A stretch of 50,179 nucleotides of DNA from Gammaproteobacteria bacterium (GTDB lineage Bacteria; Pseudomonadota; Gammaproteobacteria; Xanthomonadales; SZUA-5): the NCBI GenBank assembly GCA_030430155.1, contig JAUIFV010000010.1, forward strand, positions 1-50,179. Direction: 5' to 3'. Made by a program: the position numbers and the translations under genes. How positions within the stretch are numbered: position 1 is the stretch's first letter; each line of letters begins with the position of its first letter. Below the pieces are notes generated by a model. It saw only the letters and a program-made list of their open reading frames with translations. It made no database searches and was not told the origin of the DNA. Positions 1 through 50,179 of this stretch are shown here, one piece after another.

Positions 1-322
1 CCCCGTAGGTCGGAACGCAGCGTATCGCCAGCAGGCTGGCTCCCACAGAAAGCCAGTGCGGGTCGCGAATTGGGAATCGCGTCGCTCCTGTGTATGAGCC
101 TGCCCGCAGGCAGATCGGATCTGCCGGCCTACCGAGAAGACCCGTAGGTCGGAACGCAACGTATCGCCAGCAGGCTGGCTCCCACAGGAAATCCAGAGCG
201 GGTCGCGAATTGGGAATCGCGTCGCTCTCGTGTTGGAGCCTGCCTGCAGGCGATCGGATCTGCCGGCCTACCGAAAAGACCCCGTAGGTCGGAACGCAGC
301 GTATCGCCTGCAGGCTGGCTCC
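1..322. repeat. Tandem ~139-bp REP-like repeat, 2.3 copies
   Basis: The motif CCCGTAGGTCGGAACGCA recurs at 2, 141 and 281, a period of 139-140 bp. Each unit holds a GCCAGCAGGCTGGC palindrome and, in the first two copies, a second palindromic half (GAGCCTGCC...CAGGC) followed by GGATCTGCCGGCCTACCG. The third copy stops after its first palindrome, near 322. Short reading frames across it are repeat artefacts. Dispersed palindromic repeats of this look (GTAGGTCGGAACGCAGCGTATCGCC) are common in Lysobacterales genomes from general knowledge. The element may continue left of the window. Confidence 0.8.
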
Positions 323-519
323 GGAGGCAGCTTCGACATCGCTGTCCAGGCATCGGGCAGTCGCGCTGCCTACCACTCGAGGACGCACGGCCCGCCTGCC
401 TAGAAACCAGTCTGTTCACCCGGCTTGGTTCCGCGACTGATCTACTGCAGCCGTGTTGTCTGGCCATTCACCCCGCTATCCCGCACCATTCCCGCAGTCC
501 CCCAGTCTCCGCTCAGTCA
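323..519 (+). other. Upstream region of the PRPP synthetase gene
   Basis: No convincing gene lies here. The stretch is pyrimidine-rich (CCCGCAGTCCCCCAGTCTCC near 494-512) and must contain the promoter of the next gene, but I see no clear -35/-10 pair. There is no good Shine-Dalgarno sequence directly before the ATG at 520. Confidence 0.4.
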
Positions 520-1470
520 ATGCCAACGCCCGTTTACTTCACTTTCGACCCAAACCTGGGCCCCAAGATCGCCGTTGCCCTTGACCTGCCCATCGCCAAG
601 CACGAGGAAACGGTCTACGAAGATGGCGAGCACCGCACCCGCGCGCTAGAAGGCGTAACCGGCCGACATTGCTTGGTGGTCGATTCGCTGTATGCCGAGC
701 CCAGCCTGAGTGCCGACCGCAAGCTGCTGAGGATGACCTTCTTCGTCGGCGCGTTGAAGGCGGCCGGCGCGGCGCGGGTAAGCGTGGTGGCGCCGTATCT
801 GTGCTATTCGCGCAAGGATAGGCGCGGTGCCGTCGGTGACCCGGTGATCACCCGCCATCTGGCGCAGATCCTTGAGGCGGTGGGCGCCGATCAGATGCTG
901 ACCCTGGACGTACACAACCTGGCTTCGTTCGAGAATGCCTTCCGCATTCCCGCCGACAACATCGAAGGGCAATCGCTTTTCGTCGACTATTTGGCGCCCA
1001 AGCTGGCCGAGGCCAAGGTGGTGGTGGTTTCGCCGGATGCTGGGGGGATCAAACGCGCCGAGACTTTCCGATCCGCTCTGGAGCAGGCCCTGGGGCGGCC
1101 GGTGGAGCGGGCGATCATGGAGAAGCTGCGCGGTCCGGACGGCGTGCGCGGTGACCTGCTGGTCGGTCCGGTAGAGGGCCGGGTGGCGGTGTTGATCGAT
1201 GATCTGATCAACACCGGTGGCACCCTGGCGCGGGCGGCCAAGGCCTGCCGCGCGCACGGCGCCAGCGAAGTCTATGCAATGGCCACGCACGGGCTATTTG
1301 TGGCGCCGGCCGGCGACGCCTTGGGCGGGGCGGACATCAGCGAGCTCGTGGTCAGCGACTCGGTGCCGCCGTTTCGGCTCAGCGGCACGCCAGCGCATGG
1401 CAAGCTGCGCGTGCTGGAGTGCGCCAAGCTGCTCGCGCAGGCGATCGCGCAGCGCTGCGGTCTGGGCTAG
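520..1470 (+). CDS. prs: Ribose-phosphate pyrophosphokinase (PRPP synthetase), divergent
   Basis: It probably makes PRPP from ribose 5-phosphate and ATP for nucleotide, tryptophan and histidine synthesis. The 316-residue length is normal for the family. Visible motifs are YEDGEHRTR (33-41), YSRKDR (96-101, usual YARQDR), DVHN (130-133, usual DLHA), SPDAGG (171-176) and the PRPP-binding loop VLIDDLINTGGTL (224-236). The flexible catalytic-loop segment, normally close to KRRP, reads EKLRGPDG (201-208), so this is a divergent member, possibly a second copy besides a canonical prs elsewhere. The stop codon lies inside the left inverted repeat of the MITE-like element at 1467-1770. The family call is firm; paralogue status is inference. 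Confidence 0.85.
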   Translation: MPTPVYFTFDPNLGPKIAVALDLPIAKHEETVYEDGEHRTRALEGVTGRHCLVVDSLYAEPSLSADRKLLRMTFFVGALKAAGAARVSVVAPYLCYSRKDRRGAVGDPVITRHLAQILEAVGADQMLTLDVHNLASFENAFRIPADNIEGQSLFVDYLAPKLAEAKVVVVSPDAGGIKRAETFRSALEQALGRPVERAIMEKLRGPDGVRGDLLVGPVEGRVAVLIDDLINTGGTLARAAKACRAHGASEVYAMATHGLFVAPAGDALGGADISELVVSDSVPPFRLSGTPAHGKLRVLECAKLLAQAIAQRCGLG

Positions 1471-1770
1471 GGACTCCCTGAGCAATGCACGCGAGCCGCG
1501 TTGCGAGTCCAGCGTCTGCCCCCGTTACCAACAAGCGGGGGCGCAGTCCCGAAAGGCATAGTCACTCTATGCCCGAGGGCTGCAACGCCGCATCAGTCGC
1601 TGGGCCTCGAGAACTAACGGGACAGCACCTGAGAAGTCCGCCAGCTGCGTTGGACGTCTTGCCCTTGAGCGCAGACTATGCCCTGCGACGCCCGCCTTAC
1701 AGGCGACCCCAACCTTGCTGAGACATGGAGGTACTGTCGCGGCCGCGTGCATGGCTCAGGGAGTCCCTAG
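1467..1770. mobile_element. MITE-like element with 27-bp terminal inverted repeats
   Basis: The left end 1467-1493 (starting CTAGGGACTCCCTGAGC) and right end 1744-1770 (ending GCTCAGGGAGTCCCTAG) are reverse complements with one mismatch in 27. Inside are local hairpins: GCCCCCG with CGGGGGC around 1517-1541, and GGCATAG with CTATGCC near 1556-1574. The second arm is echoed again near 1675-1685. No transposase is encoded. The outermost CTAG on both sides could be a target duplication. The element supplies the prs stop codon and fills most of the prs-ribF gap. Confidence 0.7.
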
Positions 1771-1833
1771 AGCAAGTCCGCGACACTTTGCCCGCTATAC
1801 TCGCGCGCCCGACCGGCCAGACCCAATTCGTTC

Positions 1834-2763
1834 ATGAGCACCACGGTTCATCGCCATTTGCAGCAGCCGCCTCTCAGCGATCGTGGCTGCGTACTGACCA
1901 TGGGCGCCTTCGACGGTCTGCACCTGGGTCATCAGGCGCTGATCAAGGCGGTGGTGGCGCAGGCCAAGGCGGCTGATCTGGACTCCTGCGTGGTGACCTT
2001 CACACCGCCGCCGCGGGCGCTGTTCCAGCCGGCGCAGACCCTGCAGCTGATGGCGCTGCATGATCGTCTGGCTGGAATGGCGGATCTGGGCGTGGACCGG
2101 GTCCTGCTGCTGCGGTTCGACCACGCACTCGCGGCGATGTCGGCCAGCACCTTTGCCGCGGCCCTGCAGCGCCGTACCGGTGCCGTGCAGGCCCTGTTCG
2201 GACCCGGCTTTCGCTTCGGCCGCCAGCGCGCCGGCGATCTGCAGACCCTGCGCGAGGCCGGCATTGCCGCCGAAGAGGTGGTTCCGCTGCTCGAGGGCCT
2301 TGAGCCGATCAGCAGCTCGCGAGTGCGCGCGGCGCTGATTGCCGGTGACTTCGAACAGGCACAGCAGCTGCTGGGCCGCCCCTACGCCTTTTCCGGCAAG
2401 GTGGTGCGTGGCAAGCAGCTGGGGCGCAAGCTGGGCTTTCCCACCGCCAATCTGCGCTGGCCATCGCAGACCATGCAGTTTTCCGGCATCTACTCGGTTT
2501 GGGTGCACGGCGCCGGTCTGCAGCAGCACCCCAGCGTGGCCAGTCTGGGCATGCGACCCACCGTTGGCGGAACTGAGCCGCTGTTGGAAGCGCATTTGTT
2601 CGATTTCGCCGGCGATCTCTATGGGCAGCGCCTCACAGTGGAATTCGTTGCCAAGCAGCGCGACGAATGGCACCTTGACGGGCTGGACGCGCTGAAAGCA
2701 CAAATTGAAAAGGACGCGGTAGAGGCCAGGCAGCGCCTGGCCGCGGCAAGGAGCAAGCAATGA
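1834..2763 (+). CDS. ribF: Bifunctional riboflavin kinase / FAD synthetase RibF
   Basis: It converts riboflavin to FMN and FMN to FAD in the cytoplasm. The 309-residue length matches the family. The N-terminal nucleotidyltransferase has [12 protein letters not shown] (about 23-34), a variant of the usual GxFDGxHxGHQ, and [16 protein letters not shown] (about 158-173). The C-terminal kinase has [11 protein letters not shown] (about 197-207) and GMRPTVGG (about 238-245). It overlaps ileS by ATGA, and the ileS ribosome site (AAGGAG, about 2748-2753) lies within its end. This ribF-ileS-lspA order is widespread in gammaproteobacteria. Confidence 0.96.
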
Positions 2764-5612
2764 GCGGCGATGACGCCACCGGTAAGGACTACAAGCACAC
2801 CATCACTTTGCCGCGCACCGAGTTTCCGATGCGCGGTGATCTGCCCAAGCGCGAGCCGGCGATGCTGGAGCGCTGGGAAGAGCAGGGGCTGTATGAGCAG
2901 CTGCAGGCGAACGCCGAGGGTCGTCCGCGCTTCGTACTGCACGACGGGCCGCCGTATGCCAACGGCGAGATCCACATCGGCCACGCGCTGAACAAGATTC
3001 TCAAGGACATCGTGGTCAAGTCGCGCCTGCTGGCCGGCTTCCAGGCGCCCTATGTGCCGGGCTGGGACTGCCACGGACTGCCGATTGAGCTGCAGGTGGA
3101 GAAGAAGCTGGGCAAGGTCGGGGTCAAGGTGGACGCCGCCGAGTTCCGTCGCGCATGCCGTCAGTATGCTGGCGAACAGATCGACACCCAGCGCCGCGAC
3201 TTCAAGCGCCTGGGCGTGCTGGGCGCCTGGGAACAGCCCTACGAGACCCGTAGCTTCGGCTATGAGGCCGACATGCTGCGCTCGCTGGCGCGCATCGTCG
3301 AGAACGGCCATCTACGCCGCGGCGCCAAGCCGGTGCACTGGTGTTTTGACTGCGGTTCGGCGCTGGCCGAGGCCGAAATCGAATACATGGACAAGGTTTC
3401 GCCGTCCATCGACGTCAGCTTCGCGGTGGCCGACAGCGCTGATGCCGCCAAGCGGCTGGGATTGACCGACGACGGTGCGCGCTACGCGGTGCCGATCTGG
3501 ACCACCACCCCGTGGACGCTGCCGGCCAATCTGGCCGTGGCCCTGCACCCCGAACTGGACTACGTGGTGGTGCAGATCACCGATCCGGCCGGACAGCCGC
3601 TGCGTTTGATCCTGGCCGAAGGGCTGGCCGAAAGCGCGCTGGCCCGCTACGGACAAGCCGGTGCCGAGCCCATCGCCACGGTCAAGGGCGCGGCGCTGGA
3701 GCATCTGCAGCTGCGCCATCCCTTCTACGATCGCGCCTCGCCGGTGATCCTTGGCGAGCACGTCACCCTGGAAGCTGGTACCGGCGCCGTGCATACCGCG
3801 CCCGGTCACGGTCAGGAGGACTTCGAGGTCGGCCAGCAATACGGTCTGGAGGTGCTCAACCCGGTCGCCGGCAACGGCACCTTCGTGCCCGGCACCGAGC
3901 TGTTCGAGGGGCTGCACATCTGGAAGGCCAACGACGCCATCGTCGAGGTGCTGCGCGAGCGCGGCGTGCTGCTGGCCCACGATTCCTACCCGCACAGCTA
4001 CCCGCACTGCTGGCGACACAAGTCGCCGGTGGCCTTCCGCGCCACCCCGCAGTGGTTCATCGGCATGGAGGAGGCCAACCTGCGCGCCGACGCGCTGGAT
4101 GCCATCGGCAAGGTGCGCTGGGTGCCCGGCTGGGGCGAGCGGCGGATCCGGGCGATGATCGAAAACCGTCCGGACTGGTGTATCTCCAGACAGCGCACCT
4201 GGGGCGTACCGATCGCCCTGTTCATCGACAAGCACAGTGGCGAACCGCATCCGGACAGCCCGCGGCTGATGCGCGAGGTGGCCGATCGGGTTGCGCAAGG
4301 CGGCGCCGACGTCTGGTATGACCTGGATCCGGCCGAGCTGTTGGGCGCGCAGGCCGAGCAGTACGAGAAGGTCACCGACATCCTCGATGTCTGGTTCGAT
4401 TCGGGCGTTTCCCACGCCTGCGTGCTGGAAGCCGATCCGAGCTTGGGTGTACCCGCCGATCTGTATCTGGAGGGCTCCGACCAGCATCGCGGCTGGTTCC
4501 AGTCGGCCCTGCTAACCGGGGTCGCGATGCGTCAGGCGGCGCCCTACAAGCAGGTACTCACCCACGGCTTCACCGTCGATGCGGCTGGCCGCAAGATGAG
4601 CAAGTCGCTGGGCAACGTGGTCGCCCCGCAGAAGGTGATGAGCACGCTGGGCGCCGACATCCTGCGCCTGTGGGTCTCGGCCACCGACTACCGCAACGAG
4701 ATGAGCGTCTCTGACGAGATCTTGAAGCGGGTCGCCGACGCCTACCGCCGCATTCGCAACACCTGTCGTTTTCTGCTCGCCAATCTGGACGGATTTGATC
4801 CGGAGCAGCACCAGCTCAGCACCGAGCAATTGCTGCCTTTGGATCGCTGGGTGCTGGATCGCGCCTATCGCATTCAGGCGCAGGTCTGTGCGGCCTACGA
4901 CGACTACCAGTTCAACACCGTCTACCAGGAGATGCACAACTTCTGCAGCGTCGATCTGGGCAGCTTCTACCTGGACGTGATCAAGGACCGCATGTACACC
5001 CTGCAGGTCGATGCACCTGCGCGGCGTTCGGCGCAAACGGTGATGTATCACGTGCTCGAAGCGCTGGTCCGCTGGATGGCGCCGATTCTGTCCTTCACCG
5101 CCGAAGAGATCTGGGGCTATCTGCCCGGCAAGCGCAATCCCAGCGTGTTGTTTGAAACCTGGTACGAGGGCCTGCAGCCTGTCGCCGAAGACGCGGTGCT
5201 CAGTGCCGATCTGGTCGCTCAGCTGCGCGAACTGCGTGACGCCGTCGCACAGGTGCTGGAGCCGATGCGTCAGGTCAGCAAGGTGATCGGCTCCAATCTG
5301 GATGCCAAGGTGACCCTGGCGGTGCCGGCAGCGGTGCACGCCGCGCTGCAGCCCTGTTTGGCCGAGCTGCGTTTCCCCTTCCTGGTCAGCGATCTGGAGC
5401 TGGTGGTGCTGGACGCCGAATCGGCCGGACAGCGGGTGCAGGTCGAAGGCGTGGGCGAGGTCGCTATCGACGCAGGCCGCAGCGGTGCAGAGAAGTGCGT
5501 GCGCTGCTGGCATCGCCGCGACGACGTCGGTCAGCACGCCGAGCATCCCACGCTGTGCGGGCGCTGCATTGAGAACGTCGACGGCGCCGGCGAAAGCCGC
5601 CAGTGGTTCTAG
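2760..5612 (+). CDS. ileS: Isoleucyl-tRNA synthetase
   Basis: It charges tRNA-Ile with isoleucine and edits valine. At 950 residues it is full-length for the bacterial type. The class I signatures are HIGH at 72-75 (within [16 protein letters not shown]) and KMSKS at about 612-616. The CP1 editing domain lies between them, with [10 protein letters not shown] and [16 protein letters not shown] visible. The C-terminus holds a four-cysteine zinc knuckle (CVRC...CGRC, about 913-937). Its start overlaps the ribF stop as ATGA, which suggests translational coupling. Confidence 0.98.
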
Positions 5613-5614
5613 CG

Positions 5615-6127
5615 GTGAGTGCAGCGCCGGGCCGCTGGGCCAATATGCACTGGCTGTGGCTTAGCGCGTTGATCGTGATCGCCGATCAGCTCACCAAGTG
5701 GTGGGCGCTGGCCAGGCTCAACTACCTGGAACCGGTGGCGGTGATGCCGGGCTTGAACTGGACCCTGGTCTACAATCGCGGCGGCGCCTTCAGTTTGTTC
5801 AGCGACGGCGACGGCTGGCAGCTGTTCTTCTTCCTCACCGTCGCCAGCGTCATCAGCGTCGCCCTGCTGGTCTGGCTGTGGCGCGAGCCTGTCGGCCGCT
5901 GGCTACCGCGCCTGCCCATTGCGATGATCCTCGGCGGCGCCATCGGCAACGTCATCGACCGAGTGCGCTTCGGCTACGTGGTCGATTTCATCGACGTCTA
6001 CATCAGTAACAGCATCCCGCACTGGCCCACCTTCAACATCGCCGACTCGGGAATTACCGTGGGGGTGGCGATGTTGATTTGGTATGAGCTGTTTGGGAGT
6101 AGCAAGGGCACAGGGCCCAGGGCTTAG
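5615..6127 (+). CDS. lspA: Lipoprotein signal peptidase (signal peptidase II)
   Basis: This inner-membrane aspartyl protease removes signal peptides from diacylated prolipoproteins. Four hydrophobic segments are visible. The conserved blocks are YNRGGAFSLF, GGAIGNVIDR (first catalytic Asp) and FNIADSGI (second catalytic Asp). I prefer the GTG at 5615, which puts a short leader before the first membrane segment. An upstream GTG at 5603 overlaps ileS, and an ATG at 5645 would start almost inside the membrane helix. The last residues (GTGPRA) and the stop codon are encoded by the AGGGCCC repeat that follows. No ispH or fkpB follows, unlike in many relatives. Confidence 0.95.
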   Translation: MSAAPGRWANMHWLWLSALIVIADQLTKWWALARLNYLEPVAVMPGLNWTLVYNRGGAFSLFSDGDGWQLFFFLTVASVISVALLVWLWREPVGRWLPRLPIAMILGGAIGNVIDRVRFGYVVDFIDVYISNSIPHWPTFNIADSGITVGVAMLIWYELFGSSKGTGPRA

Positions 6128-6172
6128 GGCCCAGGGCGAATCTGGGCCCTATGCTGTACTCTGGGCCCTGTG
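6106..6172. repeat. AGGGCCC-type hairpin element, copy 1
   Basis: The left arm is GGGCACAGGGCCCAGGGC plus another GGGCCCAGGGC. The right arm is CTGGGCCCTATG ... CTCTGGGCCCTGTG. The arms are complementary, so the unit can fold into a long hairpin. It sits between convergent lspA and the TonB receptor gene and includes the lspA stop codon, so it could act as a two-way terminator. Confidence 0.75.
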
Positions 6173-6181
6173 ACCTCGCTC

Positions 6182-8179
6182 CTACTGCCATTCCCAGCGC
6201 AGCCCCAATCCCAGCTCGCGACCGGGCGCCGGCTCGTAATAGCGGCCGTTGCGTTCGCCGACGATCACCGAGCCCGCGTAGCGGCGGTCGAAGAGGTTGT
6301 CCACACGCACGCTCAACAGCGGGCCGCTGGTGCCCAGCTGGCGGGTCCACCACAGGTCCAGGCGGCCGTAGCCGGGGGCGCGCTCGGTGGTTGCACTGTC
6401 CACCGGGGTGGCTGAGCTGAGCTGCCAGTCCAGGCCGATCTGGTTATTGCGGACCAGCGGGCCCTGTAGGCTGAGCTGGGCCCAGCGCCTGGGCTGGCCG
6501 GGCAGCGCAACTTGGCCGCCATGGTCTTCGGCGTCGATACGGGCATCGATCCAGTTGGCGCTGAGGCTGGCTTGCCAGCCGGCGGCCAGCTCGGCGCTGA
6601 GCAGCACTTCGGCGCCGAGGCGGCGGCCGTTGCTGGCGTTGCGAAAGACGGTGCGGCCGCCGCTGGACTCAGCCACCGCCAGCTCGTCGCGGCTATCGAT
6701 GCGATAGAGGTTGGCGGCAACGGCGAATCGGCTCAGCGGTCGCCACAGCAGGCCCAGTTCGGCGTGGCGAAAGCGGCTGGCGTCCAGTTCCGCGTTGAAT
6801 CCGCCGCCGCCGACACTGTAGGCGCGCTCGGCCAGGGTGGGGACTTCCAGACCCAGCCCAAACGCGGCGTGCAGGCGCAGTCCTGCGTTCGGCTGCCAGC
6901 GGTATTCCAGCGCCGGCAGCAGGGCGCTGTCGCTGGCCGAGCCGGAGTCGTCGGGGTTGCCTGGAGCGAAGTAGTTGTCGTCACTTTCCATCGCCACCCG
7001 GGTCAGCCGCAGCCCGCCGTGAAGCTGATGGTTGGCGTTGCCAGTCCAGCCTTCGATCAGCGCGTGGCGGGCGGTAGCGCGGTTGTCCTCGTCTCGCCGT
7101 AGCTGACCGCGCACGCCAAGGCGCTCGCCGATGAAGTTCTCGAAGCCGCGGCGGCGCTCCTGCTGGCGCTCGATGCCGAGGCTGTAGCGCCAGCCATCGT
7201 TGTGCAGCTGCCGGTCATCGCCGCCGCTCACATTCAGCCCGCCAAACCAGCGGCGCAGGTCGATCACCGCGCCGGACTGGGTGGGTGCGGCCTGCACGAA
7301 GCTGGGGATGGCCAGATACTGCTCAACCTGACGATGGCCGGCGTAGGCGCTGAGCTGCAGCCGCTCATCGTCGCGGGTCCAGCCCCAGCCCAGCTCGGCG
7401 TGGTCCAAGGCCTTGCGAGTGTCGAAGACCAGCGCGTTGCTCACCGTCTGGTCGGGATCGGCGAGAAAATCCGCGCGATTGAGTCCCAGCGGGTCATCGG
7501 CACGGCTGCGCAGGGCGTGGGCGACCAGCTGCCAGCGCCCGCCCAGGCCGCGCTGCTGCCAGCGTGCGCCGAGCTGGGCGCGGGTTGCCGCGCTGTGCGG
7601 CCGGAAGCCGCCGTTGTGATAGCCCAGGGCGGCCAGGCCGCGATGGCTATCGGCCTGCGCGCCGCGGTGGTTGAGTTCGGCTGAGAGTCGCTGCCGATCG
7701 CCGCCGGCAACGACCAGCTCGGTCTGCGCCGCCGGTGCCAGTTCGGGCAGGGTCTGGATCTGGATCTCCGCCCCGGAGGCGCCGCTGAGCACCGCCAGCG
7801 GGCCGCGGTTGACCGTCACCACCGCGTCGGCGCTCCAGGGTACGTGGGACAGCTGGCCCTGGCCGTCCGGCATGCTGGCTGGGATGCCGTCGACGAGCAT
7901 CCGAATGCCGCGGATGCCGAATGCGGCGCGAGCGCCGAAGCCGCGCACCACCAGCCGTGGGTCCTGGGCCTCGTTGCGGCGGTCGGAGATCAGCACGCCC
8001 GGCACCCCGCTCAGGGCGCGCACCGGGTCCACCGCCAGGTCGGCGGGTCGGCGGGTGTCCAGTTCGGTCACCGAGGTGCCGGTCTGCTCTGCCAACTCGC
8101 CGCTGCCGTGAACGGTTGGCAACCGTTGTGCCTGCAAGCCGTCAACCGCGGCGAGCAGGCTAAGTGCCGCGGCAATCAC
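6182..8179 (-). CDS. TonB-dependent outer-membrane receptor
   Basis: This is a predicted outer-membrane active transporter whose substrate cannot be read from sequence. At 665 residues it has a short signal peptide, an N-terminal plug (RALSGVPGVLISDRR, VVRGFGARAAFGIRGIRMLVDGIP, then a GPLAVLSGASG block) and a long barrel region rich in alternating hydrophobic and polar strands, with the TonB-receptor-like RVDNLFDRRYAGSVIVGE near the end. It closes with LRWEWQ rather than a terminal Phe or Trp. Translation appears to start at GTG, sharing GTGA with the stop of the sorbosone-dehydrogenase-like gene upstream, so the two are probably coupled. I see no clear TonB box. Confidence 0.9.
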   Translation of the reverse strand: MIAAALSLLAAVDGLQAQRLPTVHGSGELAEQTGTSVTELDTRRPADLAVDPVRALSGVPGVLISDRRNEAQDPRLVVRGFGARAAFGIRGIRMLVDGIPASMPDGQGQLSHVPWSADAVVTVNRGPLAVLSGASGAEIQIQTLPELAPAAQTELVVAGGDRQRLSAELNHRGAQADSHRGLAALGYHNGGFRPHSAATRAQLGARWQQRGLGGRWQLVAHALRSRADDPLGLNRADFLADPDQTVSNALVFDTRKALDHAELGWGWTRDDERLQLSAYAGHRQVEQYLAIPSFVQAAPTQSGAVIDLRRWFGGLNVSGGDDRQLHNDGWRYSLGIERQQERRRGFENFIGERLGVRGQLRRDEDNRATARHALIEGWTGNANHQLHGGLRLTRVAMESDDNYFAPGNPDDSGSASDSALLPALEYRWQPNAGLRLHAAFGLGLEVPTLAERAYSVGGGGFNAELDASRFRHAELGLLWRPLSRFAVAANLYRIDSRDELAVAESSGGRTVFRNASNGRRLGAEVLLSAELAAGWQASLSANWIDARIDAEDHGGQVALPGQPRRWAQLSLQGPLVRNNQIGLDWQLSSATPVDSATTERAPGYGRLDLWWTRQLGTSGPLLSVRVDNLFDRRYAGSVIVGERNGRYYEPAPGRELGLGLRWEWQ

Positions 8180-9267
8180 TCGCCGACGTAGCGGATGCGG
8201 TAGATCGCGTCGGCGTAGTCGTCGGACACCAGCAGGCTGCCGTCGTCCAGCTCAGTAAATGCCACCGGCCGACCGAGAGTGGTTTCCCCATCCAGAAAGC
8301 CGTCCACGAAGACCTCTGGCTTGCCGGCCTTTTCACCGTTGATCGGCACCCAGAGCACCTGATAGCCGATCTTGCTGCTGCGATTCCAGGAGCCGTGCAG
8401 GGCCACGAAAGCGCCCTTGCGATAGCGCTGCGGGAACAGCGTGCCGCGATAGAAGTACACGCCCAAGGGCGCGGTGTGGGCATCGAATTCGACCTGCGGC
8501 GGGGTGCTCGTCCAACAGGCCTGCTGTTTCCCGTACTTCGGGTCGGCAACGCTGTCGCCGTGGCAATAGGGGTAGCCGAAGTGCTCACCGAGCCGGCTGA
8601 CGCGGTTCAGCTCGCAGGGTGGAATGTCGTCGCCCATCATGTCGCGACCGTTGTCGCTGAACCACAGCGAATCATCCGCCGGATTCCAGTCAAAGCCGAC
8701 GCTGTTGCGCACCCCGGCGGCGACCAGCTGCATGTCGCTGCCGTCGGCGCGCATCCTGTGGATCGCGGCGTAGGGCAGGCCCTCGTCGCAGATATTGCAG
8801 GGCGCGCCGATGGGCACGTAGAGCCAGCCGTCGGGTCCGAAAGCGATATGCTTCCAGCCGTGATGGCGGTCGCTGGGCAGCTGATCGGTGACCACCACCG
8901 GCTCGGCCGGCTTGGCCAGTGAGGCCTCGATGCCGTCGTAACGGAGGATGGATTGAATCGCCGATACGTACAGCGAACCGTCGTTAAAAGTCAGTCCAGA
9001 GGGCATACGCAGCCCGCTGGCGATGGTGTGGCGTTTGCTCACCGCGCCATCGCTCAACTCCAGCGCATAGACATTGCCCGCATCACGAGTGCCGACGAAC
9101 AGCGTGCCCTTATCGCCCAAGGCCATCGCCCTGGCGTTGTCCAAGTCCTCAATCAGGACCTCGGCAGTGAAGCCCGGCGGCAGCTCAAGCCGCTCGATCG
9201 GTGGCTTGGCCGGAACGGGTGCGCTCACTAGGAGCGCGGCAAGAACCAAATAGGGACCAGATTTCAT
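8176..9267 (-). CDS. Exported PQQ-type sorbosone/glucose dehydrogenase-like protein
   Basis: A 363-residue periplasmic beta-propeller protein. The signal peptide (MKSGPYLVLAALLVSAPVPA) ends before KPPIERLELPPGFTAEV, a start typical of the L-sorbosone dehydrogenase-like branch of PQQ sugar dehydrogenases. Further blocks are HHGWKHIAFGPDGWLYVPIG, ICDEGLPYAAIHRM, WFSDNGRD, HFGYPYCHG and GSLLVSDDYADAIYRI. The ATG at 9267 has a strong GGGAGGTG site; an in-frame extension to 9399 would run through the intergenic repeat and is rejected. It precedes and overlaps the TonB receptor gene, suggesting joint uptake and oxidation of one compound. The actual substrate and cofactor are unknown. Confidence 0.82.
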   Translation of the reverse strand: MKSGPYLVLAALLVSAPVPAKPPIERLELPPGFTAEVLIEDLDNARAMALGDKGTLFVGTRDAGNVYALELSDGAVSKRHTIASGLRMPSGLTFNDGSLYVSAIQSILRYDGIEASLAKPAEPVVVTDQLPSDRHHGWKHIAFGPDGWLYVPIGAPCNICDEGLPYAAIHRMRADGSDMQLVAAGVRNSVGFDWNPADDSLWFSDNGRDMMGDDIPPCELNRVSRLGEHFGYPYCHGDSVADPKYGKQQACWTSTPPQVEFDAHTAPLGVYFYRGTLFPQRYRKGAFVALHGSWNRSSKIGYQVLWVPINGEKAGKPEVFVDGFLDGETTLGRPVAFTELDDGSLLVSDDYADAIYRIRYVGE

Positions 9268-9348
9268 CGCGCACCTCCCGCGGGAAATGCCAAAGTGTAC
9301 TTGCCGATCAAGGGCGAACTGGTGAACGGAGCGTGGTCTTGCGTCGCG

Positions 9349-9373
9349 CCTGGGCCCTGGGCCCTGTGCCCTG
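9349..9373. repeat. AGGGCCC-type element, copy 2 (half element)
   Basis: GCCTGGGCCCTGGGCCCTGT plus GCCCTG: only the right-hand arm of the family is present. It lies just downstream of the rubredoxin stop (9377-9379, minus strand) and upstream of the sorbosone-dehydrogenase-like gene. Confidence 0.65.
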
Positions 9374-9376
9374 CTT

Positions 9377-9583
9377 CTAACTGACTTCAACCATCTCAAA
9401 ATCGCTCTTGCCCACCCCGCAGTCCGGACACATCCAATCCTCAGGCACGTTCTCCCAGCGGGTGCCGGCCTCGATGCCGTCTTCCGGCCAGCCGGCGGCC
9501 TCGTCGTAGACGAATCCGCAAACCACGCACATGTAGGTGCGCCAGGGGCCCTTGCCGTCGTCGGGGTGATTGTTTTGGCTCAT
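9377..9583 (-). CDS. Rubredoxin
   Basis: A small one-iron electron carrier of 68 residues. The two iron-binding cysteine pairs are [10 protein letters not shown] (about 19-22) and [11 protein letters not shown] (about 52-55), with the typical GWPEDGI and W-x-x-VPEDW between them. The ATG at 9583 gives the family length; longer in-frame starts run over the upstream region. It is divergent from thiE, an arrangement I recall from related gammaproteobacteria. The redox partner is not in the window. Confidence 0.95.
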
Positions 9584-9701
9584 CGTTTCGGTTACCGGGT
9601 TCACTACAGCGGGCGCGGATTGTGGCATAACAAGCGCGAAGGGCGCATGGCAACCGGCCGCAACAACGTGGCGCTCGCGCCTGTATCGAAAGGAGGGAGC
9701 G

Positions 9702-10331
9702 ATGTCGGCAACCGCAGGCACCACCAGCCTGGGTCCGCGCGGACTGTATCTGATCACCGATGGACGTGCCGAACTGGCGCCGCGGGTGGAAGCCGCGCTG
9801 CGCGCCGGCGCTGGCGCGGTGCAGTATCGCGACAAGAGCGACGATGACGCTCGGCGTTTGGACGAGGCGCAGGCTCTGGCGGCGCTGTGCCGGCACTATC
9901 AGGTCGCCTTCATCGTCAACGATGACGTGGATCTGGCTCTGGCGGTGGGTGCCGATGGCGTCCATCTGGGAATGCACGACAGCACCATCGCCGCGGCCCG
10001 TGAGCGCCTGGGCCCGGCGGCGATCATCGGCGCCTCCTGCTACAACTCCCTGGTGATCGCCCAGCGCGCCGCAGACGCCGGCGCCGACTATTTGGCCTTC
10101 GGCGCCTTCTTTCCGTCCAACACCAAGCCCGACACGCTGCGCGCCGGCACCGAACTCCTACGCAAGGCCCGGGTCTTTCACCGCCGCCTGGTGGCCATCG
10201 GCGGCATCACCGCCGACAACGCCGGACCGGTACTGGCTGCTGGCGCGGATTGGCTGGCGGTTTGCGATGATGTGTTTGGGCAGCCTGAGGTGGGGCTGGC
10301 CGCGGGACGGTATCGGGAGCTTTTTTACTAG
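9702..10331 (+). CDS. thiE: Thiamine-phosphate synthase
   Basis: It joins HMP-PP and HET-P to give thiamine phosphate. The 209-residue TIM barrel shows GLYLITDGR (phosphate-binding start), [49 protein letters not shown] and VAIGGIT, all expected for ThiE. The ATG at 9702 follows an excellent AAGGAGGG site (9690-9697). A longer frame back to 9570 lacks homology. No TPP riboswitch is visible upstream. The TAG stop is fused to the AGGGCCC repeat array that separates it from hemL. Confidence 0.96.
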
Positions 10332-10576
10332 GGCCCAGGGCCCAGAGCTTAGGGCCCAGGAGATCGAGAGCGGTTCGCGGCGAGGCTGTGGCTGTTCTGG
10401 GCCCCGGGGCCCTCTAAAGACTGAGGGCCCAGGGCATAGGGCCCAGAGAGCAAGAGCGTTCGCGGCTTCGTCGTTGCTCTACTGAGCCCTTCAAACTCTG
10501 GGGGCCAGGGCTTAGGGCCCAGGAGATCAACAGCAGTTGGCGGACTGGTTGTTGCTGTTCTGGGCCCTGGGCCCTG
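10331..10576. repeat. AGGGCCC-type hairpin elements, copy 3, three units in tandem
   Basis: There are three successive hairpins (about 10331-10424, 10428-10485 and 10499-10576), each with GGGCCC-rich outer arms and a ~40-bp spacer. The second spacer pairs AGAGCAA with TTGCTCT and the third pairs AACAGCA with TGCTGTT: the bases differ but pairing is kept. The array fills the thiE-hemL gap. Short frames across it are not genes. Confidence 0.75.
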
Positions 10577-10609
10577 TCTTTTCCCCCATAATGAGAGGCT
10601 TTGCCATTC

Positions 10610-11920
10610 ATGGAGCCCTTCATGCAAACCAACCTTGGCTGCTTCGAGCGCGCCCAGCAGTTCATTCCCGGCGGGGTCAATTCGCCGGTGCGGGCCTTTG
10701 GTCAGGTCGGCGGTGATCCCTTCTTTGTGGCCCGCGCCGAAGGGCCTTACATGTGGGATGTGGAGGGCAAGCGCTACATCGACTTCGTTGGGTCCTGGGG
10801 GCCGATGATCTCCGGTCACGCGCATCCGGCGGTGGTCGATGCGGTGGTGCAGGCGGCAGCGAGGGGCTTGAGCTACGGCGCCCCTTGCTCGGATGAGGCC
10901 GAATTGGCGGCCGAGATCATCAAGCTGGTGCCCAGCGTGGAACTGGTGCGGATGGTCAATTCCGGCACCGAGGCAACGATGAGCGCGATCCGATTGGCGC
11001 GTGGCTATACCGGCCGCGATCTGATCATCAAGTTTTCCGGCTGCTATCACGGTCACGCCGATTCCTTCCTGGTCAAGGCCGGCTCCGGCGTGGCCACCTT
11101 GGGCCTGCCCAACTCCCCCGGCGTGCCGGCCTGCCTGGCCGATCTGACCCTGACCTGCGAGTTCAACGATCTGGATGGCTTAAGCGCGATCATGGCCGAG
11201 CATGGCGACCGGGTCGCCGCGATCATCGTCGAGCCGGTCGCCGGCAACATGAACTGCGTACCGCCGCAGCCGGGCTTCTTGGAAGGACTGCGCGCGCAGT
11301 GCGACCAGCATGGCTCGGTGCTGATCTTCGACGAGGTGATGACCGGATTCCGCGTGGCCCTGGGCGGGGCGCAGTCGGTCTACGGCGTGGTGCCGGATCT
11401 GACCACCTTCGGCAAGGTGATCGGCGCGGGCATGCCGGTGGGCGCCTACGGCGGCAAACGCGAGATCATGAGTCGTATCGCTCCGCTGGGCCCGGTCTAC
11501 CAGGCCGGCACGCTGAGCGGCAATCCGCTGGCCATGGCCGCCGGTTTGGCCAATCTGAAGCTGATCCAGGCCGAAGGCTTCTACGAGCGCCTAAGCGCGA
11601 CCACCGGGGTGTTCTGCCAGGGCGTGCAGCAGGCCGCCGATGCCGCCGGCGTGCCCTTTGCGACGGTCAAGGTCGGTCCCATGTTCGGTCTCTATTTCGC
11701 CGATCAGGTGGCAAAAAACTACAGCGAAGCTAGCCAGTGCGACATCGGCGCCTTCAAGCGCTTCTTCCACGCCTGCCTCAAGCGCGGCGTCTTCTTCGCG
11801 CCCAGCGCCTACGAGGCCGGGTTTGTCTCGGTGGCTCACAGCGACGACGTGATTGCGGAGACGCTGACGGTTTGTGCGGAGGCGATGGCGGAACTGGGGC
11901 AGGGCCCAGGGCCCAGGTAA
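10610..11920 (+). CDS. hemL: Glutamate-1-semialdehyde 2,1-aminomutase
   Basis: This PLP enzyme makes 5-aminolevulinate in the C5 haem pathway. It is about 436 residues, the expected length. Blocks seen include [82 protein letters not shown] and the PLP lysine in [13 protein letters not shown] (about residue 269). Possible starts are TTG 10601, ATG 10610 and ATG 10622. AGAGG (10594-10598) sits about 11 nt before 10610, while homology begins just after 10622. The C-terminal GQGPGPR is written by the following repeat. Confidence 0.96.
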
Positions 11921-12062
11921 AGCCAAGACGGGCCCAGGAAGAGCAAAGCAGGGCCCAGGAAGAGCAAAGCAGGGCCCAGGAAGAGCAAAGCAGGGCCCAG
12001 GGCCCAGAAGAGCTATGCGGGGTCGAGGCCTCCTGGGCCCTGTGCCCTGTGCCCTGGGCCCT
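11900..12062. repeat. AGGGCCC-type hairpin element, copy 4, expanded
   Basis: The left arm runs through CAGGGCCCAGGGCCCAGG, a 21-bp tandem array and CAGGGCCCAGGGCCCAG. The right arm is CTGGGCCCTGTGCCCTGTGC followed by CCTGGGCCCT. It lies between convergent hemL and the GNAT gene and contains both of their stop codons. Confidence 0.75.
11930..11992. repeat. Perfect 21-bp tandem repeat, 3 copies
   Basis: Units at 11930-11950, 11951-11971 and 11972-11992 are identical and start GGGCCCAGGAAGAGC. A fourth partial copy follows as GGGCCCAGGGCCCAG. This is a minisatellite within the left arm of the AGGGCCC element and a likely site of length variation between strains. Confidence 0.85.
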
Positions 12063-12551
12063 CGCTCAACTCCAGCTTCAACCCCATATGCGTCACCCTA
12101 AACCCCAGCCGCTGATAAAACCGATGCGCATCGGCGCGGCTGCGGTCGGTGGTGAGTTGGACGATGCGGCAGCCCTCGGCGGCGGCGATGTCGATGGCCT
12201 GGCGCATCATCTTCTCGCCCAGGCCGTGACCGCGCAGGTGGCTGTCGATGCGCACCGATTCGATCTGCGCCCGGCTGGCGCCGCGATGGGCCAGCCCCGG
12301 AATCACGGTCAGCTGCAGGCAGCCGACCACCTGGTCGTCCAGCACGGCCACCAGGATGCGATTGCCGGACTGGGCCTGGATCTGCGCCATCGCCTGCTCG
12401 TAGGCCTCCAGTCCGTCTTCGTTGGTTTGTTCGCGAAAGGCGCCCAGGGCGTCGTCGGCGAGCAGGATGACCAGCGCCGGCAGGTCGGCGGCGGTGGCCT
12501 CGCGGATTTGCAGCGCATCGATGTTGGCCTGGTCGGCGGCGCTGCGCTCGC

Positions 12552-12555
<4 letters not shown>
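12013..12555 (-). CDS. GNAT-family N-acetyltransferase
   Basis: A 180-residue acyl-CoA-dependent acetyltransferase of unknown substrate. The fold is visible as LQIREATAADLPALVILL at the start, VAVLDDQVVGCLQLTVIPG in the middle strands, VRIDSHLRGHGLGEKMM (acetyl-CoA pyrophosphate loop, R-G-x-G-L-G) and RADAHRFYQRLGF (motif B). The start is GTG, overlapping the stop of the upstream SDR gene as GTGA. The last ~15 residues (from EGPGHRAQ) are encoded by the AGGGCCC repeat and are probably not part of the ancestral fold. Confidence 0.88.
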
Positions 12556-13370
<815 letters not shown>

Positions 13371-13402
13371 TCCTGCTCCCAACGTTAACCGTATTCTGCT
13401 CG

Positions 13403-13447
13403 CCCTCAGCCCTCAGCCCTCAGCCCTCAGCCCTCAGCCCTCAGCCC
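13403..13447. repeat. CCCTCAG heptad array (AGGGCCC family, copy 8)
   Basis: About six successive copies of CCCTCAG, equivalent to CTGAGGG on the other strand. It lies downstream of the LON-domain gene and upstream of the SDR start. The same 7-bp rhythm is seen in the right arm of copy 7, so this is probably a one-armed member of the AGGGCCC family. Confidence 0.7.
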
Positions 13448-13495
13448 AATCGCTGCCATTTCACTCACATTGCCGCGCTTTCCTGGCTACTGGCA

Positions 13496-14095
13496 CTACG
13501 CTTTCTGAAACCTGGGCAAGATCTGCAACAACTCATTGAGCCGCTGCTCAGGCAGATCCATCTCCAGCAGGCCCTGGCGCTCGTGAATGCTCAGCGGCAG
13601 CAGCTCGGCGAGGCGGCAAGCCAGCCAGTTGGCGTCGTCCACCGGCTCGCGCATCGCCTGCGGCAGCTGGTCGCCGGCTTGCTCGATCAGACGACCAAGG
13701 ATGCTGTTGAGCAGGCCGTATTCGGCCGGCACCGGCGCCTTCTGCGGCAGCGCGCTCAACGCCAGGTCGGCGCGGATCAGTCCGTTCTCAGCGACCCGGG
13801 TGCGCAGCGCGCGGAAGCGCTCGCCGCCGATCGCCTGGATGCCCAGCAGACCGTCGTCCTGGGCGTCGAAATCGACGATTCTGGCCAAGGTGCCCACCGC
13901 GGCCGCCTCACCCAGCCGCTCACCGCCTTCCTGACCTTCGCTGCTCAGGATCGCGCAGACGCCGAAGGGCTTGCTATCTCGGGTGCACTCGCGAACCAGA
14001 TCCAGATAGCGCGCCTCGAAGATGCGCAAATTCAGGATGCCCTCGGGATAGAGCACCGTGGAAAGCGGAAACAGCGGGATGTCGTCCATTTGCAT
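13496..14095 (-). CDS. LON peptidase substrate-binding domain protein
   Basis: A 199-residue stand-alone protein equivalent to the N-terminal substrate-recognition domain of Lon, without AAA or protease domains. IPLFPLSTVLYPEGILNLRIFEARYLDLVREC at the start is the characteristic block, followed by FGVCAI, GTLARIVDF and RFRAL. Such stand-alone domains are common in gammaproteobacteria and their role is not settled. I chose ATG 14095 because homology starts at once; an ATG two codons later (14089) is possible. No strong ribosome site is visible. Longer frames to 14332 cross a repeat and are rejected. Confidence 0.92.
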   Translation of the reverse strand: MQMDDIPLFPLSTVLYPEGILNLRIFEARYLDLVRECTRDSKPFGVCAILSSEGQEGGERLGEAAAVGTLARIVDFDAQDDGLLGIQAIGGERFRALRTRVAENGLIRADLALSALPQKAPVPAEYGLLNSILGRLIEQAGDQLPQAMREPVDDANWLACRLAELLPLSIHERQGLLEMDLPEQRLNELLQILPRFQKA

Positions 14096-14169
14096 GGGTG
14101 GGATTGTAGCTTGGCTGCGGGGCCGGGATGCTTTGGTGTACCGACGCGGCCTGAGGCGGCCTAGGGAGT

Positions 14170-14269
14170 CAGGGCCCGGGGCCCGGGGCTCAGGGCCCAG
14201 GGCCCAGTAGAGGCTCGGCGCCGCGCGCTTTTGACTTCCTGGGCCCTGAGCCCTGAGCCCTGGGCCCTC
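14170..14269. repeat. AGGGCCC-type hairpin element, copy 5
   Basis: The left arm is CAGGGCCCGGGGCCCGGGGC then TCAGGGCCCAGGGCCCAG. The right arm is CTGGGCCCTGAGCCCTGAGC then CCTGGGCCCT. Unlike the other copies it lies between divergent genes (LON-domain protein and the small exported protein), so terminator function is not obvious here. It is preceded by CTAGGGAGTCAGGG (14161-14174), which resembles the MITE end at 1467. Confidence 0.75.
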
Positions 14270-14390
14270 AATACGAAAGCAAAGTAGCCGCCGCGACGGC
14301 CACCTCTGCCGTTGGGCGCACCAATCGTGCACCTTGCTCCATCGCGTCGGGCGAAGTGCACAACGCTCACCTTCAGACCATCGCCAAGCT

Positions 14391-14406
14391 GTTGAATTGA
14401 TTCAAC
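14391..14406. promoter_or_regulatory. Perfect 16-bp palindrome, possible operator
   Basis: GTTGAATTGATTCAAC is a perfect inverted repeat with 7-bp arms and a 2-bp centre. It lies just upstream of the sigma-54-like promoter at 14415-14430, where a regulator could bind. The regulator is unknown. Confidence 0.45.
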
Positions 14407-14414
14407 GTCGGCTT

Positions 14415-14430
14415 TGGCACGCCGAATGCA
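14415..14430 (+). promoter_or_regulatory. Possible sigma-54 (RpoN) promoter
   Basis: TGGCACGCCGAATGCA matches the -24/-12 consensus TGGCACG-N4-TTGCA except for A in place of the first T of TTGC. The GG and GC dinucleotides are separated by exactly 10 bp as required. It would start transcription near 14441, 24 bases before the ATG at 14465. Confidence 0.45.
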
Positions 14431-14464
14431 CCGCAGTGCAGTGAGCACAACTGAGGAAGGCTCG

Positions 14465-14881
14465 ATGACCAGCAATCACAGTAGACGAATTGCCATTGCA
14501 GCCGCCCTAGCCGGCGCGTTGATCAGTTCCAATGCCGCTTGGGCGGACCAGAGTCGCACGCCTGAAACCGACACCACGTGCTCCCCTTGCGGGCTGGTGG
14601 TGCGCGTGCAGCGCCACAACCCGGACGCTGCCGCAGCGGCAATACGCGTCATTGATCGTTCAAGCGCAACGGGCGAGATGATGACGATCCTGCCGACCCA
14701 GCTGGAGCAGGACGGAGGCATCCCCGCAGGCCAGGCTGTAGTCACGGCTGAACGCTTCGAGGTGCATGTTCAGTTCAACGACGGCCGGCGCGAGATTCGC
14801 TTGGTTGCCGATGCCAATGCCTACCGCCTCGGCCAGCCCGTGCCGCAATCGACGCGGTATCTGGCATCCAACCGCAAGTGA
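14465..14881 (+). CDS. Small exported protein with CSPCG motif, glycine zipper missing
   Basis: A 138-residue protein with a signal peptide (SRRIAIAAALAGALISSNAAWA, then D). The mature part has CSPCGLVVRVQRH (about 39-51) and a C-terminal block FEVHVQFNDGRREIRLVADANAYRLGQPVP. These two ends resemble the flanks of the outer-membrane glycine-zipper 2TM proteins found in beta- and gammaproteobacteria (CxxCGxVxxI ... YEVxVRMDDG ... GxRVGDxVRV), but the glycine-rich double helix between them is absent. It would therefore be soluble in the periplasm. Start ATG 14465 follows AGGAAGG. A possible sigma-54 promoter lies upstream. No function is assigned. Confidence 0.75.
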   Translation: MTSNHSRRIAIAAALAGALISSNAAWADQSRTPETDTTCSPCGLVVRVQRHNPDAAAAAIRVIDRSSATGEMMTILPTQLEQDGGIPAGQAVVTAERFEVHVQFNDGRREIRLVADANAYRLGQPVPQSTRYLASNRK

Positions 14882-14958
14882 TCGCTAAACGGCGGGTGCG
14901 TCGGCGCGTGGCTTTAGGGCATCATCGGCGCTCGATTCGGGGCGGATGAGGCGGTCAG

Positions 14959-16560
14959 ATGCGCGTACACACCGGGTTCTTGCTGGGCTTGCTGGCCTTC
15001 GTCGCCAGCGTCGACAGCGCGCTTGCGGCCGAGGAGAGCAGCGCCATCACTGCAGCGCCGCCACGAGCCGAAGGCGAGGGTCCCTACCCACAGCTGATCC
15101 TGCGCGGAGTGACCGTACTCAGCGGCACCGGCAGTCCCGCGGTTGGGCCAATGGATGTGGTCATCGAGAACAACCGCATTGTGCAGATCAAAGGCGTGGG
15201 TGCGCCCGGAGGCTCAATCGATCCAGATGGTCGCCCGAAGCTTATCGATGGCGGCCGCGAACTGGATCTGAACGGTCACTTCGTAATGCCGGGCCTGGTC
15301 GACATGCACGGCCACATTGGTGGCAAGCAGCAGGGCATGCCGGCTGAGTACGTCTACAAACTCTGGCTGGGTCACGGCATTACCACAGTGCGCGATCCTG
15401 GTTGTGGCAACGGCATCGACTGGTGCGTCAACGAGATGCGCCGCAGCGAGCGCAATGAGATCACCGCCCCGCGTATCTTCCCCTACGTGTTCTTCGGCCA
15501 GGGTCAGCCGCGACCGTTCATTACCCCGGCGCAGGCCAAGGCCTGGGTGCGGGCCATGCACGCCAAGGGCGCGGTGGGAGTGAAGTGCTTCGGCTACCGG
15601 CCCGACATTCTGCAGGCGGCCTTTGAGGAGATCGCCGAGCTGGGCATGGGCAGCGCCTGCCATCACGCTCAGCTGGACGTGTCCAGGGTCAACGTGCTGA
15701 CCACCGCGCGCTGGGGTTTGCAGACCATGGAGCACTGGTATGGATTGCCCGAGGCGCTGTTTGATGACCGCACCGTGCAGGACTATCCGGCGGCCTACAA
15801 CTATGCCAATGAAGCCGACCGCTTCGCCCAGGCCGGGCGGCTGTGGGCGCAGGCGGCGGAACAGGGCAGCGAACGCTACGAGGCGGTGATCAGCGAGCTG
15901 CTGGATCTGGATTTCACCCTCGATCCGACCTTTGGCATCTATCTGGCTTCCCGCGACCTGATGCGCGCCCGCCGCGCCGACTGGCACGATGAGTACACGC
16001 TGCCGGCGTTGTGGGATTTCTTCACCCCCAATCGCGACAACCACGGCAGCTTCTTCTTCGACTGGAGTACCGAGGACGAGGTCGCCTGGCGTGACAACTA
16101 TCGGCGCTGGATGGCCTTCGTCAACGACTACAAGAATCGCGGCGGACGGGTCACGGTGGGCTCGGACTCGGGCTTCATCTATCAGATCTACGGCTTCGGC
16201 ACGATTCAGGAACTGGAGCTACTGCGTGAAGCCGGATTCCACCCGCTGGAGGTGATGCGTGCGGCCACCCTGAACGGCGCCGAGGTGCTGGGTGCCGACG
16301 ATCGCATCGGTTCGCTGGAACCGGGCAAGCTGGCCGATATCGTGGTCCTGGCGGAAAACCCGCTGGCCAACCTCAAGGTGCTCTACGGCACCGGCCACAT
16401 CCGTCTGGATGACAACAACCAGCTTGGTCGGGTGGGCGGGGTGCGCTACACCATCAAGGACGGCATCGTCTATGACGCCAAGGCGCTGCTGGCCGACGTG
16501 CGTGCGATGGTGGCGGAGGCCAAGGCGGAGCGGGGGTTGGAGCGGCTTTCGCAGCCCTGA
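14959..16560 (+). CDS. Exported amidohydrolase family protein
   Basis: A 533-residue metal-dependent hydrolase, exported by a signal peptide (MRVHTGFLLGLLAFVASVDSALA). The amidohydrolase fold is marked by LILRGVTVLSGTG, VMPGLVDMHGHIGG (HxH metal ligands), GITTVRDPG, a later HH pair in MGSACHHAQ, VTVGSDSG (metal-ligand Asp region) and the closing LEPGKLADIVVLAENPLANL. It belongs near the imidazolonepropionase-like / secreted prolidase-like group; the substrate could be a peptide or cyclic amide. The stop is followed at once by the AGGGCCC element. Confidence 0.85.
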   Translation: MRVHTGFLLGLLAFVASVDSALAAEESSAITAAPPRAEGEGPYPQLILRGVTVLSGTGSPAVGPMDVVIENNRIVQIKGVGAPGGSIDPDGRPKLIDGGRELDLNGHFVMPGLVDMHGHIGGKQQGMPAEYVYKLWLGHGITTVRDPGCGNGIDWCVNEMRRSERNEITAPRIFPYVFFGQGQPRPFITPAQAKAWVRAMHAKGAVGVKCFGYRPDILQAAFEEIAELGMGSACHHAQLDVSRVNVLTTARWGLQTMEHWYGLPEALFDDRTVQDYPAAYNYANEADRFAQAGRLWAQAAEQGSERYEAVISELLDLDFTLDPTFGIYLASRDLMRARRADWHDEYTLPALWDFFTPNRDNHGSFFFDWSTEDEVAWRDNYRRWMAFVNDYKNRGGRVTVGSDSGFIYQIYGFGTIQELELLREAGFHPLEVMRAATLNGAEVLGADDRIGSLEPGKLADIVVLAENPLANLKVLYGTGHIRLDDNNQLGRVGGVRYTIKDGIVYDAKALLADVRAMVAEAKAERGLERLSQP

Positions 16561-16657
16561 CGGGCTGAGGGCTCAGGGCTCAGGGCCCAGGGCCCAGAAG
16601 ATCAAAAGAGCGCGGAACCAGGCTCTGCTGGGCACTGGGCCCTATGCCCTGGGCCCT
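16561..16657. repeat. AGGGCCC-type hairpin element, copy 6
   Basis: The left arm is CGGGCTGAGGGCTCAGGGCT then CAGGGCCCAGGGCCCAG. The spacer contains AGAGC ... GCTCT. The right arm is CTGGGCACTGGGCCC then TATGCCCTGGGCCC. It exactly fills the gap between the convergent amidohydrolase and lipoprotein genes and touches both stop codons. Confidence 0.8.
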
Positions 16658-17517
16658 TACTCCAGAGTCTTCCAACTCGGCCGCCCCTCATCAGTCTCGA
16701 TCAACACCTTGTGGCCCAGTCGACCTATCACAAACACCGGCTGACGCTGGTCCAGCATCAGGAACACGTGCGATTCGTTGAACAGGTCGCTGCTGTTGGA
16801 GCTGAGCATCAGCGCCACCGCGGCGGTGGATTTCTCGCGATCGGCGACCATGCAGGTCTCAAACAGCGGCTGTCGCTCCAGGATCTCGCTGCCGTCGGCG
16901 CTGAGTCGATAGCGCGTGTGTCCGGACATCACCAACTTGCTGCGTTCCAGCGTTGCGCTGAGCACATAGCCGACGGTTTCGCCCTGATCCTCGATCACGG
17001 TGAAGTTCGGCGGCGCCTCGGTGCACAGACGCAGCTGCGGGTCGCGCAGCATGGTCCGCCGCGCCACCGCCCAGGAGCGTTCGTGCTCGGTCGGCGGCCG
17101 TACGCCGCGGGCGATGGTGATGCCCTCGCAGGCCGCGCGGTCATCGTCGGCAGCGCGGATGCAGGCGTCGGGGTCGACGCCGGGCGCAAAGCGGACTTCG
17201 CCGTCGACGAAGCCGCCGGCGTCCTCCAGGTCGAGTAGAAAGGAGACCAGGTGACCGCCGTCCGGCAGTCGGGTGATCGCCCAATCCACCGACTGCGGCG
17301 GCGGCACCTGCGCTCGCTCCAGCTCGCCCTGGTAGATGTCCGACGCCACCCAGGCCAGGCGATCGTAGAAGAACAGCGTGGTGCCGCGGTTAAGCGCGGC
17401 GTCGGCGGCCGCCCGCGCGGACGAGTCCAGATCCTTCGGCGCCAGGTCTTGCCGCGCGCTCGGCGTGGCGCAGGCGATCAGCATCAGTGTGAGCAGCAGC
17501 GGCAGGATCGAACGCAT
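16657..17517 (-). CDS. Predicted lipoprotein of unknown function
   Basis: A 286-residue exported protein. MRSILPLLLTLMLIAC forms a lipoprotein signal with lipobox L-I-A-C, so it is probably lipid-anchored after LspA cleavage. The rest is a mixed alpha/beta soluble domain with several cysteines (DACIRAADDDRAAC, LRLCTEAPP, FETCMVADR) that could form disulphides. I do not recognise a family. An upstream in-frame ATG at 17544 would overlap acpH by 23 bp. It follows acpH by 4 bp, so the two are likely co-transcribed. Its TAA stop is fused to GGGCCC of the repeat. Confidence 0.75.
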   Translation of the reverse strand: MRSILPLLLTLMLIACATPSARQDLAPKDLDSSARAAADAALNRGTTLFFYDRLAWVASDIYQGELERAQVPPPQSVDWAITRLPDGGHLVSFLLDLEDAGGFVDGEVRFAPGVDPDACIRAADDDRAACEGITIARGVRPPTEHERSWAVARRTMLRDPQLRLCTEAPPNFTVIEDQGETVGYVLSATLERSKLVMSGHTRYRLSADGSEILERQPLFETCMVADREKSTAAVALMLSSNSSDLFNESHVFLMLDQRQPVFVIGRLGHKVLIETDEGRPSWKTLE

Positions 17518-17521
17518 GGAT

Positions 17522-18169
17522 TCAAACGGGCTTTGTCGGCGCATCGGCTGATGATGGCAGCGCCGGCGTGAAAAGGCGATTGCCATGCCACCAGCGCCAT
17601 TGCGCCACAAATTCGCGCAGCTGCGGATAGAAATCGGCGAATCCGGCCTCCACCGCCTCGCGCTGCGCGCGCAGCTCGGCCATCGCGGCAAGCAGATGCT
17701 CGCGCTTGCGCGACAGGCGCAGGGCAATTCTGGATACCGCATGGCTGACCCGGTCATCGCTGGTGTAGGAGCGCAGCCAGTCCTTGGCGACCATCGCGGC
17801 GCTGACCTGGCGCGCGCGCTCGGGAAGCAGTGGCGAGCGCTGGCTGATCGCCGCATAGAAGCGATCGACCACCGCGTCCAGAGAGCGGCTGGAGTGGCGC
17901 GACCAGTGCTTGGTCAAAAAGTGGTCGTAGTAGACGTCCAGTGCGATACGCGCGAACAAGCGGTTCGGTGGCGCGCACAGCTGCCTGGTTTGTCGAACCA
18001 CGGGGTGGCTGTCGGTGAACCGGTCCACCTCGCGGTGCAGCGCGATCTCGCGAACCACCGTCTCTCCCAGGCTCGTCGCCGCCGTCGGCGCGATGAAGTC
18101 ACCGAGGAAGGCGCCGACCATGGCCTGATCGCTATGGCTGGCCAAATGGACGTGAGCGAGAAAGTTCAT
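17522..18169 (-). CDS. acpH: Acyl carrier protein phosphodiesterase
   Basis: It hydrolyses the 4'-phosphopantetheine group from holo-ACP. The 215-residue protein begins MNFLAHVHLASHSDQAMVGAFLGDF, the hallmark AcpH start, followed by the HREVDRFTDSHPVV metal-binding HD-type segment, ALDVYYDHFLTKHW and a C-terminal FYPQLREFV. Length agrees with the family (about 190-215). A 9-bp perfect hairpin lies just upstream of its start and could affect translation. Confidence 0.92.
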   Translation of the reverse strand: MNFLAHVHLASHSDQAMVGAFLGDFIAPTAATSLGETVVREIALHREVDRFTDSHPVVRQTRQLCAPPNRLFARIALDVYYDHFLTKHWSRHSSRSLDAVVDRFYAAISQRSPLLPERARQVSAAMVAKDWLRSYTSDDRVSHAVSRIALRLSRKREHLLAAMAELRAQREAVEAGFADFYPQLREFVAQWRWWHGNRLFTPALPSSADAPTKPV

Positions 18170-18179
18170 CAGCGCTTGC

Positions 18180-18202
18180 AGCGGCGGGAGTAGCCCGCCG
18201 CT
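18180..18202. promoter_or_regulatory. Perfect 9-bp stem hairpin before acpH
   Basis: AGCGGCGGG pairs with CCCGCCGCT across a 5-base AGTAG loop. It lies 11 bp upstream of the acpH start codon and downstream of the EF-hand gene (both minus strand). There is no T-tract, so it may be an inefficient terminator or an element limiting acpH translation. Confidence 0.45.
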
Positions 18203-18220
18203 ACGGGCCGCGCTGGGCGG

Positions 18221-18520
18221 TCAATCCACCCAGCGAGCCAGCTCCGCGGCGCTGATTTGGCCGTCATCATTGAGATCGGCGTAGTCGAAATCGCTGTGCA
18301 GCAGGCGATGGGCCTCGGCTTCGGTCAGGCTGATCTGGCCGTCGCCGTTGCGATCCAGCTGAGTCAGCACCGGCTCACCCTGGTCGGGCAGCGGGTGTGC
18401 CGGACCCCAGGTCAGGATAGTGGTGCGGCCTTCCGGGCTCTTGATGGTCTTGGTTTGATCGGCAGCCTGCAGGGTGCCGCCGCCAAGCAGGGCGGCGAGG
18501 ATGAAAAGGGTAGTGCGCAT
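18221..18520 (-). CDS. Exported EF-hand calcium-binding protein
   Basis: A 99-residue protein with a signal peptide (MRTTLFILAALLGGGTLQA) and two canonical EF-hand loops, DRNGDGQISLTE (about 57-68) and DLNDDGQISAAE (about 82-93). The acidic residues at positions 1, 5 and 12 and the Gly at 6 fit calcium binding. It probably acts in the periplasm as a calcium buffer or sensor; no partner is evident. The family is common in Xanthomonadaceae. Confidence 0.88.
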   Translation of the reverse strand: MRTTLFILAALLGGGTLQAADQTKTIKSPEGRTTILTWGPAHPLPDQGEPVLTQLDRNGDGQISLTEAEAHRLLHSDFDYADLNDDGQISAAELARWVD

Positions 18521-18639
18521 GCTCTGACTCCGGTTGAAGTTGACATCGATGCTCGGAAGTCTCCGATCACCTGATTTTCACGGATATAGCAGGCCGATCA
18601 TTTAGCGCAGCTAAACGGACGTGCGGCCGAGAGGTCGGC

Positions 18640-20010
18640 TCAGTCGGCACGCCTGCGCAGCTGCTGGACAAAGCGGCGCGGCGCGTTGTCGAAGCTGCCG
18701 TTGCTCATAAATACAACCCGGTCGCCGGCGCGGCAATAGCCATCCAGGGCGACCAGCAGCGCCTCCACGCTGACCACGCAGCGGGCGCGCTCGCCAAGTT
18801 CGGCCAGGGCGCCTGCGGCGTCCCAGGGCAGATCGGCGCGCTCGAGCACCAGCGCACAGTCGGCCCCGCGCAGGGCCGGGGCGAGTAGATCGCGATGCGC
18901 GCCCTGGCGCATCGAGTTTGAGCGCGGTTCCAGCGCGACTATCAAGCGACCGGCGCAGCCGGCTTTGGCAGCCTCGATAGTCACCGCCACCGCAGTGGGG
19001 TGATGGGCGAAGTCTTCCAGCACCTCGATGCCGGCGATGCTGCCCAGCGCCTCCAGACGGCGCCGGACACCGCCGAAATCGGCCAACAGCTGCAGCGCCT
19101 GAACCGGGTCATGGCCGGCGGCGGCGATCGCGGCGACCGCCGCCGTGGCGTTGGCGACGTTGTGGCGGCCGCGCATGGCCCAGCTCACTTGGCCCAGCGA
19201 GCGCCCCTGATAGTGCAGCGCAAAGCGGGCGCCGTCCGGCTCAGATTCGGCCTGCCAATCCGCGCCAGCACCCGGGTCCGCGCTGAAGCTCTCGACCGGG
19301 GTCCAGCAGCCCTGGGCCAGCACCCGCTGCAGCGCCTCATCGCCAGCCTTGACGATCACTTTGCCACGGCCGGGAATGGTCCGTGCCAAATGATGGAACT
19401 GGCGTTCGATAGCCGCCAGATCGGCGAAGATGTCGGCGTGGTCGAACTCCAGATTGTTGAGGATGGCGATCTGCGGGCGGTAGTGGACGAACTTGGAGCG
19501 CTTGTCGAAGTAGGCGCTGTCGTATTCGTCGGCCTCGACCACGAAGCAGTCGCCACCACCCAGCCGCGCCGAGCGGTCAAAATCATGCGCCACCCCGCCG
19601 ATCAGAAAACCCGGATCTGCGCCCAGCCTGTCCAACAGGAAGGCGACGATGGCGGTGGTGGTGGTTTTGCCGTGGGTGCCGGCGACGCCGATGGTGCAGC
19701 GCCCTGGAAGCACGCTCTCTGCCAGCCACTGCGGGCCGGAGCGGTAGCGCAGGCCCTGATTGAGCACCGCTTCCACGGACGGATTGCCGCGCGACAGGGC
19801 GTTGCCGATCAACACCTCGCCCGGCGCCGGCTGTAGGTGGGCGGGATCGTAGCCTTCCTGCAGGCGGATTTGCAGCGCCTCCAACTGAGTGCTCATCGGC
19901 GGGTAGACGCCGCTGTCCGAGCCGCTGACCGACAGTCCCTGCTCACGGGCCAGCGCGGCCAGCCCGCCCATGAAGGTGCCGCAGATGCCGAGGATGTGCA
20001 GATCGCTCAC
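18640..20010 (-). CDS. mpl: Murein tripeptide ligase (UDP-MurNAc:L-Ala-gamma-D-Glu-mDAP ligase)
   Basis: It reattaches recycled tripeptide to UDP-MurNAc in peptidoglycan recycling. At 456 residues it matches Mpl rather than MurC. It starts LHILGICGTFMGGLAALAREQGLSVSGSD (the GTFM motif is Mpl-like), has the ATP loop GVAGTHGKTTTT, then FVVEADEYDSAYFDKRSKFVHY and LNNLEFDHADIFADL. EDFAHHPTAV and LEPRSNSM close the C-terminal domain. I chose GTG 20010, which overlaps the stop of the upstream membrane-protein gene as GTGA; a GTG at 20031 is also in frame. Confidence 0.95.
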   Translation of the reverse strand: MSDLHILGICGTFMGGLAALAREQGLSVSGSDSGVYPPMSTQLEALQIRLQEGYDPAHLQPAPGEVLIGNALSRGNPSVEAVLNQGLRYRSGPQWLAESVLPGRCTIGVAGTHGKTTTTAIVAFLLDRLGADPGFLIGGVAHDFDRSARLGGGDCFVVEADEYDSAYFDKRSKFVHYRPQIAILNNLEFDHADIFADLAAIERQFHHLARTIPGRGKVIVKAGDEALQRVLAQGCWTPVESFSADPGAGADWQAESEPDGARFALHYQGRSLGQVSWAMRGRHNVANATAAVAAIAAAGHDPVQALQLLADFGGVRRRLEALGSIAGIEVLEDFAHHPTAVAVTIEAAKAGCAGRLIVALEPRSNSMRQGAHRDLLAPALRGADCALVLERADLPWDAAGALAELGERARCVVSVEALLVALDGYCRAGDRVVFMSNGSFDNAPRRFVQQLRRRAD

Positions 20011-20576
20011 GCGGGCGAGCCCAGCAGCCACTGGCCTACCAGCACTTGGGTGAGCATGACTCCCAGTGCCACCAGTATTCCGCCCAAACGGGGAAAATCC
20101 AGCGCGCAGCGATAGATATGTCCAAAAACCATGATCATCCAGATCACAGCCACCAGCATGACCATGCTGACCAGCTGAGTTAGCGGTCCGGTGGGATTGG
20201 TATTGGCGAGTTGGCTGCCCCAGCTGGCCAGCGGCAGCAGCACCGCCGTCAGCATCACGTCGACGCCGATCAATGCAATTGCCGTCTGCAGAAAGCGCGC
20301 GCCTTTGCCCAGCTGGGTCAGGATCAGCCAGGGCAGCAGCAGCTGCAATGCCAGGCCGATGGCGATATCCAAGCCGATCGGACTCTCACTGCCGCTGGCG
20401 AGCAGGAAAAAGGCGGAGATCGCGATGTCTATGGCCAGCAGCCAGGCCAGCGCGGCCGTGGACGGCGGCAGGTCGGCCGGCGAGGCGCGCAACCGCAGCA
20501 GCTGCAGCAGAGTCGGCAGCAGCGGTGCCGGCGGCTGGCGCGGCTCTTCTTCGCGGGGATCTTCGCTTTCGCTCAC
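20007..20576 (-). CDS. Inner-membrane protein of unknown function
   Basis: A 189-residue protein with an acidic, proline-rich N-terminus (SESEDPREEEPRQPPAP) and about four to five hydrophobic segments, the clearest being AALAWLLAIDIAISAFFLLA, IGLALQLLLPWLILT, LVSMVMLVAVIWMIMVFG and GGILVALGVMLTQVLVG. Small membrane proteins resembling this often sit next to mpl in Lysobacterales; I cannot name the family. It starts with GTG after GGAGAAG. The GTGA overlap with mpl suggests one transcript. Confidence 0.75.
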   Translation of the reverse strand: MSESEDPREEEPRQPPAPLLPTLLQLLRLRASPADLPPSTAALAWLLAIDIAISAFFLLASGSESPIGLDIAIGLALQLLLPWLILTQLGKGARFLQTAIALIGVDVMLTAVLLPLASWGSQLANTNPTGPLTQLVSMVMLVAVIWMIMVFGHIYRCALDFPRLGGILVALGVMLTQVLVGQWLLGSPA

Positions 20577-20630
20577 GGTCTGATCTTCTCCGGCGTCCGC
20601 AACGGGACGATCAGAAGCACGCCAGCCCGG

Positions 20631-21194
20631 TCAGTTGCGCAGGCTGGCTACGATCCGTTCGGCGATTTCCTCGACCGTGCCTTCGCCGTGGATACGGGTC
20701 AAGCGACCTTGGGCGGCAAAATGGTCGATCACCGGCGCGGTCTGGTCACGGTAAACCCCAAGGCGCGTACGTACCGCCTCCGGGCTGTCATCGGCGCGAC
20801 CCTGATCGGCGCCGCGCTTAACCAGCCGCTGCAACAGCATTTCCTCGGTCACATCCAGCTGTACGGCGCGATCAACCGGCTGCTCCAGGCGCTGCAACAG
20901 CTCGTCCAGGGCCTGGCACTGAGCCGGGTTGCGCGGATAGCCGTCGAGGATAAAGCCGGCTGCGGCATCGGGCTGATTCAGTCGCTCTTCCAGCATGCCG
21001 AGCACGATGGCGTCGGAAACCAGCTCGCCGCGTTCCATCACCGCCTTGGCCTGCTGACCGAGCGGCGTATTGGCCTTGACCGCGGCGCGGAGCAGTTCGC
21101 CAGTAGAAATATGGGGAATCTGCAGACGCTCCTTGAGCAGCGTTGCTTGAGTTCCCTTGCCCGAACCGGGCGCACCGAGCAGGACTATCCGCAT
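20631..21194 (-). CDS. adk: Adenylate kinase, short form
   Basis: It interconverts 2 ADP with ATP and AMP. At 187 residues it lacks the long LID domain of the E. coli enzyme, as in Xanthomonas. It has the P-loop GAPGSGKGTQ (7-16), the AMP site HISTGELLRAAV (about 28-39) and GFILDGYPRN (about 81-90), and the short lid around KRGADQGRADDSPE. It is divergent from the phosphofructokinase gene and shares a 262-bp upstream region with it. Confidence 0.97.
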   Translation of the reverse strand: MRIVLLGAPGSGKGTQATLLKERLQIPHISTGELLRAAVKANTPLGQQAKAVMERGELVSDAIVLGMLEERLNQPDAAAGFILDGYPRNPAQCQALDELLQRLEQPVDRAVQLDVTEEMLLQRLVKRGADQGRADDSPEAVRTRLGVYRDQTAPVIDHFAAQGRLTRIHGEGTVEEIAERIVASLRN

Positions 21195-21456
21195 CGAGTC
21201 TTGATCACAAAGGCCGAAAGAGCCGGTACGCTAGCCGGAGGTCGAATCGAAGTCAAACCAGTTGACGGGGGCAATCGGCTGCTGCACGGATCGGCGCCGC
21301 CGTCACCTGCGCGGGCCGCCGTCATTGCGTCGAAAATAGACGTGGAGATGCGCGTAGTGCGGCCGCTGATGGTCCCCCCGTACGTCTCCGTATGGTATGA
21401 CTGAGGCTGACGGGAGTCCCTAGGGTCTCGTTGATCACCACACCAATAGGACAGCG
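21195..21456. other. Divergent promoter region adk / phosphofructokinase
   Basis: It contains TTGACG (about 21261) and TATGGTATGACT (about 21391-21402), possible but unaligned promoter pieces. At 21412-21423, GGGAGTCCCTAG is identical to the 12-bp right tip of the MITE-like element at 1759-1770, suggesting a degraded or solo end. No gene is supported here. Confidence 0.45.
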
Positions 21457-22713
21457 ATGAAAGGCAATCTGCTTTACGCGCAATCGGGCGGGGTAACCGC
21501 CGTGATCAACGCCACCGCGGCGGCGGTGATTGAGACCGCGCGCAAGCATCGCGGTCGCATCGAGAAAGTGCTTGCTGCCCGCAACGGCATCATTGGCGCC
21601 CTGCGCGAAGAGCTGGTCGACACCTACGCCGAGGATTGGCGCTCGCTCAAGGGTTTGCGGCACACCCCGGGTGGCGCCTTTGGCTCCTGCCGGTTCAAGC
21701 TCAAGAGCCTGGAAGCCGACCGTGCGCACTACGAACGACTGATCGAGGTTTGCCGCGCTCACGATGTGCGCTGGCTGCTCTACAACGGCGGCAACGACTC
21801 GGCCGATACGTCGTTGAAGATTTCGCAAGTGGCCGAGCAACTGGACTACGAGCTGGGCGTGATCGGCGTTCCGAAGACCATCGACAACGATCTGGCGGTC
21901 ACCGACAACTGTCCCGGTTTTGGCTCGGTGGCCAAGTATGTGGCGGTCTCGACGCTGGAGGCCAGTTTCGACGTCGCCGCAATGGCCGAGTCATCGACCA
22001 AGGTGTTCGTGCTCGAGGTGATGGGCAGACATGCCGGCTGGATTGCCGCGGCGGCCGGGCTGGCCGGGCGCGGTCATCACGAGCCGCCGCATCTGATCCT
22101 GTTCCCGGAGAAGCAGTTCGACGAGGCGGATTTTCTGGCCCGCGTGCGTGAAACTGTCGAGACGGTGGGCTGGTGCACGGTAGTGGTATCTGAGGGCGTG
22201 CGCCGGCCCGACGGCCGCTTTCTGGCCGAATCGGGCACTGTGGACGCCTTCGGCCACTCGCAGCTGGGCGGTGCCGGCGCGGCGGTGGCCGGGCTAGTCA
22301 AGGATGAGCTCGGTCTGAAGGTGCACTTCGCGGTCAGCGACTACCTGCAGCGCTCGGCCCGCCACATCGCCTCGGCCACCGACTACTACCACGCCTGGGC
22401 GGTCGGCGAGGCGGCGGTCAAATACGCGCTGGAAGGACGCAGCGGGGTGATGCCGGTGATCAAACGCCGTGCCAATCGACCCTATCGCTGGGAAATCGCC
22501 GAAGCGCCGCTATCGCTGGTCGCCAACCACGAAAAAACCGTACCCCCGGACTACTTCCGCGAGGACGGCTACGGCATCAGCAGCAAGGCTCGCCGCTACC
22601 TGGAACCGCTGATCCAGGGCGAAGCCTACCCGGAGTATCGGGATGGCCTGCCGCACTATGTGAAGTTGCGGAATCGGTTGGTGCGGAAAAGGTTGGGGGA
22701 ATACGACGTTTGA
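21457..22713 (+). CDS. 6-phosphofructokinase, probably pyrophosphate-dependent
   Basis: It phosphorylates fructose 6-phosphate, here most likely with PPi, reversibly. At 418 residues it is longer than the ATP-type PfkA. Key motifs are GGVTAVINA near the start, GGNDSAD (111-117), where ATP enzymes have GGDGS, the active-site PKTIDNDL (139-146) and MGRHAGW (about 190). The residue after Gly-Gly-Asn is Asp, the substitution linked with PPi rather than ATP use in this superfamily. It ends with TGA fused to the AGGGCCC element. A PPi-PFK is consistent with Xanthomonas-type glycolysis. Confidence 0.9.
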   Translation: MKGNLLYAQSGGVTAVINATAAAVIETARKHRGRIEKVLAARNGIIGALREELVDTYAEDWRSLKGLRHTPGGAFGSCRFKLKSLEADRAHYERLIEVCRAHDVRWLLYNGGNDSADTSLKISQVAEQLDYELGVIGVPKTIDNDLAVTDNCPGFGSVAKYVAVSTLEASFDVAAMAESSTKVFVLEVMGRHAGWIAAAAGLAGRGHHEPPHLILFPEKQFDEADFLARVRETVETVGWCTVVVSEGVRRPDGRFLAESGTVDAFGHSQLGGAGAAVAGLVKDELGLKVHFAVSDYLQRSARHIASATDYYHAWAVGEAAVKYALEGRSGVMPVIKRRANRPYRWEIAEAPLSLVANHEKTVPPDYFREDGYGISSKARRYLEPLIQGEAYPEYRDGLPHYVKLRNRLVRKRLGEYDV

Positions 22714-22782
22714 GGGCCCAGGGCAAAGGGCCCAGACGGGTTTTCGAGCTTCTCTCGGCCCTCAGCCCTCAGCCCTCAGCCC
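22711..22782. repeat. AGGGCCC-type hairpin element, copy 7
   Basis: The left arm is TGAGGGCCCAGGGCAAAGGG then CCCAGA. The right arm is CGGCCCTCAGCCCTCAGCCC then TCAGCCC. It fills the gap between the convergent phosphofructokinase and epimerase-like genes. Its first three bases are the stop codon of the former, and on the other strand a TGAGGGC unit supplies the stop of the latter. Confidence 0.8.
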
Positions 22783-23912
22783 TTCTTCAACCATGCCTCC
22801 AACACCGCCTTCTCCCGCTCCGCACTGATCCCGCTGCGGACCTGGCTGCGGCGGTCTTCGGGCTGGCTGTCGTACCAGCTGTAGGTGTCATTCACCGTCG
22901 TGGCCAGGGAGCGGAAGCTCAGGCCCTGGGCGAGGGCCTTGGCGATGCTGATGCGGGCAAAGCCCGCGCTGTCGCCGCTGCCCGGCACCCACACCGGCAT
23001 GTCGCCCCACGGCCGAACCTCGTGCTCGGCGAGGAATTCGCTGGGCACCCAGTGTAGTTTGGCGCCAGCGGTGGTGCAGGCGCGTATGCCGTAAAGCATC
23101 GCTGCGGTGCTCATTTCATAGTCCGGGCCGGTGGCGTTGAAGGTGCCGTAGACCCGGTTTTCGACCATGCGGATGGTCCATTCGGCCAGATCGCGGGCGT
23201 CGATGAACTGCACCGGGTCGCTGCCGTCGCCCGGCGCCAGCACATCGCCGCCGCGACGCAGGCGCAGCGGCCAGTAGCTGAAGCGGTCGGTCTGGTCGCC
23301 CGGGCCGACGATCAGCCCAGGGCGAATGATGGTCGCCTTGTCGCCGAACTGGCTGCGCGCCTCGACTTCCGAGCGCGCCTTGAGCGGCCCATACAGCGCC
23401 ATATTGGCGCGCAGACTGTCCATGGTCTCGGCAAAGGGGTCGTCGCCGGAGTAGCTGTGGGTGCTGGCGGACTCGTCCAACCCCGGCGTGGCGGTGTCAT
23501 TGAAGACCGAGATGGTGGAGATGAACACGTACTGATCGACGCTGTCTTTGAGTACGGCGCCAGCGTCGCGCACCCAGCTGGGCAGGCTGGTGGGGTTGTC
23601 GATGCACACATCCCAACGCCGCCCCTTGAGCGATTCCAGGTCATTGACCGCGCGGTCGCCGGTGAGCTCCTCGACCTCGCCGGGCCATTCCATCGATTTG
23701 CGGCCGCGGTTGAACAGGGTGATCTTGTGGCCGCGCGACAGTGCGTACCTGACCTGATGCGGACCGGTGAATCCGGTGCCGCCCAGGATCAGGATGTTCA
23801 GCGGCTTGACGGCCGACTGCGCAGCGAGGCGGTTGCCCGCACCCAGGCCCAGGGCGGCGGCGCCGCCGACCAGAGCGGCCATTTGCATCAACTCACGACG
23901 GGTGCTGGACAC
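22776..23912 (-). CDS. Tat-exported NAD-dependent epimerase/dehydratase-like protein
   Basis: A 378-residue protein. The N-terminus STRRELMQMAALVGGAAALGLGAG has the twin-arginine pattern and hydrophobic stretch of a Tat signal. The mature part starts with LNILILGGTGFTGPHQVRYALSRGH, an extended-SDR Rossmann motif (GGTGFTG), followed by LFNRGR, GDR, YVFISTISVF and a TIIRPGLIVGPGDQTDRF block. The usual catalytic YxxxK is approximated by YGPLKARSE. Export of an NAD-binding fold suggests cofactor loading in the cytoplasm before transport. The substrate is unknown. Confidence 0.83.
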   Translation of the reverse strand: MSSTRRELMQMAALVGGAAALGLGAGNRLAAQSAVKPLNILILGGTGFTGPHQVRYALSRGHKITLFNRGRKSMEWPGEVEELTGDRAVNDLESLKGRRWDVCIDNPTSLPSWVRDAGAVLKDSVDQYVFISTISVFNDTATPGLDESASTHSYSGDDPFAETMDSLRANMALYGPLKARSEVEARSQFGDKATIIRPGLIVGPGDQTDRFSYWPLRLRRGGDVLAPGDGSDPVQFIDARDLAEWTIRMVENRVYGTFNATGPDYEMSTAAMLYGIRACTTAGAKLHWVPSEFLAEHEVRPWGDMPVWVPGSGDSAGFARISIAKALAQGLSFRSLATTVNDTYSWYDSQPEDRRSQVRSGISAEREKAVLEAWLKKG

Positions 23913-24205
23913 GGTGCGACTCCCTGTGGTTTCAAGACTTTGCCGAGTCTAGTGCGCATGTGCATCGTCGCAGACGGCCCAGAAGTCAGGGTTGGTGACG
24001 CTCGCGCCTATTCCGTCGCGGAGCTTTCGCCGTTGTGACGCGGGCCTGGATTCGAAAACAGGGCGTCGTGCACGCCTCGCTTTGCACAAGCTATGCGTGC
24101 ACCAAGTCCGAGATACTCCCCGATGGCCGTGTAACCGTAGGGTGGGCAAAGTGCAGCGTGCCCGCCATTGATGCCTCGGGCCAAGCGGATCACCGATCGC
24201 ATCCG
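23913..24205. other. Intergenic region without a gene
   Basis: 293 bp between the epimerase-like gene (5' end) and the ELM1-family gene (3' end). It contains GTGCACGCCTCGC ... GCGTGCAC around 24066-24100 and the dispersed repeat at 24136-24166. Short frames across it have no recognisable product. Confidence 0.5.
24136..24166. repeat. Dispersed GTAGGGTGGGCA-type palindromic repeat
   Basis: CGTAGGGTGGGCAAAGTGCA then GCGTGCCCGCC: GGTGGGC can pair with GCCCGCC. Repeats with this wording occur widely in proteobacterial intergenic DNA, from general knowledge. Only one copy is in this window. Confidence 0.45.
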
Positions 24206-25168
24206 CTATTCCGGGCGTCCCTGCGCGGTCAACATCTCGCCGACCTGCTCGGCAATCCGCGCGGTTTCCCGCAGCGGCTCATACTCCCATTGCTGGAAGC
24301 CGAGCTTGAGCGGGCGCAAGCGACCGCTGTCGCGCAGGCTGCGGTGCAGCTCTCCGAGCCGACCCGAAACGCCCTTGGGCGCGTGGCTAAGCACCGGCAC
24401 GCCGGTGGCGCAGGCTTCGCTGAGCATGTTCACCGAATCGGGCGTGACCACGATGCGCTCGGCGCTGGCCACCCAGCCGGCATAGGGATTGGCGCCGTCG
24501 GCCGGGCCGGTCCACAGCCGCACCTGCCCCAGCCGCGGCAGCCGCTCGGTGATCAGCGTCCGCCAGCGCTGCGGCGTCCGCCGCGACAGGCTGATCCACA
24601 GCTGCCCCTGGTCGCGGTGTTGCCAGTGCTCCAACACGTTGCACAGTTCGCGCAGCTGAGTCAGGCCGAATCCGATGTGCCGTCGCGGGCCGCCCACCAG
24701 CAGTAGGGTGCGCGGGCTGGGTGCAGCGCTCAGGTCGGGGTGCTGGTCGCGATGGCGTTGCAGCCAGAGATCGTCGATGGGATTGAGGCTGCCGATGGGG
24801 GTGAGCACGTTGGCGCCGCTCAATCCATCGTGAGCGGGGGCGATGAGCCGATCAAAGCGAGTCGGTGAGCAGCGCGGATTGAGGATCTGCACGCGCAGTG
24901 GGCCGCCTTGCTCGGCGCGCGGCAGCGCGTCTAGGGCGACTGCGCCAACGCGCCCGCAGCCGATCGCCAGAGCCGGCCACGGCGCCTGCAGCGCCGGCAC
25001 CAGCGCCGATAGCCGACCGTGCAGCCAGTGCGGTGAGAACCAGCGCCACGGAGCACGCAGGCGCAGATCGAACATGGTTGCCTGCAGCTGCAGCGCTTCC
25101 GCCAACGCCTCGGCTTGGCGCCTATTGCCGGCGGCGCCGTCGCTGAGTATCCAGCAGGACTTCTTCAC
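24206..25168 (-). CDS. ELM1/DUF1022 family protein (GT-B-like)
   Basis: A 320-residue member of the family that includes plant mitochondrial fission protein ELM1 and bacterial relatives thought to resemble GT-B glycosyltransferases. The family start [22 protein letters not shown] is clear. Other blocks are [38 protein letters not shown], the sugar-nucleotide-like [21 protein letters not shown] and a tail [15 protein letters not shown] place the start at GTG 25168, where homology begins; a TTG at 25219 is also in frame. Function in bacteria is poorly known; a role in surface-glycan synthesis is inference. Confidence 0.85.
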
Positions 25169-25265
25169 GGCTGTTGACGGGGGCTTGGCAGGCGCATGTC
25201 CATACTCGACATCGAACAAAGGCCGCTATTATCGACCAATCGCATTGACTACCTACGGAGTACCC

Positions 25266-25850
25266 ATGGCCCTCGATCAGGACGGATTGGATCTGCTTTT
25301 TCAACAGGCGCGCACATTCAGCCACTGGACCGATGAGCCGGTCAGCGATGATCAGCTGCGCCAGATCCATATGCAGCTGCGGATGGCGCCGACCAGCGCC
25401 AACTGTTCCCCAGGTCGCTTCATTTTTGTGCGCAGCGCCGAAGCCAAGGCCAAACTGAAGGACTGTTTGGACGAGGGCAACGTGCGCCAGACCATGAGCG
25501 CGCCGGTGACCGCCATTGTCGCCACCGACTTTGAGTTCTACGAGCACCTGCCCAAGCTTTACCCGCACACCGACGCGCGCAGCTGGTTCGCCGGCATGCC
25601 GGAGAAGATCGCCGATGGCGGCGCCCGCAACGGCACCCTGCAGGGCGCCTATCTGATCATGGCGGCGCGGGCGCTGGGTCTGGACTGCGGCCCGATGAGC
25701 GGCTTCGACAACGCCAAGGTTGACGAGGCGTTTTTGGCCGGAACGCCCTGGAAGAGCAACTTCCTGGTCAACATCGGTCACGGCGATCGCTCCAAGCTGC
25801 ACGGTCGCAGCCCACGATTTGATTTTGACGAGGCCTGTCGCATCGTCTGA
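25266..25850 (+). CDS. Nitroreductase-family malonic semialdehyde reductase (RutE/HadB-like)
   Basis: A 194-residue flavin-dependent oxidoreductase. [40 protein letters not shown] is the RutE-type FMN-binding start; [30 protein letters not shown] and [11 protein letters not shown] are the later conserved blocks. RutE reduces malonic semialdehyde to 3-hydroxypropionate in pyrimidine breakdown, but no other rut gene is present here, so a general reductase role is equally likely. Start ATG 25266 follows GGAG. Confidence 0.88.
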
Positions 25851-25883
25851 CTGCTACTGAGCACAGCTGCCCTGCGCCTGCCC

Positions 25884-25913
25884 TTGGTTGGCGCAACAGC
25901 CTGTGCGCATAAT
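25884..25913 (+). promoter_or_regulatory. Possible sigma-70 promoter for prmB-aroC
   Basis: TTGGTT (25884-25889) and CATAAT (25908-25913) are separated by 18 bp and lie 32 bp upstream of the prmB start. Each hexamer deviates from consensus, so this is a tentative call. Confidence 0.35.
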
Positions 25914-25945
25914 CGCGACCCGATCGCTGACCAGGATTTCGCGCC

Positions 25946-26884
25946 TTGGCCTCTGAGCTGCAAAGCATCTGCGATTTCATTCGCTATGCCACTTCGCGGG
26001 CCAATCAGGCCGGGGTCGCGCTTGGGCAGGGCTTTGATTCCACCCTCGATGAGGCCTGTTTCCTGGTTCTGCGCAGTCTGCATCTGCCGCCCGATCTGCC
26101 GCCGGCCTACGCCGCGGCGGCGCTGACCGCGCCCGAGCGCGAGCTGCTGATCGCGCGCATCGTTCAGCGGGTGGAGCAGCGCGTGCCCACCGCCTATCTG
26201 GTCGGCGAGGCCTGGTTTGCCGGGGCGCCCTACAGGGTCGGACCCGAGGTGTTGATTCCGCGCTCGCCGATCGCCGAGCTGATCCAGGCAGAATTCCAGC
26301 CCTGGCTGGCGGAGGCCCCAGCGAGCGTTCTGGATCTGTGCTGCGGCAGCGGCTGCATCGGCATCGCTGCGGCGCACCAGTTCCCCGACTGCGAGGTCGA
26401 TCTGGTCGACATCAGCGAGCCCGCGCTGGCCATCGCGCAGAGCAATATCGACGACCACGGCGTAGACCAGCGGGTGCGCTGCGTACGCAGCGATCTGTTT
26501 GCCGCGTTGGGCGAGCGTCGCTACCAGCTGATCTTGAGCAACCCGCCCTATGTGCCCAACGCCGAGGTGGATTCCCTGCCGGCCGAGTTCCATCACGAAC
26601 CGGCGCTGGCGCTGCGCTCCGGCGACGATGGTTTGGATCTGCCGCTGCGCATCCTCGCCGAGTGCGGTCGGTATCTGAGCGAGGAGGGCATGCTGGTGCT
26701 GGAGGTGGGCGGCAGCGCCGAGGCGCTGGTGTCCGCGCTGCCCGCACTGGGCGGGCACTGGCCGGAGTTCGAGCAGGGCGGCGACGGCGTGGTGCTGCTC
26801 AGCGCGGCCGAGGTTGCTGCGGTCGCCGACGATGCACGTCAGCTCTGCCAACAGCGTGGCCTGGGTCCTGATCATGGCCGGTAA
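25946..26884 (+). CDS. prmB: Ribosomal protein uL3 N5-glutamine methyltransferase
   Basis: It methylates a glutamine of ribosomal protein L3 using S-adenosylmethionine. The 312-residue protein has the PrmB-type N-terminal helical domain ([23 protein letters not shown]), [11 protein letters not shown], the SAM motif [14 protein letters not shown] and the catalytic NPPYV. ANSxDxH-type spacing around LVDIS follows. RSPIAE distinguishes it from the release-factor enzyme PrmC. The start appears to be TTG 25946 with AGGAT upstream. It overlaps aroC by 11 bp, an arrangement shared with many gammaproteobacteria. Confidence 0.94.
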
Positions 26885-27998
26885 CACTTTCGGTCAGTCG
26901 CTGGCGGTGACCACCTTTGGTGAGAGCCACGGACCGGCGGTAGGCTGCGTGATCGACGGCTGCCCGCCGGGGATTCCGCTGGCGCCCGAGGATTTCGACG
27001 CCGATCTGCAGCGCCGCGCCACCGGGCGTACCCGACACACCTCGCAGCGCCGAGAAAGCGATCAGGTGGAGATCCTCTCCGGTGTCTACCAGGGCTTGAC
27101 CACCGGCACGCCGATCTCGCTGCTGATCCGCAACACCGACGCGCGCAGCAGGGACTACGGCGCCATCGCCGAGCGCTTTCGCCCCGGCCACGCCGATTTC
27201 ACCTATTGGCGCAAGTACGGCCATCGCGATCCGCGCGGCGGCGGTCGCTCTTCTGCCCGCGAGACCACGGTGCGGGTCGCCGCCGGGGTGATTGCCAAGC
27301 GCTTTCTGCAGCGTCAGCTGGGCACCGTGGTTCGCGGCTGCCTGCGCCAGGTCGGTCCGCTACGCGCGGCCAGCACGGACTGGGAATTTGTCGAGACCAC
27401 GCCGCTGTTCTGGCCCGAAGCCTCGTCGCTGCCGCAGTTGGAGGCTTTTCTGGACGGTTTGCGCAAGTCCGGTGATTCCATCGGCGCGCTGGTGGAAGTC
27501 GAGGCGGCGCCGGTGCCGGTGGGCCTGGGCGAGCCAATTTACGGCAAGCTGGATGGTGAACTCGCGGCGGCGCTGATGAGCATCAACGCGGTCAAGGCGG
27601 TGGAAATCGGCGACGGCATGGCGGTAGTGGAGCAGCGCGGCAGCGAGCATCGCGACGAAATCAGCCGTGCCGGCTTTGCCAGCAATCACTCCGGCGGCGT
27701 GCTCGGCGGCATCTCCAGCGGTCAGCCGGTAGTCGCCAGGATGGCGCTCAAACCCACCTCCAGCATCCTGGTGCCGGGCAACACGCTGGACGTGCACGGC
27801 GAGGCGGTGGAAGTGGTGACCAAGGGTCGCCACGACCCCTGCGTCGGCATCCGCGCGGTACCCATTGCCGAGGCGATGATGGCGCTGGTGCTGGCCGATC
27901 AGCTGCTGCGGCATCGGGCGCAGAATGCCGATGTGGTGGACCCGGGGCCGGTGCTCGAAAGCGAGACCCCGACGCGCGATAGCAAGGACCAGAGTTAA
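26874..27998 (+). CDS. aroC: Chorismate synthase
   Basis: It converts EPSP to chorismate using reduced FMN, the last common step before tryptophan (trp genes lie 5 kb downstream). At 374 residues it is family length. Signatures are [22 protein letters not shown] at the start, [42 protein letters not shown] and [17 protein letters not shown] near the end. ATG 26874 is within prmB. An upstream start at 26814 lacks homology. The stop is 14 bp before asd, so the two are probably co-transcribed. Confidence 0.98.
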
Positions 27999-28012
27999 AC
28001 AAGGAAGAGTCG

Positions 28013-29062
28013 ATGAGTCAGGAAGAGCAAGACAACCGCGGTGAGCAGAGGCGATTCAAGATCGCCGTGGTGGGCGCGACCGGCGCGGTTGGCACAGCGC
28101 TATTGGAGATTCTCGCCGAGCGGTCCTTTCCCGCGAGCAGCGTTGTGGCCCTGGCCAGCGAGCGCAGCGCCGGCAGCGAAGTGGACTACGGTAGACGCAA
28201 GCTCAAAGTCCAGGATCTGGACCAGTACGACTTCCGAGGGACCGACATCGCGCTGTTTTCCGCCGGCGGTTCCACCTCGGCCAAATATGCGCCCATCGCC
28301 GCAGCGGCGGGCTGCTATGTGGTCGATAACTCCAGCGAGTTCCGCTACGTCGACGGCATCCCGCTGGTGGTTGCCGAGGTCAATCCCGAGGCCATCGCCC
28401 AGGCCAGGGATGGCAAGATCATCGCCAACCCCAACTGCTCCACCATGCAGATGCTGGTGGCGCTGGCGCCGATCCATCGTCAGGCGGGCATTGCTCGAAT
28501 CAACGTCGCCACTTATCAGTCGGTCTCCGGAGCCGGGCGTTCGGCCATGGAGGAACTGGGCCGGCAGACCGCCGCATTGCTCAATTTCCAGTCGCCGCAA
28601 TGCGAGCGCTTCCCGGTGCAAATTGCTTTCAACGTGATTCCGCAGATCGATCGCTTTGAGGACAACGGCTATACCCGCGAAGAAATGAAGATGGTTTGGG
28701 AGACGCAGAAAATTCTCGATCCCAATATCAAGGTCAACGCCACCGCCGTGCGGGTGCCGGTTTTCTACGGTCACGCCGAAGCCGTGCACCTGGAAACTGT
28801 CGCGCCGATCAGTGTCGACCAGGTGCGAGCGTTGCTGGTTGCCGCGCCGGGCGTGGAGCTGGTCGATCAACGCGAACCCGGCGGCTATCCCACGCCGGTG
28901 ACCCACGCCGCGGGCGCCGACCCGGTCTATGTGGGTCGTATACGCGCAGATTTGTCACATTCGCAGGGCCTATCGATGTGGATCGTGGCCGACAATATCC
29001 GGAAAGGCGCCGCACTTAACGCAATTCAAATCGCTGAACTATTGGTCGAACACTATTTGTGA
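28013..29062 (+). CDS. asd: Aspartate-semialdehyde dehydrogenase
   Basis: It reduces aspartyl phosphate to aspartate semialdehyde for lysine, diaminopimelate, methionine and threonine. The 349-residue protein has an NADP-binding VVGATGAVGTALLEIL, the serine-rich SAGGSTSAKYAP, the catalytic cysteine in IANPNCSTMQM, YQSVSGAGRSAMEEL and the later catalytic-histidine region PVFYGHAEAVHLE. This is the Gram-positive/Pseudomonas-type enzyme rather than the E. coli type. AGGAAG precedes the ATG. asd just before fimV is conserved in pseudomonads and relatives. Confidence 0.97.
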   Translation: MSQEEQDNRGEQRRFKIAVVGATGAVGTALLEILAERSFPASSVVALASERSAGSEVDYGRRKLKVQDLDQYDFRGTDIALFSAGGSTSAKYAPIAAAAGCYVVDNSSEFRYVDGIPLVVAEVNPEAIAQARDGKIIANPNCSTMQMLVALAPIHRQAGIARINVATYQSVSGAGRSAMEELGRQTAALLNFQSPQCERFPVQIAFNVIPQIDRFEDNGYTREEMKMVWETQKILDPNIKVNATAVRVPVFYGHAEAVHLETVAPISVDQVRALLVAAPGVELVDQREPGGYPTPVTHAAGADPVYVGRIRADLSHSQGLSMWIVADNIRKGAALNAIQIAELLVEHYL

Positions 29063-29086
29063 TCTATAGTTAGCGTAGCCTTATAA
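29057..29086 (+). promoter_or_regulatory. Possible sigma-70 promoter for fimV
   Basis: TTGTGA (29057-29062, overlapping the asd stop) and TTATAA (29081-29086) with an 18-bp spacer, about 70 bp before the fimV ATG. The surroundings are notably AT-rich for this window. Confidence 0.5.
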
Positions 29087-29154
29087 GGTCGTTTCTAGGA
29101 AATGCTGTGTCCGCTCGTCCGGCGTAGACGAGTTCTGGTCCTGGGGGATGCCGA

Positions 29155-32013
29155 ATGAAAGCAACGCGAAAAACTGTGCTCGCCGGTGGTTTGATGGTGA
29201 TTCCGAGCTTGGCTCAAGCGCTGGGTTTGGGCGCAATCGACGTCAAGTCCGGTCTCAATCAGCCATTGAACGCAGAGATCCAGGTGATTCAGGCCAGCGA
29301 AGGGGAAGCGGCCGAATTGGCGGTGGATCTGGCCAAGGCCGAAGACTTCGCCCGGGTCGGTATCGATCGGGCCCGAATCGCTGTGCCGCTGGAGTTCAGC
29401 GTCGAAGAGAACAGCCGCGGCGACACCATCATCAAGGTCACCTCGACCGAGCCGGTGCGCGAGCCCTATCTGAGCTTCCTGCTCGACGTCAATTGGCCCA
29501 AGGGTCGGCTGCTGCGCGAGTACACCGTACTGCTGGATCCGCCGGTGATGGCGTCGGCACGCAGCAGCACCGGGTCGGCCAGCGCGCCCGCCACCCGGCC
29601 CGCGCCGGCACCAACGCCCGAACCATTGCGTCCGGCCCAGGCCGCACCGCCGCCGGCGCCTGCGCCTGCACCGGTCGCACCTGCGCCAGCACCAGCGCCG
29701 GCTCAGGCCGCACCGCCACCAGCGCCAGCAGCGACGCCGGCACCAGTGGCAGCCACGCCGCCGCCAGCGGCTGCTGCGCCGGGAGAGTATGGCCCGGTGA
29801 GCAGCGGTGAGACCCTTTGGGAAGTCGCTCTGGCGACCAAGCCCGACGGCGTTGAGGACATGAACAAGCTGCTGTTGACGCTGCTCAGGCTCAACCCTGA
29901 TGCCTTCTACGAGGACAACGTCAACGCGCTCAAGCGCGGCGCCGTCTTGCGTCTGCCCACCCCGGCCCAGATCGATGCGATCAGCGCCGTTGAGGCGCGT
30001 CAGGCGATGGCCGAGCAGAACGAGATCTGGCGCGGCTATCAACAGCGCGCCGCCGGACAAACCACCTCGGTGGCCGATGCCGGTTCGAGCAGTCTGCGCG
30101 CCGATTCTGCCGGGCGCCCGGGCAGCAGCAGCGATTCCCGATTGGAACTGGTGCCGCCACGCGCCACCAGTGGCGATCAGGGCGGTGCCGACCGGCCCGG
30201 TAGCGGCGGGATGAACGCGAGTTCGACCGCGGTTGCCGAAGTGCGGGCAGACCTGCTGCGTGCCGAAGAGGATTTGGCCAGCGCCCGTCAGGAAGCATCT
30301 GAGCTGCGCTCGCGGGTTGCCGATCTGGAGAAGATCAAGACCGATCAGGACCGGCTGCTTGCGCTGCGTGACAGCGAACTGGCCGCGCTGAAGTCGCGCA
30401 TATCCGAGCTCGAAGAGCGCGCCGCAGAAGCCGCCGCCATAGCTGCTGCCGCACCCGCACCCAGCGCAGCCGTCGACGACAGCGTCGACGACAGCAGTGC
30501 GGACGACAGCAGCTTGACTAGTGCCGACGATACGGTCAGCAGCGACGACGAGCCTGTGACCAGCCAGGACATCTGGGGCAGCACCGACGCCGCCGCTGAT
30601 GACAGCGCCACCGATGACACGGCCGATCCTTTGGCTGCCGATCCGCTGGCTACCGACGACACCGCAGCGAGCGACGATGCCGCGCTGGCGCAGGATGATC
30701 CAACCACGCCGCCAGCAGTGACGCAGCCGGTCTCCGATCCGGTAGCCGCCGACCCCGAGCCCGTCGCAGCAACGCCGGCACCTGCGCCGGCCAAGGCCTG
30801 GTGGGAGAACTACTACCTGCTCGGCGGCGCCGGTGCGGCGCTGCTGGCACTGATTGCCTTCTTCGCCACGCGCAGAAAGAAGAGCGAGGAGTTTGCCGCT
30901 ACCGACGACGATCACGGATCGGCAGTGGACTTTGGCATTCCGGCCGCCGACAGTCAGGACTATGCCGAGGAAGCGACCGAAGAGCCGGCCGCCGATCCGC
31001 TGTTCGAGCTGCGTAGCCGGATCTCCGAGCAGCCCAACAACCTCGACGCCCACCTCGATCTGCTGCGCTTCCACTACGGTCGGGGCGAAGCCGATGCCTT
31101 CGAGCAGGCGGCCGAGGCGATGCTGGTCCACGTCGACGATCAGCACGGGCCGGAATGGCGCGAGGCGCGTTCGTTGGGCGAGGGGCTGCTGCCGGGCAAC
31201 CCGTTGTTCGCCGAACCGCACGACTTTGGCAGCTTCGACGCCGGCGAGATGGAAGAGGCGACCACCCAAGAACAGCCGGCCACCGAGTCCGATCAGGATG
31301 CGCTGAGCTTCGACAGCTTCGATGAGCCGGAAGCAGCTGCGGAAACGGCGCAAACGGCCGTGGATCTGTCGTTGGATGCCGAACCCGAGTCTGCGCCAGA
31401 GCCGCAGCCGGAAGCCGCCAGCAGCGGCGGCGACGACTTCGATTTCGAGTTCGACTTCGATTCTCCGACCCAGACCATGGAGCCACTGCAGCCGCGCGAT
31501 GAGGCGGAGGCAGAATCGGCGACCGAAGCAGAGCCCGAGACCGAGCCGGCGTTGGAACTGGCTGAAGAGCCAGCGGCGAGCGCCGATGAGGCCGCCAAGG
31601 ACGATGAGAAGGAGTTCGAGCTCGATTTGCCGCCGCTGGACTTCGACTTCAACGAGTCCGAAGTGAAGGCGCCCGACGTGGTCGGCTTCGACGAGCAGAG
31701 CAAGGACGACGAGCTCAGTTTCGACATCGGCGGCGACGTGGCTGAAAGCGTCGAGGAGCTGGACACTGCGGTTGAAAGCAGCAGCGAGGCCGAACCGGAA
31801 GCCGAATCGGTAGACGACGATGGCTTCGATTTGGAGTTGGATCTGGGCGCGATGGGCGACAGCGACGCGGTCGGAACCAAGCTGGATCTGGCTCGCGCCT
31901 ATATCGACATGGGCGATCCCGACGGTGCCCGCAGCATGCTTGAAGAGGTTATCGCCGAGGGCAACGCCGGACAGCGTTCTGAAGCCGAGGGGCTGATGAG
32001 TTCGCTGGACTAG
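29155..32013 (+). CDS. fimV: FimV-family polar hub protein
   Basis: A 952-residue inner-membrane protein that in pseudomonads organises the cell pole and type IV pilus machinery. Order of parts: signal peptide (1-22); conserved periplasmic domain from LGAIDVKSGLNQPLNAEI to about residue 128; Pro/Ala linker; LysM-like peptidoglycan-binding segment VSSGETLWEVAL to GAVLRLPT (about 215-268); predicted coiled coil (about 358-425); acidic Asp/Ser stretch; one transmembrane helix (YYLLGGAGAALLALIAFFA, about 552-570); a TPR-like region (about 620-690); a very acidic cytoplasmic stretch; and the FimV C-terminal domain LDLARAYIDMGDPDGARSML. The ATG follows GGGGGATG. Confidence 0.94.
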   Translation: MKATRKTVLAGGLMVIPSLAQALGLGAIDVKSGLNQPLNAEIQVIQASEGEAAELAVDLAKAEDFARVGIDRARIAVPLEFSVEENSRGDTIIKVTSTEPVREPYLSFLLDVNWPKGRLLREYTVLLDPPVMASARSSTGSASAPATRPAPAPTPEPLRPAQAAPPPAPAPAPVAPAPAPAPAQAAPPPAPAATPAPVAATPPPAAAAPGEYGPVSSGETLWEVALATKPDGVEDMNKLLLTLLRLNPDAFYEDNVNALKRGAVLRLPTPAQIDAISAVEARQAMAEQNEIWRGYQQRAAGQTTSVADAGSSSLRADSAGRPGSSSDSRLELVPPRATSGDQGGADRPGSGGMNASSTAVAEVRADLLRAEEDLASARQEASELRSRVADLEKIKTDQDRLLALRDSELAALKSRISELEERAAEAAAIAAAAPAPSAAVDDSVDDSSADDSSLTSADDTVSSDDEPVTSQDIWGSTDAAADDSATDDTADPLAADPLATDDTAASDDAALAQDDPTTPPAVTQPVSDPVAADPEPVAATPAPAPAKAWWENYYLLGGAGAALLALIAFFATRRKKSEEFAATDDDHGSAVDFGIPAADSQDYAEEATEEPAADPLFELRSRISEQPNNLDAHLDLLRFHYGRGEADAFEQAAEAMLVHVDDQHGPEWREARSLGEGLLPGNPLFAEPHDFGSFDAGEMEEATTQEQPATESDQDALSFDSFDEPEAAAETAQTAVDLSLDAEPESAPEPQPEAASSGGDDFDFEFDFDSPTQTMEPLQPRDEAEAESATEAEPETEPALELAEEPAASADEAAKDDEKEFELDLPPLDFDFNESEVKAPDVVGFDEQSKDDELSFDIGGDVAESVEELDTAVESSSEAEPEAESVDDDGFDLELDLGAMGDSDAVGTKLDLARAYIDMGDPDGARSMLEEVIAEGNAGQRSEAEGLMSSLD

Positions 32014-32043
32014 ACCTGTAGCCTAAAACGCGGTTCTATTGCC

Positions 32044-32074
32044 AAGGCCGGAGTTCGCTCCGGCCTTGTTTTTT
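32044..32074 (+). terminator. Rho-independent terminator after fimV
   Basis: AAGGCCGGAG pairs perfectly with CTCCGGCCTT across a TTCG loop (32044-32067), followed by GTTTTTT. It ends the fimV transcript 20 bp before truA, so truA and the trp genes need another promoter or read-through. Confidence 0.95.
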
Positions 32075-32093
32075 GGGTTTTTCGGGAGTCTGA

Positions 32094-32900
32094 GTGGACG
32101 CAGTGCTGCGAATCGCGCTGGGCGTGGAGTATGACGGCACCGACTATTACGGCTGGCAGATCCAGGCCCAGTCGCCCACGGTGCAGGAAGTGCTCCAGGC
32201 CGCCCTGAGTCAGGTTGCAGACCATCCCGTCGAGGTGACCTGCGCCGGGCGTACCGACACCGGTGTGCATGCGCGTTGCCAGGTCGTGCATTTCGATAGT
32301 GCGGCGCAGCGCGGTGAGCGCGGCTGGGTGTTGGGCGGCAACGCCAATCTGCCCGACAGCGTTGCGATCCGATGGGCCCGGGTGGTACCCGCCTCCTTTC
32401 ATGCGCGCTTCTCCGCGCGTCGTCGAGCCTATCGCTACAGCTTGCTCAATCGCTGGGTGCGGCCGGGCTTGGGTGGGCGCTACCTGGCCTGGGAGCGGCG
32501 ACCGCTGTCGCTGTTGAAGATGCGCGCCGCGGTGCCGCATCTGCTTGGTGAGCACGACTTCAGGGCCTTTCGCACGGTCCATTGTCAGGCGCCGTCACCG
32601 GTGCGCACCCTGCACCGACTGGACATTGCCCAGGATGGCGATGAGTTCCGTTTCGAGGTGGAGGCCAATGCCTTCCTACACCACATGGTGCGCAATCTGG
32701 TCGGTACACTGATGGTGGTGGGCCGCGGCGAACAGCCGCCGGAATGGGTGGCTGAGGTGCTGCGTAGCCGGGATCGCTGCCAAGCTGGACCGACCGCGCC
32801 CAGCGCCGGCTTGTGTTTCCTGGCGCCCGGCTATCCGACCGAGTTCGGCTTGCCGGCGGAAGTCTGTCTGGCCTCGCCGGAGCTACCATCGCTGCCATGA
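32094..32900 (+). CDS. truA: tRNA pseudouridine synthase A
   Basis: It makes pseudouridine at positions 38-40 of tRNA anticodon arms. The 268-residue protein has LGVEYDGTDYYGWQIQ at the start and the catalytic aspartate in CAGRTDTGVHARCQVVHF. It also has RRAYRYSLLN, HDFRAFRTVHCQAPSPVRT and FEVEANAFLHHMVRNLVGTLMVVG. The start is GTG 32094. It overlaps trpF as ATGA; truA-trpF linkage is common in pseudomonads and Xanthomonas. Confidence 0.96.
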   Translation: MDAVLRIALGVEYDGTDYYGWQIQAQSPTVQEVLQAALSQVADHPVEVTCAGRTDTGVHARCQVVHFDSAAQRGERGWVLGGNANLPDSVAIRWARVVPASFHARFSARRRAYRYSLLNRWVRPGLGGRYLAWERRPLSLLKMRAAVPHLLGEHDFRAFRTVHCQAPSPVRTLHRLDIAQDGDEFRFEVEANAFLHHMVRNLVGTLMVVGRGEQPPEWVAEVLRSRDRCQAGPTAPSAGLCFLAPGYPTEFGLPAEVCLASPELPSLP

Positions 32901-33529
32901 AGCGTACCCGGATCAAGTTCTGCGGGATGACCCGCGAAGTCGACGTCGATGCCGCCGTCGAGTTGGGAGTCGATGCCGTCGGGCTGATCCTGGTTCCCGG
33001 CAGCAAGCGCGAGCTGAGCCTGGAGCGCGCCGCACAGCTTGCCGCCAGAGTGCCGCCTCTGATCAGCGTGGTTTGCCTGGTGGCCAACATGCCGACACAA
33101 CAAATCAACGCCGTTCTTGCGGCGATGCGCGTCGATCTGCTGCAATTTCACGGCAATGAGACGGATTCCCAGTGCACCATCTACGGCAAACCCTTTGTCA
33201 AGGCGGTAGCCATGGGCGATGATGATGCTGCAGTGCAGCTAGAGTCCTGGCCCGGCGCCGCCGGCTTGGTATTGGACGGTCATCGGCGCGGCGAACTGGG
33301 TGGCCAGGGGCGCAGCTTCAACTGGTCCGGGCGATTCGTGAGACCGGCGCAGCCCCTGCTGCTTGCCGGCGGGCTGAATCCAGACAACGTTGCCGAGGCC
33401 ATCAGAGCTGTTGAGCCCTTCGCGGTGGATGTCAGTTCGGGCATCGAGAGCGCGCCCGGGATCAAGGACCGGGCACGGATGGAAGCTTTTATCAAAGAGG
33501 TCAATCGTGTCGATAGAGAGCGTGAGTAG
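32897..33529 (+). CDS. trpF: Phosphoribosylanthranilate isomerase
   Basis: It catalyses the third step from anthranilate to tryptophan (Amadori rearrangement). The 210-residue TIM barrel has [27 protein letters not shown] (catalytic Cys), [24 protein letters not shown] and [15 protein letters not shown] (catalytic Asp and phosphate loop). ATG 32897 overlaps the truA stop; the longer frame from 32813 lies inside truA. It overlaps trpB by about 23 bp. Confidence 0.96.
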
Positions 33530-34757
33530 TCTGGATCCGGCCGTCGATGCGGCTGCCCCCGAAGCGCCGTCGCTGCCAGACCAGCGCGGTCATTTCGGTC
33601 AGTTTGGCGGCCGCTTTGTATCCGAAACCCTGATGGCGCCGTTGGCCGAGCTCACCGACGCCTATGAGCAGGCAACGGCCGACCCCGCTTTCTGGGCCGA
33701 GATGGAAGCCGATCGCCGCGACTACGTGGGCCGTCCATCGCCGATCTACCACGCCCAGCGACTGTCGGCGGAGATCGGCGGGGCGCAGATCCTGCTCAAG
33801 CGTGAGGATCTCAATCACACCGGCGCGCACAAGATCAACAACACCATCGGTCAGGCGCTGCTGGCCAAGCGGATGGGCAAGACTCGCATCATCGCCGAAA
33901 CCGGCGCCGGTCAGCACGGCGTTGCCAGCGCCACGGTGGCCGCCAGGCTGGGGCTGAAGTGCGTGGTCTACATGGGCGCGGTGGACGTGCAGCGGCAGGC
34001 CATCAACGTTTTTAGGATGAAGCTGTTGGGAGCCGAAGTGGTTCCGGTCAGCAGCGGCTCCAAGACCCTCAAGGATGCGCTCAACGAGGCGATGCGTGAC
34101 TGGGTCGCCAACGTTGACGACACCTTCTACATCATCGGTACGGTCGCCGGGCCGCACCCGTACCCGAAGCTGGTGCGCGATTTCAACGCCATCGTTGGCC
34201 GCGAAGCCAAGGCGCAGATGAGCGAGCGCTACGGCAAGCTGCCCGATGCCCTGGTGGCCTGCGTGGGCGGCGGTTCCAACGCCATCGGATTGTTCCACCC
34301 CTTCATCGGCGACCGCGAGGTGGCAATCTACGGCGTCGAAGCGGCCGGCAAGGGCTTGAGCAGCGGCCGACACGCCGCCTCGCTGTGCGCCGGTAAGCCC
34401 GGGGTGCTGCACGGCAACCGCACCTATCTGCTCACCAACGCGGACGGTCAGGTCACCGAAACCCATTCCATCAGCGCCGGCTTGGATTATCCGGGCGTGG
34501 GCCCCGAACACGCCTGGCTGCATGAAACCGGCAGGGCGAAGTACGTCGGCGTCACCGATGACGAGGCCCTGGCGGCCTTCCATAAGCTGTCGCGCTGCGA
34601 GGGCATCATCCCGGCGCTGGAGTCGGCGCACGCGGTGGCCTACGGGATGCAACTGGCCAAGACCATGCGTCCCGATCAGCAAGTGCTGGTCAATCTCTCC
34701 GGCCGCGGCGACAAGGACGTGCACACAGTGGCCACGCTGGAGGGCATCGAATTATGA
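33507..34757 (+). CDS. trpB: Tryptophan synthase beta subunit
   Basis: It joins indole with serine using PLP. The 416-residue protein has [16 protein letters not shown], the PLP lysine in [15 protein letters not shown] (Lys109), [20 protein letters not shown], the phosphate-binding GGGSNAIG and a C-terminal [11 protein letters not shown]. The start is GTG 33507 with AGAGG upstream, inside trpF; a GTG at 33522 is also possible. It is coupled to trpA by ATGA. The ~25 residues before the conserved core are extra and poorly conserved. Confidence 0.97.
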
Positions 34758-35578
34758 GCAACCGCATCGACAGCCGACTGGCGGAGTTGGGCGGGCAGGG
34801 GCGTTGTGCGCTGATCGCTTTTATCACCGCCGGTGATCCCGCCCCTGAACTGACCGTGGCGGCGATGCACGCACTGGTGGCCGCTGGTGCCGACATCATC
34901 GAGTTGGGGATGCCCTTCTCCGACCCGATGGCCGATGGTCCGGTGATACAGCGCTCCAGCGAGCGCGCCCTGGCCAAGGGCATGACCCTGCGCAAGACCC
35001 TGGATGCGCTGGCCGAGTTCCGTCGCAGCGACAGCCGCACGCCGGTGGTGTTGATGGGCTATCTGAACCCGATCGAATACATGGGCATGGACGCCTTCGC
35101 CGAGCGCGCCAGCGCGGCCGGCGCCGACGGCGTACTGCTGGTGGATTGCCCGGTGGAAGAGATCGATACCTGCGGGGAGACCCTGTCCGGACACGGACTG
35201 CGGCAGATCTTCCTGCTTTCGCCGACCACCTCAGCGCAGCGCACCGAGCAGATCTGCGCTCAGGGCCAGGGCTTCCTTTACTATGTGTCGCTGAAGGGCA
35301 TTACCGGCGCCGGCAGTCTGGCTACCGACGAGGTCGCGGCCAGCCTGCGGGCCCTGCGCGCTCGTACGCGAGTCCCGGTGGCGGTGGGTTTTGGTATCAA
35401 GACGGCCGAGCAGGCGGCGGCACTGGCCAATGCGGCCGATGCGGTGGTGATCGGTAGCGCGCTGGTGGAGCAACTGGCCGAGGCGAGCAGCGCCGAGCAG
35501 CTTGCCGCGATGGCCGGCGAGGTGCTGGCACCGCTGCGCCGGGCGCTGGACGACGTGCGCGACAGCCGCGCGGCTTGA
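34754..35578 (+). CDS. trpA: Tryptophan synthase alpha subunit
   Basis: It cleaves indole-3-glycerol phosphate and channels indole to TrpB. The 274-residue TIM barrel shows [14 protein letters not shown], the catalytic Glu50 and Asp61 in [61 protein letters not shown] and [16 protein letters not shown]. It overlaps trpB by ATGA and is followed 15 bp later by accD. Confidence 0.98.
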
Positions 35579-35593
35579 AATAGAGGATCGTCG

Positions 35594-36508
35594 ATGAGTT
35601 GGTTGCAGAAACTGATGCCGGCGCGCATACGCACCGAAGGTGGCAGTAAACGTGCCGTGCCGGAAGGGCTGTGGGAGAAGTGCGACAACTGCACCGCGGT
35701 GCTCTACAGGCCGGAGCTGGAACGCAATCTGCGGGTTTGTCCCAAGTGCAATCACCACATGCAGATCGGCGCTCGCGAGCGCCTCAAGCAGTTTCTGGAC
35801 GACGATAGCGGAGAGGAGATCGGGGCCCTATTGCAGCCCCAGGATCTGCTCAAGTTTCGTGATTCCAAGCGCTATCGCGACCGTCTGGTCGCGGCACAGA
35901 AGGCCACCGCCGAACGCGACGCGCTGGTTGCGCTGAGCGGCACCCTGTTCAGCCGCAGCATCGTCGCTGCCGCCTTCGAGTTTCGATTCATGGCCGGCTC
36001 GATGGGCTCAGTGGTGGGAGAGCGCTTCGCGCTGGCAGGCGAGGCCGCCATCGCCCAGCGCTGCCCGCTGGTCTGCTTTTCCGCAACCGGCGGCGCGCGC
36101 ATGCAGGAGGGATTGTTCTCGCTGCTGCAAATGGCCAAGACCTCGGCGGTGCTGGCGCGGATGAAGGAAGAGCGGTTGCCCTACATCTCGGTGCTTACCC
36201 ATCCCACTACCGGTGGCGTTTCCGCATCTCTGGGCATGCTCGGCGATTTGATCCTGGCCGAACCCGGCGCGCTGATTGGGTTCGCAGGGCCGCGAGTGAT
36301 CGAACAAACCGTGCGTGAAACCCTGCCGGAGGGCTTTCAGCGCAGTGAGTTCCTGCTCGAGCACGGCGCTTTGGACCAAATCGTTGATCGCCGCGAGCTG
36401 CGCAACCGTATCGGCAGCCTGCTCGCTCTGCTGATGCATCAACCCGCGCCCGAGCCCGATCCGCTACCCGGTAGCGAACCGGAAGAGTCGCCTCCGCCGC
36501 CAGCCTGA
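35594..36508 (+). CDS. accD: Acetyl-CoA carboxylase carboxyltransferase beta subunit
   Basis: With AccA it transfers carboxyl from carboxybiotin to acetyl-CoA to give malonyl-CoA. The 304-residue protein has the four-cysteine zinc ribbon (CDNC...CPKC, about 33-56) typical of AccD. The crotonase-fold core follows: [53 protein letters not shown] and [31 protein letters not shown]. The last ~20 residues are Pro/Glu-rich and probably disordered. A trpA-accD-folC order is conserved. Confidence 0.98.
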
Positions 36509-36514
36509 TCGCCG

Positions 36515-37798
36515 ATGCCGGCGCGTAGCCTCGCCGATTGGCTGAGTGATCTGGAGCAGCGCGGGCCGGCGCCGATTGCGCTTGGGCTGGAGCGCATAGC
36601 CGAGGTCTACCGGCGGCTGGAACTGCGACAGCAGCCCAAACCATTGGTCTTTACGGTGGCCGGCACCAACGGCAAGGGCTCCACCGTCGCCTACATCGAC
36701 AGCGTGCTGCGCGCCGCCGGACTGCGCGTGGGTCGCTACACCTCGCCGCATCTATGCCACTACGCCGAACGCATCGTCATCGACGGCGAGATGGTCAGCG
36801 AGCAGGCTATCGTCGACGCCTTCGCCCGCATCGACCGCGCACGCGGTGACATAGAGCTGACCTACTTCGAGTTCGGCACGCTGGCCGCACTGCAGATCTT
36901 CAATGCGCATCCCTTGCGCGCCTGGGTGCTGGAAGTTGGCCTGGGCGGGCGCTTGGATGCGGTCAACATCGTTGATCCTGACGTGGCGGTGATCACCTCC
37001 ATCGACCTGGACCATCAGCAGTATCTTGGCAACGACCGCGACAGCATCGGTGCCGAAAAGGCCGGCATCCTGCGTACGGGCGTGCCGGCAGTGATTGGCG
37101 ACCCGGATCCGCCGCCCAGCGTGTTGGCGCGAGCCGCCGAGTTGGGCGCGGCGCTGTACCTGGCGGGCAGGGATTTCGCGTTGACCGGGTCCGACCAAGC
37201 CGAGTTGCATTGGCAGGGCCCGCAAGGCGATACGCTGCGCCTGCCGCAGTCGCCGCTGCCCGGCGCCCACCAGCGCCAGAATCTGGCCACCGCGATTGCC
37301 GCGCTGTGGTGCGCCCGTGACGCCTGGCCCTGGTCGCCGGTAGCGCTGCGGTCCGGAATCGCTCAGACCCGGCTGGCCGGTCGCCTGCAGCCTATCCGGG
37401 CCCACTGCGCCTGCTATGTGGACGTCGCCCACAACCCCGACAGCGCGCGAGCGCTGGCCGCCTGGCTGCGTACCCAGCAGCGTCCCGGAAGGCGAATCCG
37501 GGCGGTGTTCTCGCTGTATGCCGACAAGGATCTGCACGGCGTGCTGGAGCCGCTGCGGGATCTGGTCGAATACTGGGCGATCGCGCCGTTGGTCGGACCC
37601 CGCGCACTGCCCATCGAAGAAATTGCGGCGGCGATCGCGCCCAGTCGGCAAAAGCAACTGCAGCGCTACCCAAGCATAGCCGCGGCTTTCCGCGACACCC
37701 TGACCGGCGCCGCCAGCAGTGATCTGGTGATCGCATTCGGCTCCTTCGTGGTAGCCGAACAGGTGCTGCGGGTAGCTCAAACCCGGCCCTCTGCGTGA
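36515..37798 (+). CDS. folC: Dihydrofolate synthase / folylpolyglutamate synthase
   Basis: It adds glutamate to dihydropteroate and folates with ATP. The 427-residue Mur-ligase-type protein has the P-loop in FTVAGTNGKGSTVAYIDSVL (about 46-65), VGRYTSPHL, TYFEFGTLAALQIF, VLEVGLGGRLDAVNIVDPDVAVITSIDLDHQQYLG and a C-terminal VDVAHNPDSARALA. ATG 36515 lies 6 bp after accD. It is the last gene before a new promoter for the SPOR protein. Confidence 0.97.
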   Translation: MPARSLADWLSDLEQRGPAPIALGLERIAEVYRRLELRQQPKPLVFTVAGTNGKGSTVAYIDSVLRAAGLRVGRYTSPHLCHYAERIVIDGEMVSEQAIVDAFARIDRARGDIELTYFEFGTLAALQIFNAHPLRAWVLEVGLGGRLDAVNIVDPDVAVITSIDLDHQQYLGNDRDSIGAEKAGILRTGVPAVIGDPDPPPSVLARAAELGAALYLAGRDFALTGSDQAELHWQGPQGDTLRLPQSPLPGAHQRQNLATAIAALWCARDAWPWSPVALRSGIAQTRLAGRLQPIRAHCACYVDVAHNPDSARALAAWLRTQQRPGRRIRAVFSLYADKDLHGVLEPLRDLVEYWAIAPLVGPRALPIEEIAAAIAPSRQKQLQRYPSIAAAFRDTLTGAASSDLVIAFGSFVVAEQVLRVAQTRPSA

Positions 37799-37849
37799 AC
37801 GGAATCGGTCAGGTACCCAATTTGAGGTCGAGTTGGCTTCGCGCCGCCC

Positions 37850-37855
37850 TATAAT
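37850..37855 (+). promoter_or_regulatory. Consensus -10 box before the SPOR-domain gene
   Basis: TATAAT lies 28 bp before the ATG at 37883. No -35 hexamer at ideal spacing is obvious; TTGAGG at 37822 is 22 bp away. A promoter here would separate the SPOR-cvpA genes from folC. Confidence 0.45.
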
Positions 37856-37882
37856 CGGCCCATCGACCAGCCAGGAGATCTC

Positions 37883-38773
37883 ATGGACGCAGCGCTGCGC
37901 CAGCGACTCATCGGAGCCGCTGTGTTGATATTGCTGGCCGTGGTGTTCGTGCCGATGCTGCTTGACGGCCCGCCCAGCGAGGCCGAATCACAGGAAGTGT
38001 CGCTGGACATTCCGCCGCGTCCGCTGGAGACCCGGCGCCTGCCGATCAATCCCGAAGCCGCCCGGCCCGGCGACAGCACGGCCGCCGCCGACAACAGCAT
38101 CGATCGCGGCCCGTCGGTCGCCGCTGTGGCCGATGACGCAACCAGTGGTGAAGTGGTCAGCGCCCCGGCACCGGTCGCGGCACCAGCGCCGCCGCCTGCG
38201 CCGATGGCGCCGCCGCCGCAGCCCGAACCGGCGCCGCCGCCGGCTGCAGTGGACGAGCCTGACGGTCGCTATGTGGTGCGCTTCGGCAGCTTCGGAGACC
38301 GCGCCAATGCTGATCGATTGGTCAGCCGTTTGCGCGCCGCCGGGATCAGCTCTGCCATCGAGCCGGTCACCTCCGGCGATCGCACCCTCCAGCGCGTGCG
38401 CAGCCAGGCTCTGGCCGACCGCACCGAGGCCGAGCGCATCCGCCTGACCGCACGCAAGGCGTTGCCGGAAGTCTCTGCGCAGGTGGTGGAGCTGGATCTG
38501 CCCGATCAGACCGCCTCGCGGGTCAGCAACCCGGTGGCCTCGGGATGGGCGGTCCAAGTCGGCGTATTCAGCACCAACGAGACAGCCGAAAAGCTCGCCG
38601 GCGAGCTGCGCGGCGCCGGCTTTGAAGGCTACGTCGAACGCCTGCCTTCATCCGGCAAGGTGCTCTACCGGGTTCGAGTCGGTCCGCTGGCGCGCCGCGC
38701 CGACGCCAACAAGGTGCTGGCCGATTTGAAGGCCAAGCGCAGCCTGGAAGGCCTGGTGGTGACCTACCCCTGA
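37883..38773 (+). CDS. DedD-like SPOR-domain protein with two SPOR repeats
   Basis: A 296-residue division-associated inner-membrane protein. A single N-terminal anchor (LIGAAVLILLAVVFVPMLL, about 10-28) is followed by a Pro/Ala-rich periplasmic linker. Then come two SPOR-like repeats: GRYVVRFGSFGDRANADRLVSRLRAAG (about 126-200) and GWAVQVGVFSTNETAEKLAGELRGAGF to the end (about 219-296). SPOR domains bind denuded glycan strands at the division septum. E. coli DedD has one; two are seen in some Xanthomonads. Its position between folC and cvpA matches dedD in E. coli. Confidence 0.9.
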   Translation: MDAALRQRLIGAAVLILLAVVFVPMLLDGPPSEAESQEVSLDIPPRPLETRRLPINPEAARPGDSTAAADNSIDRGPSVAAVADDATSGEVVSAPAPVAAPAPPPAPMAPPPQPEPAPPPAAVDEPDGRYVVRFGSFGDRANADRLVSRLRAAGISSAIEPVTSGDRTLQRVRSQALADRTEAERIRLTARKALPEVSAQVVELDLPDQTASRVSNPVASGWAVQVGVFSTNETAEKLAGELRGAGFEGYVERLPSSGKVLYRVRVGPLARRADANKVLADLKAKRSLEGLVVTYP

Positions 38774-38779
38774 TGGCGC

Positions 38780-39430
38780 TTGCAATGGTTCGCTGCCGTG
38801 GATAGCGGCACGCTGCAGGCCGCTGCCGGCGGCTTCAACTGGGTGGACTGGGTGATCGTCGGCGTGGTCGCGCTGTCGGCGCTGGTCAGCTTGATGCGCG
38901 GCTTGGTGGTGGAAGTATTCTCGCTGCTGATTGCGGTGGCCGCCGCGCTGATGTCCTTCTACTTCGCTCAGCCGCTGGCTGAGGCCATGCTCACCGGCAT
39001 TGAACTGCCGCCGCTGCGCCTGGCCATCGCCGCCGTGCTGATCTATGTGCTCACCTCGCTGCTCGGCGCCATCGTGCTGTACCTGATCCGGATGCTGGTC
39101 AAGCACACCGGGCTGTCCGGCACCGATCGCCTGCTTGGCGTCGTCTTCGGCCTGGCCCGTGGGCTGGTGGTGATCGTTGCGATGGTCTGGCTGGGACAGC
39201 TGGCCCAGCTCAATCAAAGCCCCTGGTGGCAGGCTTCCAGCCTGATGCCCAGCGTCGAATCCACCGCCGGCAGCCTTTCACTGTTTTTGCCGCAGTCGGT
39301 GCGCGAGATGATCGACCCCCCGCCGGCTGAGCCGGCCGAAGCAGGGCCGATCAACGGCGTGCCGGTCGAGACCGAGCCCGTTGACGCGGCGCCGGTTGAA
39401 GTCGAGTCGGTCGAGCAGCCAGCGGTGTAG
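38780..39430 (+). CDS. cvpA: CvpA family membrane protein
   Basis: A 216-residue inner-membrane protein with four hydrophobic helices, including WVDWVIVGVVALSALVSLMRGLVVEVFSLLIAVAAAL (the CvpA signature D-x-x-x...RG), LAIAAVLIYVLTSLLGAIVLYLI and DRLLGVVFGLARGLVVIVAMVWL. The last ~60 residues are Pro/Glu/Val-rich. CvpA is needed for colicin V production and envelope functions in E. coli and sits upstream of purF, as here. The frame opens with TTG 38780; GTG 38798 is an equally good start. Neither has a strong ribosome site. Confidence 0.9.
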   Translation: MQWFAAVDSGTLQAAAGGFNWVDWVIVGVVALSALVSLMRGLVVEVFSLLIAVAAALMSFYFAQPLAEAMLTGIELPPLRLAIAAVLIYVLTSLLGAIVLYLIRMLVKHTGLSGTDRLLGVVFGLARGLVVIVAMVWLGQLAQLNQSPWWQASSLMPSVESTAGSLSLFLPQSVREMIDPPPAEPAEAGPINGVPVETEPVDAAPVEVESVEQPAV

Positions 39431-39674
39431 TTTTCCAAAGCGTCAGCGCACAGCGCTGACTCAAAGTGAATCCAATCCGCCCTTGGAGCCCTCTCCAGCT
39501 CTTGTGCGTCCGATCTGTGATCGGACGCTCTGATTCTGTTCCAGCCACCGACGGGCACCCGAACGCGCCGGCGCACCGCGCCTATCCACAACGCAGCCAG
39601 CGCCCCATTCATGAACGTGCGACGCGGACGCGCAAGCCGCAGTAGAATGCACCGGTTCAAAGGGGGCTCTTTCG

Positions 39675-41162
39675 ATGTGCGGAATCATAGGAATAGTCAG
39701 TCGGTCAGCTGAGGTCTCCGGCGCTTTGTATGACGGCTTGACCGTCCTGCAGCATCGCGGCCAGGACGCCGCTGGCATCGCCACCGAGGATGAGCTCAAG
39801 CTGCGGCTGCACAAAGGCAACGGTTTGGTGCGCGACGTCTTCGACGTGCCGCACATGGCCCAGCTCACCGGCACTATGGGTATAGGCCACTGCCGCTACC
39901 CCACCGCTGGTTCCGAAGGCGCGGCGGAGGCGCAGCCCTTCTACGTCAACTCGCCCTTCGGCATTGCGCTGGCCCACAACGGCAATCTGATCAACACCGC
40001 CGAGCTCAAGCGCGAGGTCTTCTTGGAAGACCGTCGCCACATCAACACCGAATCAGACTCCGAAGTGCTGCTCAATTTGCTCGCCCACGAGCTGCAGCTG
40101 CAGGGCCGGCTGCGGCTCAAACCGGAGCATCTGTTCCAGGCCGTCGCCGGTGTCCATCAGCGCTGTCAGGGCGGCTACGCGGTGGTGGCGCTGATCCTGG
40201 GCGTGGGCCTGGTCGCCTTTCGCGATCCGCACGGCATCCGTCCGCTGGTCATGGGCGTGCGCCGCAGCGAGAACGGCGAGGAGTACGCGGTGGCCTCCGA
40301 AAGCGTGGCCCTGGACGTGCTCGGCTTCGAACGCTTGGGCGATGTGGCGCCGGGTGAAGCGGTGGTGCTGAGCAAGGATGGCGGCATGCACCGTCAGCAG
40401 TGCGCCTCACCGAAGACCCGCGCGCCGTGCATCTTCGAATTCGTCTATCTGGCTCGCCCGGACTCGATCATCGAACAGGTCTCGGTCTACCAGGCCCGCC
40501 TCAACATGGGCGAGCGGCTGGCGCAGAAGATCCTCAAGCTGCGACCGGATCACGACATTGACGTCGTCATTCCCATCCCCGATACCTCGCGCACCGCGGC
40601 CATACCGATGGCCAGGGCGCTGGGCGTGGAATACCGCGAGGGCTTCGTCAAAAACCGCTACATCGGCCGCACCTTCATCATGCCGGGGCAGTCCGAGCGC
40701 GCCAAGTCGGTGCGCCGCAAGCTCAACGCCATCGACCAGGAGTTCGCCGACAAGGTGGTGCTGCTGGTTGACGACTCCATCGTCCGCGGTACCACCTCCA
40801 GGCAGATCGTGCAGATGGCCAGAGACGCCGGCGCGAAGAAGGTCTACTTCGCCTCCGCCGCGCCGCCGGTGCGCTTCCCCAACGTCTACGGTATCGACAT
40901 GCCGATCGCCAGCGAGCTGGTCGCCTACGGGCGCAGCGGCGAGGAGATCGAACAGCTGCTCGGCGCCGACTGGCTGATCTACCAGGATCTGGCGGATCTG
41001 GAAGCGGCCGTGCGTGACCTTAACGCGGACCTGGACGCTTTCGACAGCTCCTGCTTCTCCGGCGAATACGTCACCGGTTTGGCCGGGGATTATCTGGAGC
41101 AGCTGGAGCTGCTGCGCTCGGACGATGCCAAGTCGCGGCGTCGGCAAAAGCACGCCGCCTGA
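39675..41162 (+). CDS. purF: Amidophosphoribosyltransferase
   Basis: It performs the first committed step of purine synthesis, making phosphoribosylamine from PRPP and glutamine. The 495-residue protein starts MCGIIGIV, giving the N-terminal nucleophile Cys after Met removal without a propeptide, as in E. coli. The glutaminase half has [11 protein letters not shown] and [10 protein letters not shown]; the transferase half has [11 protein letters not shown] and the PRPP loop [21 protein letters not shown] (39642-39647) is a candidate -10 box 28 bp upstream, though its -35 is weak. Confidence 0.98.
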
Positions 41163-41185
41163 GCATCGTCGTTGCGTTGACCGGG

Positions 41186-42061
41186 ATGAACCGACCGCGC
41201 TGCGCGCAGACCGATGCGCTTACCGAGGGCCTGCACCGCGGTCGCCAGGCCGACGTGCATGCGGCGGCTCGTGAAGCGCTCGATTGCGTAGAGCCCGAAG
41301 CCAAGCTGCGGCTGACCGACGCGCTCATAGCCGCGGTCGTGGACGGCGCCTGGCGTGTAGGCGCGGTCAGCGCGGTGATCGACGGGCCACAGCAGCCCGG
41401 CCGTCCGGCTCGACCGTCGCTGGTGCCGCCGCGTCAGCTCAAGCAGCGCAAGCTGGGCAGCGTGACCGGGCGGGCTGCGCTGCTGCATGCGGTCGCCCAC
41501 ATCGAGTTCAACGCTATCAATCTGGCCCTGGACGCGGTGCAGCGCTTCCGCGGCATGCCGCTCGAGTACTACGCTGATTGGCTTAGCGTGGCCGCCGATG
41601 AGGCGCGGCACTACGCCATGATCCGCGACCGGCTGAACGAGTTGGGTCATGACTATGGCGATTTCCCAGCCCATGACGGACTCTGGCGCACCGCCCAGAA
41701 CACCGCCGACGATCCGCGTGCGCGTATGGCGCTGGTTCCGCGGCTGCTGGAGGCGCGAGGACTGGACGTCACCCCGGCGATGATTGAGCGCCTGCTTCGG
41801 GTCGACGACCAGGCCAGCGCCGCCTGTCTGCAGGTGATCGTCGATGAGGAGGTGCGCCACGTGGCCCTGGGCAGCTACTGGTTCGAGTTTCTTTGCACGC
41901 AGGCCGGGCGCGACCCGAGCGCGGAGTTCATCGCGCTGTTGCGTCAGCGCGCCCCAGGGGTGCTCCGTTTACCCTTCAACGAAGCCGCCCGGCGATTGGC
42001 TGGATTCAGCCAACAGGAGCTGGCACAGTTGAGTGAGATGTGCAGCACCAACAGCTTGTAG
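41186..42061 (+). CDS. DUF455 family ferritin-like protein
   Basis: A 291-residue helical protein with the residues expected of a di-iron four-helix bundle: AVAHIEFNAINLALDAVQRF (E...H pair), AADEARHYAMIRDRL (ExxH) and IVDEEVRHVALGSYWFEFL (ExxH). The overall pattern (PLEYYADWLSVAADEARHY, LVPRLLEARGLDVTP) matches the DUF455 family, sometimes placed next to tRNA-modifying MiaE-like enzymes. I prefer ATG 41186 to the upstream TTG 41177. It follows purF by 23 bp. Its reaction is unknown. Confidence 0.88.
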   Translation: MNRPRCAQTDALTEGLHRGRQADVHAAAREALDCVEPEAKLRLTDALIAAVVDGAWRVGAVSAVIDGPQQPGRPARPSLVPPRQLKQRKLGSVTGRAALLHAVAHIEFNAINLALDAVQRFRGMPLEYYADWLSVAADEARHYAMIRDRLNELGHDYGDFPAHDGLWRTAQNTADDPRARMALVPRLLEARGLDVTPAMIERLLRVDDQASAACLQVIVDEEVRHVALGSYWFEFLCTQAGRDPSAEFIALLRQRAPGVLRLPFNEAARRLAGFSQQELAQLSEMCSTNSL

Positions 42062-42418
42062 GGCCCCTGTCCTTGTGGGCCGTTGTACTTGATCGAACCG
42101 GGGGCAGATCGCTGCCCGGATCGGAATGTCCTGGTAGGCTGTTGTACTTGATTGATCGGCTTTCGAGATGCGACCTCGATCAAGTCCTGCGGTGCCCTTG
42201 CAGTGTTTCGGAGCATGCATGCACCGTCGAAACGCGCGATCCAGTACCCGCCGACTGCCAACCCGCTCAAAAGTTCCGCAAATCACGCCCTTACAGTCTT
42301 TCGACCTCGCAGTGACTGTGTTACCTTTCACCGAGTTTCCGCGCGCGGTTGTGCGACCGTGGGTAGAAGCAGATTCGGGCGCAGTCTGACTAGACAATAC
42401 CGACGAGGTCATAACCTA
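42062..42418 (+). promoter_or_regulatory. 357-bp leader of the dockerin/cohesin cluster
   Basis: No gene is supported. A 19-bp near-repeat GGCYGTTGTACTTGATYGA occurs at 42078-42096 and 42137-42155 (59 bp apart). Between them GGCAG ATCG CTGCC forms a hairpin (about 42103-42116). This could be a regulator-binding region or a structured leader for the exported-protein genes downstream. An in-frame extension of the next gene back to 42152 lacks coding character and is rejected. The purF-DUF455 unit must also end here. Confidence 0.4.
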
Positions 42419-43249
42419 ATGAATAGTAAGAAATTTTTGATGGGAGCCGCTGTCAGCGCGGCGCTTTTGCTTGCTGCGCCGATGGCTTCCGCCTGCGCAC
42501 TCACCGCGTGGTCTACCGCTAACGGCACGCCGATCGCCGGTCAGCCCAACGACGCAACCCCGGTTGCACGTTATTCTGGCGTCTGCGGCATGCAGGCTGA
42601 TGCCATTGGGGACTTCGTGGTCGACGAAACCCCGGCAGGTGAACAGTCGTTCAATGCTCAGTTCTATTACTACACCGGTGATCGCGCCGGTAACGCCGAC
42701 GTATACCAAGCGCGCAGCGCATCGGGCGGGACCAATCTGCCGATCCGCGTGCAGCACGACGGTACCAACCTGATCTTCAGCACCAACGGCAGCGCCACCA
42801 CTCGTACGGTTGCTGTAACCGACAATCGCTGGTACGCGATCAGCCTGCAGTGGCTCGCTGGTGCCGGTACCGGTAGCCTGACGATCTCGGTGATCGGTGC
42901 GGGCAGTGACACCCCCCTGAATACCCCCGCCATCACTGGCGTGAGCAATGGTAGTGACACCATCGAAGAAGCGCGTCTCGGTCTGGTTGCCGGAACCAAC
43001 ACTTCTGGCGTGGCGACTTTCGACGCTTACGACTCCCGTCGCACCACGGTGCCGGCACGTCTTTGCCGTTGCGATTCCAACAATAGCGGTTCCATCAGTG
43101 TGGCCGATGCCGTTCAAGCGCTGAACGAGTTCATCAACGGAACTCTGGCAACCGGTCAGCCCGATTGTAATGAGGGCGGTACCGTGACCGTCGCCGATGG
43201 CGTCGGTGCGCTGAACATCTTCATCAACAACGGCGGCGTTTGCCCCTAA
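42419..43249 (+). CDS. Exported protein with C-terminal dockerin-like module
   Basis: A 276-residue secreted protein. The signal peptide (MNSKKFLMGAAVSAALLLAAPMASA) is followed by a ~180-residue beta-rich domain (QSFNAQFYYYTGD, WYAISLQWLAGAGTGSLTISV, EARLGLVAGTN) that resembles a concanavalin-like jelly roll, though I cannot name its ligand. The C-terminus has two calcium-loop repeats, DSNNSGSISVADAVQALNEF and DCNEGGTVTVADGVGALNIF, with Asp1, Asn3 and Asp12 of the EF-hand-like loop in both. This duplicated loop-helix layout is that of type I dockerins. The ATG at 42419 has GAGG upstream. It is followed 23 bp later by a cohesin-like gene, the expected binding partner. Confidence 0.78.
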   Translation: MNSKKFLMGAAVSAALLLAAPMASACALTAWSTANGTPIAGQPNDATPVARYSGVCGMQADAIGDFVVDETPAGEQSFNAQFYYYTGDRAGNADVYQARSASGGTNLPIRVQHDGTNLIFSTNGSATTRTVAVTDNRWYAISLQWLAGAGTGSLTISVIGAGSDTPLNTPAITGVSNGSDTIEEARLGLVAGTNTSGVATFDAYDSRRTTVPARLCRCDSNNSGSISVADAVQALNEFINGTLATGQPDCNEGGTVTVADGVGALNIFINNGGVCP

Positions 43250-43272
43250 GCGACCAGACTGGAGGATTACTC

Positions 43273-43707
43273 ATGAAAAGGTTTATTGGAGCAGCATTCG
43301 TCGCTACCGCCGCATTGCTTTCCGCTAATTCGGCCGTTGCGCAGGATCAGGTTCTACTCAGTTCCGCCGGTTCGAAGTCGGGTTCGGCCATCAGTATTGA
43401 TCTGATGACCTCCGGCAGCGCTGTCGGTTTCAACTTCATCATCAACGTGCCCGCTGACGTGGAAGTGGATACCTCGGCTTGCCTGAAGTATCTGCCCAAG
43501 TCCTTCACGGGCCGTTGCGCATTCAAGGACAGCGAAGTCCGCGTGATCGCATTCAGCGAGCAAAACGTTGCCATGAAGGCCGGTGCGAATCAGATCGGTT
43601 TGATTCGACTCTTTGGTCTGAACGACGCGAAGGCACTGCAGGTGCGCAACGTCGAGATCGTGAATTCGGAAGCCAAGTCCATTTCGGACAAGGCGCTGAT
43701 TCAGTAA
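43273..43707 (+). CDS. Small secreted cohesin-like protein
   Basis: A 144-residue protein with signal peptide (MKRFIGAAFVATAALLSANSAVA). The ~120-residue mature part follows the cohesin strand order: SGSAISIDLMTSGSAVGFNFIINVP (like the IPV...GISSFDFTLSYDP opening of cohesins), SEVRVIAFSEQNVAMKAGANQIGLIRLFGL (like the FLF...ATIVFKV block) and a closing VRNVEIVNSEAKS. Only one domain is present and there is no anchor. Two cysteines (about 74 and 85) could form a disulphide. It has a strong GGAGGATT site and lies between the dockerin-like gene and the first scaffold-like gene. The cohesin call rests on pattern only. Confidence 0.6.
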   Translation: MKRFIGAAFVATAALLSANSAVAQDQVLLSSAGSKSGSAISIDLMTSGSAVGFNFIINVPADVEVDTSACLKYLPKSFTGRCAFKDSEVRVIAFSEQNVAMKAGANQIGLIRLFGLNDAKALQVRNVEIVNSEAKSISDKALIQ

Positions 43708-43749
43708 CTGTTCCGCAATTCTTTGGGCCATAGCCTCGGAGTGACGAAG

Positions 43750-45423
43750 ATGTCTAATAAAAGCAGAATGTTCATGGCCGTGTCGGGTGCGCTGCTGTTC
43801 AGCAGCGCACTCAGCGCGCAAACCATAACCATTGGTACTGCCAATGTTTCCACCGGCGCCACCAGCGCCATGGTGCCGGTGACCTTTACCGCGTCGGGTG
43901 CGAATCCTGTCGCTGGATACGCCGCCACCTTCAGCTTCACGCGTGATCCTGCTGTTGCCGCCATGGGCATGGTGACGGCATCCAATGTCGACGGTTCCTG
44001 CGGCGGTCCTGGCGTTACCACGCCCACCGGAACCACGATCAACGTCGGCGATTTGGACTTGGGCTTGGCGGCTCTTCCGTCCGGAACGACCTGCAACCTG
44101 ACCTTCCCGCTGGAGCCTGGCGCTGCTGCGGGTAATTACCCGTTGATGGTGACCTTTGAAGAGTTCACCGACACGGGCGGCAACCCGACCACCGGTACTA
44201 CCGTTCCTGGCGCAATCATCATCTCTGCCGGCCCGGTCGATACCCCGCCGACCATCGCCTACAACCCGACGACCGGTAGCACGGTGTCCCTTCCCGGCGG
44301 TGCCGGCACCATCGTCGCCACCCCGTCCGGCGGCATGGGTACGGGTGCTGCCGCGACCACCACGGTTAATGGCTGTGCCATCGGTAGCGTTTCTGGTCCG
44401 GGCACCTTCGGCTCGGTTGCTGGCGTCAGCCTGAGCTTCGTCGGTAACACCACCACCCCGCAGAACATCAACCTGTCCTGCACCCAGGGTGGGATGGTCA
44501 CCACTGGTACGCTTACTTGTAATGAAACTCGCGGGGCGATGGCACCAACCGTCCGTTCCTGGCCGCTGAGCTGTCCGGCCGGTGCTGCTGGTACCCCGCC
44601 GACGCTGAACTACGTGCCGGCTCCGGGTAGCAACGTGACCTTCGTCGGTGCGCCTGGCACCATGATCATGTCCACCATCGCCGTCACCGGCACTGGTGGT
44701 ACAGGCTCCGGCGCTTCGGCTACCGCCCGCGTCTCTGACTGCCAGATCTCGCCGGCTCTGAGCCCGCCGGTCTTCGCCTGTCAGCCGTCTGGTGGCAACG
44801 TTCTGGACTTCACCCCTGGCGGTGCCGATCCGGGCGACATCACCTGCAGCTGCGACGCGCCGTCCACTGGCCAGCTGACTGCCAACCTGACCTGCGAAGA
44901 GACCCGTCCGCTGGGTACCACCCCGGTGGTGCGTCAGTGGAGCCTGACCTGCCCGGGCACCCCCGGCAGCTGTGGCACTCTGGTCTTCAGCCCGAACCCG
45001 GGTCTGATCCAGTTCACCGGTGGCACGGCCTCCATTGGTATCTCCCACACGGGCGGCACCATGGGTAACGACACCACCTTCAACGGTTGCGGTATCACCG
45101 GCGCCAACGCCAGCAACTTCCAGATCTCCAACGCCCCGATCAACTTCTCCTTCACTGGCGGAAGCACGGGCTCTGGTCAGATCGATCTAGCGTGCACCAA
45201 CAGCACCACCGCTCCGGTGCAGGCGACCCTGTCCTGCTCGCAGGTCTGCGACGTGAACAACACGCCGCGCACCTGGACCCTGGAATGCCCGGCCGGCGGC
45301 ACCCCGCCCCCGACCGCCGAGGTGGTTCCGGTTCCGAGCAGCAGCGATTTCTCCCGCATCCTGCTCGCAGCGATGCTGGTGCTGATCGGCATGGCCGCCG
45401 TCACCATCCGCGGCCGCAGCTAA
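43750..45423 (+). CDS. Surface protein: cohesin-like domain, three Ig-like repeats, sorting signal
   Basis: A 557-residue exported protein. Order: signal peptide (1-23, ending ALSA); cohesin-like domain (about 24-160) with SAMVPVTFTASGANPVAGYAATFSF and CNLTFPLEPGAAAGNYPLMVTFEEF; then three repeats of ~110 residues (about 167-277, 281-400, 404-518). Each repeat has an aromatic-x-P opening (YNPTTGS, YVPAPGS, FSPNPG), Gly/Thr-rich strands and closing cysteine motifs such as L-T-C-x-E-T and W-x-L-x-CP. The C-terminus VPVPSSSDFSRILLAAMLVLIGMAAVTIRGRS-like tail (526-557) is tripartite: Pro/Ser motif, one hydrophobic helix, basic end, similar to IPTL/PEP-CTERM sorting signals. ATG 43750 follows GGAG. 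A strong terminator follows. Confidence 0.75.
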   Translation: MSNKSRMFMAVSGALLFSSALSAQTITIGTANVSTGATSAMVPVTFTASGANPVAGYAATFSFTRDPAVAAMGMVTASNVDGSCGGPGVTTPTGTTINVGDLDLGLAALPSGTTCNLTFPLEPGAAAGNYPLMVTFEEFTDTGGNPTTGTTVPGAIIISAGPVDTPPTIAYNPTTGSTVSLPGGAGTIVATPSGGMGTGAAATTTVNGCAIGSVSGPGTFGSVAGVSLSFVGNTTTPQNINLSCTQGGMVTTGTLTCNETRGAMAPTVRSWPLSCPAGAAGTPPTLNYVPAPGSNVTFVGAPGTMIMSTIAVTGTGGTGSGASATARVSDCQISPALSPPVFACQPSGGNVLDFTPGGADPGDITCSCDAPSTGQLTANLTCEETRPLGTTPVVRQWSLTCPGTPGSCGTLVFSPNPGLIQFTGGTASIGISHTGGTMGNDTTFNGCGITGANASNFQISNAPINFSFTGGSTGSGQIDLACTNSTTAPVQATLSCSQVCDVNNTPRTWTLECPAGGTPPPTAEVVPVPSSSDFSRILLAAMLVLIGMAAVTIRGRS

Positions 45424-45446
45424 TCTCCGGCTACATCGGTAGATGA

Positions 45447-45477
45447 GAAAGGGCGCCTTCGGGCGCCCTTTCTTTTT
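45447..45477 (+). terminator. Rho-independent terminator after first scaffold-like gene
   Basis: GAAAGGGCGCC pairs with GGCGCCCTTTC across a TTCG loop (45447-45472), followed by TTTTTG. It is duplicated with the gene end at 47479. Confidence 0.95.
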
Positions 45478-45778
45478 GCCCCAACTCAGAAGTGGAACAG
45501 GATTCTTAGGCCGAATTCGGCATCGGGATCAGGCACCTAGCTGGCAACACCCCAGCAAAAGGGGGGCGAGAGCAGTACAAGCTATCCCATAAGGATTACC
45601 CGTAGGTATGAATGATTGAAGAATGACCTTTAGTCTGAGCGCAATTTTCCATTGCAAACCTGTTGCGTCATGGGTGAGATCCCATCACGCTCAGCTGGCG
45701 CTGCGCCCGGCCCGCTGCTTCGTTCCGCCCTTTGTCAAAATTCTGCGGGTCTCGCAACCGTTGATGAGAAAAATCAAT
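45478..45778 (+). other. 301-bp leader between the two paralogues
   Basis: It must hold the promoter of the second paralogue since a strong terminator precedes it. Local features are GCAAAAGGGGGGCGAGAGC (about 45554-45572) and an AT-richer patch around 45584-45640. I see no confident -35/-10 pair or riboswitch motif. The in-frame extension of the next gene to 45623 is basic and lacks a signal peptide, so I treat it as non-coding. Confidence 0.4.
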
Positions 45779-47455
45779 ATGCCCCTACTTTCCAAAACCC
45801 GTGACAAAACCGCCCTAATAGTTGGTGTAATGTTGTGCAACGTCGTTCAAGCGCAGACCCTCACCATTGGAACTGGTGTTGTCAATCAAGGCGACGAAAG
45901 CGTTGAAATTCCGGTGAGCTTTGATGCGACTGGTACGCCTGTTGGATCTTACTCACTCAGTTTCACGTTCGAGCGCCCTCCAGCTGCGCCTTCTGGGCTG
46001 GTCAGTTTTGTCACCGGTAAGGCAAGCTGTGGTGGCCCTGCAACCATCGACGCAACAGCCACTGCGCTGAACGTTGGGGCATTCGACCCGAAACTCGGTC
46101 CATTGCCCACAGCCTTGGCTTGTACTTTTGCCATTCCGCTAGACTCGACCGCATCAGTTGGTAGCTATCCGTTTGAGGTTACGTTCTCGGAGTTTGGCGA
46201 CTTAACCGGACTAGGTACTGTTCAGGGCACCATCGTTGCTGGAGGTATTGTCATTCAGCCCCGACCGAATGACATACCACCTGCGCTTGCTTACAACCCC
46301 ACCACTGCTAGCACCGTCGTCCTCGAAAGTGGCGCCGGAAGCATCGAGGCCACCCCCTTTGGCGGTATGGGATCCGGCGCTGCGGCGACTACCGCGATTA
46401 ACGGTTGTGCCATCGGCGGTGTCTCCGGCCCAGGTACTTTCGGCTCGGTCGCTGGCGTCAACCTGACCTTTGTCGGCAACACCACCTCCCCGCAGAGCAT
46501 CAACTTGTCCTGCACCCTGGGTGATGCAGTAACGACCGGAACGCTGACCTGCAACGAAACTGCTGGCAGTGGACCTCCGCTTGTTCGTTCCTGGTCGTTG
46601 ACCTGCCCGTCAAGCTCTCTCGGCGTCCCTCCAAATCTGACATATGTGCCCAGCTTTGGCAGCAATGTAAGTTTCATTGGTACTCCCGGAACCCAAATAA
46701 TCTCCACCATCTCTGTCATTGGAATAAGCGGAACCGGTTCCGGTGGATCGGCCACCGCGCGCGTTTCCGACTGCCAGGTCTCCCCGGCTCTGAGCCCGCC
46801 GGTCTTCGCCTGCCAGCCGTCTGGTGGTAACGTTCTGGACTTCACCCCCGGTGGTGCGGATCCGGGCGACATCACCTGCAGCTGCGAAGCGCCGTCCACT
46901 GGCCAGCTGACTGCCAACCTGACCTGTGAAGAGACCCGCCCGTTGGGTACCACTCCGGTGGTGCGTCAGTGGAGCCTGACCTGCCCGGGTACCCCCGGCA
47001 GCTGCGGCACCCTGGTCTTCAGCCCGAACCCGGGCCTGATCCAGTTCACCGGCGGCACGGCTTCCATCGGCATCTCCCACACGGGCGGCACCATGGGTAA
47101 CGACACCACCTTCAACGGTTGCGGTATCACCGGCGCCAACGCCAGCAACTTCCAGATCTCCAACGCTCCGATCAACTTCTCCTTCACCGGCGGAAGCACG
47201 GGCTCTGGTCAGATCGATCTGGCGTGCACCAACAGCACCACCGCTCCGGTGCAGGCGACCCTGTCCTGCTCGCAGGTCTGCGACGTGAACAACACGCCGC
47301 GCACCTGGACTCTGGAATGCCCGGCCGGTGGCACCCCGCCCCCGACCGCTGAGGTGGTTCCGGTCCCGAGCAGCAGCGATTTCTCCCGCATCCTGCTCGC
47401 AGCGATGCTGGTGCTGATCGGCATGGCCGCCGTCACCATCCGCGGCCGCAGCTAG
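45779..47455 (+). CDS. Paralogous surface protein: cohesin-like domain, Ig-like repeats, sorting signal
   Basis: A 558-residue paralogue of the preceding protein, collinear throughout. The signal peptide (TALIVGVMLCNVVQA) precedes a cohesin-like domain (SVEIPVSFDATGTPVGSYSLSFTFE; ACTFAIPLDSTASVGSYPFEVTFSEF) that differs much from the first copy. The middle repeats are moderately diverged. The last 230 residues, from VSDCQ to the end, differ from the first copy at two positions only (I to V, D to E). This mosaic suggests duplication followed by gene conversion of the 3' part. I chose ATG 45779; ATG 45764 is possible. It has its own copy of the terminator. Confidence 0.75.
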   Translation: MPLLSKTRDKTALIVGVMLCNVVQAQTLTIGTGVVNQGDESVEIPVSFDATGTPVGSYSLSFTFERPPAAPSGLVSFVTGKASCGGPATIDATATALNVGAFDPKLGPLPTALACTFAIPLDSTASVGSYPFEVTFSEFGDLTGLGTVQGTIVAGGIVIQPRPNDIPPALAYNPTTASTVVLESGAGSIEATPFGGMGSGAAATTAINGCAIGGVSGPGTFGSVAGVNLTFVGNTTSPQSINLSCTLGDAVTTGTLTCNETAGSGPPLVRSWSLTCPSSSLGVPPNLTYVPSFGSNVSFIGTPGTQIISTISVIGISGTGSGGSATARVSDCQVSPALSPPVFACQPSGGNVLDFTPGGADPGDITCSCEAPSTGQLTANLTCEETRPLGTTPVVRQWSLTCPGTPGSCGTLVFSPNPGLIQFTGGTASIGISHTGGTMGNDTTFNGCGITGANASNFQISNAPINFSFTGGSTGSGQIDLACTNSTTAPVQATLSCSQVCDVNNTPRTWTLECPAGGTPPPTAEVVPVPSSSDFSRILLAAMLVLIGMAAVTIRGRS

Positions 47456-47478
47456 TCTCCGGTTACATCGGTAGATGA

Positions 47479-47509
47479 GAAAGGGCGCCTTCGGGCGCCC
47501 TTTCTTTTT
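47479..47509 (+). terminator. Rho-independent terminator after second scaffold-like gene
   Basis: Same structure as the one at 45447: GAAAGGGCGCC / TTCG / GGCGCCCTTTC (47479-47504) then TTTTTG. Confidence 0.95.
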
Positions 47510-47800
47510 GCTTGCAGCTCACGCCTAGGTCGGGCGCTTCATCAGTGAGTGCAGCGGATTCGGGGTGTCTTGCCAGGATTGAGCGACTCATGCGGTCGCA
47601 ACAAGGCGCGGTTTGCAAGAAGCCCTGGAGTGAAGGCCCTGGACCGCGGGCATCCTGCCCGCATGCCTTTTGCTCCTGATGCCGCTTCCAAAGCGCTGCT
47701 CGACCAGGGCGGAGCCGCGCCAATCGGATGACTTCCACCCGAACATTGGCGATCATGTGCCCATCCAGGCGCAAGCCACCCGTATCCCTAACGAGTTTCC
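47510..47800 (+). other. Intergenic region with a dispersed hairpin repeat
   Basis: 291 bp between the second paralogue and the DUF2058 gene. GCGGGCA TCC TGCCCGC (47646-47662) is a perfect 7-bp stem; sequences like CCGCGGGCATCCTGCCCGCATG are dispersed repeats in Xanthomonad genomes from general knowledge. Short frames on either strand have no recognisable product. Confidence 0.5.
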
Positions 47801-48382
47801 ATGGTTTCCTCTCTCAAAGACGCACTGCTGGGTGCAGGACTCAAAGCGCCCGAGCCCAAGAAAAAGCACCAGAAGCCGATCCGCCCAGTCCATGCCGGAA
47901 AACCAAAGAGCGGCACCAGCGCCAAGCCCAAACCCAAACGTCCCAAGCTCGACGCCAAGGCCCTGCAGTGCGACGAGAACGTTTCCCTTGCAGCGGCCTA
48001 CAAGGCGCGCACCGCGCAAGAGCAGCGCGAGCGCGATTTGGCCAAGCGCAAGAAGGAGGCTGAGGCCAAGGCCAAGCGCGAGCGCATCCAAGCCGTGCTC
48101 AAGCTGATCGACGGCAAGGCGCTCAACCGAGACGACGCCGAGGAATCGCGCTACTTCGAATATGCTCGCAAGATACGCCGTGTCTACGTCACCGCTGAGC
48201 AGCAGGAACAGCTCAATGCCGGTGAACTGGGTGTGGTGCAGAGCAAGGGTCGCTACTACATCGTTGCCGCCGAAGTAGCCAAGGCGGTACAAGAGGCGGC
48301 CCCGGAGTTCCTTGCCCTGCTGCAGGTGCCCGAAGACGGCACCGCAAAGCCCGAACCGGTTCCAGATCCGATTGCCGACTGA
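47801..48382 (+). CDS. DUF2058 (YaiL-like) protein
   Basis: A 193-residue, lysine-rich cytoplasmic protein. SSLKDALLGAGLKAP at the start and the C-terminal FEYARKIRRVYVTAEQQEQLNAGELGVVQSKGRYYIVAAEVAKAV block define DUF2058, whose E. coli member is YaiL. Between them lies a basic linker (KPKPKRPKLD) and a charged helix (REQQ-like, KARTAQEQRERDLAKRKKEAEAKAKRERI, about 67-95) likely to be a coiled coil or RNA-contacting helix. Its function is not known. The stop shares a base with the alr start (TGATG), so the two are probably co-translated. Confidence 0.93.
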   Translation: MVSSLKDALLGAGLKAPEPKKKHQKPIRPVHAGKPKSGTSAKPKPKRPKLDAKALQCDENVSLAAAYKARTAQEQRERDLAKRKKEAEAKAKRERIQAVLKLIDGKALNRDDAEESRYFEYARKIRRVYVTAEQQEQLNAGELGVVQSKGRYYIVAAEVAKAVQEAAPEFLALLQVPEDGTAKPEPVPDPIAD

Positions 48383-49458
48383 TGCGCGCAACCAAGGCTA
48401 CGATCGATTTGGCCGCCCTGCGCCGAAACTATGCGCAGGCGCGAGCCTACGCGGCCGGCTCCAAGATCATGGCCGTGGTCAAGGCCAACGCCTATGGTCA
48501 TGGACTGGAGCGCATCGGCCTGGCACTGGCCGATGCGGACGCCTTTGGCGTAGCGACGCTAAGTGACGCCCATCGACTGCGCAGCGCCGGCCTAAGTCAG
48601 CGTATCGTCCTTCTATCCGGATTCGACGAAGCTGCTGACCTGGATGAGCTTGCCGCGCTCTCGGTTGATACCGTGGTACACCACGAGTATCAGGTGGAGC
48701 TATTGGAGCGTCGCGAAAAAGGCCAGATCGGCGTTTGGCTGAAGATCGACAGCGGTATGAACCGGCTCGGCGTTCCTGCCGCCGCGGTCAGGACGATACA
48801 CGGGCGGCTCAGCTTGGCTAGCGCGGTCGCCGACGACATTGTGCTGATGACTCACCTGGCCAGCGCCGACGAAGCCGAGTCGGTACAGACCGCCGAGCAG
48901 CTGAGTCTGTTTGAACGAAGCACGGCCGGCATCCCCGGACCGCGCAGCATCGGCAATTCGCCGGGCGTGCTGAATGCGCCGGGCAGCCGCAGCGATTGGG
49001 TCCGCGTCGGCGGTCTGCTCTACGGTCTTTCGACGCGTGCCGACAAGGTCGGTGCCGACTACGGCCTGAGCCCGGTAATGAGCCTGCAGAGCAAGCTGAT
49101 TGCGATCAACCAGGTCGCCGCCGGTCAGCGCATCGGCTACGGCGGCACCTACCGCGCCGAGACCGACCTCCCCGTCGGCATCGTCGCCATCGGCTACGGC
49201 GACGGCTACCCGCGCCACGCCCGCAGCGGCACCCCGGTGCTGGTCAACGGCACCCGCTGCCCCACCGTCGGCCGCGTCTCCATGGATCTGCTCGCGGTAG
49301 ACCTTCGCAACGCCGCCAACGCAAGGATCGGCGATCCGGTGATCCTCTGGGGCCCCGACCTCCCCGCCGAAACCGTGGCGGAGTGCGCTGAGACGATCGC
49401 TTACGAACTCACCTGCGGGGTAACGCGGCGGGTGCTCTACGTCGAAAAGGGTGGCTGA
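48382..49458 (+). CDS. alr: Alanine racemase
   Basis: It interconverts L- and D-alanine for peptidoglycan. The 358-residue fold-type III PLP enzyme has the PLP lysine in MAVVKANAYGHG (Lys34), VWLKIDSGMNRLG, NSPGVLN, VRVGGLLYG, the catalytic tyrosine region IGYGGTYRAETDLPVGIVAIGYGDGYPR and VGRVSMDLLAVDL. The D-alanine context fits the cell-wall gene mpl elsewhere in the window. The start at 48382 overlaps the DUF2058 stop. Confidence 0.97.
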   Translation: MRATKATIDLAALRRNYAQARAYAAGSKIMAVVKANAYGHGLERIGLALADADAFGVATLSDAHRLRSAGLSQRIVLLSGFDEAADLDELAALSVDTVVHHEYQVELLERREKGQIGVWLKIDSGMNRLGVPAAAVRTIHGRLSLASAVADDIVLMTHLASADEAESVQTAEQLSLFERSTAGIPGPRSIGNSPGVLNAPGSRSDWVRVGGLLYGLSTRADKVGADYGLSPVMSLQSKLIAINQVAAGQRIGYGGTYRAETDLPVGIVAIGYGDGYPRHARSGTPVLVNGTRCPTVGRVSMDLLAVDLRNAANARIGDPVILWGPDLPAETVAECAETIAYELTCGVTRRVLYVEKGG

Positions 49459-49473
49459 AGAACGTTGGCAAAT

Positions 49474-49502
49474 GCTGCCGATAGCGTCGCGCTACCGGCA
49501 GC
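49474..49502. terminator. Hairpin between convergent alr and nuclease genes
   Basis: GCTGCCGATAGCG pairs with CGCTACCGGCAGC across a TCG loop, 13 bp with one A-C mismatch. It lacks a long T-run, but lies between two converging stops and could end both transcripts. Confidence 0.65.
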
Positions 49503-49510
49503 TCAGCTCA

Positions 49511-50179
49511 TCAGTTGCAAACCCCCTGATACACACACCCCACCCACTGCGGGTAGTCGACAAACGGATTGCGATTGCCCTGATAGGTCTGAATCAGGTC
49601 GTTGCGCAGCCGTTCGGCTTCGTCCACGGGGTCCTCGCTGTGCCACTGCAGCAGGGTGCTGAGTCGGCCCATGTAGGCGACCGAGGCGTTGCTGCCGGTT
49701 TGGGTGATTTGCGACAGATTGTCGGTGAGACGCAAATCGGGTTCGGCGGCGCCGCTGCCGCCATGGATGCCGCCTTCGAAGCGGATGTCCATGTAGAACA
49801 TGGCGCGCGCAACGTTGCCTTTGACCCCGCGCCAGACCTGGAACACGCTGCCGTTGGTCCAGTTGGAGTTGCCCGGGTAGTTGCCGCTGCCGCCGCCGAC
49901 GCCGTTGTGGTTTTGCGTGGGGTACTCGCTGCAGCCGCTGGGGCAGTTGTCGTAGATCTTGTTGCCGCGGGCGCTGTTGTAGCTGATGTCCGACAGCATC
50001 AGCATGTGCGCGTCGGTGTAGGCGTAGTTGGTGCCGCCATCGGACGGGAAGCCGAGAGAGTTGGGCCAGGTGTGCTCGCGGTTGTAGTTGTTGTTGCCGC
50101 CGTTGGACTTGGCATAGCTGGCGTTCTTGTAGATGTCCAGTATCCGACTGCTGTTGAGCGGGTCCTGATCAGCCTGATT
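49511..50179 (-). CDS. Endonuclease I family extracellular nuclease (5' end outside window)
   Basis: The frame is open to the right-hand edge, so at least 222 C-terminal residues are present and the N-terminus (probably a signal peptide) is missing. The beta-beta-alpha-metal catalytic block NREHTWPNSLGF, then DAHMLMLSD and ARGNKIY, identify the endonuclease I family (E. coli EndA, Vibrio Dns). FQVWRGVKGNVARAMFYMDIRFEG and LLQWHSEDPVDEAERLRNDLIQTYQGNRNPFVDYP are the later conserved blocks. Several cysteines (CPSGC, CVYQGVC) suggest disulphides. Such enzymes are exported and degrade DNA non-specifically. Confidence 0.93.
   Translation of the reverse strand, partial: NQADQDPLNSSRILDIYKNASYAKSNGGNNNYNREHTWPNSLGFPSDGGTNYAYTDAHMLMLSDISYNSARGNKIYDNCPSGCSEYPTQNHNGVGGGSGNYPGNSNWTNGSVFQVWRGVKGNVARAMFYMDIRFEGGIHGGSGAAEPDLRLTDNLSQITQTGSNASVAYMGRLSTLLQWHSEDPVDEAERLRNDLIQTYQGNRNPFVDYPQWVGCVYQGVCN

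Follow-up and report, generated by a model that had tools for sequence, protein, structure and literature searches.

How can two neighbouring genes encode strongly diverged N-terminal domains and end in almost the same DNA, terminator included? The question is raised by cA and cB, tandem paralogues that lie side by side in the window (the whole 50,179-nucleotide stretch of DNA analyzed here), with cB being 74% identical to cA over the length of cB. Their products are probably surface proteins of a little-studied protein family. The features of the locus are collected in Table 1, and we consider it very likely that the near-identical block arose by ectopic gene conversion from one paralogue to the other.

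Table 1. Features of the cA/cB locus, with positions counted from the first base of the window
Feature	Position	Strand	Basis and remarks
Dockerin-like C-terminus gene	42419..43249	+	Profile of 7 orthologues versus solved dockerin chains
Small neighbour gene, signal-like N-terminus	43273..43707	+	With dockerin-like and anchored genes in relatives too
cA	43750..45423	+	557 aa; signal-like N-terminus, cohesin-like domain, three modules, C-terminal hydrophobic anchor; open frame, translation, domain alignments
Cohesin-like N-terminal domain, cA	43816..44235	+	Profile search; its profile reaches solved scaffoldin/cohesin chains
cA module 1	44242..44580	+	Module alignment
cA module 2	44593..44958	+	Module alignment; near-identical block starts within module 2
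Near-identical block, cA copy	44716..45479	+	Left edge 44716-44738
cA module 3	44968..45297	+	Predicted PapD/ASH-like beta-sandwich
cA C-terminal hydrophobic helix and basic tail, IPTL-CTERM-like	45340..45420	+	Model helix 531-556; relatives' weak TIGR04174 matches
Terminator-like hairpin, cA	45445..45474	+	Same as cB hairpin; not listed by terminator scan
cB, tandem paralogue of cA	45779..47455	+	Open frame; start codon uncertain: 45623, 45764 or 45779
Cohesin-like N-terminal domain, cB	45851..46270	+	Profile search
Near-identical block, cB copy	46748..47511	+	Offset 2032 from cA copy
Terminator-like hairpin, cB	47477..47506	+	Terminator scan

At an offset of 2032 bases, cA and cB match at 54 to 60 of 60 bases per segment from 44720 to 45439, versus 12 to 53 of 60 bases in the segments from 44060 to 44719. 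The maximum-likelihood edges of the block fall at 44716 (range, 44716 to 44738) and 45479 (range, 45478 to 45479), with the right edge lying immediately 3′ of the terminator. An earlier sequence-only reading had placed a near base-for-base match at 44737 to 45480, and the match holds, with the coordinates off by 1 base on the right and within about 20 bases on the left; over the 744 bases of this span the copies differ at 30, one of which is base 45480. The same reading counted 230 shared residues with two differences, which is exactly what codons 328 to 557 carry, and its strongly diverged N-terminal domains are borne out by an identity of 40% over residues 1 to 155. Sliding-window identity rises sharply at 44716 to 44738, and no even divergence is observed along the genes. 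Within the block, transitions account for 28 of the 31 differences and codon position 3 for 27 of the 29 coding ones; the copies share no exact stretch longer than 95 bases. A plasmid search with the block as query gave no match, and a promoter scan found 0 promoters (1.5 expected by chance).

With respect to synonymous divergence along both genes, which the same reading had proposed as a check, dS between cA and cB falls at the edge from 1.60 (residues 156 to 323) to 0.17 (residues 328 to 557, the block). The comparison with G001, a metagenome-assembled Lysobacterales bacterium of the same genus with one cA/cB-like gene at the locus, indicates to which branches this drop belongs. The synonymous branches of cA and cB drop about tenfold across the edge (0.46 to 0.05 and 1.15 to 0.12, respectively), whereas the G001 branch stays level (0.30 and 0.32); since this outside branch is unchanged, the fall must be ascribed to cA and cB. 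For five neighbouring genes compared with their G001 orthologues (the dockerin-like gene being left out of this set), dS is 0.54 to 2.23, in every case higher than the 0.17 of the block.

Trees of the two ends of the gene are in conflict. In the N-terminal domain tree of nine sequences, cB groups with G001 (support, 100) and a grouping of cA with cB is rejected (AU P = 0.0055), while the nine-sequence block tree unites cA and cB (support, 99; alternatives, P of about 4e-5), so that the paralogues are each other's nearest relatives, to the exclusion of the orthologue, in the block only and not in the N-terminal domain. Between these ends, the trees of modules 1 and 2a do not decide between cA with cB and cB with G001, module 2a disfavours cA with G001 (AU P = 0.003), and module 1 of G001 has an identity of 0.855 to cA versus 0.736. 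Four-sequence trees likewise reject other groupings in the block but resolve the front part weakly, and the nine-sequence trees do so better. The trees did not include the second gene of the relative G004, the gene of the relative G003, whose contig opens within a repeat array, or the fragments G001:C611 and G004:C271. A GENECONV-like permutation test on 179 silent variable sites singles out cA-cB (P = 0.0002; best fragment, 45066 to 45402), with the other five of the six pairs at P values of 0.29 to 0.88. When all 779 variable sites are used, 0 of 5,000 shuffles reach the observed value for cA-cB and likewise for cC-G001 (cC being the third paralogue, on contig C202 and 63% identical), and cA-G001 gives P = 0.019. 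The patches that the all-site test also flags in these last two pairs indicate uneven rates along the gene, which makes the silent-site test the one to trust.

These results allow the other explanations to be weighed. If strong protein and codon selection kept stalk and anchor alike with no recombination, few residue changes would be no surprise, and indeed all but 2 of the 29 coding differences in the block leave the residue unchanged; a block dS below the upstream dS in all pairs with cC points the same way. Nevertheless, selection alone cannot account for the shared synonymous bases, since the synonymous branch of G001 is not shorter in the block, and codon constraint as the whole cause is ruled out by this same branch. 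Further evidence against it comes from module 3, where 34 informative sites unite cA and cB versus 2 and 0 for the other two groupings, and from the block tree with its rejection of every grouping other than cA with cB. We regard selection without recombination as extremely improbable, and consider that selection on the protein probably acts as well. Of the two causes named in the sequence-only reading, gene conversion is thus supported, given the abrupt fall in synonymous divergence, the conflicting trees and the run test on silent sites, and selection on stalk and anchor is not upheld as the sole cause. An assembly artefact, in which the second copy of the block would be a draft-genome error, comes to mind for a genome in 287 contigs, but the copies differ at too many places for this to be at all probable: besides the 31 differences and the short exact stretches, both frames are open, and errors would not respect codon position 3.

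A sharp edge and conflicting trees would also be produced by a recent tandem duplication of the whole gene, followed by replacement of the front of one copy from a diverged allele of another lineage, and the unusually low third-position GC of the cB front (0.49 to 0.65) would suit such an import. This history predicts even divergence within the block, and instead we find a modest step, with 22 differences in 307 bases on the left versus 7 in 381 on the right (P = 0.039 with the split point searched over; no split in four other pairs, P = 0.55 to 0.88). Moreover, the cB head groups with the G001 gene of the same locus, as a resident copy should; the cA head would therefore have to be the import, and the base composition of cA is ordinary. 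We consider duplication with an imported head unlikely.

Under gene conversion, the preferred reading, the front parts of cA and cB would be old, with the N-terminal domain of cA lying outside the cB and G001 pair. After the split from the G001 lineage, homologous recombination would have copied the last ~235 codons of one gene, along with its terminator, over those of the other; the right end of the tract would be set by the end of homology and its left end by the point beyond which cA and cB are much less alike. The donor was probably cA and the recipient cB, a direction suggested mainly by base composition: third-position GC in cB is 0.49, 0.65 and 0.54 in the front segments versus 0.76, 0.89 and 0.88 in the block segments, and in cA it ranges from 0.70 to 0.90 along the gene. 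However, cC and G001 too show a rise, though a milder one, toward the 3′ end. From codon 324 onward, G001 shares the base of cA at 18 of the 31 coding differences, that of cB at 9 and neither at 4. More than one exchange between cA and cB is plausible given the step within the block. As a separate observation, third-position GC over the cB front (45779 to 46747) is 0.49 to 0.65 versus 0.70 to 0.75 in cA, which may reflect relaxed codon use or foreign origin.

The terminator hairpin is identical in cA and cB, in agreement with the earlier claim that even the terminator is copied; the terminator scan gave the cB copy only, because its T-run rule excluded the cA tail. An almost identical hairpin and T run follow the single gene of G001, so the terminator is part of the homologous unit. 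Identity simply extends as far as homology does, and separate copying of the terminator need not be assumed. The shared block had also been expected to make the locus prone to collapse into a single chimeric gene. We did not find the predicted chimera: a simple deletion between the blocks would leave a cA-type N-terminus, and the N-terminal domain of the single G001 gene is of the cB type, so that an origin of this gene by such a deletion is not supported.

As for the proteins, the N-terminal domain of cA and cB is, as judged from profiles, a remote relative of cohesin, and the description of it as cohesin-like holds on that basis. Searched against the PDB up to an E-value of 10, its profile gives four matches, all of them scaffoldin/cohesin chains, with one significant E-value (4.5e-4) and the others at 0.23 to 0.4. 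The Pfam Cohesin model (PF00963) matches four of eight family members (best E, 2.3e-5), cA not being among them, and full-length cA and cB match no Pfam family. Three cohesin-like N-terminal domains are present in the genome. Modules 1 to 3 align with one another and have cysteines in common; the module profile gave nothing convincing against PDB and Pfam. The stalk is predicted to consist of Ig-like modules, with module 3 modelled (pLDDT, 87.4) as a beta-sandwich whose best structural match is of the PapD/ASH kind (Z, 11.1; rmsd, 2.3; 101 aligned). The full-length AlphaFold model of cA has a mean pLDDT of 49.1 and its Foldseek matches were set aside; the C-terminal helix is present in this otherwise poor model.

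The tail of cA and cB appears to resemble IPTL-CTERM, though it fails the TIGR04174 model: cA gives no match up to an E-value of 10, and cA, cB and cC are absent from the 13 TIGR04174 matches in the genome. A G004 relative scores 12.7 bits, below the cut-off of 20.5, and four other places in the window's genome pass the cut-off. Exosortase H (TIGR04177) is encoded in the window's genome (172.4 bits versus a cut-off of 86); of the 9 genomes in the family, 7 have a match above this value, and the remaining two are 77% and 80% complete. We infer that both proteins would be exported and held at the surface via the common stalk and C-terminal anchor, and that the diverged cohesin-like heads may differ in what they bind; possible partners are proteins with a dockerin, among them the product of the dockerin-like gene two genes upstream of cA.

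The C-terminus of that product, searched as a profile of 7 orthologues, reaches solved dockerin chains with a best E-value of 0.0018. Dockerin_1 (PF00404) matches five of six orthologues, all below the cut-off; in the window's genome it gives nothing over the cut-off and does not find this gene. A search of the genome with the profile of the dockerin-like gene itself gave no other convincing candidate. The protein also has a conserved front domain of ~210 residues, present in seven orthologues and with no Pfam match over the cut-off. The small neighbour was considered as a cohesin and rejected, there being no cohesin among its four PDB matches (best E, 0.22). At the end of the window, an open-ended frame on the minus strand (49511 to 50179) resembles, we assume, an endonuclease I family protein.

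Across relatives, matches were found in 16 of 101 genomes, and the family to which the window belongs had matches in 8 of its 9 genomes (G002, 80% complete, is the one without), and an even draw from the order gave matches in 18 of 398 genomes. Gene order is kept in G001, including the dockerin-like gene, the small gene, the one cA/cB-like gene and a 191-residue gene; we take the outer genes of this order to be purF and a ferritin-like gene upstream and alr after the 191-residue gene. Dockerin-like, small and anchored genes also occur as a trio in five of six other relatives' loci examined (G004 to G008), the sixth (G003) beginning inside its repeat array. One anchored gene is seen at the locus except in G004, from another genus, where a further tandem pair occupies this position, with 79.5% DNA identity over 694 bases. 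The second G004 gene repeats cohesin-like and module units and its contig ends inside the gene; a separate G004 contig starts with a tail and terminator that are 87% identical over 523 bases to those of the first gene (the G004 contigs concerned are C117 and C271). In G003, a 357-base module is repeated in tandem 8.6 times (90% match) within the anchored gene (3 to 3088 on G003:C49), with the contig starting inside this array.

The cA/cB pair adds an example from a different protein family to a known pattern in which heads follow the gene and tails follow the genome. The 3′ segments of Helicobacter pylori homA/homB and babA/babB are described as following the genome and the 5′ segments as following the gene (PMC2795765). 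As with cA/cB, these are paralogous surface-protein genes with 3′ concerted evolution by gene conversion; they rest on 24 strains with both genes, whereas cA/cB rests on one genome and one same-genus relative, and cA/cB differs in its unrelated protein family, its tandem arrangement and the inclusion of the terminator. There is also a likeness to prokaryotic genes, tuf for example, that undergo recurrent whole-gene concerted evolution, in that the copies within one genome resemble each other more than they resemble their orthologues; those cases are near full length and long lasting (PMC6053082), whereas cA/cB is homogenised over the last 40% only. Non-cellulosomal cohesin-dockerin systems likewise have both domains on neighbouring, probably exported proteins and a C-terminal sorting enzyme in the genome (PMC5244752), and exosortase, cohesin and dockerin are treated together in one paper on methanotrophic archaea; unlike those systems, the present one combines a single dockerin-like gene with three N-terminal domains of the cohesin-like kind, in Lysobacterales and with exosortase H. 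The dockerin-like/cohesin-like cluster itself was not met in the literature searched, a search short of a full survey.

Synonymous sites and trees agree here on a clean natural case of conversion limited to the 3′ part of a gene, and a whole-gene tree of the cA/cB family would therefore mix two histories. It is possible, if rather doubtful, that the locus is a small surface-display system with varied binding heads, two partner specificities and anchoring by exosortase H, in which recurrent conversion would renew stalk and anchor for one export route, in a Lysobacterales family that also has tandem module expansion (G003) and a second tandem pair (G004). The three-gene cluster with its dockerin-like and cohesin-like parts is kept across this family, and its function is open to simple binding assays.
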